Source of the DNA: Burkholderiaceae bacterium
GTDB taxonomy: Bacteria > Pseudomonadota > Gammaproteobacteria > Burkholderiales > Burkholderiaceae_E
Direction: 5' to 3'
DNA length: 64,000 nucleotides
NCBI GenBank assembly: GCA_024637155.1
Contig: JAGXFR010000037.1
Coordinates: forward strand, 1-64,000
The notes beneath the pieces are model-generated. The model did no database searches. It saw only the letters and a program-made list of their open reading frames with translations, and was not told where the DNA came from. Numbering within the stretch: the stretch's first letter is position 1; every line of letters starts with the position of its first letter. Positions 1 through 64,000 of the stretch are shown here, piece after piece. The position numbers and the translations under genes were made by a program.

Positions 1-13
1 CGCCGCCGCTGCA

Positions 14-679
14 ATGAGCACGGCGCCCTCCCCCGTGGCGCAGCGGCGACGCATCGGCGTGCTGGGCGGCAGCTTCGATCCGGTCCACGTAGGCCACCTC
101 GCGCTGGCGCGCGCGGCGCAGACGGCGCTGCGACTCGACGAGGTCCGCTTCGTGCCCGCAGGCATCGCCTGGCAGAAGGACGGCGCCACCGCGAGCGCAG
201 CGGACCGCCTCGCAATGCTGCGCGTCGCCGTCGGCCGGCACCCGGGCTGGACAATCGACGAGTGCGAACTGCGCCGCGCGGGGCCCAGCTATACGATCGA
301 CACGCTGCGCGAACTGCGCGCCGCGCTCGGTCCGCAGCCTGCGCTCATTCTCCTGCTCGGCGGCGACCAGTTTCGCAATCTTGCCACCTGGCGCGCATTC
401 GATGAACTTGCCCGCCACGCCCATATCGCCGTGACGCAGCGCGGACCGGGCCGTTTCAGCGACCTGCCCGAGCCGCTCGAGACACTGCTCGCGCAGCGCG
501 GCCGCGACGCCCTGCCCGACGCGCCGGCAGGCAGCATCGTCTTTTTCACCATGCCGCCGGTGGCGGTTTCCTCGAGCGGGATCCGCGCGCAACTGGCCGC
601 CGGAGAGCGTCCGGAATCCCTGTTGCCGCCGGGCGTTCTCGACTATATTGAAAACAGGCACCTCTACAGCGGGAGATGA
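14..679 (+). CDS. nadD: nicotinate-nucleotide adenylyltransferase
   Basis: Transfers AMP from ATP to nicotinate mononucleotide, giving deamido-NAD in the cytosolic NAD synthesis pathway. The 221-residue product has the nucleotidylyltransferase signature GGSFDPVHVGH at residues 18-28, containing the HxGH nucleotide-binding motif. Near residue 190 it has VSSSGIR, matching the second conserved loop (ISSTxIR type) of the family. Length is normal for NadD. Its stop codon overlaps the rsfS start in an ATGA at 676-679, so the two are probably translationally coupled. nadD-rsfS-rlmH is a very common proteobacterial order. Only 13 bases lie upstream in the window, so the promoter cannot be judged. Confidence 0.95.
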   Translation: MSTAPSPVAQRRRIGVLGGSFDPVHVGHLALARAAQTALRLDEVRFVPAGIAWQKDGATASAADRLAMLRVAVGRHPGWTIDECELRRAGPSYTIDTLRELRAALGPQPALILLLGGDQFRNLATWRAFDELARHAHIAVTQRGPGRFSDLPEPLETLLAQRGRDALPDAPAGSIVFFTMPPVAVSSSGIRAQLAAGERPESLLPPGVLDYIENRHLYSGR

Positions 680-1305
680 GCACACGGATGGAACTACGCA
701 AGCTGCAAAGCATCGTCGTCGATGCCATTGATGATCTCAAGGGACAGGACGTTCGCGTCTTCAACACGACCGCACTCACGGGATTGTTCGACCGGGTGGT
801 GATCGCCAGCGGCACCTCGAACCGCCAGACGCGCTCGATGGGCGGACACGTTCGCGACAAGGTCAAGGAGGCCGGTGGCGACGTGCTCTCGGTCGAGGGC
901 CAGGAAACCGGCGAGTGGGTGCTCGTGGATCTGGGAGACATCGTCGTTCATGTGATGCAGCCCTCGATCCGCGCCTATTACAACCTCGAGGAGATCTGGG
1001 GCAGCAAGCCGGTGCGCGTGAAGATCGGTGCCGCCAAGCCCAAGTCCAAGCCCAAGTCCAAGCCCAAGCCCAAGCCCAAGCCCAAGCCCAAGGCTACGGC
1101 CAAGCCAAAGCCCAAACCTGCGGCCAAGCCCAAGACCACCGCCAAGCCCAAGACCACCGCCAAGCCCAAGACCGCGGCCAAAGCCAAAGCCGCACCCGAA
1201 GTCGAAGCAACACCCAAACCCAGGGCCAAGCCAAAGCCCAGGACCAAAGCCGCGGCCACGGGCACGACGGCGCGCAAGCGCACCACCGGCGCCAAGGCGC
1301 ACTGA
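676..1305 (+). CDS. rsfS: ribosomal silencing factor RsfS with long basic tail
   Basis: RsfS binds ribosomal protein uL14 and blocks subunit joining when nutrients are short. Residues 1 to about 113 form the complete family domain, with conserved stretches such as LFDRVVIASGTSNRQ and VLVDLGDIVVHVMQ. The family is usually about 105-130 residues, but this product is 209. The extra roughly 95 residues are almost only K, P, A, T and R in short repeats (KPKS, KPKP, AKPKTT). Such a tail should be disordered and strongly positive, so RNA contact is an inference. It starts within the nadD stop codon. Function of the core is secure; the tail has no assigned role. Confidence 0.93.
   Translation: MSTRMELRKLQSIVVDAIDDLKGQDVRVFNTTALTGLFDRVVIASGTSNRQTRSMGGHVRDKVKEAGGDVLSVEGQETGEWVLVDLGDIVVHVMQPSIRAYYNLEEIWGSKPVRVKIGAAKPKSKPKSKPKPKPKPKPKATAKPKPKPAAKPKTTAKPKTTAKPKTAAKAKAAPEVEATPKPRAKPKPRTKAAATGTTARKRTTGAKAH
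1030..1260 (+). repeat. low-complexity AAGCCCAAG-type repeat in the rsfS tail
   Basis: Short imperfect tandem units built on CCCAAG, followed by three copies of GCCAAGCCCAAGACC-like units, encode the Lys/Pro-rich RsfS tail. The array is in frame and could expand or shrink by replication slippage without breaking the gene. Confidence 0.85.
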
Positions 1306-1326
1306 ACCCGGCTGGCGGGAGGATCG

Positions 1327-1797
1327 ATGCTGATCCGGGTCATCGCGGTGGGTACCCGGATGCCGGGCTGGGTGGACGAGACCGTGGCGGATTACGCGCA
1401 CCGCCTGCCCCCCGAAATCCGGACCGAGTGGCGCGAAGTGCGCGCCGAACCGCGCACGCGCAGTGCCGACGCCGCACGCTGGATGGCGCGCGAGGCCGAT
1501 CGCATGCGCGCCGCGCTCCCGGATGGCGCGCACATCGTCGCCCTTGACGAGCGCGGCGAGGACCTGGACACCATGCGTCTGGCGCGCGCGCTGGGTCGCT
1601 GGCGCGATCAGGCCCGTCCGGTGGCGATCCTGATCGGCGGACCCGACGGGATCGACCCCGAACTCAAGGCCGCGGCCCACGAGACGATCCGCCTGTCGAG
1701 CCTCACGCTGGCGCACGCCATGGTCCGCGTGCTGCTCGCCGAGCAGCTGTTTCGCGCCTGGTCAATCCTCGCCGGCCACCCCTACCATCGTGCCTGA
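1327..1797 (+). CDS. rlmH: 23S rRNA pseudouridine-1915 N3-methyltransferase
   Basis: SPOUT-class methyltransferase that modifies pseudouridine 1915 in helix 69 of assembled 70S ribosomes, using S-adenosylmethionine. The 156-residue product matches the normal RlmH length. It shows the cofactor-binding knot element [12 protein letters not shown] near residues 101-112 and the typical C-terminal end [15 protein letters not shown]. It follows rsfS after 21 bases, which fits the conserved rsfS-rlmH pair and suggests one operon. A variant start is unlikely because the ATG lies directly before the conserved beta strand LIRVIAVGT. Confidence 0.95.
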
Positions 1798-1819
1798 GCC
1801 CCCGGCAACGCGCGCCGCG

Positions 1820-2425
1820 ATGAGTTCGGAATTCATCTATCTCGCCTCGAAGAGCCCGCGCCGCGCGGAGCTGCTGCGCCAGATCGGCGTGCGCTTCGAA
1901 CTGCTGCTCTTCGACGACGACGCCGCCGCCGAAGCGCTGGAGCACCCGATCCCCGGGGAGACCCCGGCCGACTACGTCCTGCGGGTGACAATCGCCAAGG
2001 CCCACGCCGCCCTGGCACGACGCGCCGAGCGCGGGCTCACTCCGGCACCGATCCTCACGGCCGACACGACCGTCGTGCTCGGCTCCCGGATCCTGGGCAA
2101 GCCGGCCACGCGCGCGGAGGCCGCGGCCATGCTCGGCGCCCTGAGCGGACGCACCCACCGGGTGCTCACCGCCGTGGCACTGGCGCGCGGCACGCGGATC
2201 GTTCATGCGCTGAGCCGCTCGCGCGTTCGCTTCGCGCGCATCTCGGCGGCGCAGATCGCCGACTACGTGGCGAGCGGCGAGCCGATGGACAAGGCGGGCG
2301 CTTATGCCGTTCAGGGCGCGGCGGCGCGCTTCATCCGGCGAATCGACGGCAGCTACTCCGGTATCATGGGTCTGCCGCTCCACGAAACCGCGCAGCTGCT
2401 GCGGGACACCGGCGCCGGATGGTGA
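1820..2425 (+). CDS. maf: Maf family nucleotide pyrophosphatase
   Basis: Hydrolyses non-canonical or excess nucleoside triphosphates to the monophosphate and pyrophosphate. Visible motifs are the family N-terminus [13 protein letters not shown], the [16 protein letters not shown] catalytic stretch, and a C-terminal [10 protein letters not shown]. These agree best with the YhdE (dTTP/UTP) branch, though specificity is inferred. The ATG at 1820 gives 201 residues beginning just before the conserved strand. A GTG at 1790 overlapping the rlmH end would add ten unconserved residues. Neither start has a clear Shine-Dalgarno sequence. The 3' end overlaps the upstream candidate start of rng. Confidence 0.9.
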
Positions 2426-3888
2426 CGATGTCGAACGAAGAAATCCTGATCAACCATACGGCCCACGAGACGCGCGTCGCGATCGTCGCGCAGGGCGCCG
2501 TGCAGGAACTGCACGTCGAACGCGCGTCGGCGCGCGGCATGGTGAGCAACATCTACCTCGGCAAGGTTTCGCGCGTGCTCCCGGGCATGCAGTCGGCCTT
2601 CATCGACATCGGACTGGAACGAGCGGCGTTCCTGCATGTCGGTGACCTGTGGCAGTCGCGCGCCCACGAGCCGCTCCAGGTGCTTCCGATCGAGAAGACG
2701 CTCTTCGAGGGACAGCCCTTGCTGGTGCAGGTCCTCAAGGACCCGCTGGGCACCAAGGGGGCGCGGCTCACCACGCAGATCAGCATCGCCGGACGGCTGC
2801 TCGTCTACTTGCCGCAGGATCCGCACATCGGCGTTTCGCAGCGCATTGAGGACGAGTCCGAGCGCGCTGCGCTGCGCGCGCGCCTCGCCGCGCTGATTCC
2901 GCCGGAGGAGAAAGGCGGCTTCATCATCCGCACCTCGGCCGAGGCCGCCGAGAGCGCCGAGATGCAGGCTGATCTCGTTTACCTGCGCACGTGTTGGCAG
3001 GAAATACTCGCGGCCAGCCGGCGCGGCATCGTTCCGGCGCTGCTCTATCAGGGATTGAGCCTGAGCGAACGGGTGCTGCGTGACCTCACCACCGAACAGA
3101 CCGAAGGAATCGTCGTCGACGCGGAGGCGGAACTTGCGCGTCTGCGCGCCTTCGCCGCCACCTATTCTCCCGAGACCGGGGCGCTGCTGCGCGGCTACCG
3201 CGGCGAGCTGCCGCTCTTTGACGTGCACGGCGTCGAGGATGAGATCGAGCGCGCGCTCTCGCGCCGCGTCGATCTGAAATCCGGCGGCTACCTGGTGATT
3301 GATCAGACTGAGGCGCTGGTGACCGTCGACGTCAACACGGGCGGATTCGTCGGCGGGCGCAGCTTCGACGACACCGTCTTCAAGACGAACCTCGAGGCCG
3401 CGCACGCGATCGCGCGCCAGCTGCGGCTGCGCAATCTCGGCGGCATCATCGTGATCGACTTCATCGACATGGTGAGCGAAGCACACCGGGAGGCGGTGCT
3501 CACGGAACTGCGCCGCGCGCTCGCCCGGGATCGCACCCGCTCGAGCGTCAGCGGCTTCACCACGCTCGGGCTCGTCGAGATGACCCGCAAGCGCACCCGC
3601 GAGTCGCTCGCGCATCTGCTCTGCGAACCCTGCCCGACCTGCGCGGGCACGCGCGAACTCAAGACGGCGCGCACGATCTGCTATGACATCCTGCGCGAGA
3701 TTCGTCGCGAAGCGACCCAGTTCAATCCGCGCGAGTTCCGCCTGATGGCCTCGCAGGCCGTCATCGATCTCTTCCTCGAGGAAGAGGCGCAACCGCTCGC
3801 GGCGCTCGGCGACGCGATCGGGAAGGCCATCGCGCTCTACGTCGAGCCCGGCTACAACCCCCAGCAGTACGACATCATTCTGACCTGA
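2419..3888 (+). CDS. rng: ribonuclease G
   Basis: Endoribonuclease of the RNase E/G family that matures the 5' end of 16S rRNA and takes part in mRNA turnover. The 489-residue product has an N-terminal S1-type RNA-binding region around GNIYLGKV-like [20 protein letters not shown]. It carries the catalytic aspartates in [13 protein letters not shown] and [11 protein letters not shown], and the zinc-link cysteines in [10 protein letters not shown]. It lacks the long C-terminal scaffold of RNase E, so RNase G is the better call. Two ATGs are possible, 2419 (overlapping the maf stop) and 2428; the second begins MSNEEILIN, closer to the family start. Confidence 0.95.
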
Positions 3889-3897
3889 GGGCTGGCG

Positions 3898-4845
3898 TCA
3901 CGGCGGCCCGGTGCGCCCGAACACCAGGCGCGCGGCACAGAGATCCTCGAGCGCGGTCCCGACCGACTTGAAGAGCGTCACCTCGTCACGCGACCGGCGA
4001 CCGGGATGACGCTCGCTCGCCAGATCGGCGAGCTCGCCGCGAATTTTCTCGCGCGTGATGGTGCCGTTGGCGAGCGGCTGCAGCAGGTCGCCGGCTTCCG
4101 CGAGCGCACCGGCGCAGGTGTCGACGAAGATCTCCGCGCGCGCCACCAGTTCGTCGTCGCTCTCGCGCATGTCGCGCGTATAGGCTCCGACCAGATCGAC
4201 GTGCGTGCCGGGGCGCACCAGCGCGCCACGCACCAGCGGCTCACGCGCCGTGGTGGCGCAGGTGACGATGTCGGCGCCCGCCAGACCCTCCGTCAGATCC
4301 GCCACCGGCACGGCCGCAAGACCGTCCCGCACCAGACTCGCCGCGAGTGTCGCGGCGTGTTCGAACGAACGCCCCCACACCTGAACCTGATCGATTGCCC
4401 GCACCGCGCAGTGCGCCGCGGCCAGGTACGGCGCGAGGGTGCCGGTGCCGACCACAAGCAGCCGCTTCGCGTCCGGCCGTGACAAGTAGCCCGACGCCAG
4501 CGCCGAAGCCGCGGCGGTGCGACGCAGTGTGAGCGCTTCGCCGTCGATCAACGCCAGCGGATGACCCGTGGTGCCGTCGAAGAGCACGTAGAGTGCCGAA
4601 ACGCTCGCCAGTCCACGCGCGCGATTTCCCGGGAAAACCGTCACCAGCTTGACGCCGATATCGGTTCCCTCGCCCCAGGCCGGCATCAGCAGCAGGCGGT
4701 CGTCTGCGGTATTGAGCGCGTGGCTGGAGCGCACCGGCACCTCGGCCCCGGCCACGAATGCCGTGCGCAGAGCGCCGATGAGCGCCGGAAAGGGCAGCGC
4801 CGCGTGCACTTGCGCGGCGGTGATGGTGCGGATCGTTGCGGACAC
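3898..4845 (-). CDS. ornithine cyclodeaminase / mu-crystallin family protein
   Basis: NAD(P)-dependent enzyme family covering ornithine cyclodeaminase, alanine dehydrogenase-like enzymes and ketimine reductases. The 315-residue product has the conserved substrate region KLVTVFPGNRARGL and the Rossmann signature VVGTGTLAPYLAAAH, where the third glycine is replaced. It also has the motif LIDGEALTLRRTAAASALA with its catalytic-loop arginines. A GTG at 4845 is preceded by GGGAG at good spacing; longer ATG versions add residues with no family match. It faces the FAD oxidoreductase across 83 bases, so the two may share regulation. The exact substrate cannot be told. Confidence 0.82.
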   Translation of the reverse strand: MSATIRTITAAQVHAALPFPALIGALRTAFVAGAEVPVRSSHALNTADDRLLLMPAWGEGTDIGVKLVTVFPGNRARGLASVSALYVLFDGTTGHPLALIDGEALTLRRTAAASALASGYLSRPDAKRLLVVGTGTLAPYLAAAHCAVRAIDQVQVWGRSFEHAATLAASLVRDGLAAVPVADLTEGLAGADIVTCATTAREPLVRGALVRPGTHVDLVGAYTRDMRESDDELVARAEIFVDTCAGALAEAGDLLQPLANGTITREKIRGELADLASERHPGRRSRDEVTLFKSVGTALEDLCAARLVFGRTGPP

Positions 4846-4895
4846 GGAAACTCCCGGACAGGTTGCAGACCGGATGCTACAGACATTGCCCCCGC

Positions 4896-4901
4896 TATAC
4901 T
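4896..4901 (+). promoter_or_regulatory. candidate -10 box for the FAD oxidoreductase
   Basis: TATACT, one mismatch from the sigma-70 -10 consensus, lies 27 bases before the start codon in the 83-bp divergent gap. No matching -35 hexamer is visible at normal spacing, so the call is weak. Confidence 0.3.
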
Positions 4902-4928
4902 CTGCGCGCAACGCTCGGGACGAAAAAC

Positions 4929-6104
4929 ATGCGCCAGAAAGTCGTCGTGATCGGTGGTGGCGCGATCGGCAGCGCCATCGCGTGTCTTACGCAGGGGACT
5001 CCGGGGTTCTCGGGCGAGATCACGGTCATCGAGCGCGACCCGCGCTACACGCGTGCTTCGTCGGCGCTCTCGGCGAGCTCGATCCGCCAGCAATTCTCCA
5101 GCGCGATCAACATCCGGATGAGTGCATTCGGCATCGAGTTCCTGCGTCGGGCGGGTGAACTCCTCGCCGTCGGGAACGAGCGCCCCGCAGTCGGCCTGAC
5201 GGAGCAGGGCTATCTGTTCCTCGCCTCCGACTCCGGCATCGACATTCTCGAAGAGAACCACCGGCTGCAGCGAGCCAATGGCGCGGACGTCGTGTTGCTC
5301 GATCCGGCGCAATTGCGCGAACGCTTCCCGTGGCTCGCGACCGGCAGCGTGGCGATGGGTTCACTCGGCCTCTCCGGCGAGGGCTGGTTCGACGGCTACA
5401 GCCTGCTGCAGGGTCTGCGCCGCAAGGCGCGCGCGCTGGGCGTGACCTATCTTGCCGCCGAGGCCTGCGGATTCGAGCGCGACGGCGCGCGCATCGGCGC
5501 GGTGCGGCTCGCCGACGGGAGCTCCGTGGCGTGCGACGTGGTGGTGAACGCGGCGGGTCCCTGGGCGCGCGAGCCGGCGGCGTGGCTGGGCATCGAACTG
5601 CCGGTGCGCGCGCGGCGCCGCTGCGTGTTCGTCGTCTCCTGCCCGGTCCGCATCGAGGACGCGCCGCTCGTCATCGATCCGTCGGGCGTGTGGTGCCGCC
5701 CGGAGGGGAGGGATCGCTTCATTTGCGGGATCTCGCCGGACGCGGCGGACGATCCCGACGACCTGGCGCTGGAAGTCGATCACGCGCTCTTCGAGAACAT
5801 CGTCTGGCCGACGCTCGCCGCACGCGTGCCCGCGTTCGAGGCCTTGCGCCTGACCGGCGCATGGGCGGGCTACTACGAATTCAACACCTTCGACCAGAAC
5901 GGCATCGTCGGATTTCATCCGCAGGTGCAAAACCTGATTTTCGCCAACGGCTTTTCCGGCCACGGCCTGCAGCAGTCCCCGGCCGTCGGCCGTGGCGTGG
6001 CCGAGCTGATCGTGCACGGCGGCTACCGCACGCTGGACCTCTCGCCGCTGGCCTTCGAACGCATCGCGGCGCAGCGCGCGCTCATCGAGCGCAACGTGGT
6101 CTGA
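4929..6104 (+). CDS. FAD-dependent oxidoreductase, D-amino-acid oxidase/sarcosine oxidase type
   Basis: Flavoprotein of the DAO fold that would oxidise a C-N bond in an amino acid or secondary amine. The 391-residue product starts with the dinucleotide-binding motif VVVIGGGAIGSAIA. It has the family's middle elements VVVNAAGPWAREPAAW and the C-terminal FAD-closing region NLIFANGFSGHGLQQSPAVGRGVAEL. The ATG at 4929 is directly before the Rossmann strand. There is no signal peptide or membrane segment. The divergent neighbour is an ornithine cyclodeaminase-family enzyme, so joint amine/imine metabolism is plausible but inferred. The substrate is unknown. Confidence 0.85.
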   Translation: MRQKVVVIGGGAIGSAIACLTQGTPGFSGEITVIERDPRYTRASSALSASSIRQQFSSAINIRMSAFGIEFLRRAGELLAVGNERPAVGLTEQGYLFLASDSGIDILEENHRLQRANGADVVLLDPAQLRERFPWLATGSVAMGSLGLSGEGWFDGYSLLQGLRRKARALGVTYLAAEACGFERDGARIGAVRLADGSSVACDVVVNAAGPWAREPAAWLGIELPVRARRRCVFVVSCPVRIEDAPLVIDPSGVWCRPEGRDRFICGISPDAADDPDDLALEVDHALFENIVWPTLAARVPAFEALRLTGAWAGYYEFNTFDQNGIVGFHPQVQNLIFANGFSGHGLQQSPAVGRGVAELIVHGGYRTLDLSPLAFERIAAQRALIERNVV

Positions 6105-6161
6105 GGCGCGAACTCGCGCGCCGGATTTCCCGGCCGTGCCGCCGGGCCCGCGCCCGTCAGG

Positions 6162-6743
6162 CTACGAAGCCTTCTTCTCGCGCGGCAGCCGGCCGAGCAG
6201 ATAGAACTCCTCGTTCGGATGCATGCTGCTTACGTTCGCCATCCGGTTGCTCAGCGCGAAAAACGCCGCGATGGCACCGATGTCCCATGCGTCCTCGTCG
6301 TCGAAGCCGTGTTCGCGCAACGCCGCATAGTCCGCTTCTCCGATCGACGCGGAATCGGTTGCCACCGTCAGCGCGAAGTCGAGCATGGCGCGCTGGCGCG
6401 GCGTGATTTCCGCCTTGGCGTAGTTCGTGGCGAGCTGGTCGGCAACCCGCGGATTCTTTGCGTAGACGCGCAGAATCGCACCGTGCGCCACCACGCAGTA
6501 CAGGCACTGATTGGCGGCACTCGTGGCCACCACGATCATCTCCTTCTCGGCCTTGCTCAGCTTGTTCTCGCGCAGCATCAGCGCGTCGTGATAGGCGAAG
6601 AAGGCACGGAACTCGGCGGGCCGGCGCGCGAACTTGAGGAACACGTTCGGGACGAAACCGGCCTTGTCCTGCACCGCGAGAATCGTGTCGCGAACGTCCT
6701 CCGGAAGGTCGGCAATCTCGGGCATCGGGTAGCGATCGTGCAT
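6162..6743 (-). CDS. AhpD-like peroxidase-related protein (carboxymuconolactone decarboxylase family)
   Basis: Small all-helical protein of the AhpD/CMD superfamily, often annotated as uncharacterised peroxidase-related enzyme. The 193-residue product contains CLYCVVAH, the CxxC-xxxH redox motif of AhpD, around residues 90-97. The start chosen is the ATG at 6743, preceded by AGGAG eight bases upstream; a longer reading adds 15 unconserved residues. It is convergent with the FAD oxidoreductase across 57 GC-rich bases. A thiol-based antioxidant role follows from the motif and family only. Confidence 0.82.
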   Translation of the reverse strand: MHDRYPMPEIADLPEDVRDTILAVQDKAGFVPNVFLKFARRPAEFRAFFAYHDALMLRENKLSKAEKEMIVVATSAANQCLYCVVAHGAILRVYAKNPRVADQLATNYAKAEITPRQRAMLDFALTVATDSASIGEADYAALREHGFDDEDAWDIGAIAAFFALSNRMANVSSMHPNEEFYLLGRLPREKKAS

Positions 6744-6807
6744 GGTCAGGCTCCTGTGGAAGGGAGGGCCGCCGGCACCGGAGGGCACCCGGCGAGCGGT
6801 TCCTCAT

Positions 6808-8541
6808 TCATGCCGAAGCATACTGTATACGGTATAGGCGCGCATAGACGCCGTCACGCGCGAGCAGCTCCGCGTGGGTGCCCTCCTCCACGATGCGCCC
6901 GGCATCGAGGACGAGAATCCGGTCGGCGCGCTCGATGGTCGAGAGCCGGTGCGCGATCACCAGCGTGGTGCGGCCCCGCATCGTGTGCTCGAGCGCGGTC
7001 TGGACGTCGCGCTCGGTCTCCGAGTCGAGCGCCGATGTGGCCTCGTCGAGCAGCAGAATCGGAGCGTCCTTGAGCAGCGCGCGGGCCAGCGCGAGGCGCT
7101 GGCGCTGGCCGCCCGAAAGCCGGGCCCCGCGCTCGCCCACCGGCGCGGCGAGGCCGTCGGGGAGATTGCGCACGAAGTCCCCCAGCGCCGCGGCCTTGAC
7201 CGCGGCCCAGACGCGCGCGTCGTCGGCCGGCTCGGCGGTTCCGAAGACCACGTTGTCGCGAACGCTGCCGTTGAACAGCACGATGTCCTGGCTGACCATC
7301 GCCAGTTGCGCACGCAGCCGTGCGAGGCGGATCGACCCCAGCTCGACCCCGTCGATCAGGATGCGTCCCGAAGAGGGTTCGATGAAGCGCGGCAGCATGT
7401 TCATCATCGTGGTCTTGCCGCCACCCGACAAGCCGACCAGCGCGACCACTTCTCCGGCGCGGATGGTCACGTCGAGTTCGTGCAGCGCCGCGCCCTCCGC
7501 CCCCGGGTAGACGAAACTCACTTTCTCGAAGCGCAGTTCGCCGCGCGCGCGCTCGAGCGCCACCGTGCCGCTGTCGCGCTCGTTTTCCTTGTCGATCAGC
7601 GCGAAAACGCCCTCGGCCGCGGCAAGCCCGCGCTGCAGCTGCTCGTTCACGTCGGCGAGATGCTTGAGCGGGGCGAGCAGCATCAGCATCGCGGTCACGA
7701 AGGAGACGAAACCACCCACCGTGGTCTGGTTGTTGGCCGACTGCACCAGCGCGATCGTGACCACGATCGCCACCGCCACCGACACGCACAGCTGAGTGAT
7801 CGGAACCGTGGCGCTGCTCGCGATGGTGATGCGCATCGCAAAGCCGCGCAGCTTGTCGATGGTGCGCTCGAAGACGCCGCCCACCTGATCGTAGGCGTGA
7901 AAGATCTTGATCACCTTGTGGCCGTGCACCGCCTCCTCGACGACGCGGGTCAGTTCCCCCGTGTGCTGGAGATTCTCGCGATTGAGCCGGCGCATCCGCC
8001 GGCTGTACACGGTGATCACGAGCGCGATCACCGGGATCATCGCCAGCGCGATCAGCGTCAGTTGCCAGTTGAGCCAGAACAGCCAGCCGAGCAGTCCGAT
8101 CACGACGAGCGAGTCGCGAATCACGACGGTCAGCGCGCGCGTGACGGCCCCGGTCACGTTGGTGACCTCGAAGACGATCTTCGAGATCAGCAGTCCCGAG
8201 GCCTCGCGCTCGAACTCGGCGGCAGGCAGGCGCATCATGCGCGCGAACATCTCGCGCCGCAGATCCACGAGCACCCGGTTGGCGACCCAGGTGATCGCGT
8301 AGCTGCTCGTAAAGGTCGCAATCCCGCGCACGAGGAAGATCCCGATCAGCACGACCGGAACGAGCCACAGCGGCCACACGCCCTTGGCCACGAAGCCGTC
8401 GTCGAGCAGGGGCTTCAACATGGCCGGGAACAGGGGTTCCGTGGCTGCCGCGACGACCATCGCGATCATCGCCACGACGAAACCGGTGCGATAGGGTTTC
8501 GTGTAGCGCAGCAGTCGCTTGTAGAGGCCGAAGCTGTTCAC
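6808..8541 (-). CDS. msbA: lipid A export ABC transporter, fused permease and ATPase
   Basis: Homodimeric inner-membrane flippase for lipid A-core and phospholipid. The 577-residue product has six hydrophobic helices in residues 1-310. The nucleotide-binding domain has Walker A GLSGGGKTT, signature LSGGQRQR, Walker B ILLLDEATSALD and the H-loop IAHRLST. The length equals typical MsbA (about 580). Translation appears to start at a GTG with AAGGAG nine bases upstream. It lies 18 bases after dnaE on the same strand. Other lipid or peptide exporters share this architecture, so the symbol rests on overall resemblance. Confidence 0.85.
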   Translation of the reverse strand: MNSFGLYKRLLRYTKPYRTGFVVAMIAMVVAAATEPLFPAMLKPLLDDGFVAKGVWPLWLVPVVLIGIFLVRGIATFTSSYAITWVANRVLVDLRREMFARMMRLPAAEFEREASGLLISKIVFEVTNVTGAVTRALTVVIRDSLVVIGLLGWLFWLNWQLTLIALAMIPVIALVITVYSRRMRRLNRENLQHTGELTRVVEEAVHGHKVIKIFHAYDQVGGVFERTIDKLRGFAMRITIASSATVPITQLCVSVAVAIVVTIALVQSANNQTTVGGFVSFVTAMLMLLAPLKHLADVNEQLQRGLAAAEGVFALIDKENERDSGTVALERARGELRFEKVSFVYPGAEGAALHELDVTIRAGEVVALVGLSGGGKTTMMNMLPRFIEPSSGRILIDGVELGSIRLARLRAQLAMVSQDIVLFNGSVRDNVVFGTAEPADDARVWAAVKAAALGDFVRNLPDGLAAPVGERGARLSGGQRQRLALARALLKDAPILLLDEATSALDSETERDVQTALEHTMRGRTTLVIAHRLSTIERADRILVLDAGRIVEEGTHAELLARDGVYARLYRIQYASA

Positions 8542-8559
8542 GCGGCACGCACTCCTTTT

Positions 8560-12021
<3,462 letters not shown>

Positions 12022-12085
12022 GGGGTGTCGCGTGGACGGGCGCAGAAAAGGCGCCAGATCGGCCCCGTTGGGGGCCTCGGTATCG

Positions 12086-12097
12086 GTAGAATTCTAC
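12086..12097. promoter_or_regulatory. 12-bp palindrome carrying TAGAAT on both strands
   Basis: GTAGAATTCTAC is a perfect palindrome in the 97-bp gap between dnaE and the DMT gene. It presents a near-consensus -10 box (TAGAAT) toward each gene. No good -35 was found on either side. It may be overlapping divergent -10 elements or an operator. Confidence 0.35.
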
Positions 12098-12118
12098 CCG
12101 CTCGACCCCGGACCCTCC

Positions 12119-13048
12119 ATGACGACCGAAACCCGCGCGCCCGATCCATTCGAACACGCCGTGCTCGCCCGCGTACGCCACCGCCGCGCGGCGCTGACGA
12201 TGGTGTTCAGCGCGCTGTGCTGGAGCAGCGCCGGGGTGCTGATCCGCCAACTGGATCGTGCGGATGGAGTCGAACTGACATTCCTGCGCAGCCTGTTCTG
12301 CGCGATTGCGGTGATCGCCCTTCTCGCGTGGCGTCGGCGGGGCAACCCGTTCGCACCCGTGGTCGCGATGGGCTGGCCCGGCCTGATCTCAGGGACGATG
12401 TGGGCGGTGATGTTCACGGCATTCGCCATCGCCGTCACCCGCACAACCGTGGCGAACACGCTGCTGGTGATGAGTCTCGCGCCCTTCCTCGCGGCGGTGC
12501 TCGGCTGGATCGTGCTGCGCGAGCGCCTGATCCGCCGCACCTGGCTGGCGATCGCCGCCGCGGCATTCGGGATCTGGTGGATGGTGCGCGAAGGCGTATC
12601 CGGCGACGGACTGGTCGGGATGATGATCGCGACGGCCGTGCCCTTCGCCTCGGCAATCAACATCGTCACGCTGCGCAAGCTCCATACCCGCGTCGACCTG
12701 ATGCCCGCGGTGCTCGTCGGCGCAGTGATTTCGTTCGTCGCGATGGCGCCCTTCGCCCTGCCCTTTACCCCGTCGCCGCGCGACGTGGCGATCATCGCGT
12801 TTCTCGGGTTCTTCCAGCTCGCGTTGCCCTGCATGCTGATGGTGCGCGCCACCCGCTTCCTGTCGCCCCACGAGGTGGCGCTGATCGCACTGCTCGAAGT
12901 CGTCCTCGGCCCCATCTGGGCCTGGCTGTGGGCGGGCGAGGCGATGGCGGCGGCAACGATCCAGGGCGGCCTGATCGTGATCATCGCGCTGGTCGCGAAC
13001 GAGTTCTTCGGAACTTCGCGCGCAGCGGCGGTGGCGGGACCGACCTGA
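12119..13048 (+). CDS. EamA/DMT family transporter
   Basis: Inner-membrane carrier of the drug/metabolite transporter superfamily. The 309-residue product has about ten hydrophobic helices arranged as two EamA repeats of five, for example MVFSALCWSSAGVLIRQLDR at the first helix. The ATG at 12119 starts a short hydrophilic lead followed by helix 1. Substrates of this family range from amino acids to nucleotide sugars, and nothing here fixes which. It is divergent from dnaE and convergent with a HAD phosphatase. Confidence 0.85.
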   Translation: MTTETRAPDPFEHAVLARVRHRRAALTMVFSALCWSSAGVLIRQLDRADGVELTFLRSLFCAIAVIALLAWRRRGNPFAPVVAMGWPGLISGTMWAVMFTAFAIAVTRTTVANTLLVMSLAPFLAAVLGWIVLRERLIRRTWLAIAAAAFGIWWMVREGVSGDGLVGMMIATAVPFASAINIVTLRKLHTRVDLMPAVLVGAVISFVAMAPFALPFTPSPRDVAIIAFLGFFQLALPCMLMVRATRFLSPHEVALIALLEVVLGPIWAWLWAGEAMAAATIQGGLIVIIALVANEFFGTSRAAAVAGPT

Positions 13049-13075
13049 TTCCCACGGGGCACACCCGCGCGCGGC

Positions 13076-13879
13076 TCAGGCGCGGGCCGTAACCAGCTTC
13101 CTCGCCACTTCGGCAAAACCCGCCCCGCAGGGCGCTTCGGTGACCCAGGTGGGCAGGTGCGCGATGCGCCCCCGATACTGCGCCACGTTGGCCACCCCCA
13201 CTGAATTCGGCAGGTAGCCGAACATCGGCGCATCGTTGGGCGAGTCCCCGACGAATGCGCAATGCGCACGGTCCACGTCAAGATCCATTGCGTAGCGCTC
13301 GCGCATCATGGCGCGTGCCATCGTGAGTTTGTCGTAGTCGCCGAACCAGCCGTTGACATGAATCGAGCTGACCTTGGAGGTCATCCCCGCTTCCTCCATC
13401 AATGCCACGATCCGGTCGATCGCGGCCTCGGGCAGCGGCGCGACATCCTCGCGAAAATCGATCGCCAGGTCGTAGAGGCGGCAGAACTGGTCGGAAGCGA
13501 GCGCGCAGCCGGGCACCTCGCGCAAAATGCGCGCGCCGATCGCGCCAAGCCGGCCGGACTGGGCCTGTCGTGCGGCATCGTCGAGCTGGTGGCGCGCGCG
13601 CAGCTTTCCCGCGACGCGGTCGTACCAGTAGTAAAAAGCGCCGTTCTCGCCGATCACACCGTCCACCGGCCACATCCGCGCGATGTGGTCACACCATCCG
13701 GCCGGCCGCCCCGTGGTCAGGATCACGCGGATTCCGGCACCCTGCAGCGCTTCAAAGGCTGCGTAGGCCTCGGCGGTGAGGCGGCCGTCGGTGGTCACCG
13801 TGTCGTCGATGTCGGCAAACACGGTGTGGATCGCGGCCGCGGCGGCGCGCGGCATTTGCGCGAGCGGTTGCATGGTCAT
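13076..13879 (-). CDS. HAD superfamily (IIB-like) phosphatase
   Basis: Predicted cytosolic phosphatase. The 267-residue product has motif I DIDDTVT, motif II TTGRPAGW and motif IV GDSPNDAPMF, with a Lys in KLTMARAM before it. The cap between motifs II and III is large, as in type IIB enzymes such as sugar-phosphate or mannosyl-3-phosphoglycerate phosphatases. The ATG at 13879 has GGAG seven bases upstream. The substrate is not recognisable from neighbours. Confidence 0.8.
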   Translation of the reverse strand: MTMQPLAQMPRAAAAAIHTVFADIDDTVTTDGRLTAEAYAAFEALQGAGIRVILTTGRPAGWCDHIARMWPVDGVIGENGAFYYWYDRVAGKLRARHQLDDAARQAQSGRLGAIGARILREVPGCALASDQFCRLYDLAIDFREDVAPLPEAAIDRIVALMEEAGMTSKVSSIHVNGWFGDYDKLTMARAMMRERYAMDLDVDRAHCAFVGDSPNDAPMFGYLPNSVGVANVAQYRGRIAHLPTWVTEAPCGAGFAEVARKLVTARA

Positions 13880-13930
13880 CGGTGTGCTCCGGCGCGGCAT
13901 CGAGCGGCCGATTGTAGCCGCGCGCGGGAT

Positions 13931-14629
13931 TCAGGGCAGATCGAAGGCCAGCACTTCGGCGCCCTCGCCGGCGTCCAGCGAGAGCCGCTCCTCGCGCGTC
14001 AGCGCCGCGGCGTCTCCCGCCACCAGCCGCTCACCGTTGACCTGCAACGCGCCGCGCGCGACATGCACCCAGACCCGGCGCCGGTCGCCAATCGCGAGTT
14101 CCGCGCGCTCGTCGCCGTCGAAGAGCCCGGCGTGGATGCGCGCATCCTGGTGGATGCGCACCGAACCGTCCCTGCCGTCCTCGGAAGCGATCAGCGCGAG
14201 CCGGCCACGCTTCGCGGCATCCTCGACTCGACGCTGCTCGTAGCCCGGATCGATGCCCGGCTGCGCCGGCTCGATCCAGATCTGCAGCAGGTGCGTGGTG
14301 CTCTCGGAGTTCGGGTTGACTTCGGAGTGCCGGACGCCCCGGCCCGCGCTCATGCGCTGCACGTCGCCCGGCCGGATCACCGAACCGTTGCCCATGCTGT
14401 CGCGGTGCGCGAGTTCACCCGCGAGGATGTAGGTGACGATCTCCATGTCCCGGTGCCCGTGCTCACCGAAGCCGGTGCCCGGCGCCACCCGGTCCTCGTT
14501 GATGACGCGCAGCGCGCCGAAGCTCAGGTGCGCGCGATCGTAATAGCTGCCAAAGGAAAAAGTGTGCCGTGCCTGGAGCCAGCCGTGGTCGACGAAACCC
14601 CGCTCTTCGCTGCGTCGTATGTGCATCAT
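13931..14629 (-). CDS. pirin family protein (YhaK-like bicupin)
   Basis: Metal-binding cupin protein. The 232-residue product shows the pirin core FGSYYDRAHLSFGALRVIN, GEHGHRDMEIVTYILAGE and MSAGRGVRHSEVN, containing the His and Glu ligands of the first cupin. The second cupin is shorter. It starts at tandem ATGs (14629 and 14626) with GGGAGG upstream. Related bacterial proteins include quercetin dioxygenases and redox sensors; the role here is not determined. Confidence 0.83.
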   Translation of the reverse strand: MMHIRRSEERGFVDHGWLQARHTFSFGSYYDRAHLSFGALRVINEDRVAPGTGFGEHGHRDMEIVTYILAGELAHRDSMGNGSVIRPGDVQRMSAGRGVRHSEVNPNSESTTHLLQIWIEPAQPGIDPGYEQRRVEDAAKRGRLALIASEDGRDGSVRIHQDARIHAGLFDGDERAELAIGDRRRVWVHVARGALQVNGERLVAGDAAALTREERLSLDAGEGAEVLAFDLP

Positions 14630-14733
14630 GTCCTGCCCTCCCGCTGCGGCTTGCATCGCCGCGAACCGCATCCATTATGATCAGCGGCGATGATCCCGAC
14701 CGCGAAAACCCCTGCTGACCGCGCCGGTGCCCG

Positions 14734-15660
14734 ATGGCCACGCGCACGCCACGGGTGACTGCGCCGGTGGGTCAGTACGTCGGGCGTTTCGCCCCGTCGC
14801 CCACCGGCGCACTGCACGCGGGCTCGCTCGTTGCCGCACTCGCCAGCTACCTGGATGCGCGCGCCCACGGCGGGCGCTGGCTGCTGCGCATCGAGGATCT
14901 CGACCCGCCCCGCGAAGTACCGGGCGCGGCGGAAGGAATCATCGCAGCGCTCCTGCGCATGGGCTTCGAGCCCGACGGACCGGTGGTGCGCCAGAGCGAA
15001 CGCGGCCCTGCCTACGAGGCTGCGTTCGAGCGGCTGCAGGCGGCGGGCTGGATTTACCCGTGCGCGTGCAGCCGCCGGGAGATCGCCGATTCGCAGCTGC
15101 GTCCGGGCGCTCCCGGGGCGGAACTCGTTTATCCCGGCACCTGCCGGCACGGCCTTCCCGCGGGACGCGCGGTGCGGGCGTGGCGGGTGCGGGTGACCGA
15201 CGAACCGATCCCCTGGGGCGACCGACCGGCCCGATACCGTGGCGGACAAACCCAGCACACGGTGCTGGCGCGCGAGCTGGGCGACTTCGTGGTGCGCCGC
15301 GCCGACGGGCCGCCGTGGGCCTATCAGCTCGCGGTGGTCGTCGACGACGCCTGGCAGGGGGTGACCGACATCGTGCGCGGCGCGGATCTCGTCACCTCGA
15401 CCGCACGCCAGGCGCACCTGTGCCGGCTGCTGGGCTGCCCGCCCCCGCGCACGCTACACGTGCCGGCGGTGCTGGCGCCCGACGGGCAGAAGCTCTCGAA
15501 GCAGACCGGGGCCGTGCCGATCGACCCCGAGCGGCCGCGCCCGGCGCTCGACGCAGCGCTGGTGCACCTCGGCATCACGCCTCCCGCGGGGCGCACGATG
15601 GCGGGGTTCTGGCCCGCCGCAATCGCCGGCTGGCGCTGCTCACGCTGGAGCGAGCGCTAG
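14734..15660 (+). CDS. gluQ: glutamyl-Q tRNA(Asp) synthetase
   Basis: Attaches glutamate to queuosine in the anticodon of tRNA(Asp). It is a truncated GluRS paralogue without the anticodon-binding half, and the 308-residue length fits. Seen motifs are GRFAPSPTGALHAGSL (HIGH-equivalent), LLRIEDLDPPRE, zinc ligands in CACSRREI followed by YPGTCRHG, and KLSKQ (KMSKS-equivalent). The window also holds queG, the last queuosine biosynthesis step, at 33.6-34.6 kb, so tRNA queuosine is likely made and further decorated. Confidence 0.93.
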   Translation: MATRTPRVTAPVGQYVGRFAPSPTGALHAGSLVAALASYLDARAHGGRWLLRIEDLDPPREVPGAAEGIIAALLRMGFEPDGPVVRQSERGPAYEAAFERLQAAGWIYPCACSRREIADSQLRPGAPGAELVYPGTCRHGLPAGRAVRAWRVRVTDEPIPWGDRPARYRGGQTQHTVLARELGDFVVRRADGPPWAYQLAVVVDDAWQGVTDIVRGADLVTSTARQAHLCRLLGCPPPRTLHVPAVLAPDGQKLSKQTGAVPIDPERPRPALDAALVHLGITPPAGRTMAGFWPAAIAGWRCSRWSER

Positions 15661-15794
15661 CCCCGCCGAACCCCGGTTCGCAGAGAGAATCAGTTGCATT
15701 TGCGGCCGCGAATGCTAAATTGACTGTACTGTGCGGCGCCATGCCGCCGCGCACCAGGGATTGGTGTACACAACGAAAACGGAGACATGACAAG

Positions 15795-16832
15795 ATGAAC
15801 GCAATTCGAATCAGAATCATCGCCAGCAGTCTGGCCGCGTCGGCAGCACTGCTCGCCACGCCGGCGGCGCACGCCGGCAAGACCGTCGATGCGATCAAGG
15901 CCCGCGGCCAGCTAGTCTGCGGCGTCAACACCGGCCTCGCCGGCTTCTCCGCCGCGGACAGCCAGGGCAAGTGGAGCGGGCTCGACGTCGACGTCTGCCG
16001 CGCCATCGCAGCGGCCATGCTGGGCGACCCTGAGAAGGTCAAGTGGGTGCCGCTCAACGCCACGCAGCGCTTCACCGCACTGCAATCCGGCGAAGTCGAC
16101 ATCCTATCGCGCAACACGACCTGGACGCTCACCCGCGACGCATCGCTGGGCCTGAATTTCACGGCAACGACCTACTACGACGGGCAGGGCTTCATGGTGC
16201 CCACCAAGCTCAACGTGAAGAGCGCCAAGCAGTTGAAGGGTGCCACCGTCTGCGTGCAGTCGGGAACGACCACCGAGAAGAACCTGACCGACTATTCGCG
16301 GGCAAACAAGCTCGACATAAAGCCGGTTGTGTTCGAGAAGGTTGAGGCCGCCACCGGCGCGTATTTCGCCGGGCGCTGCTCCGCCTACACCACGGACGCG
16401 TCGGGTCTCGCCTCGGTGCGCAACAAGGAGGCGCAGAATCCGAAGGACCACGTGATCCTGCCGGAACTCATCTCCAAGGAACCGCTCGCCCCGGTCGTGC
16501 GCCGTGGGGACGACGAATTCTTCGGGATCGCCAAATGGGTCATCTACGGCCTGATCGAAGCCGAGGAATATGGGATCACCCAGGCCAACGTCGCGCAACT
16601 GGCCAGGACGAGCACGGATCCGGTGGTGATGCGCATCCTGGGCACGAGCGAGGATACCGGCAAGCTGCTCGGGCTCGACAAGGAGTGGATGGCGCGCGCG
16701 ATCAAGGCCGTGGGCAATTACGGCGAGATCTTCGAGCGTAACGTCGGCCCGAACACGGCGCTGGGCCTGCCGCGCGGCACCAATGCGCAATGGAACGAAG
16801 GTGGCCTGATGTACGCGCCACCCGTACGCTGA
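15795..16832 (+). CDS. aapJ: general L-amino-acid ABC transporter, periplasmic binding protein
   Basis: Periplasmic solute-binding protein delivering amino acids to the AapQMP permease. The 345-residue product has a Sec signal peptide (hydrophobic run IIASSLAASAALLATPAAHA, cleavage after residue 26 or so). The family-3 binding domain begins VDAIKARGQLVCGVNTGLAGFS. RNTTWTLTRDASLGLNF is characteristic of the AapJ/BztA branch. The ATG at 15795 is preceded by GGAGA about ten bases upstream; a much longer open frame upstream overlaps gluQ and is not used. It is first in a four-gene import operon. Confidence 0.93.
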   Translation: MNAIRIRIIASSLAASAALLATPAAHAGKTVDAIKARGQLVCGVNTGLAGFSAADSQGKWSGLDVDVCRAIAAAMLGDPEKVKWVPLNATQRFTALQSGEVDILSRNTTWTLTRDASLGLNFTATTYYDGQGFMVPTKLNVKSAKQLKGATVCVQSGTTTEKNLTDYSRANKLDIKPVVFEKVEAATGAYFAGRCSAYTTDASGLASVRNKEAQNPKDHVILPELISKEPLAPVVRRGDDEFFGIAKWVIYGLIEAEEYGITQANVAQLARTSTDPVVMRILGTSEDTGKLLGLDKEWMARAIKAVGNYGEIFERNVGPNTALGLPRGTNAQWNEGGLMYAPPVR

Positions 16833-16903
16833 GCCCTGCACGTCCCAGCCGACGCGCCCGAAACGGGGTGCGTCGGCGCTTGCGCGCCTGAGAGGGACCC
16901 ACG

Positions 16904-18082
16904 ATGCCCGATCGAGCACCACCGAAGCGCCGCGACTGGTCCTGGCGCAGCCAGGCTTTTCGCGGCCTGATCTACCAGGTTCTGGCCGTCACGCTGATCG
17001 GCCTGGGCGTCTGGTATCTGGCGCACAACACGCTGGCCAACATGGAAGCCCGCGGCATCCAGAGCGGCTTCGACTTCCTGCTGCAGCCGGCGGGCTTCGA
17101 CATCGGCGAGTCGGTCATTCCCTACGATGCGCTGGACCCCTACTGGTCCGCATTTCTCGTCGGCATTCTCAACACGCTGCGCGTGGCGATCATCGGCGTG
17201 GTGCTGGCGACCCTGATCGGCACGGTGCTGGGCATTGGCCGCTTCTCGCGCAACGCGCTGGTGCGGGGCTTCTGCTACGGCTACGTCGAACTGTTCCGCA
17301 ACATCCCGGTGTTGCTGCAGCTGCTGATGTGGTACCTGCTGTTCGCGGACGTATTCCCGGCCATCGCGGACGCACTGTCGCTCTTCGGCGTGTTCTGGAT
17401 CAGCAAGAACGGCTTCTCCTTCCCGGCTCCCATCTGGGCGCTGGGACACGCGTTGGCTGGCGTCGGCGCGCTGGTGGGGTTGGTCGCGGCCATTGCGTAT
17501 CGCAAGTGGGTGCTGCGCCAGTTCGAACTCACCGGCCAGGTCCGCAGCCTGTTCTGGGTTCCCGTTGCGATTGTGCTGGTCAGCGCGCTGCTCGGCTGGG
17601 TGGTCGGCGGCATGCCGAACAATTGGGACGTGCCCCAGCCCGGCCGGTTCACGATGGAGGGCGGCGCGGCGGCGACCCCGGAGTTCCTGTCGGTTCTGTT
17701 CGGACTCGTCCTGTACACCTCGGCGTTCATCGCCGAAGTGGTCCGCGCCGGCATCGCTTCCGTATCGCACGGACAGATCGAAGCGGCCTCGAGCATTGGG
17801 TTGAACAAGCAGCAATCGATGCGGCTGGTGATCCTGCCCCAGGCGCTGCGGGTGATCATCCCGCCGATCACCAGCCAGTACCTGAACCTGACGAAGAACT
17901 CGTCGCTCGCGGTGGCGATCGGCTACCCCGACGTGGTATCCATCGCCAGCACCGCGCTCAACCAGACCGGTCGCGCGGTCGAATGCATCGCCATCATCAT
18001 GCTCGTCTACCTGACGACGTCGCTGTCGACCTCGTGGTTCATGAACTGGTACAACGCGCGCGCCGCGATCAAGGAGCGCTGA
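16904..18082 (+). CDS. aapQ: general L-amino-acid ABC transporter permease
   Basis: Inner-membrane subunit of the amino-acid importer. The 392-residue product is longer than ordinary His-type permeases, as is usual for AapQ/BztB, because of an insertion between the first helices. The coupling (EAA) loop is seen as GQIEAASSIGLNKQQSMRLVILPQALRVIIPP. It ends one base before the aapM start and follows aapJ by 71 bases. Confidence 0.93.
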   Translation: MPDRAPPKRRDWSWRSQAFRGLIYQVLAVTLIGLGVWYLAHNTLANMEARGIQSGFDFLLQPAGFDIGESVIPYDALDPYWSAFLVGILNTLRVAIIGVVLATLIGTVLGIGRFSRNALVRGFCYGYVELFRNIPVLLQLLMWYLLFADVFPAIADALSLFGVFWISKNGFSFPAPIWALGHALAGVGALVGLVAAIAYRKWVLRQFELTGQVRSLFWVPVAIVLVSALLGWVVGGMPNNWDVPQPGRFTMEGGAAATPEFLSVLFGLVLYTSAFIAEVVRAGIASVSHGQIEAASSIGLNKQQSMRLVILPQALRVIIPPITSQYLNLTKNSSLAVAIGYPDVVSIASTALNQTGRAVECIAIIMLVYLTTSLSTSWFMNWYNARAAIKER

Positions 18083-18083
18083 G

Positions 18084-19190
18084 ATGGCTGCCGTCGTGTT
18101 CAAACCCATCGCGCCGCGCCCGGCACCGATCCGAATGGAGGGCGTCGGACCCTGGATGCGCGCCAACCTGTTCGGCGACTGGGGCAGCATCCTGACCACC
18201 GTGATCGCCTCTGCGCTCCTGCTTTACAGCCTGCCGGCGATCCTCAACTGGTCGCTCCTCGAGGCGGTCTTTGCCACGAATTACGAAGCCTGCCAGGCGG
18301 CGCGCGGCATCGGCGCGTGCTGGGGCGTGGTGCATGAGAAGTACCGCCTGATCATTTTCGGGCGCTTCCCCTACGAGGAGCAATGGCGACCCCTGCTGGC
18401 CACGGTGCTGCTGGTCGCGCTGTTGATGATCAGTTGCGTGCGCATCTTCTGGCGCAGCTGGCTGGTCGGGTTGTGGGTCGTCGTGGTCGGCGCGTTCTTC
18501 GTCCTGATGCGCGGGGGCTGGTTCGGCCTGACGAGCGTGACCGCCGATTTATGGGGCGGGTTGCCGCTGACGATCATGCTCGCGGCGCTGAGCATCGTGG
18601 TCGCGTTCCCGCTCTCGATTCTGGTCGCGCTGGGCCGGCGTTCCGAGTTGCCGGCGATCCGCACCGTGTGCATCGTCTACATCGAACTGATCCGCGGCAT
18701 CCCGCTGATCTCGGTGCTGTTCATGGCATCGTTCCTGTTCCCGCTGTTCATGCCGGTCGGCAAGTCACCCGACGTGCTGCTGCGGGTGTTTGTCGGCTTC
18801 ACGCTCTTCGCCGCCGCCTACCTCGCCGAAATCGTACGAGGCGGCTTGCAGGCGATCCCATCGGGGCAGGTCGAAGCCGCGCACTCGCTCGGACTCACCT
18901 ACTGGCAGACGCAGCGCAAGATCGTCCTTCCGCAGGCGCTGGCGATGGTCGTCCCGGGGATCATGAATACCTTCATCGGCATCTTCAAGGACACTTCGCT
19001 GGTGACGATCGTCAGTCTCTACGAGCTGACCGGGGCGCTCGGTCTGGCCCTGAATTCAGACGCCAACTGGCGCCCGTTCAAGATCGAGGGTTACCTGTTC
19101 ATCACGCTGATCTATTTCGTCTTCTGCTTCGCGATGTCGCGCTACAGCCTGTGGATCGAAAAGCAGCTCTCCGTCAGCAAGAATCGCTAG
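18084..19190 (+). CDS. aapM: general L-amino-acid ABC transporter permease
   Basis: Second membrane subunit, forming a heterodimer with AapQ. The 368-residue protein has the EAA loop GQVEAAHSLGLTYWQTQRK followed by IVLPQALAMVVPGIMNTFIG in the coupling region. It also has the extended N-terminal part found in AapM/BztC, with a Cys-containing loop (CQAARGIGACWG). The spacing to aapQ is one base and to aapP nine bases, so the genes are co-transcribed. Confidence 0.93.
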   Translation: MAAVVFKPIAPRPAPIRMEGVGPWMRANLFGDWGSILTTVIASALLLYSLPAILNWSLLEAVFATNYEACQAARGIGACWGVVHEKYRLIIFGRFPYEEQWRPLLATVLLVALLMISCVRIFWRSWLVGLWVVVVGAFFVLMRGGWFGLTSVTADLWGGLPLTIMLAALSIVVAFPLSILVALGRRSELPAIRTVCIVYIELIRGIPLISVLFMASFLFPLFMPVGKSPDVLLRVFVGFTLFAAAYLAEIVRGGLQAIPSGQVEAAHSLGLTYWQTQRKIVLPQALAMVVPGIMNTFIGIFKDTSLVTIVSLYELTGALGLALNSDANWRPFKIEGYLFITLIYFVFCFAMSRYSLWIEKQLSVSKNR

Positions 19191-19199
19191 GAACCGGAC

Positions 19200-19943
19200 A
19201 TGAGCGAACCGATCATCCTCTTCGACAAGGTCAACAAGTGGTACGGAAACGACTTTCACGTGCTGCGCGACATCGACCTGGCGGTCGCCGCGGGCGAGCG
19301 AATCGTCATTTGCGGTCCGTCGGGTTCAGGTAAGTCCACGCTGATTCGCTGCATCAACCGGCTCGAGGAACATCAGGAAGGGCGGCTGGTGATCGACGGC
19401 ATCGAAATGACCGACGACATCCACGCGATCGACCAGATCCGGCGCAAGGTCGGCATCGTGTTTCAGCAGTTCAACCTGTTTCCGCACATCACTGTCCTCG
19501 AGAACCTCACGCTCGCGCCGATGTGGGTGGGCAAGATGCCCAAGAAAGAGGCCGAGGAGCGCGCGATGGAACAACTCGAGCGGGTAAGGATCGCCGAGCA
19601 GGCGCTCAAGTACCCGCTGCAGCTCTCGGGCGGTCAGCAACAGCGCGTGGCGATCGCCCGGGCGCTATGCCTGACGCCCAAGATCATGATGTTCGACGAG
19701 CCGACTTCGGCGTTGGATCCGGAGATGATCAAGGAAGTGCTCGACGTGATGATCGAGCTCGCCGACCAGGGCATGACGATGCTGTGCGTCACCCACGAAA
19801 TGGCCTTCGCCAAGGCGGTGGCCGACCGGGTGATCTTCATGGACATGGGGCAGATCGTCGAGGAAAACAGTCCGGCCGAGTTCTTCGACAATCCGAAGAA
19901 CGAGCGCACGAAGGACTTCCTCTCGAAGATCATCGACCACTGA
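19200..19943 (+). CDS. aapP: general L-amino-acid ABC transporter ATPase
   Basis: Cytosolic ATPase powering AapQM. The 247-residue product has Walker [11 protein letters not shown]-loop [10 protein letters not shown], signature LSGGQQQR, Walker [13 protein letters not shown] and H-loop VTHEM, in the order and length of polar amino-acid ATPases. It closes the aapJQMP operon. Repeat element A follows 41 bases later, and no ordinary hairpin-plus-T terminator is seen before it. Confidence 0.95.
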
Positions 19944-19996
19944 GGGGCGCGGTCCTCAGGAGACGTCGCTCGCGGGTCTCCTCGTGGCGCGCTGTC

Positions 19997-20049
19997 GTCA
20001 GGCGTCCTTGAGTCGCCGCCTCGATACCGGCTTGGTCAGGACGCCTGAC
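19997..20049. repeat. left cap palindrome of copy A
   Basis: GTCAGGCGTCC (19997-20007) pairs perfectly with GGACGCCTGAC (20039-20049). The spacer TCGCCGCCTCGATACCGGCTTGG-like segment resembles the spacer of the matching cap in copy B. Two stem pairs differ from copy B yet remain paired (first G:C versus C:G, seventh C:G versus T:A). Confidence 0.8.
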
Positions 20050-20190
20050 CACATCACGCTTTGAGGCAACTCCGCGCGTGGTTCAGCAAGTCGGCAAGCA
20101 CAGCCCTCGTGCCAGCAATCGATGCGGCGGCACCAGTCTGGTGCGCTCAAGTCTCCCGCAAATATCGCAGCGGCGCACCGCGCTCCCGCA

Positions 20191-20220
20191 CACCCGATCG
20201 GCCCGTTATCCGATCGGGTG
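20191..20220. repeat. 11-bp hairpin H1 of copy A
   Basis: CACCCGATCGG pairs with CCGATCGGGTG around an 8-base loop CCCGTTAT. The homologous stem in copy B (59431-59460) differs at three positions on each arm and is still perfectly paired, with the same loop length. Confidence 0.8.
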
Positions 20221-20351
20221 CGCGTCCGCCAGCGGCGCGCTCGGGAATGCAGTGGCGTGCATATGAGTGTGCGTGTTCGACTGAGGGCTGCGTGCGTCGT
20301 CGTTCTGCTTGCTGGCCCATGCCCTCGCCGGCGGGCGGCCTCGCGGCGCAT

Positions 20352-20377
20352 GGCGCCCGGGTCACGTGCCGGGCGCC
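20352..20377. repeat. 9-bp hairpin H2 with CACGTG loop, copy A
   Basis: GGCGCCCGG and CCGGGCGCC close an 8-base loop GTCACGTG that itself contains the palindrome CACGTG. The whole hairpin is identical in copy B (59301-59326) and lies in the 72-base core with two differences. Confidence 0.8.
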
Positions 20378-20480
20378 CGCTGCGAGACGCTTCGCCGTCG
20401 TTGCTGCGCGCGTGGAGCGTGAGCCACGCTGCTGAATCGCAGCGGCTGCCGGCGTGCCGAGACGCCCCTCAGCGCGGTGT

Positions 20481-20533
20481 GGTCAGGCGTCCGCACTAAG
20501 TGGATAACGGGCCACGACTGCGGGCGCCTGACC
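20481..20533. repeat. right cap palindrome of copy A
   Basis: GGTCAGGCGTCCGCA (20481-20495) pairs with TGCGGGCGCCTGACC (20519-20533) with a single T.G position, around a 23-base spacer. In copy B the same stem has a C:G to T:A change that keeps pairing. Confidence 0.8.
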
Positions 20534-20609
20534 GCGGCGCGCCAGACGGCAGCCGGCCGTAAGCAGGATCACAAGAAACAGACGGGGACAGGATCGCTGG
20601 AGGAGAGAC

Positions 20610-22031
20610 CTAGAACTTCTTGCCGCCCAGCAGCGCCGCGAGTTGGCGCTTGGGCTGGCGCGGGGGAACGGTGCGCGACTCCAGCGCGCCGGTCGTCTTC
20701 GCGTCAGACTGCGCATCCTCGCCTTGGGCGGGAGCGGCACCCGCGGGCTCGTAGGGTCTCGAGAAGAACGGGTCGCTCGACTGGCCCGCGCCCGTTGGCA
20801 ACACGCTGGCGACGCGGCGTGGCGCATGGCGTTCGCGTGCAACGCGCGGCGGGCGATCCACGCGACCCGGCGGCTCGCGCCGCGCGGGCAGGACGACGTC
20901 GAGGCTTTCAACCGGCAGCTTGCGCCGCAGCAGCTTCTCGATCTCGACGAGCAGCCTCTCATCGACCGGACTCATCACCGAGAGCGCGACGCCACTGGCG
21001 CCGGCGCGGCCGGTGCGTCCGATGCGGTGGATGTAATCCTCCGCAGCGTACGGCAGGTCATAGTTGATTACGGCCGGCAATTCGACGATGTCGAGCCCCC
21101 GCGCCGCAACGTCGGTGGCCACCAGCACCCGCGTCTCGCCCTTCTTGAAGGCCTCGAGCGTGGCGAGGCGCTCCTGTTGCGACTTGTCGCCGTGTATTGC
21201 GGCGGCATTGAGCCCATCGAGTTCCAGCTGACGGGCAAGGCGGCCGGCACCGATTTTCGTGTTGCTGAACACGAGCACCTGCGCCAGGTCGCGATCGCGG
21301 ATCAACTGCGCGACGGCCGCCCGCTTCGCCTCGACGCTGGCCACCTTGTACACCGACTGCTCGACATTGTCTGCGGTTGCATTGCGCGCCGCGACTTCGA
21401 TCGTCACCGGATCGTTGAGAAAGGTGCCGGCGAGCTTGCGGATTTCGTTGGCGAAGGTTGCCGAGAACATCAGGTTCTGGCGCTTCACCGGAAGCACGGA
21501 GAGGATGCGCTGGATGTCCGGCAGGAAGCCCATGTCGAGCATCCGGTCCGCCTCGTCGAGGACGAGGATCTCGGCCTGAGACAGGTTCACGGTCTTCTGC
21601 CCCAGGTGATCGAGCAGCCGGCCCGGCGTTGCGATCAGCACCTCGCAGCCCTTGCGCAGCGCGAGGTACTGCGGAGCGATGTCGACCCCGCCGTAGACCA
21701 CCGCGGCGCGCAGCCCGGTGTGCTTGGCGTACTCGCGGAAGTTCACGTAGATCTGGTCCGCCAGTTCCCGCGTGGGCGCGAGCACCAGCGCGCGGACCGG
21801 GTGACGCGCCGGCGAGGCACTGGTGTTGGCCATCGGCATCAGGCGCTGGAGGATCGGGAGTGCGAAGCCGGCGGTCTTGCCGGTGCCGGTCTGGGCTGCG
21901 CCCATCACGTCGCGCCCCTGCATCACCACGGGGATCGCCTCCGCCTGAATCGGCGTCGGCTCCCGATAACCCATCTCCGAGACGGCGCGCAGGATTGGTT
22001 CCGCGAGCCCGTAGTCTGAAAAAGCTGTCAA
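20610..22031 (-). CDS. rhlE: DEAD-box ATP-dependent RNA helicase
   Basis: RNA helicase acting in ribosome assembly and mRNA decay. Motifs in order are Q-motif PTPIQAEAIP, Walker A AQTGTGKT, PTRELADQ, DEAD as VLDEADRMLDMGF, SAT as MFSATF, and HRIGRTGR. The C-terminal tail of about 100 residues is basic and low in complexity, ending QLAALLGGKKF as in RhlE. The conserved N-terminus (TAFSDYGLAEPIL) is directly preceded by a TTG at 22031, with AAGAGGA about 11 bases upstream. An ATG at 22112 gives 27 extra unconserved residues. Start choice is moderate. Confidence 0.9.
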   Translation of the reverse strand: MTAFSDYGLAEPILRAVSEMGYREPTPIQAEAIPVVMQGRDVMGAAQTGTGKTAGFALPILQRLMPMANTSASPARHPVRALVLAPTRELADQIYVNFREYAKHTGLRAAVVYGGVDIAPQYLALRKGCEVLIATPGRLLDHLGQKTVNLSQAEILVLDEADRMLDMGFLPDIQRILSVLPVKRQNLMFSATFANEIRKLAGTFLNDPVTIEVAARNATADNVEQSVYKVASVEAKRAAVAQLIRDRDLAQVLVFSNTKIGAGRLARQLELDGLNAAAIHGDKSQQERLATLEAFKKGETRVLVATDVAARGLDIVELPAVINYDLPYAAEDYIHRIGRTGRAGASGVALSVMSPVDERLLVEIEKLLRRKLPVESLDVVLPARREPPGRVDRPPRVARERHAPRRVASVLPTGAGQSSDPFFSRPYEPAGAAPAQGEDAQSDAKTTGALESRTVPPRQPKRQLAALLGGKKF

Positions 22032-22159
22032 GTTGTGTGATCGTCCTCTTGTTGCGATCCCCTGCGCAGTGCGCCGAGGCTCGAATTGTGCGCTCTCGCG
22101 CCGGCAATGCAACCGAATATGCGGCGGGCCGTTGCGCGCGGGTCACGCCCGTACAGCGT

Positions 22160-22238
22160 TGGTGGGCCCCCCGGGAGTCGAACCCGGCACCGACGGATTA
22201 TGAGTCCGCTGCTCTAACCAAGCATGAGCTAGAGGCCC
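22160..22238 (-). tRNA. tRNA-Ile2 (anticodon CAU, AUA-decoding after lysidine modification)
   Basis: Folds as a full cloverleaf: acceptor GGGCCTC with GGGGCCC, discriminator A and encoded CCA (22160-22162). The anticodon stem is GCGGA/TCCGT, with loop CTCATAA giving anticodon CAT (22200-22202). The T arm is CCGGGTTCGACTCCCGG. The CAU anticodon with this body matches the isoleucine tRNA of the ileX type and not Met. It lies only 12 bases after the rpoD stop on the same strand, mirroring the rpoD-ileX neighbourhood in enterobacteria, and may be released from the rpoD transcript. Confidence 0.93.
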
Positions 22239-22250
22239 TGCGGGAAGCCT

Positions 22251-24974
<2,724 letters not shown>

Positions 24975-25121
24975 GAGTGCTCCTCTCTTCAGTTGCCGCG
25001 TCGATCCCTGCGGCGAATGCCTCGTACCGGGTCGAAACGAGCGGCGCGGCACAACGCCGGTTGACCTACGCTTGAGACTGGCGGGCGCGCCGTACAGTAC
25101 TTGGGGTAACCTGCTAGTTTA

Positions 25122-26909
25122 TCAAGACCGCCGCCGAAGCGCCACCAATTCCTGATATCGGGACCGATCCGCTTCCGAATCGATGCCGCCGGCGACGAGT
25201 TCATCGATCGCCTCGCGGATCAGGCGGTCGCGCAACTGCGCAAGCGCACCGTCGAACTCGGTCTGCAGTTCGGCAGGCGCAAATTCCGACAGTCCGTCCC
25301 AGTCGCGCGCGACGTCGCCCGCGACCAGATCCACCTCCTCGGGCCAGGCACCCCGCAGGGCTTCGCAGGCGAGCGCAAGCGACGCGCCCTGCGGCAACGC
25401 CGCGACGGCGTCGAACCACGCGAGCAGGCGATCAGGCAGCCAGTCGCGCTCGAGTGACGCGTCCGTCACGAGCCGGGGCCGCAACGCGGTGAGCACGCGC
25501 ACGCGCCGCTCCAGGCTCGGCAGCCCGGCACCCATGCGCGACAAGCGTGTCGCGGGCCGCGCGCCGCTCGTTGGCGCGGCTGCATTCGGGCCAGACGCCC
25601 GAGTTCCGCGCTCCTGCTGCGCCGCGCCGGCCAGGTATCGTTCCATTTCGGTCACCGAGATCCTCGCCAGCTCGGCGATGCGGTGCGTGAGCTGCAGGAG
25701 CAGTCCCGGGGCGGGCAACTGCGCCAACAGGGGCTGAGCCAGCGCCTGCAGCCGGGCGCGGCCCTCGGCCGTGGCCAGATCCACCCTGGCGGTCAGCGCG
25801 CCGATGAGGAATTCCGAGAGCGGCGTCGCGGCGGCCAGCGCTGCCTGCATCCCCTCGCTGCCGGCTTCTCGCACGAAACTGTCGGGATCATGCCCGTCGG
25901 GCAGGAACAGGAACTCGATTTCCTTGGTATCCGAGGCCTGGGGCAGGCTGGCCTCGAGCGCGCGCCATGCCGCCTTGCGCCCGGCGGCGTCGCCGTCGAA
26001 GGAGAACACGACCCGATCGACGAGCCGCAGCAGCTTGCGCACATGGTCCGGCGTGGTGGCCGTGCCGAGGGTGGCAACTGCGTTGCCGACGCCGTGCTGG
26101 GCGAGCATCACGACGTCCATGTAGCCCTCGACAACGACCGCAAAACCCTGCTTCCTCAGTTCGTCGCGCGCCTCGAACAAACCATACAGTTCGCGCCCCT
26201 TCGAGAATACGGGGGTCTCGGGCGAATTCAGGTACTTCGGTTCGCCCGGCCCGAGCACGCGGCCACCAAAGCCGATGGTCTTGCCGCGCGGATTGCGGAT
26301 CGGGAACATCACCCGGTCGCGAAACCGGTCGTAACGCTTGCGCTTGCCTCCCGGCGATTCCGGATCGCCGTCGATCACCAGTCCGGCCGTCACGAGTTCG
26401 GCGCATTCGTAATCGGGCACGGCCGCCTGCAGCGAGCGCCAGGCCTCGGGAGCGTAGCCGATGCCATAGAGCGCGGCGGTCTCCCCGGTGAGTCCGCGCC
26501 CGCGCAGATAGGCGATCGCGCGTTCCGAATCCCGCAGCCGGCTGCGGTAGAACTTCTCCGCCGCGGCGAGCGTCTCGAGCAGATCCGGAGCCGCGCGGGA
26601 CGGCTCGCCGCGACCCGCCGTCTGCGGGACGCTCAACCCGACCGATTCGGCGAGATCGCCAATCGCCTCGACGTAGGAAAGGCCGGCTTGCTCCATCACG
26701 AAGCCGATCGCCGAACCATGCGCGCCGCAGCCGAAGCAGTGGTAGAACTGCTTGGTCGGGCTGACGGTGAAGGAGGCGCTCTTTTCCGCGTGGAACGGGC
26801 ACAGCCCCTGATAGTTGGCGCCCGCCTTGCGCAAGGGCACGCTGCGGCCCACGACCTCGACGATATCGAGCCGCGCGAGCAGTTCCTGGATGAACTCGTG
26901 CGGAATCAC
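25122..26909 (-). CDS. dnaG: DNA primase
   Basis: Makes the RNA primers for DNA replication. The 595-residue product has the N-terminal zinc-binding domain CPFHAEKSASFTVSP followed by FYHCFGCGAHG. The TOPRIM core has VVVEGYMDVVMLAQHG and VVFSFDGDAAGRKAAWRALE. A C-terminal helicase-binding region of about 160 residues follows. Length is normal. It lies ten bases after yqeY and 147 bases before rpoD, the classical macromolecular-synthesis arrangement. Confidence 0.96.
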   Translation of the reverse strand: MIPHEFIQELLARLDIVEVVGRSVPLRKAGANYQGLCPFHAEKSASFTVSPTKQFYHCFGCGAHGSAIGFVMEQAGLSYVEAIGDLAESVGLSVPQTAGRGEPSRAAPDLLETLAAAEKFYRSRLRDSERAIAYLRGRGLTGETAALYGIGYAPEAWRSLQAAVPDYECAELVTAGLVIDGDPESPGGKRKRYDRFRDRVMFPIRNPRGKTIGFGGRVLGPGEPKYLNSPETPVFSKGRELYGLFEARDELRKQGFAVVVEGYMDVVMLAQHGVGNAVATLGTATTPDHVRKLLRLVDRVVFSFDGDAAGRKAAWRALEASLPQASDTKEIEFLFLPDGHDPDSFVREAGSEGMQAALAAATPLSEFLIGALTARVDLATAEGRARLQALAQPLLAQLPAPGLLLQLTHRIAELARISVTEMERYLAGAAQQERGTRASGPNAAAPTSGARPATRLSRMGAGLPSLERRVRVLTALRPRLVTDASLERDWLPDRLLAWFDAVAALPQGASLALACEALRGAWPEEVDLVAGDVARDWDGLSEFAPAELQTEFDGALAQLRDRLIREAIDELVAGGIDSEADRSRYQELVALRRRS

Positions 26910-26919
26910 CGCGGCGCGG

Positions 26920-27363
26920 CTAGCGGGAAAGCTTCGAGCGAACCTGCCCCGAGACTGCCGACAGGTCGGCGCGTCCGGCCAGCTTCCCCTTGAGCAGGGC
27001 CATCACCTTGCCCATGTCCTGCGGCGAGCTGGCGCCGCACGCCCCGATCGCCGCCTCAATCTCGGCGTTCACCTCGGCGGCGCTTGCCTGCTGCGGCAGA
27101 TAGACCGAGAGTACGTCGATTTCGGCGCGCTCCTTTTCGACCAGATCGGCGCGGCCGCCCTTGTCGAACTGCGCGATCGATTCGCGACGCTGCTTGATCA
27201 ACCGGTCGAGCACCGCGATCACCTGCGCGTCGTCGAGCACGATGCGTTCGTCGACTTCTTTCTGCTGGATCGCGGCGAGCAGCATGCGGATCGGCGACAG
27301 GCGGCCGGCATCCCGGGCGCGCATCGCGGCCTTCATATCCTCGGCAATTCGCTCCTTGAGCAT
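26920..27363 (-). CDS. yqeY: GatB/YqeY domain protein
   Basis: Small protein related to the C-terminal tRNA-binding domain of GatB, widely placed between rpsU and dnaG. The 147-residue product starts LKERIAEDMKAAMRARD and ends with the conserved QDMGKVMALLKGKLAGRADLS region. The ATG at 27363 has GGGAGGT at good spacing; the longer reading adds ten residues. It may influence aminoacyl-tRNA amidation, but no function is firmly assigned to this family. Confidence 0.92.
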   Translation of the reverse strand: MLKERIAEDMKAAMRARDAGRLSPIRMLLAAIQQKEVDERIVLDDAQVIAVLDRLIKQRRESIAQFDKGGRADLVEKERAEIDVLSVYLPQQASAAEVNAEIEAAIGACGASSPQDMGKVMALLKGKLAGRADLSAVSGQVRSKLSR

Positions 27364-27431
27364 CACGCGACCTCCCGGGTCAGCAAACGCCACTTCCCTC
27401 GAGGGGAACGGCAGGAAGGGGCGGATTGGAA

Positions 27432-27457
27432 CAAAAAGCCCGCTGAAGCGGGCTTTC
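27432..27457 (-). terminator. intrinsic terminator after rpsU
   Basis: On the minus strand AAAGCCCGC, loop TTCA, GCGGGCTTT form a 9-bp stem followed by more T residues, seven bases past the rpsU stop. It probably attenuates transcription between rpsU and yqeY-dnaG-rpoD, which allows far more S21 than primase or sigma, as known for this operon type. Confidence 0.85.
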
Positions 27458-27463
27458 TGCGGA

Positions 27464-27676
27464 TCAGTACATCTTCTTGGGAAGCATCTGGCTGCGCAGA
27501 CGCTTGAAGTGCCGCTTGACCGCGGCCGCTTTCTTGCGCTTGCGCTCGGCGGTCGGCTTCTCGTAGAACTCGCGCGCGCGCAGCTCGGTCAGCAAGCCCG
27601 CTTTCTCGATGGTTCGCTTGAAACGACGCAGCGCCACATCGAACGGCTCATTCTCTTTCAGTCGGACGGTCGCCAT
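27464..27676 (-). CDS. rpsU: 30S ribosomal protein S21
   Basis: The 70-residue basic product has the S21 core [18 protein letters not shown] and the Lys/Arg-rich end [14 protein letters not shown], with normal length. It is preceded by a very strong Shine-Dalgarno run AAGGGGGTGA seven bases before the ATG. A good sigma-70 promoter lies about 32 bases upstream of the start codon and a terminator directly follows. It leads the rpsU-yqeY-dnaG-rpoD cluster and diverges from tsaD, as in many proteobacteria. Confidence 0.97.
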
Positions 27677-27707
27677 TAAAAAATCACCCCCTTTCGCATA
27701 GCCCTCC

Positions 27708-27736
27708 ATTCTAGCAGCATGAATCAGTGCTCGCAA
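27708..27736 (-). promoter_or_regulatory. rpsU: sigma-70 promoter for rpsU
   Basis: On the minus strand: -35 TTGCGA (27731-27736), exact 17-base spacer, extended TGC and -10 TAGAAT (27708-27713). The predicted start gives a leader of about 25 bases carrying the strong ribosome site. Confidence 0.7.
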
Positions 27737-27805
27737 CGCCCAAGAAGACGCCCAAGAAGACGGGCCACAGAGCACCCGGTTGCCGGCCCGGTACACTGTC
27801 GCCCC

Positions 27806-28843
27806 ATGATTGTGCTTGGAATCGAGACTTCCTGCGACGAGACCGGCGTCGCGCTCTACTGCACCGAGCGCGGGCTCCTGGCGCAGGCACTGCATTCGCA
27901 AATCGCGATGCACGAGCATTTCGGCGGGGTCGTGCCCGAACTCGCGTCGCGCGACCACGTCCGGCGCGTGCTGCCGCTCACCGAGCAGGTGCTCGCGCAG
28001 GCGGGTTGCACGCTCGACGCCCTCGACGCCGTTGCCTATACGGCCGGGCCAGGCCTGGTCGGGGCCCTGCTCGTGGGCGCGGCCACCGCCGCGGCCCTCG
28101 CCCGCTCGCTCGACATCCCAGCCATCGGGGTCCACCACCTCGAGGGACACCTGCTCTCGCCGCTGCTCTCGAGCGACCCGCCGGCGTTCCCCTTCGTGGC
28201 GCTGCTCGTTTCGGGCGGGCACACGCAGTTGCTCGAAGTTGCAGGGGTGGGCAGCTACCGGCTGCTCGGCGAGACGCTCGACGATGCGGCGGGGGAAGCG
28301 TTCGACAAGAGCGCGAAGCTCCTCGAGCTGGGTTATCCGGGCGGACCGGCGATCGCGGCGCTGGCGGCGCAGGGTCGGCCCGGGCGCTTCTCGCTGCCCC
28401 GGCCGATGCTGCACTCGGGCGAACTGGACTTCAGCTTTAGCGGCCTGAAGACGGCCGTCCTGATCGCCGCGCGCGCGGGCCTGCCCGACGAAGCCGCGCG
28501 CGCCGACCTCGCCTGGGAAGTCCAGGAGGCGATCACCGAGGTGCTGGCGGCGAAGGCCGTTGCCGCCGTTGCGCGCACCGGCGCGAACCGGCTCGTCGTG
28601 GCCGGCGGGGTCAGCGCGAACCGGCGGCTGCGCGAGCGCCTCGAGCAGGCGCGCGCGCGCGACGGATTCGCCGTGCATTTCCCGGAACTGGAGCTGTGCA
28701 CGGACAACGGGGCGATGATCGCGCTGGTCGGCGCACTGCGCCTCTCCGGGGCGATGCAGGGGGCGACCCCGGTGCGCTCTTTCGAAGTCCGACCCCGCTG
28801 GCCGCTGGCTGAACTCGCGGCCGTAGGCACCGGCGCGACCTAG
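27806..28843 (+). CDS. tsaD: tRNA N6-threonylcarbamoyladenosine synthase subunit
   Basis: Catalytic subunit that transfers threonylcarbamoyl to A37 of ANN-decoding tRNAs, acting with TsaB and TsaE (tsaE is at 34.7 kb). The 345-residue ASKHA protein starts [17 protein letters not shown]. It has the metal-binding HMEGH-type motif as [11 protein letters not shown] and the phosphate loops GGHTQLLEV and [14 protein letters not shown]. The ATG at 27806 precedes the conserved strand; upstream in-frame codons are not conserved. Its last bases overlap the convergent ROK gene by four. Confidence 0.96.
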
Positions 28844-29787
28844 CCGCGGGTCCCCGCTGCCGCGGGCGACCCCGGGTCTGTCGGCAGCGGCCACAGCCAC
28901 GCCGCCCCGCGCACCCCCGACGAATCGCCGTGGACACTGCGGCACAACCGGGTATCCACCCGATCCGAGAACACGTGCGCGCCCCAGTGCGCCGGCACCT
29001 CCCGGCAGAGTTCGTCGATGTTGGACAGTCCGCCCGCGAGCACGATCACGTCCGGGTCAAGCACGTTGATCACGGTCGCGAGCGCGCGCGCCAGACGCTC
29101 GACGTAGCGCTCGAGGCTCTGCGCTGCGACGGGATCACCTGCGCGGGCAGCGGCGGCGATCTCCTCGGGCGTTCCCTGCGCCCCGCCGCGACGCCGATGG
29201 TCGGCAACGAATCCGGGGCCCGAGAGCCAGGTCTCGACGCAGCTGCTCCGGCCGCAGTAGCAGCGCGGGCCGGGAAGTTCATCGGAGCGCGGCGCGGGGA
29301 GCGGATTGTGTCCCCATTCGCCGGCGATCGCGTTGGCGCCCACCAGCACGCGCCCGTGGACGGCAAGTCCGCCGCCGACTCCGGTTCCGAGGATCACCGC
29401 AAAGACCGTGGCGAAGCCCGCACCGGCGCCGTCGGCTGCTTCCGACATCGCCAGGCAGTTGGCGTCGTTGGCGACGCGCACCGGGCGCGCCAACGCCTGC
29501 TCGAGGTCGCGACGCAGCGCGCGCCCGTTGAGGCTGGTGGAATTGGCGTTCTTGATCCGCTGGTTCACCACCGACTCGGCGCCCGGAATCCCGACACCGA
29601 CCGAACCGCGCGCCCCGAGGTCCCGCTCGGCATCGTGGACCAGCGCCGCGATCGCGGCCACCGTCGCAGGATAGTCGTCCAGCGGGGTGGCCACGCGCCG
29701 GCGCAGACGCTCGGAACCGTCCGCAGCGAGCGCAACGATCTCGATCTTCGTGCCGCCCAGGTCAACGCCGATGCGCACCGCCTTCAC
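28840..29787 (-). CDS. ROK family sugar kinase
   Basis: Cytosolic ATP-dependent hexose kinase of the ROK family (glucokinase, fructokinase, N-acetylglucosamine or N-acetylmannosamine kinase). The 315-residue product has the ATP motif [15 protein letters not shown]. The substrate and zinc region is seen as [23 protein letters not shown] and the ligands [21 protein letters not shown] at 29787 gives the shortest conserved product. Fructokinase or GlcNAc kinase is most likely by resemblance, but the sugar is not fixed. Confidence 0.87.
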
Positions 29788-29816
29788 CCCGCGCCGTGAT
29801 CGCGCGCCGCGACGCC

Positions 29817-30431
29817 TCAGTGCCGCGCGCCACCGATGCGCTTCTCCTTGCCCGCCATCAAGCGCCCGACATTCTCCCAGTGCCGGTACAGCAGCAGGAT
29901 GCTGATCGTGAGCACCCCGAACGCCCTGGCGTCGAACCCGAAGAGAAACATGTAGAAGAAGGGCGCGAACCCCGCCGCGACCAGCGACGCGAGCGAGGAG
30001 ATGCGGAAGAAGTACGCGATGATCACCCAGGTGAGCACGGTGGCGAATCCCAGCCACAGGTTGAATGCAAGGAGCACGCCGGCCGCAGTGGCCACGCCCT
30101 TGCCTCCCTTGAAACCGTGGTACAGCGGGTAGAGGTGTCCGAGGAAGACGGCGATCCCCACCAGCGCGATCGTGGCATCGCCAAATCCGAAGCGCGCCGC
30201 GTAGTACAGCGCGAGCGCAACCGCGAGCCAGCCCTTCGCGCCGTCCCCCAGCAGGGTGAGCGCGGCCGCGGTCTTGTTTCCGGTGCGCAGCACGTTGGTC
30301 GCGCCCGGGTTTTTCGAACCGTAGGTGCGCGGGTCCGCCATACCGAATGCCCGGCTGATCACCACCGCGAACGAAACCGAACCCAACAGGTAGGCGAGCG
30401 CGATCGCCACCAGGCTGAACAGCGTTTCCAT
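29817..30431 (-). CDS. plsY: glycerol-3-phosphate acyltransferase, acyl-phosphate type
   Basis: Integral membrane enzyme placing the first acyl chain on glycerol-3-phosphate from acyl-phosphate. The 204-residue product has about five to seven hydrophobic helices. Conserved elements are [17 protein letters not shown], the catalytic [15 protein letters not shown], and [20 protein letters not shown]. The ATG at 30431 is preceded by GGGAGAG. It is 14 bases downstream of ybaK on the same strand. Confidence 0.95.
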
Positions 30432-30445
30432 TCGTCTCTCCCGGG

Positions 30446-30934
30446 TCAATCCCTGAGCGCGCAGTGTACCGGCTGCGCGCCCAGCAGGTCGATGAAGCGA
30501 TGCGGCGCGATGCTCAAAAGGTACCCGCGCCGACCTCCGTTGACGTAAATCTCCTCGAGTTCCAGGATTCCCGCCTCGACGTAAACGGGCAGCGGCTTGC
30601 GCATCCCGAAGGGCGAGGTTCCCCCGACCTGGTAGCCGGTGTGGCGCTGCGCGACATCGGGGCGGCACGCTTCGATCGCCTTGCGCGCAGTCTGACGCGC
30701 GAGATTCTTCGTCGACACCTTGCAGTCGCCGTGCATCAGCACCACCAGCGGCTGGCGCGCCTCATCCTGCATCACCAGGGTCTTGACGACCGCATGCTCG
30801 TCGAGCCCGAGCTGGCGCGCCGATTCGGCCGTGCCCCCGTGCTCGATCCAGGCGTAGACGTGTTCCCCGAAGGGAACGTTGCTGCGCCGCAGGAACTGCG
30901 TCGCCGGTGTTTCCGAAACCCCGCGCCCCATCAT
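30446..30934 (-). CDS. ybaK: Cys-tRNA(Pro)/Cys-tRNA(Cys) deacylase family protein
   Basis: Trans-editing protein of the YbaK/EbsC family that clears misacylated aminoacyl-tRNA. The 162-residue product shows [15 protein letters not shown] and [21 protein letters not shown], typical of the family. Its ATG overlaps the xerD stop as ATGA at 30931-30934, so it is translationally coupled to xerD. A second ATG is three bases on. Confidence 0.9.
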
Positions 30935-31782
30935 CCCCTCGGGTGGTGTTCGGCGTGCAGCGTCTTGAGGCGCGCGCTCGCAATGTGCGTGTAGATCTGG
31001 GTGGTCGAGATGTCCGCGTGGCCGAGCAGCAGCTGGACCACGCGCAGGTCGGCGCCATGGTTGAGCAGGTGCGTGGCAAAGGCGTGGCGCAGCGTGTGCG
31101 GCGACAGCGGCGCCTCGATCCCGGCGAGGCGCGCATAGCGCTTGACCAGCGTCCAGAACATCTGGCGCGTCATCGCGTCGCCGCGACGCGTGACGAAGAG
31201 CGCGTCGCAGCTGCGCCGCGCGAGCAGCGCCGGGCGCGCGCTGGCGAGATAGCGCGTGATCCAGTCCTGCGCCTCCGCACCCAGGGGCACGAGGCGCTCC
31301 TTGTTGCCCTTGCCGATCGCGCGCACCACCCCCTCGTTCAAGCCCACCTCGACGGTGCGCAGCCCGACCAGTTCCGAGACGCGCAAGCCCGTCGCGTAAA
31401 GCGTTTCCAGCATGGCCCGATCGCGCAGCCCGAGTTCGGCGTCGGTGTCGGGGGCCGCAAGCAGCGCTTCGACCTGGCGCTCCGAGAGCGTCTTGGGAAA
31501 ACGGGGCGGCTGGCGCGCCGAGCGCACGTGCAGCGTCGGATCCGTCTCGCGCAGTTGCTGGCGCACAAGGTAGCGAAAGAAGCGCCGAAACACGGTGAGT
31601 CGGCGGTTTGCGCTCGTCGCCCGCGAGGACGGGTGACGCGCCGTCATGTACGCGTGCAAATCCACCGTCTCCACCGCGCCGAGCAGGATACCGCGTTGCT
31701 CGTGGAACCAGCGCGCGCCGGCCTCGAGATCGCGCCGGTACGCGAGCAGCGTGTTGCGGGCGAGGCCGTCCTCGAGCCACAA
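30931..31782 (-). CDS. xerD: site-specific tyrosine recombinase XerD
   Basis: Acts with XerC at dif to resolve chromosome dimers. It has a SAM-like N-terminal domain and a catalytic domain with Arg in ATGLRVSELVGL, HTLRHAFATHLL, LGHADISTTQIYTH, and the nucleophile Tyr. The only ordinary start in frame is a TTG at 31782, which begins inside the conserved first helix (WLEDGLARNTLLAYRRDLEA). Codons for the expected upstream residues IEQFCEAL are present, with GGAGGA at 31855-31860. Between that site and the TTG there is no ATG, GTG or other TTG. The true N-terminus probably lies upstream of the TTG, within about 25 codons. Confidence 0.9.
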   Translation of the reverse strand: MWLEDGLARNTLLAYRRDLEAGARWFHEQRGILLGAVETVDLHAYMTARHPSSRATSANRRLTVFRRFFRYLVRQQLRETDPTLHVRSARQPPRFPKTLSERQVEALLAAPDTDAELGLRDRAMLETLYATGLRVSELVGLRTVEVGLNEGVVRAIGKGNKERLVPLGAEAQDWITRYLASARPALLARRSCDALFVTRRGDAMTRQMFWTLVKRYARLAGIEAPLSPHTLRHAFATHLLNHGADLRVVQLLLGHADISTTQIYTHIASARLKTLHAEHHPRG

Positions 31783-31912
31783 CGCCTCGCAAAACTGCTC
31801 GATGCGCCGCGCGTCCTCGGGGTCGACCCCGTGGCCTTCCGTAGTCGTGCTCCGTCCTCCGTTGCGCCGCTCGCCGTGCGCGCGTTCGCGGTCCGGATCC
31901 GGCGCGTCGCGC

Positions 31913-32482
31913 TCAAGCGCCGATCAGGCCCTTCTTCATGTCGCCATCGGCGGGACTCTCGCCGATGAAGATGCGCAGCACCGCCGTGTAGAAATCCTCG
32001 CCGGCGATCGGCTGTCCCTTCGGCTGCCCGTTGAGCGAGATGCGTGTGCCCCCATCGACGAGCTCGATGTCGACGGTATCGCCCTTCTTTGCGACACCGA
32101 CCGCGTTCATGGTCGCGGTGAGCTGTTCGATCTGCGGCTTCATCGCCGCGAGCTGTGCCTCGGTATGGTTCTTCTCGATTCCGTCGGTGAACGCCTTGGT
32201 CATGCGCTCGGCCGAGAGTTCCATCAGCATCTTCATCGAGAGGCGCCGCGGCCCCTTCTGGGCGAGCAGCGCGGCGGGCGTGCGCGCCTTCTCCGGAACG
32301 TACAACCCGGCCACATATGCCTTGATGAAGAACATCGAGCGCAGCCCGAGCCCGTTGAGCTGCAGCGTCTTGCCGCCGACCACCGCGCTCTCGTCGAACT
32401 TCACGCCCGCGAGTTCGGTCGCGTGCACCGGGGTCGCGGCCACCACCAATGCGGCCAGTGCCGCGGCGAAAAGCTGTTTCAT
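31913..32482 (-). CDS. exported chalcone isomerase-like protein
   Basis: Bacterial member of the chalcone-isomerase-like fold. The 189-residue product has a signal peptide (KQLFAAALAALVVAATPVHA), so it is likely periplasmic. The core ELAGVKFDESAVVGGKTLQLNGLG then FIKAYVAGLYVPE and a late FIGESPADGDMKKGLIG match the family. The start MKQLF at 32482 is chosen because the signal follows at once. No flavonoid pathway is nearby; relatives are thought to bind fatty acids or other small lipids, so function is open. Confidence 0.82.
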   Translation of the reverse strand: MKQLFAAALAALVVAATPVHATELAGVKFDESAVVGGKTLQLNGLGLRSMFFIKAYVAGLYVPEKARTPAALLAQKGPRRLSMKMLMELSAERMTKAFTDGIEKNHTEAQLAAMKPQIEQLTATMNAVGVAKKGDTVDIELVDGGTRISLNGQPKGQPIAGEDFYTAVLRIFIGESPADGDMKKGLIGA

Positions 32483-32612
32483 TTCCGTTCTCCGTCCCGC
32501 CATCGTTGCGCCAGGGTTCCGCCGGCGCGCGGCCTTGTGACCGCACTATAGCGGGAAATACGCGCCGCCGTCGGTGCGTGCTCCGCTACACTTCGGGGGC
32601 AATTCGACCGCC

Positions 32613-33530
32613 ATGGACACGATCGCCCTCCTCTACCCCGACCTCGCGTTGATCGCGTTCGGCTTCGCGCTGCGACGCTGGAGCGGATGGGACGCCGCGT
32701 TCTGGTCCGGACTTGAGCGGCTGGTCTACTTCGTGTTGTTCCCCGCCCTGCTGTTCAACTCGATCCTGCGCACGCCGCTCACGATCGGCTCGGCCGCGCC
32801 CGCGGTATCCGTGGCGCTCGCCGCGGTGTTGCTGGGAATCGGGCTCTCGTACCTGGCGCGCCCGATCCTGCGACCGCAGGCGAAGCTCTTCGCCTCCGGA
32901 GCGCAGTGCGGATTCCGCTTCAACTCCTACGTCGCGCTGGCGCTCTCACAACGCATCGGCGGCGAGCCGGGGCTGGCGCTGTGCGCGGTGATCGTCGGCT
33001 TTGTTGTGCCGACGTGCAACATCGGCGCCGTCTACCCGCTGGCCCGCCACGCCGGCACCGGTTTTCTGCGTGAACTGGTGCGCAACCCGCTGATCCTGGC
33101 CACGGTCGCAGGCCTGGCGGGCAATGCCGCGGGACTCGAACTGCCGCACGCCGTCGCGGCAACCGTCGGGCGGCTCGGCAGCGCGGCGCTCGCGCTGGGC
33201 CTGCTTGCCGTGGGCGCAGGACTCACCATCTCGGAGGGCTTCCAGCCCGACGCCCCGATCCGGCGAGGAGCGCGCAGTCTTGCAGTCTGGTTCACCACCG
33301 TCAAGCTCGTGGCGATGCCGGGCTTCGCCCTGCTGCTCGCGACCCTCCTGCCGCTGGACCCGCCGACCGCGCAGATCGTGGTGATGTTTGCCGCGATGCC
33401 GACCGCCTCGAGCGCCTACATCCTCGCGACGCGCATGGGCGGGGATGGTCCCTTCGTCGCGTTCCTGATCACGGTCTCGATGCTCGCCTCGCTGCCCGCG
33501 CTGCCCTTCTGGCTCTCCTGGGTGCGCTAG
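32613..33530 (+). CDS. AEC (auxin efflux carrier) family transporter
   Basis: Inner-membrane carrier of the AEC family. The 305-residue product has about ten hydrophobic helices split five plus five, with the family's central elements FRFNSYVALALSQRIGGE and a C-terminal PTASSAYILATRMGGDG. Bacterial relatives move malate, malonate or other carboxylates, but the substrate here is unknown. The ATG at 32613 follows a short AT-poor gap after the divergent chalcone-isomerase-like gene. Confidence 0.87.
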   Translation: MDTIALLYPDLALIAFGFALRRWSGWDAAFWSGLERLVYFVLFPALLFNSILRTPLTIGSAAPAVSVALAAVLLGIGLSYLARPILRPQAKLFASGAQCGFRFNSYVALALSQRIGGEPGLALCAVIVGFVVPTCNIGAVYPLARHAGTGFLRELVRNPLILATVAGLAGNAAGLELPHAVAATVGRLGSAALALGLLAVGAGLTISEGFQPDAPIRRGARSLAVWFTTVKLVAMPGFALLLATLLPLDPPTAQIVVMFAAMPTASSAYILATRMGGDGPFVAFLITVSMLASLPALPFWLSWVR

Positions 33531-33559
33531 CACCCGCGGCACCTGCGCCGCGACCCGCG

Positions 33560-34645
33560 CTACAGCGCCGCGTGACGCCGCAGCGCCCACGCGACATGCT
33601 CGCGCACCAGTTCCGAAGCGTCGTCGCTGCGTGCGCGCAGCGCGGCGACAGCGCGTTCCCGATCCGTCGCCGGCACGCCGGCGCGCGCCTGATTGCCCAG
33701 CGCCACGGCGACATTGCGCAGCCAATGCTCGTAACCGATGCGCGCGATCGCCGAACCGGCCATGCGTGACTGGAATTCGGATCCGGTCCAGCCGAAGAGA
33801 TCGACCAGTTCGGCGGTGTCGAGTCCGTTGCGCGGTGCGAAATCCGGCAGCGTCGCCGGCTGCGCCCAGCGGTTCCACGGGCAGATCAGCTGACAGTCGT
33901 CGCAACCGAAGACCCGGTTGCCGATCAGCGCACGCAGCCCCTCCGGAATCGCGCCTTTGAGTTCGATGGTCAGGTAGGAAATGCAGCGATTTGCGTCGAG
34001 CAGATAGGGCGCGACGATCGCCCCGGTCGGGCAAACGGTGATGCACCGGTTGCACGTGCCGCAGTGCTCGTCGACCGGCACGTCGGAGGGCAGTGCGAGA
34101 TCGGTGTAGAGCGCGCCGAGGAAGAAGGTGGAACCGCGCGCGCGATCGAGCAGCAGCGTGTGCTTGCCGCGCCAGCCGAGCCCCGCCTTGCGCGCGAGTT
34201 CCACCTCCATCACCGGCGCGGAATCGCAAAAGGCCCGGTATCCGAAAGCGCCGACTTGCCCGGTGATCCGGTCGGCGAGGCGCTGGAGACGATTGCGCAC
34301 CAGACGATGGTAGTCGCGGCCCAGCGCGTAGCGCGACACGTAGCCGCGCTGTGGATCGTCGACATTGGCCCACGCCTGGCGCACCCAGTCGGGGTCCTGC
34401 GGAGCGTAGTCGATCGCCACCATGATGGCGCTCACCGCTCCCGGCACCAGCCGCGCCGGCGCACAGCGCTGTTCCAGGTGGCGTCGCAGGTAGTCCATCT
34501 CGCCGTGAAACCCGCCGGCGAGCCAGTCACGCAATCCCTGCGTCGCCTCGCCGAGTTCCAGGTCGGCAATTCCGAAACCGGTGAACCCGAGTTCGCGGGC
34601 CCAGGTTTCGAGCTGATCGCGTTCAGGCAAGGTCGTGCACTTCAT
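33560..34645 (-). CDS. queG: epoxyqueuosine reductase
   Basis: Cobalamin- and iron-sulfur-dependent enzyme that reduces epoxyqueuosine to queuosine in tRNA. The 361-residue product has the B12 domain (YGRDYHRLVRNRLQRLA, WRGKHTLLLDRARGSTFFLGAL). Two [4Fe-4S] motifs follow: CGTCNRCITVCPTGAI and CDDCQLICPWN. A C-terminal HEAT-like part ends HVAWALRRHAAL. The ATG at 34645 has GGGAGACGAGAG upstream. It is divergent from tsaE across 47 bases. With gluQ in the window it shows that queuosine-modified tRNA is expected. Confidence 0.95.
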   Translation of the reverse strand: MKCTTLPERDQLETWARELGFTGFGIADLELGEATQGLRDWLAGGFHGEMDYLRRHLEQRCAPARLVPGAVSAIMVAIDYAPQDPDWVRQAWANVDDPQRGYVSRYALGRDYHRLVRNRLQRLADRITGQVGAFGYRAFCDSAPVMEVELARKAGLGWRGKHTLLLDRARGSTFFLGALYTDLALPSDVPVDEHCGTCNRCITVCPTGAIVAPYLLDANRCISYLTIELKGAIPEGLRALIGNRVFGCDDCQLICPWNRWAQPATLPDFAPRNGLDTAELVDLFGWTGSEFQSRMAGSAIARIGYEHWLRNVAVALGNQARAGVPATDRERAVAALRARSDDASELVREHVAWALRRHAAL

Positions 34646-34692
34646 CTCTCGTCTCCCGAGACACGGTTTGGACCGATAATTCGGGACGCACC

Positions 34693-35235
34693 ATGAGTGA
34701 TTCTGCCCGAACCCAACCCCCGGCCACGCGCGCGCCGCAGCCCCTGGCCATATGCCGCGCCGAACTGGCCGATGAAAGCGCCACCTCTGCGCTCGCCGGT
34801 GCGCTCGCGCCGCTGCTCGAGACGGGCTTCGTGATGTTCCTCTCCGGTGAACTGGGCTCGGGCAAAACGAGTTTCGCACGCGCACTGCTCCGAGCCCTTG
34901 GCCACACTGGCCGTGTCCGAAGTCCCACATTCACCCTCGTTGAACCTTATAATCTTTCCAGCTTCGAGCTGTATCACTTTGATTTTTATCGATTCACGAC
35001 AGATGACGAGTGGCGGGAAAGCGGTTTTGACGAATTCATCGGTGGTCCGTGCGTGGCCCTCATCGAGTGGCCGGAACGCGGTGCCGCCGGCCTGCCCGCG
35101 CCCGACCTTCACCTGCGCCTCGCATATCGCGACGCCGGGCCACAAGGGCGCACGGCGCAAGGGGAAGCCTACAGCCAGCGGGGGCTCGCGTGCCTGAACG
35201 CAGCGTGCGCCGCCGGCTGCTGCAATTCGGCCTGA
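34693..35235 (+). CDS. tsaE: tRNA threonylcarbamoyladenosine biosynthesis ATPase
   Basis: P-loop ATPase needed for turnover of the TsaBD complex in t6A synthesis. The 180-residue product has Walker A SGELGSGKTSF, SPTFTLVEPY and the conserved HFDFYRF. The last 20 or so residues include CLNAACAAGCC and are encoded over the amiC signal-peptide start, so they may be a by-product of gene overlap. A GATAAT (34675-34680) thirteen bases before the ATG may be its -10 box. Confidence 0.93.
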   Translation: MSDSARTQPPATRAPQPLAICRAELADESATSALAGALAPLLETGFVMFLSGELGSGKTSFARALLRALGHTGRVRSPTFTLVEPYNLSSFELYHFDFYRFTTDDEWRESGFDEFIGGPCVALIEWPERGAAGLPAPDLHLRLAYRDAGPQGRTAQGEAYSQRGLACLNAACAAGCCNSA

Positions 35236-36566
35236 CGAGTCCGCTCTTCGCGCTCGACCTGCCGCTCGCGCATGCCGCCGCAATCGTCGCGGTGCGCGTC
35301 TGGCCCGCCCGCGACTACACGCGCGTCACGCTGGAGCTCGACCGCGAGCTCAAGTTCAGCCACGCGCTGCTCGCCAATCCCACCCGGCTGATGGTCGATC
35401 TGGAGGAACTGGAGCTCGATCCGGAACTGCGCGATCTCGTCGCCAAGGTGAAGCCCGACGACCCGTACATCGAGCAGGTGCGCGTCGGCCAGAACCGTCC
35501 GGGCGTGGTGCGCATCGTCTTCGACCTGAAAACCCCGATCGAACCGCGGCTCTTCGCGCTCGAGCCGGTGGCGAATTACCGGCACCGGCTGGTGATCGAC
35601 CTGCACCCGCTCGTTCCCCGCGATCCGCTGCAGGCATTGCTCGAGCAGGTCCAGCGCGACGAGCCGGCGGGCAAGCCAGCGATCGCGGCCACCGCGCCGC
35701 GACCGCCAAGTGGCGGCGAACCCGCGGGAACGGCTGCGGCGCGACCCTCTGGCGAGAGCGACCCGCTCGCCGGGCTGATCCGCGAACGGGGCAGCAAGTC
35801 CGAGGCCATCCCCGCCCCGCCGCCGACCGATGTCGCGCGCGCAAAGCGCACGGACGCCGCACGCCTGATGACGATCGCCATCGACGCGGGACACGGCGGC
35901 GAGGATCCCGGAGCGGTTGGGCGCGGCGGCACGCGCGAGAAGGACGTCGTGCTGGCGATCGCGCGGGAGCTGCGCGCGCTGATCAGCGCCGAGCGCAACG
36001 TGCGCGCATTCATGACGCGTGACGGCGACTACTTCGTGCCGCTGTCGACGCGCGTGGCCAAGGCGCGCCGCGTGCAGGCGGACCTGTTCGTGTCGATTCA
36101 CGCCGATGCGTTCGTCGAACCGCACGCGCGCGGCGCGTCGGTCTATGTGCTCTCCGAAGGGGGCGCCAGCAGCACCGCCGCGCGGTGGCTCGCCAACCGC
36201 GAGAACCAGGCGGATGTCGTCGGCGGCGTCGACCTGACCCGGCGCGACCGCGAGGCCGCGCAGGTGCTGCTCGATCTCTCGACCACCGACCAGATTCGCC
36301 AGAGCAGCCGCCTGGGCGGCATCGTGCTCGCCCAGTTGCGCGGAGTCGGCAGACTGCACAAGCCCGACGTCGAGCGCGCCGGATTCGCCGTGCTGCGCGC
36401 CCCCGACATTCCGTCGATCCTCGTCGAGACCGCCTTCATCAGCAATCCGCAGGAGGAGCGCCGGCTGTCCGACCCGCGCTACCAGCGCAGTGTCGCGCGA
36501 GCGGTTTTTGACGGCGTGCGCGTGTACCTGCGCAAACACCCGCCGCCGCCCCGCCCACCGGCCTGA
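35190..36566 (+). CDS. amiC: N-acetylmuramoyl-L-alanine amidase, Tat-exported
   Basis: Splits septal peptidoglycan during cell division. From a GTG at 35190 the 458-residue product begins with a twin-arginine-like signal (SVRRRLLQFG then a hydrophobic stretch to AHAA), which fits AmiA/AmiC being Tat substrates. An AMIN domain follows (about 30-140), then a low-complexity linker. The zinc Amidase_3 domain has IAIDAGHGGEDPGA, SIHADAF and the catalytic Glu in ILVETAFISNPQEE. It overlaps tsaE by 46 bases in another frame. The tsaE-amiC-mutL neighbourhood is conserved in proteobacteria. Confidence 0.9.
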   Translation: MPERSVRRRLLQFGLTSPLFALDLPLAHAAAIVAVRVWPARDYTRVTLELDRELKFSHALLANPTRLMVDLEELELDPELRDLVAKVKPDDPYIEQVRVGQNRPGVVRIVFDLKTPIEPRLFALEPVANYRHRLVIDLHPLVPRDPLQALLEQVQRDEPAGKPAIAATAPRPPSGGEPAGTAAARPSGESDPLAGLIRERGSKSEAIPAPPPTDVARAKRTDAARLMTIAIDAGHGGEDPGAVGRGGTREKDVVLAIARELRALISAERNVRAFMTRDGDYFVPLSTRVAKARRVQADLFVSIHADAFVEPHARGASVYVLSEGGASSTAARWLANRENQADVVGGVDLTRRDREAAQVLLDLSTTDQIRQSSRLGGIVLAQLRGVGRLHKPDVERAGFAVLRAPDIPSILVETAFISNPQEERRLSDPRYQRSVARAVFDGVRVYLRKHPPPPRPPA

Positions 36567-36589
36567 ACGGGGCAGCCGGCAGCAGCGCG

Positions 36590-37252
36590 TCAGCGGACCG
36601 CAGCGCGGCGCGCGCGCCGGGCGCGCACCAGGTGGCGCACCACCTCGAAGACCGCCGGCAGGCCCGGAATGATGATCATCGCGAGCGTCACCAGCGAGAA
36701 GTTCGCCTGCACCCATCCGGTATTGCCGATGAGGAAGCCCAGCGTGCTCAGGCTCGCGACCCAGAGAATCGCGCCGACCACGTTGTAGAGCGCGAACTTT
36801 GGATAGGTCATCTGCGCGATACCCGCCACGAAGGGGGCAAAGGTGCGCACGAAGGGCAGAAAGCGCGCCACGATGATCGTGATGCCACCGTGGCGCTCGT
36901 AGAACTCGTGGGTGCGATCAAAGGCGGCACGATTGAAGAAACGCGACTGTTCCCAGGCGAAGACCTTCGGGCCGAAATAGCGCCCCACCGAGTAATTGAT
37001 CGCGTCGCCGAGAACCGCCGCCACGGTGAGCAGCACGATGAGCACGGTGAGGTCGAGCCCGCCGACCCCGGCGATCGCACCGGAGACGAAGAGCAGCGAA
37101 TCCCCGGGCAGAAACGGCATCACCACGAGCCCGGTCTCGACGAAGATGATCGCGAAGAGCAGCGCGTAGACCCAGGTGCCGTAGTCGCGGGTCACATCGA
37201 CGAGGTGACGATCGAGGTGCAGGAAGATGTCGATGAGTTGGGTGAAATCCAT
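36590..37252 (-). CDS. DedA family membrane protein
   Basis: Inner-membrane protein of the DedA/VTT family, linked in E. coli to proton-dependent membrane homeostasis and lipid-carrier flipping. The 220-residue product has the conserved ETGLVVMPFLPGDSLLF, the GDAINYSVGRYFG segment and the arginine motif ARFLPFVRTFAPFVAG. Length fits the family. It lies between amiC and mutL on the opposite strand, interrupting the usual amidase-mutL order. Confidence 0.9.
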   Translation of the reverse strand: MDFTQLIDIFLHLDRHLVDVTRDYGTWVYALLFAIIFVETGLVVMPFLPGDSLLFVSGAIAGVGGLDLTVLIVLLTVAAVLGDAINYSVGRYFGPKVFAWEQSRFFNRAAFDRTHEFYERHGGITIIVARFLPFVRTFAPFVAGIAQMTYPKFALYNVVGAILWVASLSTLGFLIGNTGWVQANFSLVTLAMIIIPGLPAVFEVVRHLVRARRARRAAVR

Positions 37253-37357
37253 TGCGCCCGGATGATACCCGTCGCCGGACTCCGCTGCCTCCGCGCGGGC
37301 CCACTTCCTCTTTGCGCGTCATCCGGGCCGGCCCACCCGGGCGCGGGAGAGGGTCCT

Positions 37358-37363
37358 TATAAT
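37358..37363 (+). promoter_or_regulatory. consensus -10 box abutting mutL
   Basis: TATAAT lies six bases before the mutL ATG, which would put the transcript start at or near the first codon. No -35 match and no ribosome site at normal distance are seen. Confidence 0.4.
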
Positions 37364-37369
37364 CGTCCG

Positions 37370-39205
37370 ATGCTCGATTCCCAATCCGCTGACGCAACGG
37401 CGCTGCACCCGCGCAGGCCGATTTGCGAACTCCCCGACGGTCTGGTGAGCCAGATCGCCGCGGGCGAGGTCGTCGAACGTCCGGCTTCGGTCGTCAAGGA
37501 ACTGCTGGAGAATGCGCTCGACGCCGGTGCGTCCCGCATCGAACTGCGCATCGATGAGGGTGGCGTCCGGCGCATCGTGGTCACCGACGACGGCGGCGGA
37601 ATCCCGCCGGAAGAACTGGTGCTGGCTCTGCGGCGCCATGCGACCAGCAAGATCACGAGCCTCGACGAACTCGAACAGGTCGCGACACTGGGATTCCGGG
37701 GCGAAGCGCTGGCCGCGATCGCCTCGGTGGCGTTGCTGGCGATCACCAGCCGCATCGGCGCCGCCGAGCACGCGAGCCGGATCGAAGCCCACGATGCGGC
37801 GTCCGGCCCGGTGCCGGCATCCGGGGCACCCGGCACGTCGGTCGAGGTGCGCGACCTCTACGGGAACACGCCCGCCCGGCGCAAGTTCCTCAAGTCGACG
37901 GGAACCGAGACCGCGCACTGCATGGAGGCATTGCGCCGGGTCGCCCTGGCGCACAGCGAGGTCGCATTCGCGGCCTTCGTCGATGGGCGCCGCACCGAGC
38001 AGTTGCCGGCTTGCGACTGGGTGGCACGCGCGCTCGCCGTGCTGGGCGCGGAATTTGCGGACGCCCACCACGTGATTGATGCCGGCAGCGCGACGCTCGG
38101 CCTGCGCGGCCTCATCGGGCTGCCCGGGGCGAGCCGGGCGCGCGCGGATCGGCAGTTCTTTCACGTCAACGGACGTTTCGTGCGCGACCGACTGCTCGCG
38201 CACGCGGTGCGTCAGGCGTACGCCGACGTGCTCCACGGCGACCGGCATCCGGCCTATGCGCTGGCCCTCGTGCTCGACCCGCGACTCGTCGACGTCAATG
38301 TCCACCCCGCCAAGACGGAAGTCCGCTTTCGCGACCCGCAGGCGATCCACCGGCTGGTGTTCCACGCCGTGCGCGACGCCCTGCGCGCGTCCGCGGGCGG
38401 GCTCGGACCGGCGCCCGCCCGGCCGGGTGCTGCGCTGACCGGTTCCGCTGGCACGACGCCCCCCGGACGCGGCTACCAGGCGGGACTGGGGCTCTCCGAG
38501 CCGCGCGCGAGCTATGGCGCGATCTCTGCCGCGCTCTCCTTCCAGCGGCCCGGGCCATTTGCCGCAGACGCCCCCGAGGCGATGGAGGGCGGCGCGGCGG
38601 CCGAGTCCGGGAGCGCCGACGCTGCGCCGCTCGGCTACGCGCTCGCCCAGCTGCACGGCGCGTACATCCTTTCGCAGTGTGCCGACGGCCTGATCGTCGT
38701 CGACATGCACGCGGCCCACGAACGCATCGTCTACGAACGGCTCAAGGCACAGCATGCGGCGCGCGCGATCGCCGTCCAGCCGCTGCTCATTGCCGCGACG
38801 CTGCGGGCCGACCCGCTTGCCGTGGCCTGCGTCGAGGAACACGCCGCGACGCTCGTGGAACTGGGCATCGAGTGCAGCGTGCTTTCCCCGACGACGGTCG
38901 CGGTGCGCAGCGTGCCGGCCGCGCTCGGCAACGCGGACCCCGTTGCACTCGGGCGCGACGTGCTCGCCGAACTGGTCGCGCACGGCACCACGCGCACGAT
39001 CGAGGAGCGCTGCCACGCGCTGCTCGCCACGATGGCCTGTCACGGCGCCGTACGCGCACGCCGCCGCCTGGAGATCGACGAGATGAACGCCTTGCTGCGC
39101 GAAATGGAACGCACCCCGGGAGCGGACCAGTGCAACCATGGCCGCCCGACCTGGGTGCGCCTGACGATGGGCCAACTCGACCAGTGGTTCCTGCGCGGCC
39201 AGTGA
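37370..39205 (+). CDS. mutL: DNA mismatch repair protein MutL
   Basis: GHKL ATPase linking MutS to downstream repair steps. The 611-residue product shows ELPDGLVSQIAAGEVVERPASVVKELLENALDAGA (split across motif I), DDGGGIPPEEL, ATLGFRGEALAAIASV, and the C-terminal dimer domain with DMHAAHERIVYERLK. It lacks the DQHAxE(X)4E endonuclease motif of many bacterial MutLs, having instead the HAAHERIVYE form and a CNHGRPT end. The stop overlaps the next ATG (TGATG). Confidence 0.96.
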   Translation: MLDSQSADATALHPRRPICELPDGLVSQIAAGEVVERPASVVKELLENALDAGASRIELRIDEGGVRRIVVTDDGGGIPPEELVLALRRHATSKITSLDELEQVATLGFRGEALAAIASVALLAITSRIGAAEHASRIEAHDAASGPVPASGAPGTSVEVRDLYGNTPARRKFLKSTGTETAHCMEALRRVALAHSEVAFAAFVDGRRTEQLPACDWVARALAVLGAEFADAHHVIDAGSATLGLRGLIGLPGASRARADRQFFHVNGRFVRDRLLAHAVRQAYADVLHGDRHPAYALALVLDPRLVDVNVHPAKTEVRFRDPQAIHRLVFHAVRDALRASAGGLGPAPARPGAALTGSAGTTPPGRGYQAGLGLSEPRASYGAISAALSFQRPGPFAADAPEAMEGGAAAESGSADAAPLGYALAQLHGAYILSQCADGLIVVDMHAAHERIVYERLKAQHAARAIAVQPLLIAATLRADPLAVACVEEHAATLVELGIECSVLSPTTVAVRSVPAALGNADPVALGRDVLAELVAHGTTRTIEERCHALLATMACHGAVRARRRLEIDEMNALLREMERTPGADQCNHGRPTWVRLTMGQLDQWFLRGQ

Positions 39206-40506
39206 TGATGCCCACCACGCCGGTCATCCCGCCCATCGCGATCCTGCCGCCCGGCACCGGGGGACGCGCCTCGAGCGCGGCAATCGCGCCGTCACTGCTC
39301 TTCCTGCTCGTCGCATTCATCGGCTTGCAGCCCTTTTCCACGGACATGTATCTGGCGACGCTGCCCGCGCTGACCGACGCGTTCGCGACGACCCCAGCGG
39401 CCGTGCAACTGACGCTGTCGGTCTTCATGGCGGGTTTCGCCGGTGCGCAACTGATCGCCGGACCGCTCTCAGACCGTTTCGGACGCCGACCGGTCGCGCT
39501 GTGGGGACTCTCGCTGTACACCATCGCATCGTTCGCCGGTGCGCTCGCGCCCAGCCTCCCGGTGCTGATCTTCGCGCGCCTGATTCAGGCCTTCGGCGTG
39601 TGCTGCACGATCGTGTGTTCGCGCGCCATCGTGCGCGACCGCTACGATGTCACCGCGGGCGCACAGGTGATGGCGCGCGCGTTGACGTGGATGTCGCTGG
39701 TCCCGATCGTCGGGCCGATTCTCGGCGCGTTCCTGCTCACAGCGTTCGGGTGGCGCTCGAACTTCGTGGTGATGGTGCTCGGCGGCACCATGGTTCTCGC
39801 CGGAACGTGGCGCTGGCTGCCAGAGACGAACCACGAGCGTGACCCACACGCGACCGACCCGGGCCCGCTGATCGCGAACTATCTGCGCATCGCGCGCAGC
39901 AGCCAGTTCTGGGCGTTCACGCTGATGGCGACGCTGAGCTACGGCGCGCTCTTCAGCTTCATCTCGGGCTCGTCCTTCGTCGTGATCCGCGTGCTCGGCA
40001 TCGCGCCCCAGTACTTTGGTTTCGCGTTCGCCTTCATCGTTTCCGGCTATCTGGTGGGCACCTGGCTGACGCGCTGGATGCTGCCGATCGTCGGGCTCTA
40101 CGGATCACTCTATCGCGGCGCGCTGCTCAGTTGTGCCTCCGGTGCGGTGATGGCGGCGCTGGCGCTCGCGGGCGTGCACTCGCTCGCCGCGCTGCTGCTG
40201 CCGATGGCCGGCGTGATGATCGCGCACGCAATCGTCCAGTCGTGCGCGCAGGTCGGCGCGGCGGGTCCGTTCCCGCGCAACGCGGGCGCCGCCGTGGCGC
40301 TGTTCGGCTTCGTGATGACCCTCACGGCCGCGCTGATCGGCACCTGGATCGGCGCGAGCCACGACGGGACCGTGCGTCCGTTGACGCTCACCATCGGTGC
40401 GCTGACGCTGTGTGTCGCGCTGACGGCCGCAACGCTGGTACGACGCACGCAGGCGCAGGGCGAAGCGGCGGCGGCCGGCGGCGCGACCTCCGGCGGCGCC
40501 CGCTGA
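39205..40506 (+). CDS. Bcr/CflA family MFS drug efflux transporter
   Basis: Twelve-helix major facilitator antiporter of the Bcr/CflA subgroup. The 433-residue product begins its first helix [25 protein letters not shown], has the loop motif [17 protein letters not shown] and the subgroup sequence [19 protein letters not shown]. Tandem ATGs at 39205 and 39208 overlap the mutL stop. Drug export is known for relatives; sulfonamide or bicyclomycin specificity cannot be told. Confidence 0.9.
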
Positions 40507-40528
40507 GCGGATCCGCAATCCCGTGCTG

Positions 40529-41500
40529 ATGCCGCCGCGCGCGATCCTGCTGCTCGGGCCGACCGCGTCGGGCAAGAGCGCCGCGGCGATGGCGCTGGCC
40601 GCACACGTTGACGCCGAGATCATCTCGGTCGACTCGGCGCAGGTCTACCGCGGGATGGATGTCGGCACCGCGAAGCCCAGTGCGCGGGAGCGCGCACAGG
40701 TCCCGCACCACCTCATCGACATCATCGACCCAGTCGATTCGTATTCGGCCGCACGCTTCGCGCACGACGCGCGTCGGCTGATCGACGAGATCAGCGCGCG
40801 CCGGCGACTCCCGCTGCTGGTCGGCGGCACGATGCTCTACGTGCGCGCCCTGACGGAGGGGCTCACCCGACTGCCCGGCGCGGACCCCGTCATCCGCGCA
40901 CGACTCGACGCGCAGGCGCGCGAGCAGGGCTGGCCGGCGCTGCACGCGCAGTTGGCACGGATCGATCCGCTGACCGCGGCACGCCTGGAGCCCGCGGACG
41001 GCCAGCGCATCCAGCGCGCGCTCGAAGTTTTCGAGATCAGCGGCGCCCCCCTCTCGAGTCTGCTCGCGACCGGTCGCGACGCCGCGGCGCCGTCGCGATT
41101 CCCGGTGCGCTACCTGCGCATCGCCCTCGAACCGAGCCATCGTGCCGAACTCCACGAGCGCATCGCGCAACGCTTCGCGGCGATGATCGGTGCCGGTCTG
41201 GTCGAGGAGGTGCGCGCATTGCGCTCGCGCGGCGACCTGCACGCGCGACAGCCGTCGATGCGCTGTGTCGGTTACCGGCAGGTCTGGGAATGGCTCGACG
41301 CGGGCGCGGCGCCAGGCGCCGCACGCGCAGAGATGATCGCGCGCGCCGTCGCAGCCACCCGCCAGCTCGCCAAGCGCCAGCTCACCTGGCTGCGCGCGAT
41401 GCCGCAGCGCCAGGTGATCGACTGCCTGGCGCCTGACGCGGCCGAACGAGTCGGGGCATGCGTCGCGGCATTTCTGCACGAGGCGCGCCCGGCATCCTGA
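40529..41500 (+). CDS. miaA: tRNA dimethylallyltransferase
   Basis: Adds the dimethylallyl group to A37 of UNN-decoding tRNAs. The 323-residue product has the P-loop [13 protein letters not shown], the conserved [35 protein letters not shown] and the tRNA-binding [11 protein letters not shown]. The ATG at 40529 is chosen; a GTG six bases earlier is also possible. It follows the MFS gene by 22 bases. The hfq gene that often follows miaA is not here; gnd comes next. Confidence 0.95.
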
Positions 41501-41571
41501 CGATCCGGGCTCGGCGCTGCGGTTATGATCGCCCTGATCCCTTTCCCCCACCCACTCCAGATTTCCAAGGC

Positions 41572-42501
41572 ATGTCGATGAGCACAGAACCCGACCGCCG
41601 CCCGCTCGCACTTGTCGGGCTGGGCAAGATGGGCGCGAACATGGCCCGCCGGTTCGCCCGCGGCGGAATCACCGTGCACGGCTTCGACACCGGCGCAGAG
41701 GCGCGCGTGGCCCTCGCCGACGAACGCGGCATCGAGACCCATTCGTCGCTGGCCGATGTGCTGGCGGCCATCGCGGCCCCGCGCACAATCTGGCTAATGC
41801 TCCCGGCAGGCGAAGTCAGCGAACAGACGCTCGCCGAGATGCTTCCGCTGCTCGCGCCCGGCGACCTCGTCATCGACGGCGCCAACGCGAACTACCTGGA
41901 CACGCAGCGGCACGCGCGTGAAGCGGCGGTGCGCGGCATCGACTTCGTCGATTGCGGCGTCTCGGGTGGAGTCTGGGGTCTGCAGAACGGGTACTGCCTG
42001 ATGCTCGGCGGAGAAGCGCAGGCCGTCGCGCGCGCGCAGCCGTATGTGCAGGTGCTCGCGCCCGCACCCGAGCGCGGCTGGCTGCACTGCGGACCCGCTG
42101 GAGCGGGGCATTTCGTCAAGATGATCCACAACGGGATCGAATACGGGATGATGCAGGCGCTCGCCGAGGGCTTCGCGCTGCTCGCCGGCCGTCCCGAGTT
42201 CAACATCGACCTGGCCGGAGTCGCCGAAACCTGGCGCGAGGGCAGCGTCGTTCGATCATGGCTGCTCGACCTCACCGCGCAGGCGCTTCAGGGGCCCGAC
42301 TCCCTGGACTCGGTGACGCCCTGGGTGGCCGACTCCGGGGAAGGACGCTGGAGCGTGGACGAAGCGATCCGGCAGGGCACGCCGGCGCCCGTGATCGTCG
42401 CCGCGCTGATGAGCCGATTCGACTCGCAGGGCAAGGCGGACACCGCCAACCGGCTGCTTGCCCTGATGCGCAAGGGTTTCGGCGGACACACTCTGCGCTG
42501 A
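41572..42501 (+). CDS. gnd: 6-phosphogluconate dehydrogenase, short NAD-type
   Basis: Oxidatively decarboxylates 6-phosphogluconate to ribulose-5-phosphate. The 309-residue product is the short bacterial form (the long form is about 470). It has LVGLGKMGANMARRF, DFVDCGVSGGVWGLQNGYC, and the catalytic GPAGAGHFVKMIHNGIEYGMMQ with Lys and Asn in place. The Arg and Glu context after FDT fits NAD preference, by family analogy. Two ATGs six bases apart are possible. Confidence 0.9.
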   Translation: MSMSTEPDRRPLALVGLGKMGANMARRFARGGITVHGFDTGAEARVALADERGIETHSSLADVLAAIAAPRTIWLMLPAGEVSEQTLAEMLPLLAPGDLVIDGANANYLDTQRHAREAAVRGIDFVDCGVSGGVWGLQNGYCLMLGGEAQAVARAQPYVQVLAPAPERGWLHCGPAGAGHFVKMIHNGIEYGMMQALAEGFALLAGRPEFNIDLAGVAETWREGSVVRSWLLDLTAQALQGPDSLDSVTPWVADSGEGRWSVDEAIRQGTPAPVIVAALMSRFDSQGKADTANRLLALMRKGFGGHTLR

Positions 42502-42502
42502 C

Positions 42503-42524
42503 CCGTCCGGCGCTTCGCCGACGG
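42503..42524. other. stem-loop between gnd and dodecin genes
   Basis: CCGTC(C)GGCG and CGCCGACGG form a 9-bp stem with one bulged base and a three-base loop just after the gnd stop. No T run follows, so it may be only a weak bidirectional 3'-end structure. Confidence 0.3.
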
Positions 42525-42553
42525 CAGGTCCGGCGGAGCGGTCCGTTGGTTGT

Positions 42554-42760
42554 TCAGTCGAGCGTGAAGCCGATCTTCATCGTTATCTGCCAGTGCGCCA
42601 CCGCACCTTTGTCGATCTCGCCGCGGATCTGCGTCACTTCAAACCAGCGCATGTTGTGCAGGGTTTCCGAGGCCTTGGCGACGGCATTGCGGATCGCCTG
42701 ATCGACACCCTCGGGCGACGAACCGGTGAGTTCGACCTGCTTGTAGACGTGGTTGCTCAT
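42554..42760 (-). CDS. dodecin, flavin-binding protein
   Basis: Small dodecameric protein that stores or buffers flavin. The 68-residue product matches the family throughout: [20 protein letters not shown], then the flavin-stacking Trp in [14 protein letters not shown], and the final strand [21 protein letters not shown] sits a normal distance before its ATG. Confidence 0.93.
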
Positions 42761-42814
42761 CTGGAAGACTCCTCGCTTCTTGTTTGATAAATAAATTTCA
42801 CGAGTTGGGGAAGA

Positions 42815-43024
42815 TCACTTGCGCGCGCGCGGCTTCTCGCGCGTTTTCTTCCCGGGCGCCTTGTGCCCCGTGGGCTTGCGCGGCGACGCGCCGGCCTTGG
42901 ACGGCGGCGCCGCGGCCTGCGGCTTCTCGGGAACATAGTCGCCCAGGCTCGCCTTGGCTGGGCACCAGTTCACCGCCGGGCATCGTTTGCAGGTGACCGC
43001 AAGTGCGATCGGACAGATGGTCAT
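42815..43024 (-). CDS. small Cys-rich protein with basic tail
   Basis: A 69-residue product with GGAGAG eight bases before the ATG. Its first 21 residues hold four cysteines spaced C-x7-C-x2-C-x5-C (CPIALAVTCKRCPAVNWC). An Ala/Lys/Arg-rich tail ends KKTREKPRARK. The spacing suggests a metal or iron-sulfur site; the GDYVPEK segment after it looks like a conserved end of the domain. No function is recognised. It is 54 bases upstream of the dodecin gene on the same strand and could share its transcript. Confidence 0.6.
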   Translation of the reverse strand: MTICPIALAVTCKRCPAVNWCPAKASLGDYVPEKPQAAAPPSKAGASPRKPTGHKAPGKKTREKPRARK

Positions 43025-43158
43025 GGCTGTTTCTCTCCATTATTCTCGACAACGAATTCGGTCTGTGGCGCTGCGGCGGCACGGCCGCCTCGCCTTACCC
43101 GACAGTCTACTGCACCGCAGTGGGGATCCCGGGTCGCGGGCGGCACGCCGCTCGGAGA

Positions 43159-46100
43159 TCAGTCGAACCAGAAGTACCAGAGCAGATCCACGGCGCTCTC
43201 GCTGCCGGTCTGCGCGCGCACCGAGAGCCGGTTGCTGATCTCGTACTGGATGCGCAGCAGGTTCCAGACCCCCTGCAGGCCCTGCTCGTAACTGACGAAC
43301 AGGCGCGACGACAGGCGCTTGCCGATGGTGACGACGTTCTGCTGCGCCACGGAGCCCGCGGAGCCGGCGCTGAGCTTCTCGCCCGGCGCGCCGCGGTCCA
43401 TGATCGCCTGGGTGGGTCCGCCCGTGCGCGCCGAACCGATCGCCAGCACGTCGACGCCCAGCGCCTGCCCGATGCCGCCGGCCAGCGTTCCATCGTCGCT
43501 GCCCAGCAGCGAACTCGCCGCCTGGCGCAGCGCGAACACCTGCGCGCTCCCGCCCGCTTCGTCCAGGCCGGTGCCCAGCACCAGCCAGGAGAGTTTCTCG
43601 GCATCGGGGACGTCCGGCGTCGACACCAGCTTCACCCGCGGGGAGAGCGCCGTCCCGGTCACCGCTACCCCGGGAGTGATCGCCAGGTAGCGACGTTCAG
43701 CGACGATGTCGAGCACCGGATTGTCGAGCTCGCCCTGGAAGCGGATCACGCCGCGGCTGATCTCGAGCTTCTGCCCGTAGGCGGCGAAAGTGCCGTTGAG
43801 GACGCGCACCACGCCCACCGCCCGCGGCTGTGCCGGCAGCGTACCGGTGAGTCGGATGGTGCCCGCGAGGCGGGCGTCGATCCCGCCGCCGTGCACCTTG
43901 AGCCGGTCACCAAGATCGATCTCCAGATCGGCCGCGAGCCGCAGGGGTGATTCACGGGGCGCCGCCGCCGGCGCATCGCTCGACGCTGTGGCGGCACCGG
44001 CTCGACGGTCGACGAAGACGACATCGTCGGGAAGCTCCGGAGCGCCGGCGCTGCGCAACTCGATCAATCCTTCGTCGGCGCGCAGCTTGCCTGTCCAGCG
44101 CAGCGATTGCTCGTCTCCGACTACCGCCGTATCTCCGGAAATGATCAGTCGCTGGCCGGGACCGATGGGGATCGGCAACTTGCGCGCGAGCAGCTCGAAG
44201 CGTCCCTGCACGCGACCGCGCTTCGCGGGCGGGGCCGCTGCCGCGCCGGGCGCCGGGGCCGTTGCGGCAGCGAGGATCTTCGCCTCGCCGCGCAATTCGA
44301 TCGAGCCGGTCCCGCTTTCCATGCGCAGCGACTCGATCTGCAGCGTCTCGCCATCGAAGCGCGCGCGCAGCGACCCGTTGGTCAACCGCCACCCCATCGA
44401 GCGCTGCACCAGCTGCAGTCCGCGGCCGGTGAGTTCGCCCGCGAAGCGCGGCTTGCGCAGCGTTCCCGCCAGCTTGCCGGAGAAGCGGACCTCGCCGTCG
44501 GCGGCCCAGTCCGAGCCTGTGTAACGTCGGCTGAACGCGAGCGACGGGAGCGCCAGCTCGACCTCTCCTTCGAGGGCGCCACCACGCAGGCGCAGGTCCA
44601 CCCGATTGCCATCCCCGAGCGGCAGCATCGGCACACCCGTCACCGCCACCGCGCGCAGGCGCGCGTTCGCCTGTCCGCTCAGGTCGTCCAGGCTGGTGCC
44701 CGCGACGTCCCATTTTGCGTCGAGCCGCAGCCCCTCGATCTCGCGCCCGACACCGCCCGCGCCGGGCGCCGGCGTGTCGCTCCACTCGAGCAGCCGCGCG
44801 AGCGGCAGCGCCTGCAGCTCACCGGTGGACTGCAGCCGGGCGCCTTCGTAACGCAGCGAGGCGATGGTCGCCGTGCCCTGCGCCAGGGCGAGGGACAACT
44901 GCTCCACGACGACGCCGCTGGGCGTCACGCTCATCCGAGCGGGCGCGCGCAGGCTCGCGGCGACACGGCCCGCGAGCACGGCCTCGCGGATCTCCGCCTG
45001 CCAGCGCCCCACTCGCCCCGCGTCGGCGCCGGGCACGTAGCTTCCCGTACCCGCAGCGTTCAATTTCTGTCCGAGGCCCTCGGCTTCGAGGCGGAAGCGA
45101 TGTGCCGTGACGCTGCCGTCTGCGTCGAGCACGATCCGGTCTACCGCCCTTTCGCCGAAGCGCAGCCGTTCGGCGCGCAGCTGCACGCCCAACGCCGCGC
45201 TTCCCGTGCCCTCCCCGAGCGAGCGGGCCGCCGCGCCAAGATCCGGCAACTCAATGCGCGCCGTCAGCGCCCCGATGGACCCGACCCCGTCCCAGGCGAG
45301 CGCAGTGCCGTCGATGTTCGCCCGGATGGCCGGTCCCGTGAGCGATCCCCGCAATTCACCCTCGATCGTGAGCCGGCCGGCCGCCCGGGCGTCCAGTGCG
45401 GCGGGCCGCGGGGCGCTGACCCGGAACGACATCCGGTCATCGGGTTGCCCAAGCGCCCCGCTCGCCTGCAGCCGGTTCCCGCCCAGCGTGATGTCGACCT
45501 CCAGTTCGCTGACCCGGGCGATCCGCGGCGCCCCGGGGCCAGGTTGCGGCGCGACCGCTGCGCTCGCGCCGCGCGCAGATGGCGTCACCGCCGTTGACCT
45601 GGCCGGGGCAGCCGGGGCAGCCGGGGCAGCCGGGGCCGCGTCGACACGCGCCCGCAGGCTGCCCGCGAGCGCCTGGCCAGCCCAGCGGCTCGCGCGCAAC
45701 GTCACCGCGGCGTTGCCCGCCATGCCGGGCCCGAGCCGCACGTCGAAGCGGAAGTCGCCGTTGAGCAAGGTATCGGCCACGCGACCCTCCGCCAGCCCGC
45801 GCCGCTCGAGCCAGCGGCCCGGATCGAACTTCTCGGCTTCCCCGCTGAAGGCAAGCCGCGGTCCGTCGTCGAGCCAGACCCGGCCGGAGGCGCGCACCGT
45901 GCCGGCGCGCGCGGCGAGCCGGAGCTGCTCGACCAGCACCTCCCGCTCGACGAGCCGCATCTGCGCGCGCAGCGCGAGCGGGCCGTCGAGTTCGGGAATC
46001 TCGCCCTGCGCAAGGTCCAAGATGAACGTGCCGTCCTCGAGCGCGATCGTCCCGTCGAGCCGGGTGGCGCGGGCCTGCGTCGCGAGCGCCTGCAGGTCGA

Positions 46101-47232
46101 GTCCGCGCAGCCTGAGTTGTGCGTTGCCGCGCGGCACCTCCCGGGTGCCGATGCGCTGCGTGCCCGAGAGTCCGACGCTGAGCGAGCCATCGACCCGGCC
46201 GCCGCCGAGCGTCGCAATCGCAAGTTCGGTGAACCGAAGCGTTCCTTCTTCCAGAGCAAACGCCCCGCGCACCCCATCCACGGGGATCGCATCCCGGTCG
46301 ATCGGACCCGGCCGCGCGTTGCTGATGTCGAAATCGCCGCGCCACCCGCCCTCGTCGCGCGCGCGCAGCTTCCCGGCCAGTGCCGTGGCGGGCGCGGTGG
46401 GCACGAAGCGCCGCAGGTCGACGCCGCCGAACTGCACTTCGACCCCGGGCAGCGGGTGCTCCGCGAGCGGATGGACCGTCGCGGTCGCACGCAACGACGC
46501 ACCGGCGGCATTCGCTTCCGCCGCCAGATCGAGCGCCTGCAGGTCGCCGCGTGCCTGCAGCGCGACGGCCATGTCACCGCGCAATTCGGCGGGCGCATCC
46601 GCTCGGGATGCGAAGGCCTCGGCGAGCGCAGCGGTGCTCGCCGCGATGTCGCCACGCAGCGCGTAGGGCGGCGCGTCGGCCAACTCGATCTTGCCCTCGC
46701 GCACCGACGCGTCGCGGTGCGCGGCACGCAGCCCCGAAATCCGGTAATTCCCGTCTCGATAGCGGGCCGCGAACGCGATCCCCTCGATCACCACGGGTTC
46801 GCCCGCTCCCGTCACCGTCAGCCGATCGAGCTTGAGCGACGCTACCTCGACCGGGATGGGCAGCGCGAGCGATGCCGGCATCGCAATCGGGCCGGGCTTC
46901 GCCGGCGGCAGCCGGACGTCGATGCTCGCCGCATGCAATCGCGAAATGCGCGCTTCCTGCGAGAACAAGGCGCGCAGCGAAAAGCGCACGGTGAGATCCC
47001 GCGCAACGACCTCGAGTTCCGCGTCACGCCACGTCAGGCTGGCGATGCGCGCCGCCCCATAGAGCGTGCCACGCACCCCGAGCGCCGAGAGGCGTCCGCC
47101 GCTCAACTGCGTCGCCTGGTCGAGCGCGAAGCGCAGCGCAACGGTCTGGCCGATGATCCAGATGCCGAAGGCGATGGCGAGCACCAACGCGAGCAGCGCC
47201 CCCATCGTCCATTTCAGCTTGCGTCCGGCCAC
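43159..47232 (-). CDS. tamB: translocation and assembly module inner-membrane subunit
   Basis: Very long beta-helical protein bridging the periplasm, anchored in the inner membrane, that works with TamA in outer-membrane protein insertion and lipid transport. The N-terminal anchor is KWTMGALLALVLAIAFGIWII. The body is repetitive AsmA-like beta sequence, and the C-terminal DUF490 part ends YEQGLQGVWNLLRIQYEISNRLSVRAQTG. About 1,357 residues from a GTG at 47232; a TTG at 47259 overlapping tamA would add nine. It follows tamA directly, the usual order. Confidence 0.93.
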   Translation of the reverse strand: MAGRKLKWTMGALLALVLAIAFGIWIIGQTVALRFALDQATQLSGGRLSALGVRGTLYGAARIASLTWRDAELEVVARDLTVRFSLRALFSQEARISRLHAASIDVRLPPAKPGPIAMPASLALPIPVEVASLKLDRLTVTGAGEPVVIEGIAFAARYRDGNYRISGLRAAHRDASVREGKIELADAPPYALRGDIAASTAALAEAFASRADAPAELRGDMAVALQARGDLQALDLAAEANAAGASLRATATVHPLAEHPLPGVEVQFGGVDLRRFVPTAPATALAGKLRARDEGGWRGDFDISNARPGPIDRDAIPVDGVRGAFALEEGTLRFTELAIATLGGGRVDGSLSVGLSGTQRIGTREVPRGNAQLRLRGLDLQALATQARATRLDGTIALEDGTFILDLAQGEIPELDGPLALRAQMRLVEREVLVEQLRLAARAGTVRASGRVWLDDGPRLAFSGEAEKFDPGRWLERRGLAEGRVADTLLNGDFRFDVRLGPGMAGNAAVTLRASRWAGQALAGSLRARVDAAPAAPAAPAAPARSTAVTPSARGASAAVAPQPGPGAPRIARVSELEVDITLGGNRLQASGALGQPDDRMSFRVSAPRPAALDARAAGRLTIEGELRGSLTGPAIRANIDGTALAWDGVGSIGALTARIELPDLGAAARSLGEGTGSAALGVQLRAERLRFGERAVDRIVLDADGSVTAHRFRLEAEGLGQKLNAAGTGSYVPGADAGRVGRWQAEIREAVLAGRVAASLRAPARMSVTPSGVVVEQLSLALAQGTATIASLRYEGARLQSTGELQALPLARLLEWSDTPAPGAGGVGREIEGLRLDAKWDVAGTSLDDLSGQANARLRAVAVTGVPMLPLGDGNRVDLRLRGGALEGEVELALPSLAFSRRYTGSDWAADGEVRFSGKLAGTLRKPRFAGELTGRGLQLVQRSMGWRLTNGSLRARFDGETLQIESLRMESGTGSIELRGEAKILAAATAPAPGAAAAPPAKRGRVQGRFELLARKLPIPIGPGQRLIISGDTAVVGDEQSLRWTGKLRADEGLIELRSAGAPELPDDVVFVDRRAGAATASSDAPAAAPRESPLRLAADLEIDLGDRLKVHGGGIDARLAGTIRLTGTLPAQPRAVGVVRVLNGTFAAYGQKLEISRGVIRFQGELDNPVLDIVAERRYLAITPGVAVTGTALSPRVKLVSTPDVPDAEKLSWLVLGTGLDEAGGSAQVFALRQAASSLLGSDDGTLAGGIGQALGVDVLAIGSARTGGPTQAIMDRGAPGEKLSAGSAGSVAQQNVVTIGKRLSSRLFVSYEQGLQGVWNLLRIQYEISNRLSVRAQTGSESAVDLLWYFWFD
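45602..45637. repeat. 9-bp tandem repeat in tamB
   Basis: Four GCCGGGGCN units encode Ala-Ala-Pro repeats in a linker between beta segments of TamB. In frame and likely length-variable. Confidence 0.85.
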
Positions 47233-47242
47233 CGTCGCCCGC

Positions 47243-49111
47243 CTAGAAGGTGTAGCCAACCGAGAAGTGCAGCCGCAACCGCTTCGACTCGTTGCCCCAC
47301 GCGAGGTCCATGTTGATCGGCCCGACCGGTGTGCGCAGCCGCGCGCCGACCCCTACCCCGAGAGCCGGCGCCAGATTCCCCGGCGAATCGGCGGCGTTGC
47401 CCAGGTCGATGAACACGGCGCCGAGCACGTTCTCGCGCACCGGGTGCTGGTATTCCAGACTCGCCACGGCCAGATAGCGCCCGCCGACCGTCGCTCCGTT
47501 CTCCGCGACGCCGAGTTGCTGGTAGCGGTACCCGCGCACCGAACCCGCCCCGCCCGTGCGAAACAGGTTCTCCGTGGGAATGTCCTCGCGCGATTGCGCG
47601 AACACGGCCCCCAGCTCGAGCATGCCGACCAGCGTGCCGCCCGCCAGGCTGGAGTCCGGCGCCATCGGCATGAAGCGCATCGCGCGAGCGTAGGCGCGCA
47701 CGAAGCTGCGGTCCGTCAGGAAACCCTTGCGCGCGCCCGAGAGCTGCGCGCTGATCGTGTACCCGTCGCGCGGATTAATCGTCGAATCGAGCCTGCGCAG
47801 GTTCCAGGAGTAGCTCAGCACCAGCGCGCGGCGCGTCTCGTCGACCGCGGGCTCGATCCGGAGCCGCTCGGCCTGATGCTGAATCGACCAGAAATATTCG
47901 ATGTCGCTCCGGCGTCGGCCCACGCCGAAGTAGAGGTTCGACTTGTCCGACTTCTCCCCTTCCACGTCGGAGCGCTCGAGCCGCCCCCCGAAACCGTAGA
48001 ACTGCCCCGTTTCCTGCGCCGGGGTGCGCACGTTGGCGAACAGGCGCTGACGCTGACCCTCGAGAATCAGCGCCGACTCGAGCCGCCAGCCCCGGTCCAG
48101 CACGTTGCGGTCTTCGTAGCCGATCTGTCCGCGCGCGCCATAGTCGCTGCTGTAGCCGATCCCCAGCGCGACCCGTCGCGTCTGCAACTCGACCAATTCG
48201 ACGAGGATCGGCACCTCGATGGCGCCGGGCTCCGCCTCCAGGACCGGCAGGTCGGGCACCACGCTGGCCGACGAGAAATAGCCCGAATCGCGCAGCCGCG
48301 ACTGGAACAGCAGCAACTGATCGAGCGAGTAGCGCTCGCCGGTGCGAAACGGTCGCAGGTTCTCGACGAGCGACTGGCGGTAGCGGCCCAGTCCGCTCAC
48401 GTGGATCGGCCCGAAACCGATCACCGGCCCGCTGTCGAGAACCACGGCAACGGCCGCGGTCGTGTTCTCGACGTCGATCCCCGCCCGACTCTCGACGATG
48501 CGCGCGCGCAGGTACCCCTGCTGCGCCAGCGCGTCGACCAGCGCACGCTTGCTCTGCTCCCAGACCTCGGTCTTGAAGAAGGATCCCTCCGGCAGCGACC
48601 AGCGCTCGAGGGCGAAGTCCCGCACCCGCGAATCCTCTCCGCCCGGGCCGGTCACCGCCACGACCGCGGTGTTCACCGTGGTTCGCGCACCCGCATCGAT
48701 ATCAATCACGACCCCGTTGGAGTCGCCGCTCACTTCGGAACTCCCCCCGAAATAGCCCTCGGAACGCAGGATCGCCTCGACCTCCTGCGGCGCGCGCGCC
48801 AACAAGCCCTCGAACTGGATCGGGTCGTAATCGGTGCGGCGTTGCCAGCGCCCGATCAGCGTGCGCGCGGCGACGAGCGCCACGAGTTCCTTCGGGCCGA
48901 GAATCTTCAGCGGGTAATTCTCACGCGCGGCCGTCGCGGGTGGCTGGGCACGCGGGGCGGAAGCCGGATCGCCCTGCCCCAGCGCGATGCCGGGAAACGC
49001 CGTGCACGCCAGCACGGTGAACGTCGCGCAGCAAGCGCGGCGCCAACCCGGCCACCCGGCGCCGGGAACGCCAGGTGTCGAGTTGGTGGGCCGCCGCCCC
49101 GAGATGATCAT
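47243..49111 (-). CDS. tamA: translocation and assembly module outer-membrane subunit
   Basis: Omp85-family outer-membrane barrel. The 622-residue product has a signal segment (ACCATFTVLACTAFPGIALG), POTRA domains in about residues 60-290, and a C-terminal 16-strand barrel. The Omp85 signature is FRTGGAGSVRGYRYQQLG (VRGY), and the terminal strand ends LHFSVGYTF with the final Phe. The ATG at 49111 is the best fit although its ribosome site is weak and the N-region before the signal is long. It is immediately upstream of tamB. Confidence 0.92.
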   Translation of the reverse strand: MIISGRRPTNSTPGVPGAGWPGWRRACCATFTVLACTAFPGIALGQGDPASAPRAQPPATAARENYPLKILGPKELVALVAARTLIGRWQRRTDYDPIQFEGLLARAPQEVEAILRSEGYFGGSSEVSGDSNGVVIDIDAGARTTVNTAVVAVTGPGGEDSRVRDFALERWSLPEGSFFKTEVWEQSKRALVDALAQQGYLRARIVESRAGIDVENTTAAVAVVLDSGPVIGFGPIHVSGLGRYRQSLVENLRPFRTGERYSLDQLLLFQSRLRDSGYFSSASVVPDLPVLEAEPGAIEVPILVELVELQTRRVALGIGYSSDYGARGQIGYEDRNVLDRGWRLESALILEGQRQRLFANVRTPAQETGQFYGFGGRLERSDVEGEKSDKSNLYFGVGRRRSDIEYFWSIQHQAERLRIEPAVDETRRALVLSYSWNLRRLDSTINPRDGYTISAQLSGARKGFLTDRSFVRAYARAMRFMPMAPDSSLAGGTLVGMLELGAVFAQSREDIPTENLFRTGGAGSVRGYRYQQLGVAENGATVGGRYLAVASLEYQHPVRENVLGAVFIDLGNAADSPGNLAPALGVGVGARLRTPVGPINMDLAWGNESKRLRLHFSVGYTF

Positions 49112-49136
49112 TCCCTGGCCGACCTGCGGTTCATCG

Positions 49137-50183
49137 CTAGAGGACGACGGTCTGTGGTGCCCCGTGCGCACGCTCGAGGATTTCGCCGATTCGCCAGGCG
49201 CGCTCGCCCGCGGCTTCGAGGCGACGGATCGACGTTTCCGCGTCCCGCTCGGCCACGACCAGCACCATCCCGATGCCGCAGTTGAACACGCGGTGCATCT
49301 CGGCGTCGGCCACTTCGCCTTCGCGCTGCAGCCAGGAAAACAGCGGGGGCATCTGCCACGCGTCGCGGTGCAGCACCGCCTGGACCTCCGCGGGGAGCAC
49401 GCGGGGGACGTTCTCGACGAGCCCGCCGCCGGTGATGTGCGCGAGGCCCTTGACCGCGACGTCCTGCAGCAGCGAGCGCACCGGCTTGACGTAGATTCGG
49501 GTCGGGGCGAGCACGGTATCGAGAAAGGATTTCCCGTGGAAGTCCTCGTGCATGTGCGGCGCGTCGAGTCGACCGTAGGCACGCTCGATCACGCGGCGCA
49601 CCAGCGAGTACCCGTTCGAGTGCGCGCCGCTCGACGCCAGTCCAAGGACCACGTCGCCGTGCGCAATCGTGCGCCCGTCGATGATGCGCGACTTCTCCAC
49701 CACGCCCACGGCAAAGCCGGCGAGGTCGTATTCCCCATCAGGATACATGCCCGGCATTTCCGCCGTTTCGCCGCCGAGCAGCGCGCACCCCGCCTGTTCG
49801 CACCCCAGCGCGATGCCGCCGATCACCGCTGCCGCGGTCTCGACATCGAGCTTCCCGCAGGCGAAATAGTCGAGAAAGAACAGCGGCTCTGCACCCTGCA
49901 CCAGGATGTCGTTCACGCTCATCGCCACCAGGTCGACTCCGACCGTATCGTGGCGAGCGAGCGCGAAGGCGAGCTTGAGTTTGGTGCCCACGCCGTCGGT
50001 GCCCGAGACGAGAACCGGCTCGCGGTAGCCACGGGGAAGTTCGAAAAGCCCGCCAAAGCCGCCGATCCCGGCCATGACCCCGTCACGCAGCGTGCGCCGT
50101 GCGAGCGGCTTGATCCTCTCGACCAGGGCGTCGCCCGCGTCGATGTCGACACCGGCGTCCTTATAGGAAAGCGGAGAATTCAT
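49137..50183 (-). CDS. purM: phosphoribosylformylglycinamidine cyclo-ligase (AIR synthetase)
   Basis: Fifth step of purine synthesis. The 348-residue product has [55 protein letters not shown] and [15 protein letters not shown], all family motifs. It is divergent from perM, as in many Burkholderiales. The 103-bp gap contains TAGAAT and TATCGG-like boxes on its side but no clear -35. Confidence 0.96.
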
Positions 50184-50286
50184 CGTTCATCCCGATACAA
50201 TGGCCCCTTGATTCTATTCCCTGACGGTTGGCTGTAACCCCGCCGTCGGGTAGACCGCCCCCGTTTACAACGACCAAGCTTTCGCC

Positions 50287-51357
50287 ATGCCGCTGTCCGC
50301 GCGCCAACGCCAAACCCTGCTCTGGCTGACCGTCGCGGCGGCGCTCGCCCTCGTTCTGTTCGCGCTCGGCCCGGTGCTCGCCCCGTTCGTGGCGGCGGCC
50401 ATCCTCGCCTACGTGATGGAGCCCGCCGTGCGCTGGCTGCACCGGCACCGCGTGCCGCGGGCGGTCGCGACGCTCGCCGTGATGCTGGCGGCAATCCTGG
50501 TCACGCTGTCGATCGCCCTGATCCTGGTGCCAATCATCGAGCAGGAGGTGCGGGTGATCGGCGCGCGCCTGCCTGACCTGGCGCTGACAATCTCGGGCAC
50601 GCTGCTTCCCTGGCTGCACGAGAACTTCGGCGTCGATCTCCCGATGGATGTCGCCTCCCTGCGCGCCTGGCTCACCGAGCATTTCGCTGGCAGCGGGCAG
50701 GACTGGGCAGGCGCGCTGATGAAGTACGCGCGCTCGGGCTGGGGCGCGGCGCTGCAGATCGCCGGGATGGTGTTCCTCGTCCCGGTCGTGCTGTTCTTCC
50801 TGCTGCTGGACTGGGACAAGCTGACGGCGTTGGCCGGCGAGCTGATTCCGCCGCGCTGGCGCGAATCGATCTACGCGCTCGCCGCCGAGGTCGACGCGCT
50901 GCTCGGGCGCTACGTGCGCGGGCAGGCGAAAGTGATGATGGTGCTCGCCGCCTACTACTCGGTCGGACTGCTGATTGCCGGTTTCAAGCTCTGGCTGCCG
51001 ATCGGCGTGCTCACCGGGCTGCTCGTCGCCATCCCCTATCTGGGTTTTGCCCTGGGGCTGAGCTTCGCGCTCATCGACGGCATGCTGCAACTCGGCGTGC
51101 TCCATGGCCTCGTCGCGGTGGCGGTGGTCTACGGCATCGGTCAGGCCATCGAGAGCACGTGGCTCACGCCTTATCTGGTCGGCGTGAGCATCGGCCTGCC
51201 CCCGCTGGCGGTGATCTTCGCCTTGCTCGCCTTCGGCTCGCTGTTTGGCTTTGTCGGCGTGCTGCTCGCCCTGCCGCTGGCGGCGATCCTGGCGGTGGGC
51301 CTGCGCCGCCTGCGCGCCGCCTATCAGGACAGCGAGTTCTTCCAGCGCATCGAATGA
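50287..51357 (+). CDS. perM: AI-2E family transporter (PerM type)
   Basis: Inner-membrane protein with about eight helices. The 356-residue product has the early PFVAAAILAYVMEPAVRWL region, a long helical periplasmic part, and the family core GLLVAIPYLGFALGLSFAL with PPLAVIFALLAFGSLFGFVGVLLALPLAA. Relatives transport autoinducer-2 or ions; role here unknown. Its stop overlaps the hda ATG (ATGA). Confidence 0.9.
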   Translation: MPLSARQRQTLLWLTVAAALALVLFALGPVLAPFVAAAILAYVMEPAVRWLHRHRVPRAVATLAVMLAAILVTLSIALILVPIIEQEVRVIGARLPDLALTISGTLLPWLHENFGVDLPMDVASLRAWLTEHFAGSGQDWAGALMKYARSGWGAALQIAGMVFLVPVVLFFLLLDWDKLTALAGELIPPRWRESIYALAAEVDALLGRYVRGQAKVMMVLAAYYSVGLLIAGFKLWLPIGVLTGLLVAIPYLGFALGLSFALIDGMLQLGVLHGLVAVAVVYGIGQAIESTWLTPYLVGVSIGLPPLAVIFALLAFGSLFGFVGVLLALPLAAILAVGLRRLRAAYQDSEFFQRIE

Positions 51358-52067
51358 AGCAGTTGCCGCTTCCGCTGCACCACGTCGAGCCCCCGTCGCT
51401 CGAGAATTTCATTGCCGGTGGCAATGCGGAGTGCGTCGCGTTGCTGCGCCGCATCCGCGCAGGAACGCGCGAGCCCCGCTTCATCTACCTGTGGGGTCCC
51501 GCCGGATCGGGGCGCAGCCACCTGCTCGCGTCGCTGAGCCCGCCCGGAGAGCTGGTCCGCGCCACGCTGCAGGCCGACATGTCGATCGGCGACACCCCCG
51601 GCGCGTTGTTCCTGATCGACGACTGCGACACGCTCGACCCCACCGGACAGCAGGCGCTCTTTGCGCTCTACAACCGCGTCCAGGCGTCGGAGGCGGGTAT
51701 GACGCTGATCGCCACCGGGCGTCAGCCACCGCTGTTCACCGAAGTGCGCGAGGACCTGCGCAGCCGCTTCGGCTGGGGTCTGGTCTTTCGGCTGCAGCTC
51801 CTCTCGGACGAGGACAAGGCGCGCGCGCTCGACGCGCACGCCGCCCGGCGCGGGGTCGAGCTCGCACCTGATGTCATCCCCTGGCTGCTCACGCACCAGG
51901 ATCGGGACATCCGCCACCTGCTCGAATTGCTCGACGCCTTCGATCGCTACGCCTTCGAGCGGCAGCGCGCGCTGACCCTTCCGCTGCTGCGCGAATTCGC
52001 GGCCTCCGGCGCGATGGACAACGCCGCGGCGACACGCGACGATTCGGAAGGCGCGCCGCCGGCGTGA
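51354..52067 (+). CDS. hda: DnaA regulatory inactivator Hda
   Basis: AAA+ DnaA-like protein that, with the beta clamp, triggers hydrolysis of DnaA-bound ATP. The 237-residue product begins with the clamp-binding motif QLPLPLHH, then Walker A WGPAGSGRSHLL (Arg for the usual Lys), Walker B LFLIDDCDTLD, and sensor II region RDIRHLLELLDAFDRYA. The replaced P-loop Lys is worth noting. The start codon overlaps perM. Confidence 0.92.
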   Translation: MKQLPLPLHHVEPPSLENFIAGGNAECVALLRRIRAGTREPRFIYLWGPAGSGRSHLLASLSPPGELVRATLQADMSIGDTPGALFLIDDCDTLDPTGQQALFALYNRVQASEAGMTLIATGRQPPLFTEVREDLRSRFGWGLVFRLQLLSDEDKARALDAHAARRGVELAPDVIPWLLTHQDRDIRHLLELLDAFDRYAFERQRALTLPLLREFAASGAMDNAAATRDDSEGAPPA

Positions 52068-52112
52068 TCCGGGGGCCCGGACCACGACACACTGGTAGAA
52101 TCCGCCCACATC

Positions 52113-52778
52113 ATGCAGTTGTCCCTTTTCGATCTCGATCACACCCTGCTGCCGCTCGACAGCGACTACGAATGGGCCCGCTTCCTCATCCGAATGGGCG
52201 CCATCGACGGCGAGCGCTATGAGGCGGAGAACGAGCGCCTGTTTCGTGAGTACCAGGAGGGCACGCTCGACATCGCCGAGTCGCTCGCCTTCCTGCTCGC
52301 CCCGCTCGCCGCGTTCCCGCTCGCCGAACTGGAAGCCTGGCATGCGCAATTCATGGAAGAAGTGATCCGCCCGGCGATCCGCCCGAGCGCGAAGGCGCTG
52401 GTGGCCCGCCATCAGGATCGTGGCGATTTGTGCGCGGTTGTCACCGCCACCAACGAGTTCGTGACCACGCCCATCGCCCGCGAATTCGGCGTCCCGCACC
52501 TGATTGCGACGACCATCGAATCGGTCGACGGCCGGTTCACGGGTCGGCCGCGCGGCACGCCTTCGTTTCGCGAAGGCAAGATCGTGCGCACCGAGCAGTG
52601 GCTCGGCGAGCTGGGACACGATTTCTCGTCATTCTCGGACTCGTGGTTCTACAGCGATTCGGCCAACGACATCCCGCTGCTGCTGCGCGTGACCCGCCCG
52701 GTCGCGACCAACCCCGACCCGCGGCTCGCCGCGTTCGCCCAGGAGCGCGGCTGGCCAACCCTGCGCCTGTTCGAATGA
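52113..52778 (+). CDS. HAD-IB family phosphatase
   Basis: SerB-like phosphatase. The 221-residue product has motif I LFDLDHTLLPLDSD, motif II VVTATNEFV, and motif IV SDSANDIPLLLRV. The position between hda and pcnB is common in Burkholderiales, where it is annotated as a HAD hydrolase or histidinol-phosphatase-like. TAGAAT at 52096-52101 may be a local -10 box. Its stop overlaps pcnB (ATGA). Substrate unproven. Confidence 0.88.
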   Translation: MQLSLFDLDHTLLPLDSDYEWARFLIRMGAIDGERYEAENERLFREYQEGTLDIAESLAFLLAPLAAFPLAELEAWHAQFMEEVIRPAIRPSAKALVARHQDRGDLCAVVTATNEFVTTPIAREFGVPHLIATTIESVDGRFTGRPRGTPSFREGKIVRTEQWLGELGHDFSSFSDSWFYSDSANDIPLLLRVTRPVATNPDPRLAAFAQERGWPTLRLFE

Positions 52779-54160
52779 TCCGCAAACTGATCGGTCGGAT
52801 GTTCCGACGCGGCGTGGCGGAGCCCCCGGCCGTGCGCCGCCACGCGACGCGCTATCGCGGATCCGAACTGGGCATTCACCGCACCGAACTCTCGAGCGCC
52901 GCGCAGCGCACCTGCGAGACGCTGCAAAAAGCCGGATTTCATGCGTGGATCGTCGGCGGGGGCGTGCGCGATCTGTTGCTGGGGCTGCGTCCCAAGGACT
53001 TCGACATCGCGACCGACGCCACGCCGCAGCAGGTCAACAAACTTTTTCGGCGTTCGCGGGTGATCGGCCGGCGTTTTCAGATCGTCCACGTGATGTTCGG
53101 ACGCGAAGTGATCGAAGTCTCGACCTATCGGGCACTGTCGACGGATTCGAACACCGACGAGCACGGTCGCGTGCTGCACGACAACGAATGGGGGACGCAG
53201 GAGGAGGACGCGGTCCGGCGCGACTTCACCATCAACGCGCTCTACTACGACCCGATCGGTGACGCGATCCTCGATTACCACGACGGCGTGCGCGACCTGC
53301 AGGCACGCACGCTGCGCATGATCGGCGACCCGGCGAGCCGCTATCGCGAAGACCCAGTGCGCATGCTGCGCGTTGCGCGCTTCGCGGCGAAGCTCGGATT
53401 CACGGTCGAGCCGCGCACCCGGGCTCCGATCGCGGAACTCGCTCCGCTCGTGCACAACATCCCCTCTTCGCGGCTGTTCGACGAGATGCTCAAGCTCCTG
53501 CTGTGCGGCCACGCGCTCGATGCGCTGGGCGAACTGCGCAACGAAGGGCTGCACCACGGACTGCTGCCGCTGCTGGACGTGATCCTCGAGCAGCCGGCCG
53601 GAGAACGTTTCGTTTCGGCGGCGCTGGCGAGCACCGACGCGCGCGTCGCCGACGGACGACCGGTTTCGCCCGGCTTTCTGTTCGCCACGCTGCTCTGGCA
53701 GCAGGTGCGGGTGCGCTGGGAAGCGGCGGCGGCCAAGGGCGAGCACTCCATCCCGGCGCTGATGCAGGCCATCGACGACGCGCTCGACGACCAGGCTGAC
53801 CAGCTCGCGATCCAGAAGCGCTTCGTGTCCGACATGCGCGAAATCTGGTCGCTGCAGCCGCGCCTCGAGCGGCGCAACGGACAGGCACCGTACCGGCTGC
53901 TCGAGCACATCCGGTTCCGCGCCGCCTACGACTTCATGCTGCTGCGCTGCGAGGTCGGTGAGGTGGACCAGGAACTGGGCGCCTGGTGGAGCGCATTCAT
54001 CGATGCCGACGGCGAGGGACGTGCGGCGCTGGTCACCGGCGCGCCCAAGTCCGGCCCCGCAGCCAAACGCAAAGGTCGCGGCGGGCCGCGGCGGCGCGGG
54101 CGGCGCGGCGCCACCGCCGGTGGCGACTCCGGCGGCGATTCCGGTTCGCCACCCGCCTGA
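52775..54160 (+). CDS. pcnB: poly(A) polymerase I
   Basis: Adds 3' poly(A) tails that mark RNA for decay. The 461-residue product has the nucleotidyltransferase core WIVGGGVRDLLLGLRPKDFDIATDATP, the RRRF-type RSRVIGRRFQIVHV, RRDFTINALYYDP and DPVRMLRVARFAAKLGF, and ends in a Gly/Arg/Lys-rich tail. Distinguished from CCA transferase by the RNA-binding C-terminus. It starts within the HAD stop and ends directly before folK. Confidence 0.94.
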   Translation: MIRKLIGRMFRRGVAEPPAVRRHATRYRGSELGIHRTELSSAAQRTCETLQKAGFHAWIVGGGVRDLLLGLRPKDFDIATDATPQQVNKLFRRSRVIGRRFQIVHVMFGREVIEVSTYRALSTDSNTDEHGRVLHDNEWGTQEEDAVRRDFTINALYYDPIGDAILDYHDGVRDLQARTLRMIGDPASRYREDPVRMLRVARFAAKLGFTVEPRTRAPIAELAPLVHNIPSSRLFDEMLKLLLCGHALDALGELRNEGLHHGLLPLLDVILEQPAGERFVSAALASTDARVADGRPVSPGFLFATLLWQQVRVRWEAAAAKGEHSIPALMQAIDDALDDQADQLAIQKRFVSDMREIWSLQPRLERRNGQAPYRLLEHIRFRAAYDFMLLRCEVGEVDQELGAWWSAFIDADGEGRAALVTGAPKSGPAAKRKGRGGPRRRGRRGATAGGDSGGDSGSPPA

Positions 54161-54685
54161 ATGGCGCAGGGCAAAGACGTGAACCGCGATCCGCAGGGCG
54201 CCACCCTTGCCTACATCGGGCTTGGCGCCAACCTCGGCGACGCGCGCGACACGCTCGCGCGTGCCTGCGCGGAACTCGCCGAGCTTCCGGACACGAAGGT
54301 CACGAGTCGCTCGGCACTGTACCGCAGCGCACCGATCGACGCGAGCGGCCCGGAGTATGTGAACGCCGTCGTCGCGCTGGAAACCGCTCTTGCGCCCGAG
54401 GCGCTGCACGAGGGCCTGCGCGCGATCGAGAATCGCTTCGGGCGCGCGCGCGGCGAGCGCAACGCCCCGCGCACCCTCGACCTGGATCTGCTGCTCTATG
54501 GCAACCGGAAGATCGATACCGCAGAACTCACGGTGCCGCATCCGCGGATGCACCGGCGCGCGTTCGTGCTCGTGCCGCTGGCTGAACTTGCGCCGCAGCT
54601 CGTCGTCCCGGGCCACGGCCCGATCGTCGAGCTGACCCGGCGCTGCGCCGACCAGGACGTCGAAGCTCTCGTGGAGTCGCGATGA
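54161..54685 (+). CDS. folK: 2-amino-4-hydroxy-6-hydroxymethyldihydropteridine pyrophosphokinase
   Basis: Folate pathway kinase. The 174-residue product has AYIGLGANLGDARDTL, YRSAPID, RTLDLDLLLYGN and VPHPRMHRRAFVLVPLAELAP, the full set of HPPK motifs. It begins at the base after the pcnB stop and overlaps the next gene by four bases (ATGA). Confidence 0.95.
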   Translation: MAQGKDVNRDPQGATLAYIGLGANLGDARDTLARACAELAELPDTKVTSRSALYRSAPIDASGPEYVNAVVALETALAPEALHEGLRAIENRFGRARGERNAPRTLDLDLLLYGNRKIDTAELTVPHPRMHRRAFVLVPLAELAPQLVVPGHGPIVELTRRCADQDVEALVESR

Positions 54686-55353
54686 TCACACCCGCAGCGA
54701 GTCCCGTGCGCTCGCCCTTCGAACGGTTTCGTCACATCGTCGTCGAGGGGCCGATCGGCGTCGGCAAGACCTCGCTGGCGCGAGCCCTCGCGCAGCGTTT
54801 CGGCGCCAAGCCCGTTCTCGAGGATCCGACCGAGAACCCGTTTCTCGAGCGCTACTATCGGGACAGTCGGCGTCACGCGCTGCCGACCCAGCTCTTCTTC
54901 CTGTTCCAGCGGGTCAACCAGCTGCGCGATCTGGCACAGCGCGATCTGTTCAGCCAGACGCTGGTCGGCGACTTCCTGCTCGACAAGGACCCGCTCTTCG
55001 CCCAGCTCACCCTCGCCGACGACGAGCTGCTGCTGTACCGGACGATTTTCGAGGCGATGCGCGCGCAGGCGCCGGTTCCCGATCTCGTCATCTACCTGCA
55101 GGCGAGTCCGGCAGTGCTCTTCGAGCGGGTGCAGCGGCGGGGCGTCGCGATGGAGGCCGGCATCAGCGAGCCGTACCTGCGTTCGCTGGCCGACGCCTAC
55201 AGCCGCTTCTTTCATCACTACGACGCAGCGCCGCTGCTGATCGTCAACACCGAGCACATGAATCCCGGGGACGGCCCCGAGGATCTCGACACGCTCGTGC
55301 GCCAGATCATCGAGATGCGCGGCCGGCGCAGCTTCTTCAACCGCGCCAGCTAG
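54682..55353 (+). CDS. deoxynucleoside kinase
   Basis: P-loop kinase of the deoxyadenosine/deoxyguanosine kinase family that salvages deoxynucleosides. The 223-residue product has VVEGPIGVGKTSLARAL, the family stretch LFFLFQRVNQL, DFLLDKDPLFA and the LID-type RVQRRGVAMEAGIS. In Burkholderiales this gene usually sits between folK and panB; panB is missing here and galE follows on the other strand. Confidence 0.88.
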   Translation: MITPAASPVRSPFERFRHIVVEGPIGVGKTSLARALAQRFGAKPVLEDPTENPFLERYYRDSRRHALPTQLFFLFQRVNQLRDLAQRDLFSQTLVGDFLLDKDPLFAQLTLADDELLLYRTIFEAMRAQAPVPDLVIYLQASPAVLFERVQRRGVAMEAGISEPYLRSLADAYSRFFHHYDAAPLLIVNTEHMNPGDGPEDLDTLVRQIIEMRGRRSFFNRAS

Positions 55354-55363
55354 CGCGGCGCGC

Positions 55364-56407
55364 TCAGGTGCCGCTGTAGCCTTGCGGGTTGCGACTCTGC
55401 CAGCGCCACGCGTCGACGCACATCGATTCGAGATCGAGCGCGGCTTCCCAGCCCAGCAGGTCCGCAGCGCTGCGCGGATCCGCGTAGCACTGCGCGATGT
55501 CGCCCGGACGTCGGTCCACGATGCGGTAGGGTATCGAACGGCCGCTCGCCGCCTCGAAAGCGCGCACAATTTCGAGCACCGAGTGCCCGCGTCCCGTGCC
55601 CAGGTTGACCGTGAACGCGCCGGCGTGTTCGAGCACGCGCGCCAGCGCCGCGACGTGGCCGCGCGCCAGGTCGAGCACGTGGATGTAATCGCGCACGCCC
55701 GTGCCGTCCGTGGTCGCGTAGTCCCCCCCGAAAACCGCCAGCTCCGCCCGACGACCCACGGCAACCTGGCTCACATAGGGCATGAGGTTGTTCGGAATGC
55801 CCCGCGGGTCCTCGCCAATGCGCCCGCTCGGATGCGCCCCGACCGGATTGAAGTAGCGCAGGATCGCGATCGACCAGCGCGGGTCGGAACGCGCCAGATC
55901 ACCGAGAATTTCCTCGATCATCACTTTGGTGCGGCCGTATGGATTGCTCGGCGCCAGCGGTGCGTCCACCGGCACCGGAACCTCGCTCGGGTCACCGTAG
56001 ACGGTCGCCGAGGAACTGAACACGAGGCGGCGCACGCCGGCCTCGGCGAGGCACGTAAGCAGCGTGGTGGTGCCGCCGACATTGTTCTCGTAGTAGGCAA
56101 GCGGCTGCTCGACGGATTCGCCGACCGCCTTGAGGCCCGCAAAATGCAGGACCGCACTCACCTTTTCGCGGGCGAGCAGCTCGCGCAGCAGGGTCGCGTC
56201 GCGGATGTCTCCCACCACCAGCGGCGCCGGTTTCCCCGCGAGTTGCGCAACGCGCACGAGCGACTCGGGACTCGCGTTGCTCAGGTTGTCGAGCACGACC
56301 ACCGGATACCCGGCGCCAAGCAACTCGAGCACCGCGTGCGAGCCGATGTATCCCGCTCCTCCCGTTACCAGCACCTTCGGTGCAGAATCGGACCTGTCCA
56401 AGATCAC
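55364..56407 (-). CDS. galE: UDP-glucose 4-epimerase
   Basis: Interconverts UDP-glucose and UDP-galactose with bound NAD. The 347-residue product has [19 protein letters not shown], the catalytic Ser in [11 protein letters not shown] and YGRTK (Tyr and Lys), [18 protein letters not shown], and [12 protein letters not shown]. The start is probably GTG at 56407 or TTG at 56401; its ATG-less start is 12 bases from the thpR ATG on the other strand, so both upstream regions overlap coding sequence. Confidence 0.94.
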
Positions 56408-56418
56408 CTCTTCCGGCA

Positions 56419-56985
56419 ATGCCGCCGCCGCTAGTGTCGCACGACCCGAATCTTCGCGCCCCGCGCTTCTTCTACGCCCTCGTTCCGGACGCGCCGGCCG
56501 CGCGCCGACTCGCGCGCGCCGGCTCCGGGGTGGCGCGCGCCTGCCGCGGGCGCGCGCTCGACGCGCCCGACCTGCACCTGACGCTCGCCTTCGTCGGGAG
56601 TCGTGCGAGCGCTGATCGCGCCCCCCTCGTGCCGCCCGAACTGGCGCTTCCCGAAGCGCTGTTGGGGCGTGCCGACTGGCCCGCCACACAGCTCGACCGC
56701 CTGGCGAGCTTTGGCCGGGGCATCGTCTGGGCGGGACCGACACGCACGCCGGTGTGGCTCGCGGAGTTGGCGCGCGAACTGCGCGCGTGCCTGCGCTCGG
56801 CGGGCATCGCGTTTGACGAGAAGCCGATGCGCGCGCACATCACCCTGGTGCGCGGCGCACAGCGCTGGGACGAGGAGGCGCCGCAGCCGGACTTCGAACC
56901 GGTCGCGGTGGCGTCCTGGCATCTCGCGCTGGGATGGTCGCGAGGTCGGCGCGACGGGCCGCGATATGCGTGGCAGCCACTGTGA
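56419..56985 (+). CDS. thpR: RNA 2',3'-cyclic phosphodiesterase (2H family)
   Basis: 2H phosphoesterase acting on RNA 2',3'-cyclic ends. The 188-residue product has both catalytic motifs, HLTLAFVG near residue 50 and HITLVRG near 137. The ATG at 56419 is used; a GTG at 56380 is the alternative. It precedes phoB on the same strand after 77 bases. Confidence 0.9.
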
Positions 56986-57062
56986 GTCACCACCGGCGAG
57001 CGCACGGACTTTGCGATACCGGCGATAATCGGCTCTTTCCCGCAACCTTGCCACCCGCACAA

Positions 57063-57749
57063 GTGCCCGCACACATCTTGATCGTCGAGGATGAACCGGA
57101 GATCCGCCGGATGCTCGCGGTGAACCTGCGCCATCACGGCTACCGGGTCACCGAAGCGGGTGACGCCGCGTCCGGCGCCGCCGCGATCGTCACCGACACG
57201 CCGGACCTGATCCTGCTCGACTGGATGCTGCCGGGCAGCAGCGGCCTGACGCTGGCGCGCAACCTGCGCGCCGCCGAGCAAACGCGACACACGCCGATTC
57301 TCGTGCTCACCGCACGCGCGCAGGAGGGCGACAAGCTCGCGGGCTTCGAGGCCGGAGCCGATGACTACGTGACCAAACCCTTCTCGCCGCGCGAACTGCT
57401 CGCGCGGGTCGCCGCGCTGCTGCGGCGCGCAACGCGGGTGACCGCCGAGGAGACGCTCGAGTACTGCGGCATCCGGCTCGAACCCGAGCAGTTGCGCGCC
57501 TTCGCTGCCGGCGAAGGGCTGGAGCTCAGCCCGACGGAGTTCCGCTTGCTCCACTGCTTCCTGCGCAACCCGCAGCGGATTCTCTCGCGCGCGCGCCTGA
57601 TCGAGTCGGTCTGGAGCGACGACGCCGAGATCGAGGCGCGCACCGTGGACGTGCATATCCGCCGACTGCGGCAGGCGCTGCACCCCACCGGACACCGGCG
57701 CCTGATCGAGACGGTGCGTGGCGCCGGATACCGGCTGGGAACGCCATGA
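57063..57749 (+). CDS. phoB: phosphate regulon response regulator PhoB
   Basis: OmpR-class activator of phosphate starvation genes. The 228-residue product has acidic residues E9, D10, phospho-acceptor D53 in LILLDWMLPG, T and K in VLTARAQEGD and DDYVTKPFSP, and the winged-helix DNA reader ARTVDVHIRRLRQAL. A GTG at 57063 starts it; a TTG at 57048 is possible. Its stop overlaps the phoR ATG (ATGA). Confidence 0.93.
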   Translation: MPAHILIVEDEPEIRRMLAVNLRHHGYRVTEAGDAASGAAAIVTDTPDLILLDWMLPGSSGLTLARNLRAAEQTRHTPILVLTARAQEGDKLAGFEAGADDYVTKPFSPRELLARVAALLRRATRVTAEETLEYCGIRLEPEQLRAFAAGEGLELSPTEFRLLHCFLRNPQRILSRARLIESVWSDDAEIEARTVDVHIRRLRQALHPTGHRRLIETVRGAGYRLGTP

Positions 57750-59035
57750 TCCGGGTGCGCCAGGGGATCCGCCTCGTCGCCGCACTCGCGATCGCGGCCG
57801 CGCTCGCGCGTTGGCTTTCGGTGCACGTGGCACTCGGCTGGCTCGCGATCGTGCTGTGCGCGTTCGTCGGCTACCACAGCTACTACCTGTGGCGACTGAG
57901 CGAGTGGGCCGCGCTGCCCGCCAAGCGCGGTGTGCCCACGGGTTCCGGTTCGTGGGGGATCGCGTTCGAGCGCATTGCGCGTTTCGTGCGCGACCAGTCC
58001 GACAGCCGCGAGGCGCTCGAGGTCGAACTCAGCGGCGTGCACGCGGCGGTCGATCGCCTGCCCGACGCGCTGATCGCGCTCGATCGATTCGATCATGTCC
58101 TGTGGAGCAACCGCGCGGCCCAGGAACTCCACGGCATCTTCGGCACCAAACGCCCGATCCACCACTTCCTGCGCCAGCCGGAGTTCATCGCCTTTCTCGA
58201 GGAAGGCAAGTACGACGCGCCGCTGCGCATCACGCTGCCCGAGCACCCCGGTCGCATCTACCGGATCCGGATTTACCCGAGCGCCGGCGGCAAGCTGATG
58301 ATCACGCGTGACGTCACCGACCAGACGAAAGTCGACGCGATGCGCAGCGACTTCGTCGCCAATGTCTCGCACGAACTGCGCACGCCTGTCACCATCGTCG
58401 GCGGCTTTGCCGAGACCTTGCTGGAAATCGATCTCGACGAGGCGACCCGGCGCGAGCACCTCGAATCGATCCTGCGCAGCAGCCGCACGATGCAGGGCAT
58501 CATCGATGACCTGCTGACCCTCTCGACGCTGGAAGCGGATCTCGACCAGCCCCGCGAGGAACTGATCGAGCTGCCCGAGCTCTACGAAGCCATGGTCGAG
58601 GAGGCACGCGCGTTCTCTGGCGGCAAGCATCGGATCACGCTCTCGATCCGGGATCCGCAGCGCGTGCGCGGCGACCGCGGTCAGATCGAGAGCGCAATCC
58701 GCAACCTGCTCACCAATGCCGTGCGCTACACGCCCGCGGGCGGGGAAATCGAACTCTCTTGGAGGGTGCGCGACGACGAGGGCTGGATCACGGTGCGCGA
58801 CACGGGCATCGGGATCGAGCCCGAGCACCTGCCGCGCCTCGCCGAGCGCTTCTATCGGATCGACCGCGGGCGCTCGCGCTCGACCGGGGGAACGGGACTG
58901 GGGCTGGCGATCGTCAAGCACATCGCCGCGCGCCACGGTGCGGGGCTGCACATCACGAGCCGTCCGGGCGAGGGCAGCGCGTTCTCGCTGCGGCTGCCGG
59001 CCACGAGGCTGCTGCCGGCGGACGACGAGGCCTGA
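57746..59035 (+). CDS. phoR: phosphate regulon sensor kinase PhoR
   Basis: Membrane histidine kinase that phosphorylates PhoB. The 429-residue product has two N-terminal helices (about 10-48), a PAS region (about 95-190), the His box FVANVSHELRTPVT with His near residue 209, N box NLLTNAVRYTP, G1 DTGIGIEP and G2 GGTGLGLAIVKHI. It lies directly after phoB and ends 40 bases before the tandem arms of element B. Confidence 0.95.
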   Translation: MIRVRQGIRLVAALAIAAALARWLSVHVALGWLAIVLCAFVGYHSYYLWRLSEWAALPAKRGVPTGSGSWGIAFERIARFVRDQSDSREALEVELSGVHAAVDRLPDALIALDRFDHVLWSNRAAQELHGIFGTKRPIHHFLRQPEFIAFLEEGKYDAPLRITLPEHPGRIYRIRIYPSAGGKLMITRDVTDQTKVDAMRSDFVANVSHELRTPVTIVGGFAETLLEIDLDEATRREHLESILRSSRTMQGIIDDLLTLSTLEADLDQPREELIELPELYEAMVEEARAFSGGKHRITLSIRDPQRVRGDRGQIESAIRNLLTNAVRYTPAGGEIELSWRVRDDEGWITVRDTGIGIEPEHLPRLAERFYRIDRGRSRSTGGTGLGLAIVKHIAARHGAGLHITSRPGEGSAFSLRLPATRLLPADDEA

Positions 59036-59075
59036 GGCGAGGGTCCGGGCTTCGTTCGCAGCGCGCCTCTTATGG

Positions 59076-59158
59076 TGGCGCGATGCGGTCAGGTGTCCGC
59101 ACCCCCTTTTCAGCGCGCCTCCCCTGATGACGTGGCGCGACGCGGTCAGGTGTCCGCA
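59076..59158 (+). repeat. tandem copies of the element-B end arm
   Basis: TGGCGCGATGCGGTCAGGTG at 59076 recurs as TGGCGCGACGCGGTCAGGTG at 59133, offset 57 bases, each followed by TCCGCA. The outer copy has no facing arm. It looks like a duplicated or remnant half-palindrome beside the intact cap. Confidence 0.75.
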
Positions 59159-59196
59159 TTCGCCGCTCGTTACCGGCTCGGTGCGGCCACCTGACC
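59144..59196. repeat. cap palindrome of copy B, phoR side
   Basis: GGTCAGGTGTCCGCA (59144-59158) faces TGCGGCCACCTGACC (59182-59196), 14 of 15 paired, around a 23-base spacer. Equivalent to 20481-20533 in copy A. Confidence 0.8.
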
Positions 59197-59248
59197 CCAT
59201 CGCGCTGTGTGGCAGCATCGCTCCCGTCGCGTACGCTGCGCTGACGCG

Positions 59249-59268
59249 GCGTGGATCACGCTCCACGC
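59249..59268. repeat. 7-bp hairpin H3 of copy B
   Basis: GCGTGGA pairs with TCCACGC around TCACGC. Copy A has the same structure at 20410-20429 with one pair fewer. Confidence 0.7.
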
Positions 59269-59300
59269 GCTCATCGGTGACGGCGAAGCGTCTCGCGGCG

Positions 59301-59326
59301 GGCGCCCGGCACGTGACCCGGGCGCC
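59301..59326. repeat. 9-bp hairpin H2 of copy B
   Basis: GGCGCCCGG and CCGGGCGCC close CACGTGAC; it is the exact complement of 20352-20377. Confidence 0.8.
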
Positions 59327-59430
59327 ATACGCCGCGAGGCCGCCCGCCGGCAACAGCTTCGGCCTGCAAGCATGATTACGACGCATACACGCACGCAACC
59401 GCATTGCCCAGCGCGCCGCTGGCGCACGGG

Positions 59431-59460
59431 TGCGCGATCGGGTAACGAGCCGATCGCGCA
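59431..59460. repeat. 11-bp hairpin H1 of copy B
   Basis: TGCGCGATCGG pairs with CCGATCGCGCA around GTAACGAG. Three pairs differ from copy A and all remain complementary. Confidence 0.8.
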
Positions 59461-59592
59461 CTCGGAAGCGCGGCGCGCCGCACCGACGCGGGCGTGCGCG
59501 GCCAGTGCGCGCCTGAGTTGCTTCCTCGTGGGCAGGTGGTTGCGGGCGGGCGGTGTTCCGACTTGGTGAAACACGCGCGCGGATGCCTCAGA

Positions 59593-59663
59593 GCGTGCTG
59601 TGCTCAGGTGGCCGCACCGAGCCGGTTACGAGCGGCGAATGCGGGTACCTGAGCACAGCACGC
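59593..59663. repeat. cap palindrome of copy B, phoU side
   Basis: Arms 59593-59616 and 59640-59663 pair over 24 bases with two mismatches, around a 23-base spacer. This is the longest palindrome of the window and corresponds to 19997-20049 in copy A. Confidence 0.85.
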
Positions 59664-59710
59664 CACGCCACCACCCCGCGCGCGCTGACTACGGAGCACA
59701 GGCCGCCCCG

Positions 59711-60412
59711 TTACGACAGATCGCCTTCCTCGTGCGCCGCGGCCCCGTGCCGCCGATCGATGCCCTCGACCACGTTGACCACGTACTCGGCGATGTTCTC
59801 CGCGTGATCCCCGATGCGTTCGAGCGACTGGACGATGAAGATCAGTTCCTGCGCGGCCGGAATCGAAGCCGGCTCCGCCGCCATCCCCTCGAGCAGTTCG
59901 CGAATCAGCGACGAGCGGATCTCGTCGACCGCGCGATCGCGCTTGCGCAGGCCGTCGAGCGCACCCGCATCGTGGCGCAGGAACGCGTCGAGCGACTGCT
60001 GGAGCATCCCGCGCACCATTTCCCCCATCGATGCGACGCGAGCGAGCGGGAAGGCCGCGTGCCCCGTGTAGTGCTGGAGGTCGCGACTGTTGTAGGCGAT
60101 CTTCTTGGCCTCGTCACCGACGCGCTCGAGATCGTTGATCGTGTGGATCGCGGCGACCACCTCGCGCAGATCGATCGCGATCGGCTGCCGGCGCGCGATG
60201 ATCTGGTTGCACAGCAGGTCGGTCTGCACGTGCATCCGGTTGACCGCCCGCTCCTCGGTGATGACCTGCGCAAGGAGCGCGGCGTCGCCGGTGCGCAGCA
60301 CCTCGACGGCCCGGTAGACCTGCTGTTCGACGAGTCCACCCATCGTCATCACCGCGCTGCGCATCCCGGAGAGATCGGTGTCGAAAGCTCTCATCGTGTG
60401 TTCGTGCATCAT
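59711..60412 (-). CDS. phoU: phosphate signalling accessory protein PhoU
   Basis: Links the Pst transporter to PhoR and lowers signalling when phosphate is plentiful. The 233-residue product shows two helical-bundle repeats with the PhoU metal-binding stretches DLREVVAAIHTINDLERVGDEAKKIA and FIVQSLERIGDHAENIAEYV. Start is one of two adjacent ATGs (60412, 60409). It lies 13 bases after pstB on the same strand and closes the pst operon. Confidence 0.94.
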   Translation of the reverse strand: MMHEHTMRAFDTDLSGMRSAVMTMGGLVEQQVYRAVEVLRTGDAALLAQVITEERAVNRMHVQTDLLCNQIIARRQPIAIDLREVVAAIHTINDLERVGDEAKKIAYNSRDLQHYTGHAAFPLARVASMGEMVRGMLQQSLDAFLRHDAGALDGLRKRDRAVDEIRSSLIRELLEGMAAEPASIPAAQELIFIVQSLERIGDHAENIAEYVVNVVEGIDRRHGAAAHEEGDLS

Positions 60413-60425
60413 GCCCCCGCAGTGC

Positions 60426-61247
60426 TCAGCCAAAGCGGCCGGTGATGTAATCCTCGGTGCGCTGGTCGCTGGGCTTGAGGAACATCTGCCCGGTGTTGCC
60501 GAATTCGACCAGCTCGCCCAGATACATGTAGGCGGTGTAGTCCGAAATCCGCGCCGCCTGCTGCATGTTGTGCGTGACGATCAGGATCGTCACCTTGCTC
60601 TTCAATTCGTTCACCAGTTCCTCGATCGAGGCGGTGGCGATGGGATCGAGCGCCGAGGTCGGCTCGTCGAAGAGCACGAGTTCCGGATCGGTCGCCAGTG
60701 CCCGCGCGATGCACAGGCGCTGCTGCTGCCCGCCGGAGAGGTTGAACGCGAGTTCGTCGAGCCGCTCGCTCACCTCGTTCCACAGCGCAGCATTCTTGAG
60801 GGCGTGCTCGACCCGATCGGCGATCGCGCTGCGCGAACGCTCGCCGCGGACCCGGATGCCGTAGGCGACATTCTCGAAGATCGACTTCGGGAACGGATTG
60901 GGCTTCTGGAACACCATCCCGATGCGCATCCGCACCTCGATGGGATCGATCTCCTTCGAGAGCAGGTCCAGATCGTCCGGAAACAGCCGGATCTCGCCCT
61001 CGTAGCGATTCCCCGGGTAGAGATCGTGCATCCGGTTGAAAGCGCGCAGCAGCGTCGACTTTCCGCAACCTGAGGGACCGATCAGTGCCGTCACGCGGTT
61101 CTCGTAGACGGGCAGGTTCACGTCGCGCAGCGCGTGATTGGTCCCGTAGTAGAAACCCAGTCCGGTGGTGCGGGCCTTGACCGCCGGTTCGGTGGCGGTG
61201 CCGGGCGCGCGCGGCGCGGGAGAGTCGGGGGGCATCGAAGTCACCAT
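60426..61247 (-). CDS. pstB: phosphate ABC transporter ATPase
   Basis: ATPase of the high-affinity phosphate importer. The 273-residue product has Walker [10 protein letters not shown], the PstB hallmark [18 protein letters not shown]-loop [11 protein letters not shown], signature [15 protein letters not shown], Walker [14 protein letters not shown] and H-loop VTHNMQQA. The ATG at 61247 overlaps the pstA end by seven bases; an internal ATG at 61235 is also possible. Confidence 0.96.
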
Positions 61248-62164
61248 TTGAGGTTCCGGCGCAGCCGGTAACGCACGTAGATCGCCAGTCCGTTCATCGC
61301 CAGCGTCAGCGCCACCAGCACGAAACCGGCCGCGGCGGCGTTCGCCTGAAACGCCGCCTCGGGACGCGATGTCCAGTTGAACATCTGGATCGGCAGCACC
61401 GTGAACGGCGCCCAGAGCCATTCGAAATTCAGGTAGGGCGGGATCGCCGTCACCGGCGCCTCGGGCAGGAACGCGATGAAGGTCAGCGCGCCGATCGTGA
61501 TGATCGGGGCCGTTTCGCCGATGGCGCGGGCGAGGCCGATGATCACGCCGGTGAGGATACCGGGCATCGAGTACGGAACGATGTGGTCGCGCACCATCTG
61601 CCACTTGGAGGCGCCCAGCGCGTAGGCGCTCTCGCGCATCTCGCGCGGGATCGCCCGGATCGCCTCGCGGGTGGCGAGGATCACCACCGGCAGGATCAGC
61701 AGCGCCAGCGTCAGGCCGGCCGCGAGGATGCTCTGCCCGAAGCCCAGACCGTAGACGAACAGACCCAGTGCGAGCAGGCCGTAGACGATCGACGGCACAC
61801 CGGCGAGGTTGGTGATGTTGATCTCGATCAGGTCGTTCACCCAGTGCTTCGCCGCATATTCCTCGAGATACAGGCCGGAGGCGACACCGAGCGGAATCGC
61901 GACCGTCGCGGTGACCACCATCACCAGCACGGACCCGACCCACGCCGAGAGGATCCCCGCGCGCTCCGCGTGGCGGGACGGAAAGGACGTGAAGAACTCG
62001 GCATTGATCCGCGGAATGCCGGCGATTGCCATGTCGACGAAGAGCGTGAGAAAGGTGAGCACGCCGATCATCAGCGCGATCACGCCGCACACGGCAAAGA
62101 CGAGTTCGAAGCGCCGCCCGCGCGCGATGGCATTGCGAATTTCGTGAAGCTGCTCGCGTTCCAT
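61241..62164 (-). CDS. pstA: phosphate ABC transporter permease PstA
   Basis: Inner-membrane channel subunit. The 307-residue product has six helices and the conserved coupling-loop region [26 protein letters not shown] followed by [15 protein letters not shown]. It pairs with PstC, which precedes it by ten bases. Confidence 0.95.
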
Positions 62165-62174
62165 CCGTCGTTGC

Positions 62175-63170
62175 TCAGTAGGCCTCGCGGAAGCGCCGCC
62201 GCAGCGCGTGTCCCACGATGTTGAAGAAGAAGGTGATCAGCAGCAGCGTCAGTCCGGCGGCAAAGATCGTCTGGTAACCGATCGAGCCGTGCGGCAGGTC
62301 GCCCAGCGCCACCTGCACGATGTAGGCGGTGATCGTCGCGGCGGGCTCGAGCGGGTTGAAGGTGAGGTTCGGCTGCATGCCGGCCGCCACCGCGAGGATC
62401 ATCGTCTCGCCGACCGCGCGCGAGATCCCCAGGATGTAGGCCGAGGCGATCCCGGAAAACGCTGCGGGCACCACGACCTTCGTCGCGGTCTGCAACCGGG
62501 TCGCGCCCATCGCATAGGAGCCCTCGCGCAGCGCCATCGGCACGGCGCGCATCGCGTCCTCGCTGATCGAACTCACATAGGGGATGATCATGATCCCCAT
62601 CACGATTCCCGCGGAGAGCAGATTGAAGCCCGGCAGCGAGGGGATCAGCTTCTGCAGCAGCGGCGTGACGAAGAGCAGGGCGAAGTAGCCGTAGACGATG
62701 GTCGGCACGCCGCCGAGCAGCTCGAGCAGCGGCTTGCCCACCTCGCGTACCCGGTACGCGGCGAATTCCGAAAGGTAGATGGCGATTACGGTGCCCAGCG
62801 GAATCGCGATGGAGAGCGCCACCAGCGAACTGGTCAAGGTCCCCGAGAGCAGCACCATGATCCCGAAGTGCGCGTCGTCAAAGAGCGGCGTCCACTGCGT
62901 GTCGGTCAGGAAGTCGCTCATCGGCACCTCCCGAAAGAAGGTCACCGACTCGCTGACCAGGATGTAGACGATCCCCAGCGTGATGAGCACGGAGGTGAAC
63001 GCGCTCAGAAAGAGAATCGACTCGATGAGCTTCTCGAACACGCGCCGCCGCCGCTTGCGGCGCAGGTCGCGTGGGCGCGCAGACGCAAGCGCGGCGCCGC
63101 CAGATGCGGGCACCGCGCCGCCGCCCCCTTCGGCGGCGTGGATGGGGGGGAGGCCCCCCGGCAGATTCAT
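62175..63170 (-). CDS. pstC: phosphate ABC transporter permease PstC
   Basis: Second channel subunit. The 331-residue product has six helices after a hydrophilic N-terminus, with LGGVPTIVYGYFAL, YAMGATRLQTATKVVVPAAFSGI and SRAVGETMILAVAAG, typical of PstC. The first 35 or so residues are Gly/Ala/Arg-rich and unconserved. It follows pstS by 13 bases. Confidence 0.95.
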   Translation of the reverse strand: MNLPGGLPPIHAAEGGGGAVPASGGAALASARPRDLRRKRRRRVFEKLIESILFLSAFTSVLITLGIVYILVSESVTFFREVPMSDFLTDTQWTPLFDDAHFGIMVLLSGTLTSSLVALSIAIPLGTVIAIYLSEFAAYRVREVGKPLLELLGGVPTIVYGYFALLFVTPLLQKLIPSLPGFNLLSAGIVMGIMIIPYVSSISEDAMRAVPMALREGSYAMGATRLQTATKVVVPAAFSGIASAYILGISRAVGETMILAVAAGMQPNLTFNPLEPAATITAYIVQVALGDLPHGSIGYQTIFAAGLTLLLITFFFNIVGHALRRRFREAY

Positions 63171-63183
63171 CGTTTCATGGGTT

Positions 63184-64000
63184 CTACTGTTTCGCCTCGC
63201 GCCGCAACAGTTCCTCGATCGTCACACCGACCTCGGCGTGGCCCCCGAACACCGTCCCCTTCTTGCCCTTGGCCACGTTTTCGAGCGCCTGTTTGTAGGC
63301 CGAATCCGGCAGCGGCACGTACTTGACCTCGCGCGTGAGCTTGGCCGCGTTCTTCAGATAGTAGTCGACGAACTCGCGCACTTCCGGGCGACCAAGTTCC
63401 TTCGCATTGACGTAGATGAAGATCGGGCGGGCGAGCGGCGCGTACGCGCCCGACAGAACCGCCTCCATCGAGGGAGCAACCGGCAGTCCCTTGGGATTGA
63501 CGACCGGCACGGCCCTGAGCTTCTTGGTGTTCTCGGCGTAGTACGCGAAACCGAAATAGCCCAGTCCACCCAGGTCGCTCGAAACGCCCTGCACCAGCAC
63601 GTTGTCGTCTTCGGACGCGGTGAAGTCGCCGCGGCTCGACTTGGCTTTGCCGACCACGGCTTCGGTGAAGTAATCGAAGGTGCCCGAGTCGGCGCCCGGC
63701 CCGTAGAGCTTGAGCGCCTGATCGGGCCACGCCGGATTGACGTCGCGCCATTTCATGACCTTGCCCTGGGCCTCGGGGGCCCAGATGCGCTTGAGTTCGG
63801 CGACGGTGATCTGCTTGATGAACGTGTTCTTCGGGTTCACGACCACGGTCAGCGCGTCGAAGGCCACGGGGAGTTCCAGATATTCGATGCCGGCGGCCTT
63901 GCAGGCCGCCATTTCCTGCTCGAGGATGGGGCGCGATGCATTCGAGATGTCGATCTCGCCCCGACAGAATTTCTTGAAGCCGCCGCCGGTTCCGGAAATG
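63184..64000 (-). CDS. pstS: phosphate-binding protein PstS, 5' end beyond window
   Basis: Periplasmic phosphate receptor of the Pst importer. About 272 codons are present up to the window edge. Near the edge the frame reads SGTGGGFKKFCRGEIDISNA then SRPI, the phosphate-loop region of PstS, so the signal peptide and start lie outside. Downstream elements RIWAPEAQGKVMKWRDVNP and DSGTFDYFTEAVVG also match. It heads pstSCAB-phoU on the minus strand. Confidence 0.94.
   Translation of the reverse strand, partial: ISGTGGGFKKFCRGEIDISNASRPILEQEMAACKAAGIEYLELPVAFDALTVVVNPKNTFIKQITVAELKRIWAPEAQGKVMKWRDVNPAWPDQALKLYGPGADSGTFDYFTEAVVGKAKSSRGDFTASEDDNVLVQGVSSDLGGLGYFGFAYYAENTKKLRAVPVVNPKGLPVAPSMEAVLSGAYAPLARPIFIYVNAKELGRPEVREFVDYYLKNAAKLTREVKYVPLPDSAYKQALENVAKGKKGTVFGGHAEVGVTIEELLRREAKQ

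What the first reader, a model, noticed from the sequence alone, without database searches (positions are those of the whole stretch)
20191..20220. Hairpin H1 shows compensated base changes between the copies
Copy A has CACCCGATCGG/CCGATCGGGTG and copy B TGCGCGATCGG/CCGATCGCGCA when read in the same direction. Pairs 1, 2 and 4 differ (C:G to T:A, A:T to G:C, C:G to G:C) and every one is compensated, with an 8-base loop in both. The cap stems add three further compensated pairs. This points to selection on a folded RNA or DNA form. Template-switch correction between palindrome arms during replication could give the same pattern without selection.
Basis: partly seen in the sequence, partly recalled or inferred. 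Interest (0 to 1): 0.7.

Follow-up and report, generated by a model that had tools for sequence, protein, structure and literature searches.

The report
Capped palindromic repeats, folded-strand specific
The hairpin is one of four in a roughly 560-base palindromic repeat present in about 23 copies in this bacterium; its hairpins keep their fold through paired mutations in a strand-specific way, and the same cap sits on different stems in related bacteria, which points to an unknown factor that reads the folded cap.

Summary
H1 (20191-20220) is one of four hairpins (HL, H1, H3, HR) in a ~558-bp element: copy A 19986-20543 (+), copy B 59134-59664 (-). The genome holds 23 such elements (22 with both ends), median pairwise identity 79%. 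Hairpin loops fit RTnnCGnG; the left pair reads on the bottom strand, the right pair on the top strand. Compensation is real: in 43 terminal hairpins 97.9% of cells pair and 14 of 26 pairs changed on both sides. On the cap-reading strand G.T is tolerated, A.C hardly (44:7 inferred changes, against 181 C/T:167 G/A in spacers); strand-blind template-switch correction does not predict that, so I favour selection on a strand-specific fold. In related genera the same cap sits on 16-39 bp palindromes with mostly different arms; three lie in frame in uvrA, and arm copying may also act there. At copy A three congeners have only 61-82 bp. Rfam, plasmid and phage searches gave nothing, nor did a strict cap pattern in IMG/VR or a RAYT-type transposase search of this genome. 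Best reading: a new family of mobile, REP/RPE-like palindromic repeats recognised through a folded cap. RNA or single-stranded DNA, and the enzyme, remain unknown.

The parts
19986..20543 (+). Copy A of the repeat element: inverted dimer [HL(-) H1(-)] centre [H3(+) HR(+)]
   Evidence: Own-genome search and alignment of 21 elements; R1 hits at both ends (both copies were in R1's training set)
19986..20060 (-). HL, left terminal hairpin; cap read on the - strand, with one extra base in the loop region in this copy
   Evidence: Alignment A1; R1 hit 19986-20061 (-); R2 hit 19997-20049 (-)
20187..20224 (-). H1, the hairpin of the finding: 15 pairs, 8-base loop 20202-20209 (ATAACGGG on the - strand)
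   Evidence: Inverted repeat I5; pair counts; polarity
20340..20386 (+). H3, inner right hairpin with loop GTCACGTG (20361-20368)
   Evidence: Consensus fold and alignment; mean pairwise identity of the region 0.932
20470..20543 (+). HR, right terminal hairpin; cap read on the + strand
   Evidence: R1 hit; R2 hit 20482-20532; in the training sets of both models
59134..59664 (-). Copy B of the element, between phoR and phoU
   Evidence: neighbours by Pfam
59431..59460 (+). H1 of copy B (cap read on the + strand because copy B is inverted)
59591..59664 (+). HL of copy B
   Evidence: R1 hit, R2 hit 59603-59653
59292..59338 (-). H3 of copy B
   Evidence: Read, aligned (row L018)
59134..59207 (-). 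HR of copy B
   Evidence: R1 hit, R2 hit 59145-59195
19200..19943 (+). Left neighbour of copy A: ABC transporter ATPase gene (3' end faces the element)
   Evidence: PF00005, E 2.4e-38
20610..22112 (-). Right neighbour of copy A: DEAD-box helicase gene (3' end faces the element)
   Evidence: PF00270, E 1.7e-50

Best explanation
The finding is one hairpin of a mobile, non-coding palindromic repeat family (REP/BIME- and RPE-like) seen, as far as I searched, in one bacterial family. Its recognised part is a folded single-stranded cap: stem, asymmetric internal loop (AAG/CGAC or GAG/CGAA), short inner stem, 8-base loop RTnnCGnG. The arms mainly need to pair. In this genome the unit is an inverted dimer of two-hairpin halves, present at 23 places, each of the 22 examined with at least one gene 3' end facing it by my heuristic. 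Selection on the folded strand keeps the arms paired through compensated changes. Shown: the repeat family, the compensation, the strand polarity, the short site at copy A in three congeners, the cap on different arms in other genera. Inferred: that it moves or moved through a trans-acting enzyme acting on the hairpin as single-stranded DNA (or its RNA); that enzyme was not found.
For: 23 elements in one genome, 22 with both terminal hairpins, always left - and right +. Terminal hairpins: 97.9% of 1118 cells paired on a structure derived from the same alignment, 14 of 26 pairs with both-side changes, covariation 0.353 against 0.146 shuffled. Cap-strand polarity: G.T 51 to A.C 2 cells in terminal hairpins, 15:2 in H1, 7:3 in H3; 44:7 parsimony changes, p 1.2e-7, while spacers give 181 C/T to 167 G/A, Fisher p 1.7e-6. 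Hairpin regions 0.81-0.93 identical, spacers and centre 0.61-0.70. Copy A site: 61, 68 and 82 bp between the flanking matches in G001, G002, G003 (letters read for G001 and G003). In frame in uvrA of G022; short linker instead in seven congeners read. Among 22 sites 11 convergent, 11 co-directional, 0 divergent gene pairs by a heuristic.
Against: No mobilising enzyme identified: no Y1 transposase in G000, and among 13 other family genomes only one fragment, in G003. No clear target-site duplication. No near-identical copies (best pair 92.9%), so no proof of recent movement; one locus (L004) carries the element or its remains in G000, G002 and G003, so that copy is old; the short copy A site could be loss in three congeners. 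The minimum-energy fold of the whole of copy A pairs its two ends with each other on either strand, with H1 and H3 kept as local hairpins. The loop rule seen in G000 (first and seventh loop bases never both A or both G) fails elsewhere: G,G in 14 of 18 hairpins of other genomes. Polarity is weak in H3 (7:3) and in the other genera (11:4). Cap orientation is reversed relative to the genes at one orthologous site.
Confidence: 0.55

Rival explanations
1. A functional RNA element: each half is transcribed outward or lies in the 3' UTR of the neighbouring gene, and the capped hairpins act as RNA (mRNA 3' end protection, termination or protein binding), serving both convergent genes.
For: Strand polarity with G.U tolerance; covarying internal-loop positions; no site between divergent genes among 22 by the heuristic; each half is sense for one of two convergent neighbours.
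Against: No Rfam match over the gathering score. Not kept at copy A across the genus. In G022 capped palindromes lie in both orientations in frame inside uvrA. A strand-specific single-stranded DNA substrate would give the same polarity.
Confidence: 0.27
2. Template-switch (quasipalindrome) correction alone: each mutation in one arm is copied to the other during replication, with no selection on the fold.
For: In related genera arms are near-perfect (456 Watson-Crick, 11 G.T, 4 A.C, 9 other positions in 17 palindromes). At three orthologous sites 16 of 16 substitutions within the well-paired stretches are paired, and one length difference is symmetric. Arm homogenisation and spacer inversion by template switching are stated in the abstract start of PMC8604942 (listing).
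Against: In G000 G.T pairs persist and are 44:7 over A.C on one strand; strand-blind copying predicts balance. The non-palindromic cap is conserved and its internal-loop positions covary without being complementary. Cap orientation is the same in all 22 two-ended elements of G000.
Confidence: 0.12
3. A MITE: a deletion derivative of a DD(E)D transposon with hairpin-forming terminal inverted repeats, moved as double-stranded DNA by a parent transposase.
For: Long terminal inverted repeats and similar length in many copies.
Against: No target-site duplication seen. Capped hairpins occur alone in other genera and in G003, not expected of terminal repeats of such an element.
Confidence: 0.06

Closest known systems
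REP / BIME / REPIN with RAYT (TnpA-REP)
   Same: Extragenic palindromes in inverted pairs near gene 3' ends. Strand-specific recognition of a single-stranded hairpin is recalled for TnpA-REP; of PMC8266576 I saw only the abstract start.
   Different: Larger (74-nt terminal hairpins, 558-bp unit), conserved cap instead of a conserved GTAG foot, no Y1 transposase found in the genome.
CGTC-tagged REPs (PMC3733652, passages read)
   Same: Palindromes often in dimers, without an associated transposase; the paper places some Rickettsia RPEs and Neisseria dRS3 here.
   Different: Those have 8-9 bp stems and mostly 4-5 base loops; here arms are 14-39 bp and the loop is 8 bases above an internal loop.
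Rickettsia palindromic elements (RPE)
   Same: Palindromes between genes and in frame inside genes (recalled for RPE; seen here in uvrA of G022).
   Different: Here the cap is conserved while arms mostly differ between sites; RPE sequences were not compared.
MITEs
   Same: Small, non-coding, terminal inverted repeats, tens of copies.
   Different: No target duplication seen; ends are capped hairpins that also occur alone.
Integron attC sites (recalled)
   Same: Work as a folded single strand with conserved unpaired features and rather free stem sequence.
   Different: attC keeps its conserved boxes at the foot of the hairpin; here conservation is in the cap. Not tested further.

Membership tests
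REP/REPIN-RAYT | Y1 (PF01797) transposase in the same genome | tested here: not met
   0 matches in G000, controls rang in 5 of 14; among 13 other family genomes (10 of them with the hairpin or cap) one partial match, in G003. G000 is 90.6% complete, so an enzyme could be in the missing part.
REP/REPIN-RAYT | 20-40 bp palindrome with GTAG-type foot | tested here: not met
   Terminal hairpins are about 74 nt, no GTAG foot seen in the alignment; definition from PMC3733652
REP/REPIN-RAYT | Inverted dimers in extragenic places | tested here: met
   22 of 23 elements have both inverted ends; neighbours by heuristic for 22
CGTC-tagged REP | 8-9 bp stem, 4-5 base loop | tested here: not met
Rickettsia palindromic elements | In-frame insertion inside protein genes | tested here: met
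   Three capped palindromes inside one open frame of 2120 codons (uvrA) in G022; short linker at that site in G084, G030, G085 and others. Not looked for in genes of G000.
Rickettsia palindromic elements | Sequence relation to known RPE families | not tested
   No RPE sequence was fetched
MITE | Target-site duplication | tested here: inconclusive
   None seen by eye in 70-bp flanks of 22 elements; iteron-like repeats beside the ends blur the borders
MITE | Parent transposon with the same ends | not tested
   No search for transposons of G000 other than Y1 was made
Known RNA family (Rfam 15) | Match over the gathering score | tested here: not met
   Seven of the loci and window 19900-20650 gave only sub-threshold hits

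The most novel reading that the evidence does not exclude
A new class of nucleic-acid motif: a capped hairpin with a fixed internal loop and 8-base loop on sequence-free arms, acting as a strand-specific fold (RNA or single-stranded DNA) that lets palindromes colonise genomes, even protein genes, through an enzyme not yet known and unrelated to RAYT.
Probability: 0.35. Interest if true: 0.8.

Novelty: new variant of a known kind. Interest (0 to 1): 0.62.

Why it matters
It gives a natural test that separates selection on a fold from template-switch correction, since only the first predicts the G.T/A.C polarity. It also points to an unknown factor that reads a hairpin by its cap and not by its stem. 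If that factor is a transposase-like enzyme, it would offer a way by which palindromic repeats without a known enzyme, such as CGTC-type REPs, could spread.

Tried and rejected
RAYT/Y1 transposase as the mover: not found in G000; one fragment in G003 among 13 others. Known RNA family: nothing over threshold. Plasmid or phage origin: no match of copy A in 72,556 plasmid and 50,697 phage records; a strict cap pattern had no match in IMG/VR. Loop-loop pairing between hairpins of one copy: no consistent complementarity (where my expression missed 10 of 22 HL loops). The first alignment mixed orientations and was redone; expressions for HL and HR failed and were mended. One weak class-wide hit (G524, E 8e-4) is a palindrome that does not show this cap. 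Copy B site in congeners: flanking matches are arranged differently there, so it could not be read as an empty site. Five single cap-pattern hits (G017, G063, G029, G085, G093) are not palindromic and were dropped. Literature: no description found in the listings; the cap letters gave one paper, by its title and abstract start an E. coli detection assay; one search returned nothing useful. An earlier count said 12 convergent and 10 co-directional; a recount gives 11 and 11.

Full report
WHAT IS THERE. A search of the own genome (G000, 3.2 Mb, 60 contigs, 90.6% complete) with the intergenic stretch gave 55 matching places. A covariance model of the terminal hairpin (R1) showed 45 strong terminal hairpins that make 23 elements: 22 inverted pairs, left - and right +, and one (contig C59) with a single end. 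The element on C55 was found late and is not in the alignments. These hold 43 terminal hairpins from 22 elements (A1) and 21 elements end to end (A2); of the latter L021 lacks H1 and L019 lacks H3.

ANATOMY. Four hairpins, HL, H1, H3 and HR, stand around a variable centre. Loops fit RTnnCGnG, with an extra base in HL of copy A; HL and H1 show this on the bottom strand, H3 and HR on the top strand. Terminal hairpins carry an internal loop, AAG/CGAC or GAG/CGAA, in 43 of 43 (32 and 11) and in 38 of 38 of A3 (30 and 8); on a tree of spacers this switched 2 times in HL and 3 times in HR, so the number of independent events is small. In G001 a half-unit resembling H3 plus HR stands alone. At the locus of copy L004, G002 holds a copy with an internal deletion and G003 a single hairpin that joins the outer arm of HL to an inverted HR core. 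I read the element as an inverted dimer of two-hairpin halves (inference). Folded whole, copy A is far more stable than shuffles on either strand (z -7.5 and -7.2), but the best fold pairs its two ends with each other and keeps H1 and H3 as local hairpins.

COMPENSATION AND POLARITY. Terminal hairpins: 97.9% of 1118 cells paired, 14 of 26 pairs with both-side changes, covariation 0.353 against 0.146 in shuffles (0 of 500) and at most 0.082 in slid structures; the structure came from the same alignment. H1: 94.0% of 300 cells, 4 of 15 pairs with both-side changes. Mean pairwise identity by region is 0.845 (HL), 0.916 (H1), 0.932 (H3), 0.810 (HR), against 0.676, 0.704 and 0.611 in left spacer, right spacer and centre. 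On the strand that shows the cap, G.T outnumber A.C 51:2 in terminal hairpins, 15:2 in H1 and 7:3 in H3. As changes on a tree built from spacers only: HL 8:1, HR 16:1, H1 13:2, H3 7:3, together 44:7, p 1.2e-7. Spacers read in the same sense give 181 C/T to 167 G/A changes, so a strand bias of mutation does not explain it. Template-switch copying between arms is strand-blind and would remove G.T pairs, so it is not the whole story here. Limits: the tree has branches of low support, and arm types vary independently at the two ends, so copies may not share one history.

RELATIVES. The cap pattern was sought in 74 genomes of the same family: 15 had a match, 8 had a match to the reversed control, and reading the matches leaves 10 genomes with real hairpins: G000, G002, G003, G067, G022, G010, G083, G090, G094, G096; G001 has a variant. 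In genera g3 and g8 the cap sits on palindromes whose arms mostly differ between sites, though several share a few bases next to the cap: 17 palindromes, 456 Watson-Crick, 11 G.T, 4 A.C, 9 other positions; one of them (L097) is poorly paired. Sixteen of these, one each from G001 and G003, and 20 from G000 align without gaps: 18 pairs, 94.9% of 684 cells paired, covariation 0.793 against 0.199. I had taken only hairpins with at least 12 of 14 arm pairs, so the percentage is inflated; the covariation is less touched by that. At three orthologous sites (two in uvrA, one beside a homoserine-dehydrogenase-like gene, a label from my reading) 16 of 16 substitutions are paired, within stretches that I had cut to the well-paired part; at the third site a one-base length difference is symmetric. 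Arm copying would give that too, so in those genera both processes are possible. At a further orthologous site the cap is turned round relative to the genes between G022 and G010/G083.

In G022 three capped palindromes lie inside one open frame of 2120 codons that matches UvrA. Of the relatives whose linker I could read, seven have a short linker at that place, G092 and G010 a longer one without the cap, and G096 one capped palindrome. Outside the family a stricter cap pattern was absent from 386 of 386 genomes of the order. A model search in 274 genomes of the class found G000 and one chance hit, but it scored at most 21 candidates in each genome listed and is a weak negative.

SITE AND MOBILITY. 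At copy A the three congeners have 61, 68 and 82 bp between the matching flanks, against about 670 bp here (letters read for G001 and G003). By a codon-composition heuristic on 22 sites, 11 lie between convergent and 11 between co-directional genes, none between divergent ones; in six a reading frame runs to within 0-2 bases of the element and is uncertain. No target duplication is visible; iteron-like copies of the outer arm motif lie beside the ends (13 left in 22, 6 right in 21, background 0.016 per 145 bp). No Y1 transposase was found in G000.

READING. The polarity is expected alike for a strand-specific single-stranded DNA substrate and for RNA, and I cannot tell them apart. The family differs from GTAG and CGTC REPs as described in PMC3733652 (passages read) in stem length, loop and conserved part. 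The host organism could not be named; a doubled UvrA suggests Burkholderiales (recalled, not tested).

Noticed in passing
L110 1140-7499 (G022 C1:21139-27498): Doubled UvrA gene with three in-frame capped palindromes in linkers that several congeners lack.
   Followed up: partly
G000 flanks of L003, L005, L008, L012, L014: Copies of the outer arm motif (TGGCGYGCYK) outside the terminal hairpins, as short tandem-like arrays.
   Followed up: partly
L109 (G022), L106 (G083), L088 (G010): Orthologous intergenic site with capped palindromes of different arms and opposite cap orientation relative to the genes, as spacer inversion or independent insertion would give.
   Followed up: partly
L089 and L100 (G083 C33 and C95): The palindrome seems to break the assembly: both contigs end at the cap, so such repeats may be undercounted in draft genomes.
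   Followed up: no
window 59134-59664: Copy B lies between phoR and phoU; in G002 and G003 the two genes are arranged differently.
   Followed up: no
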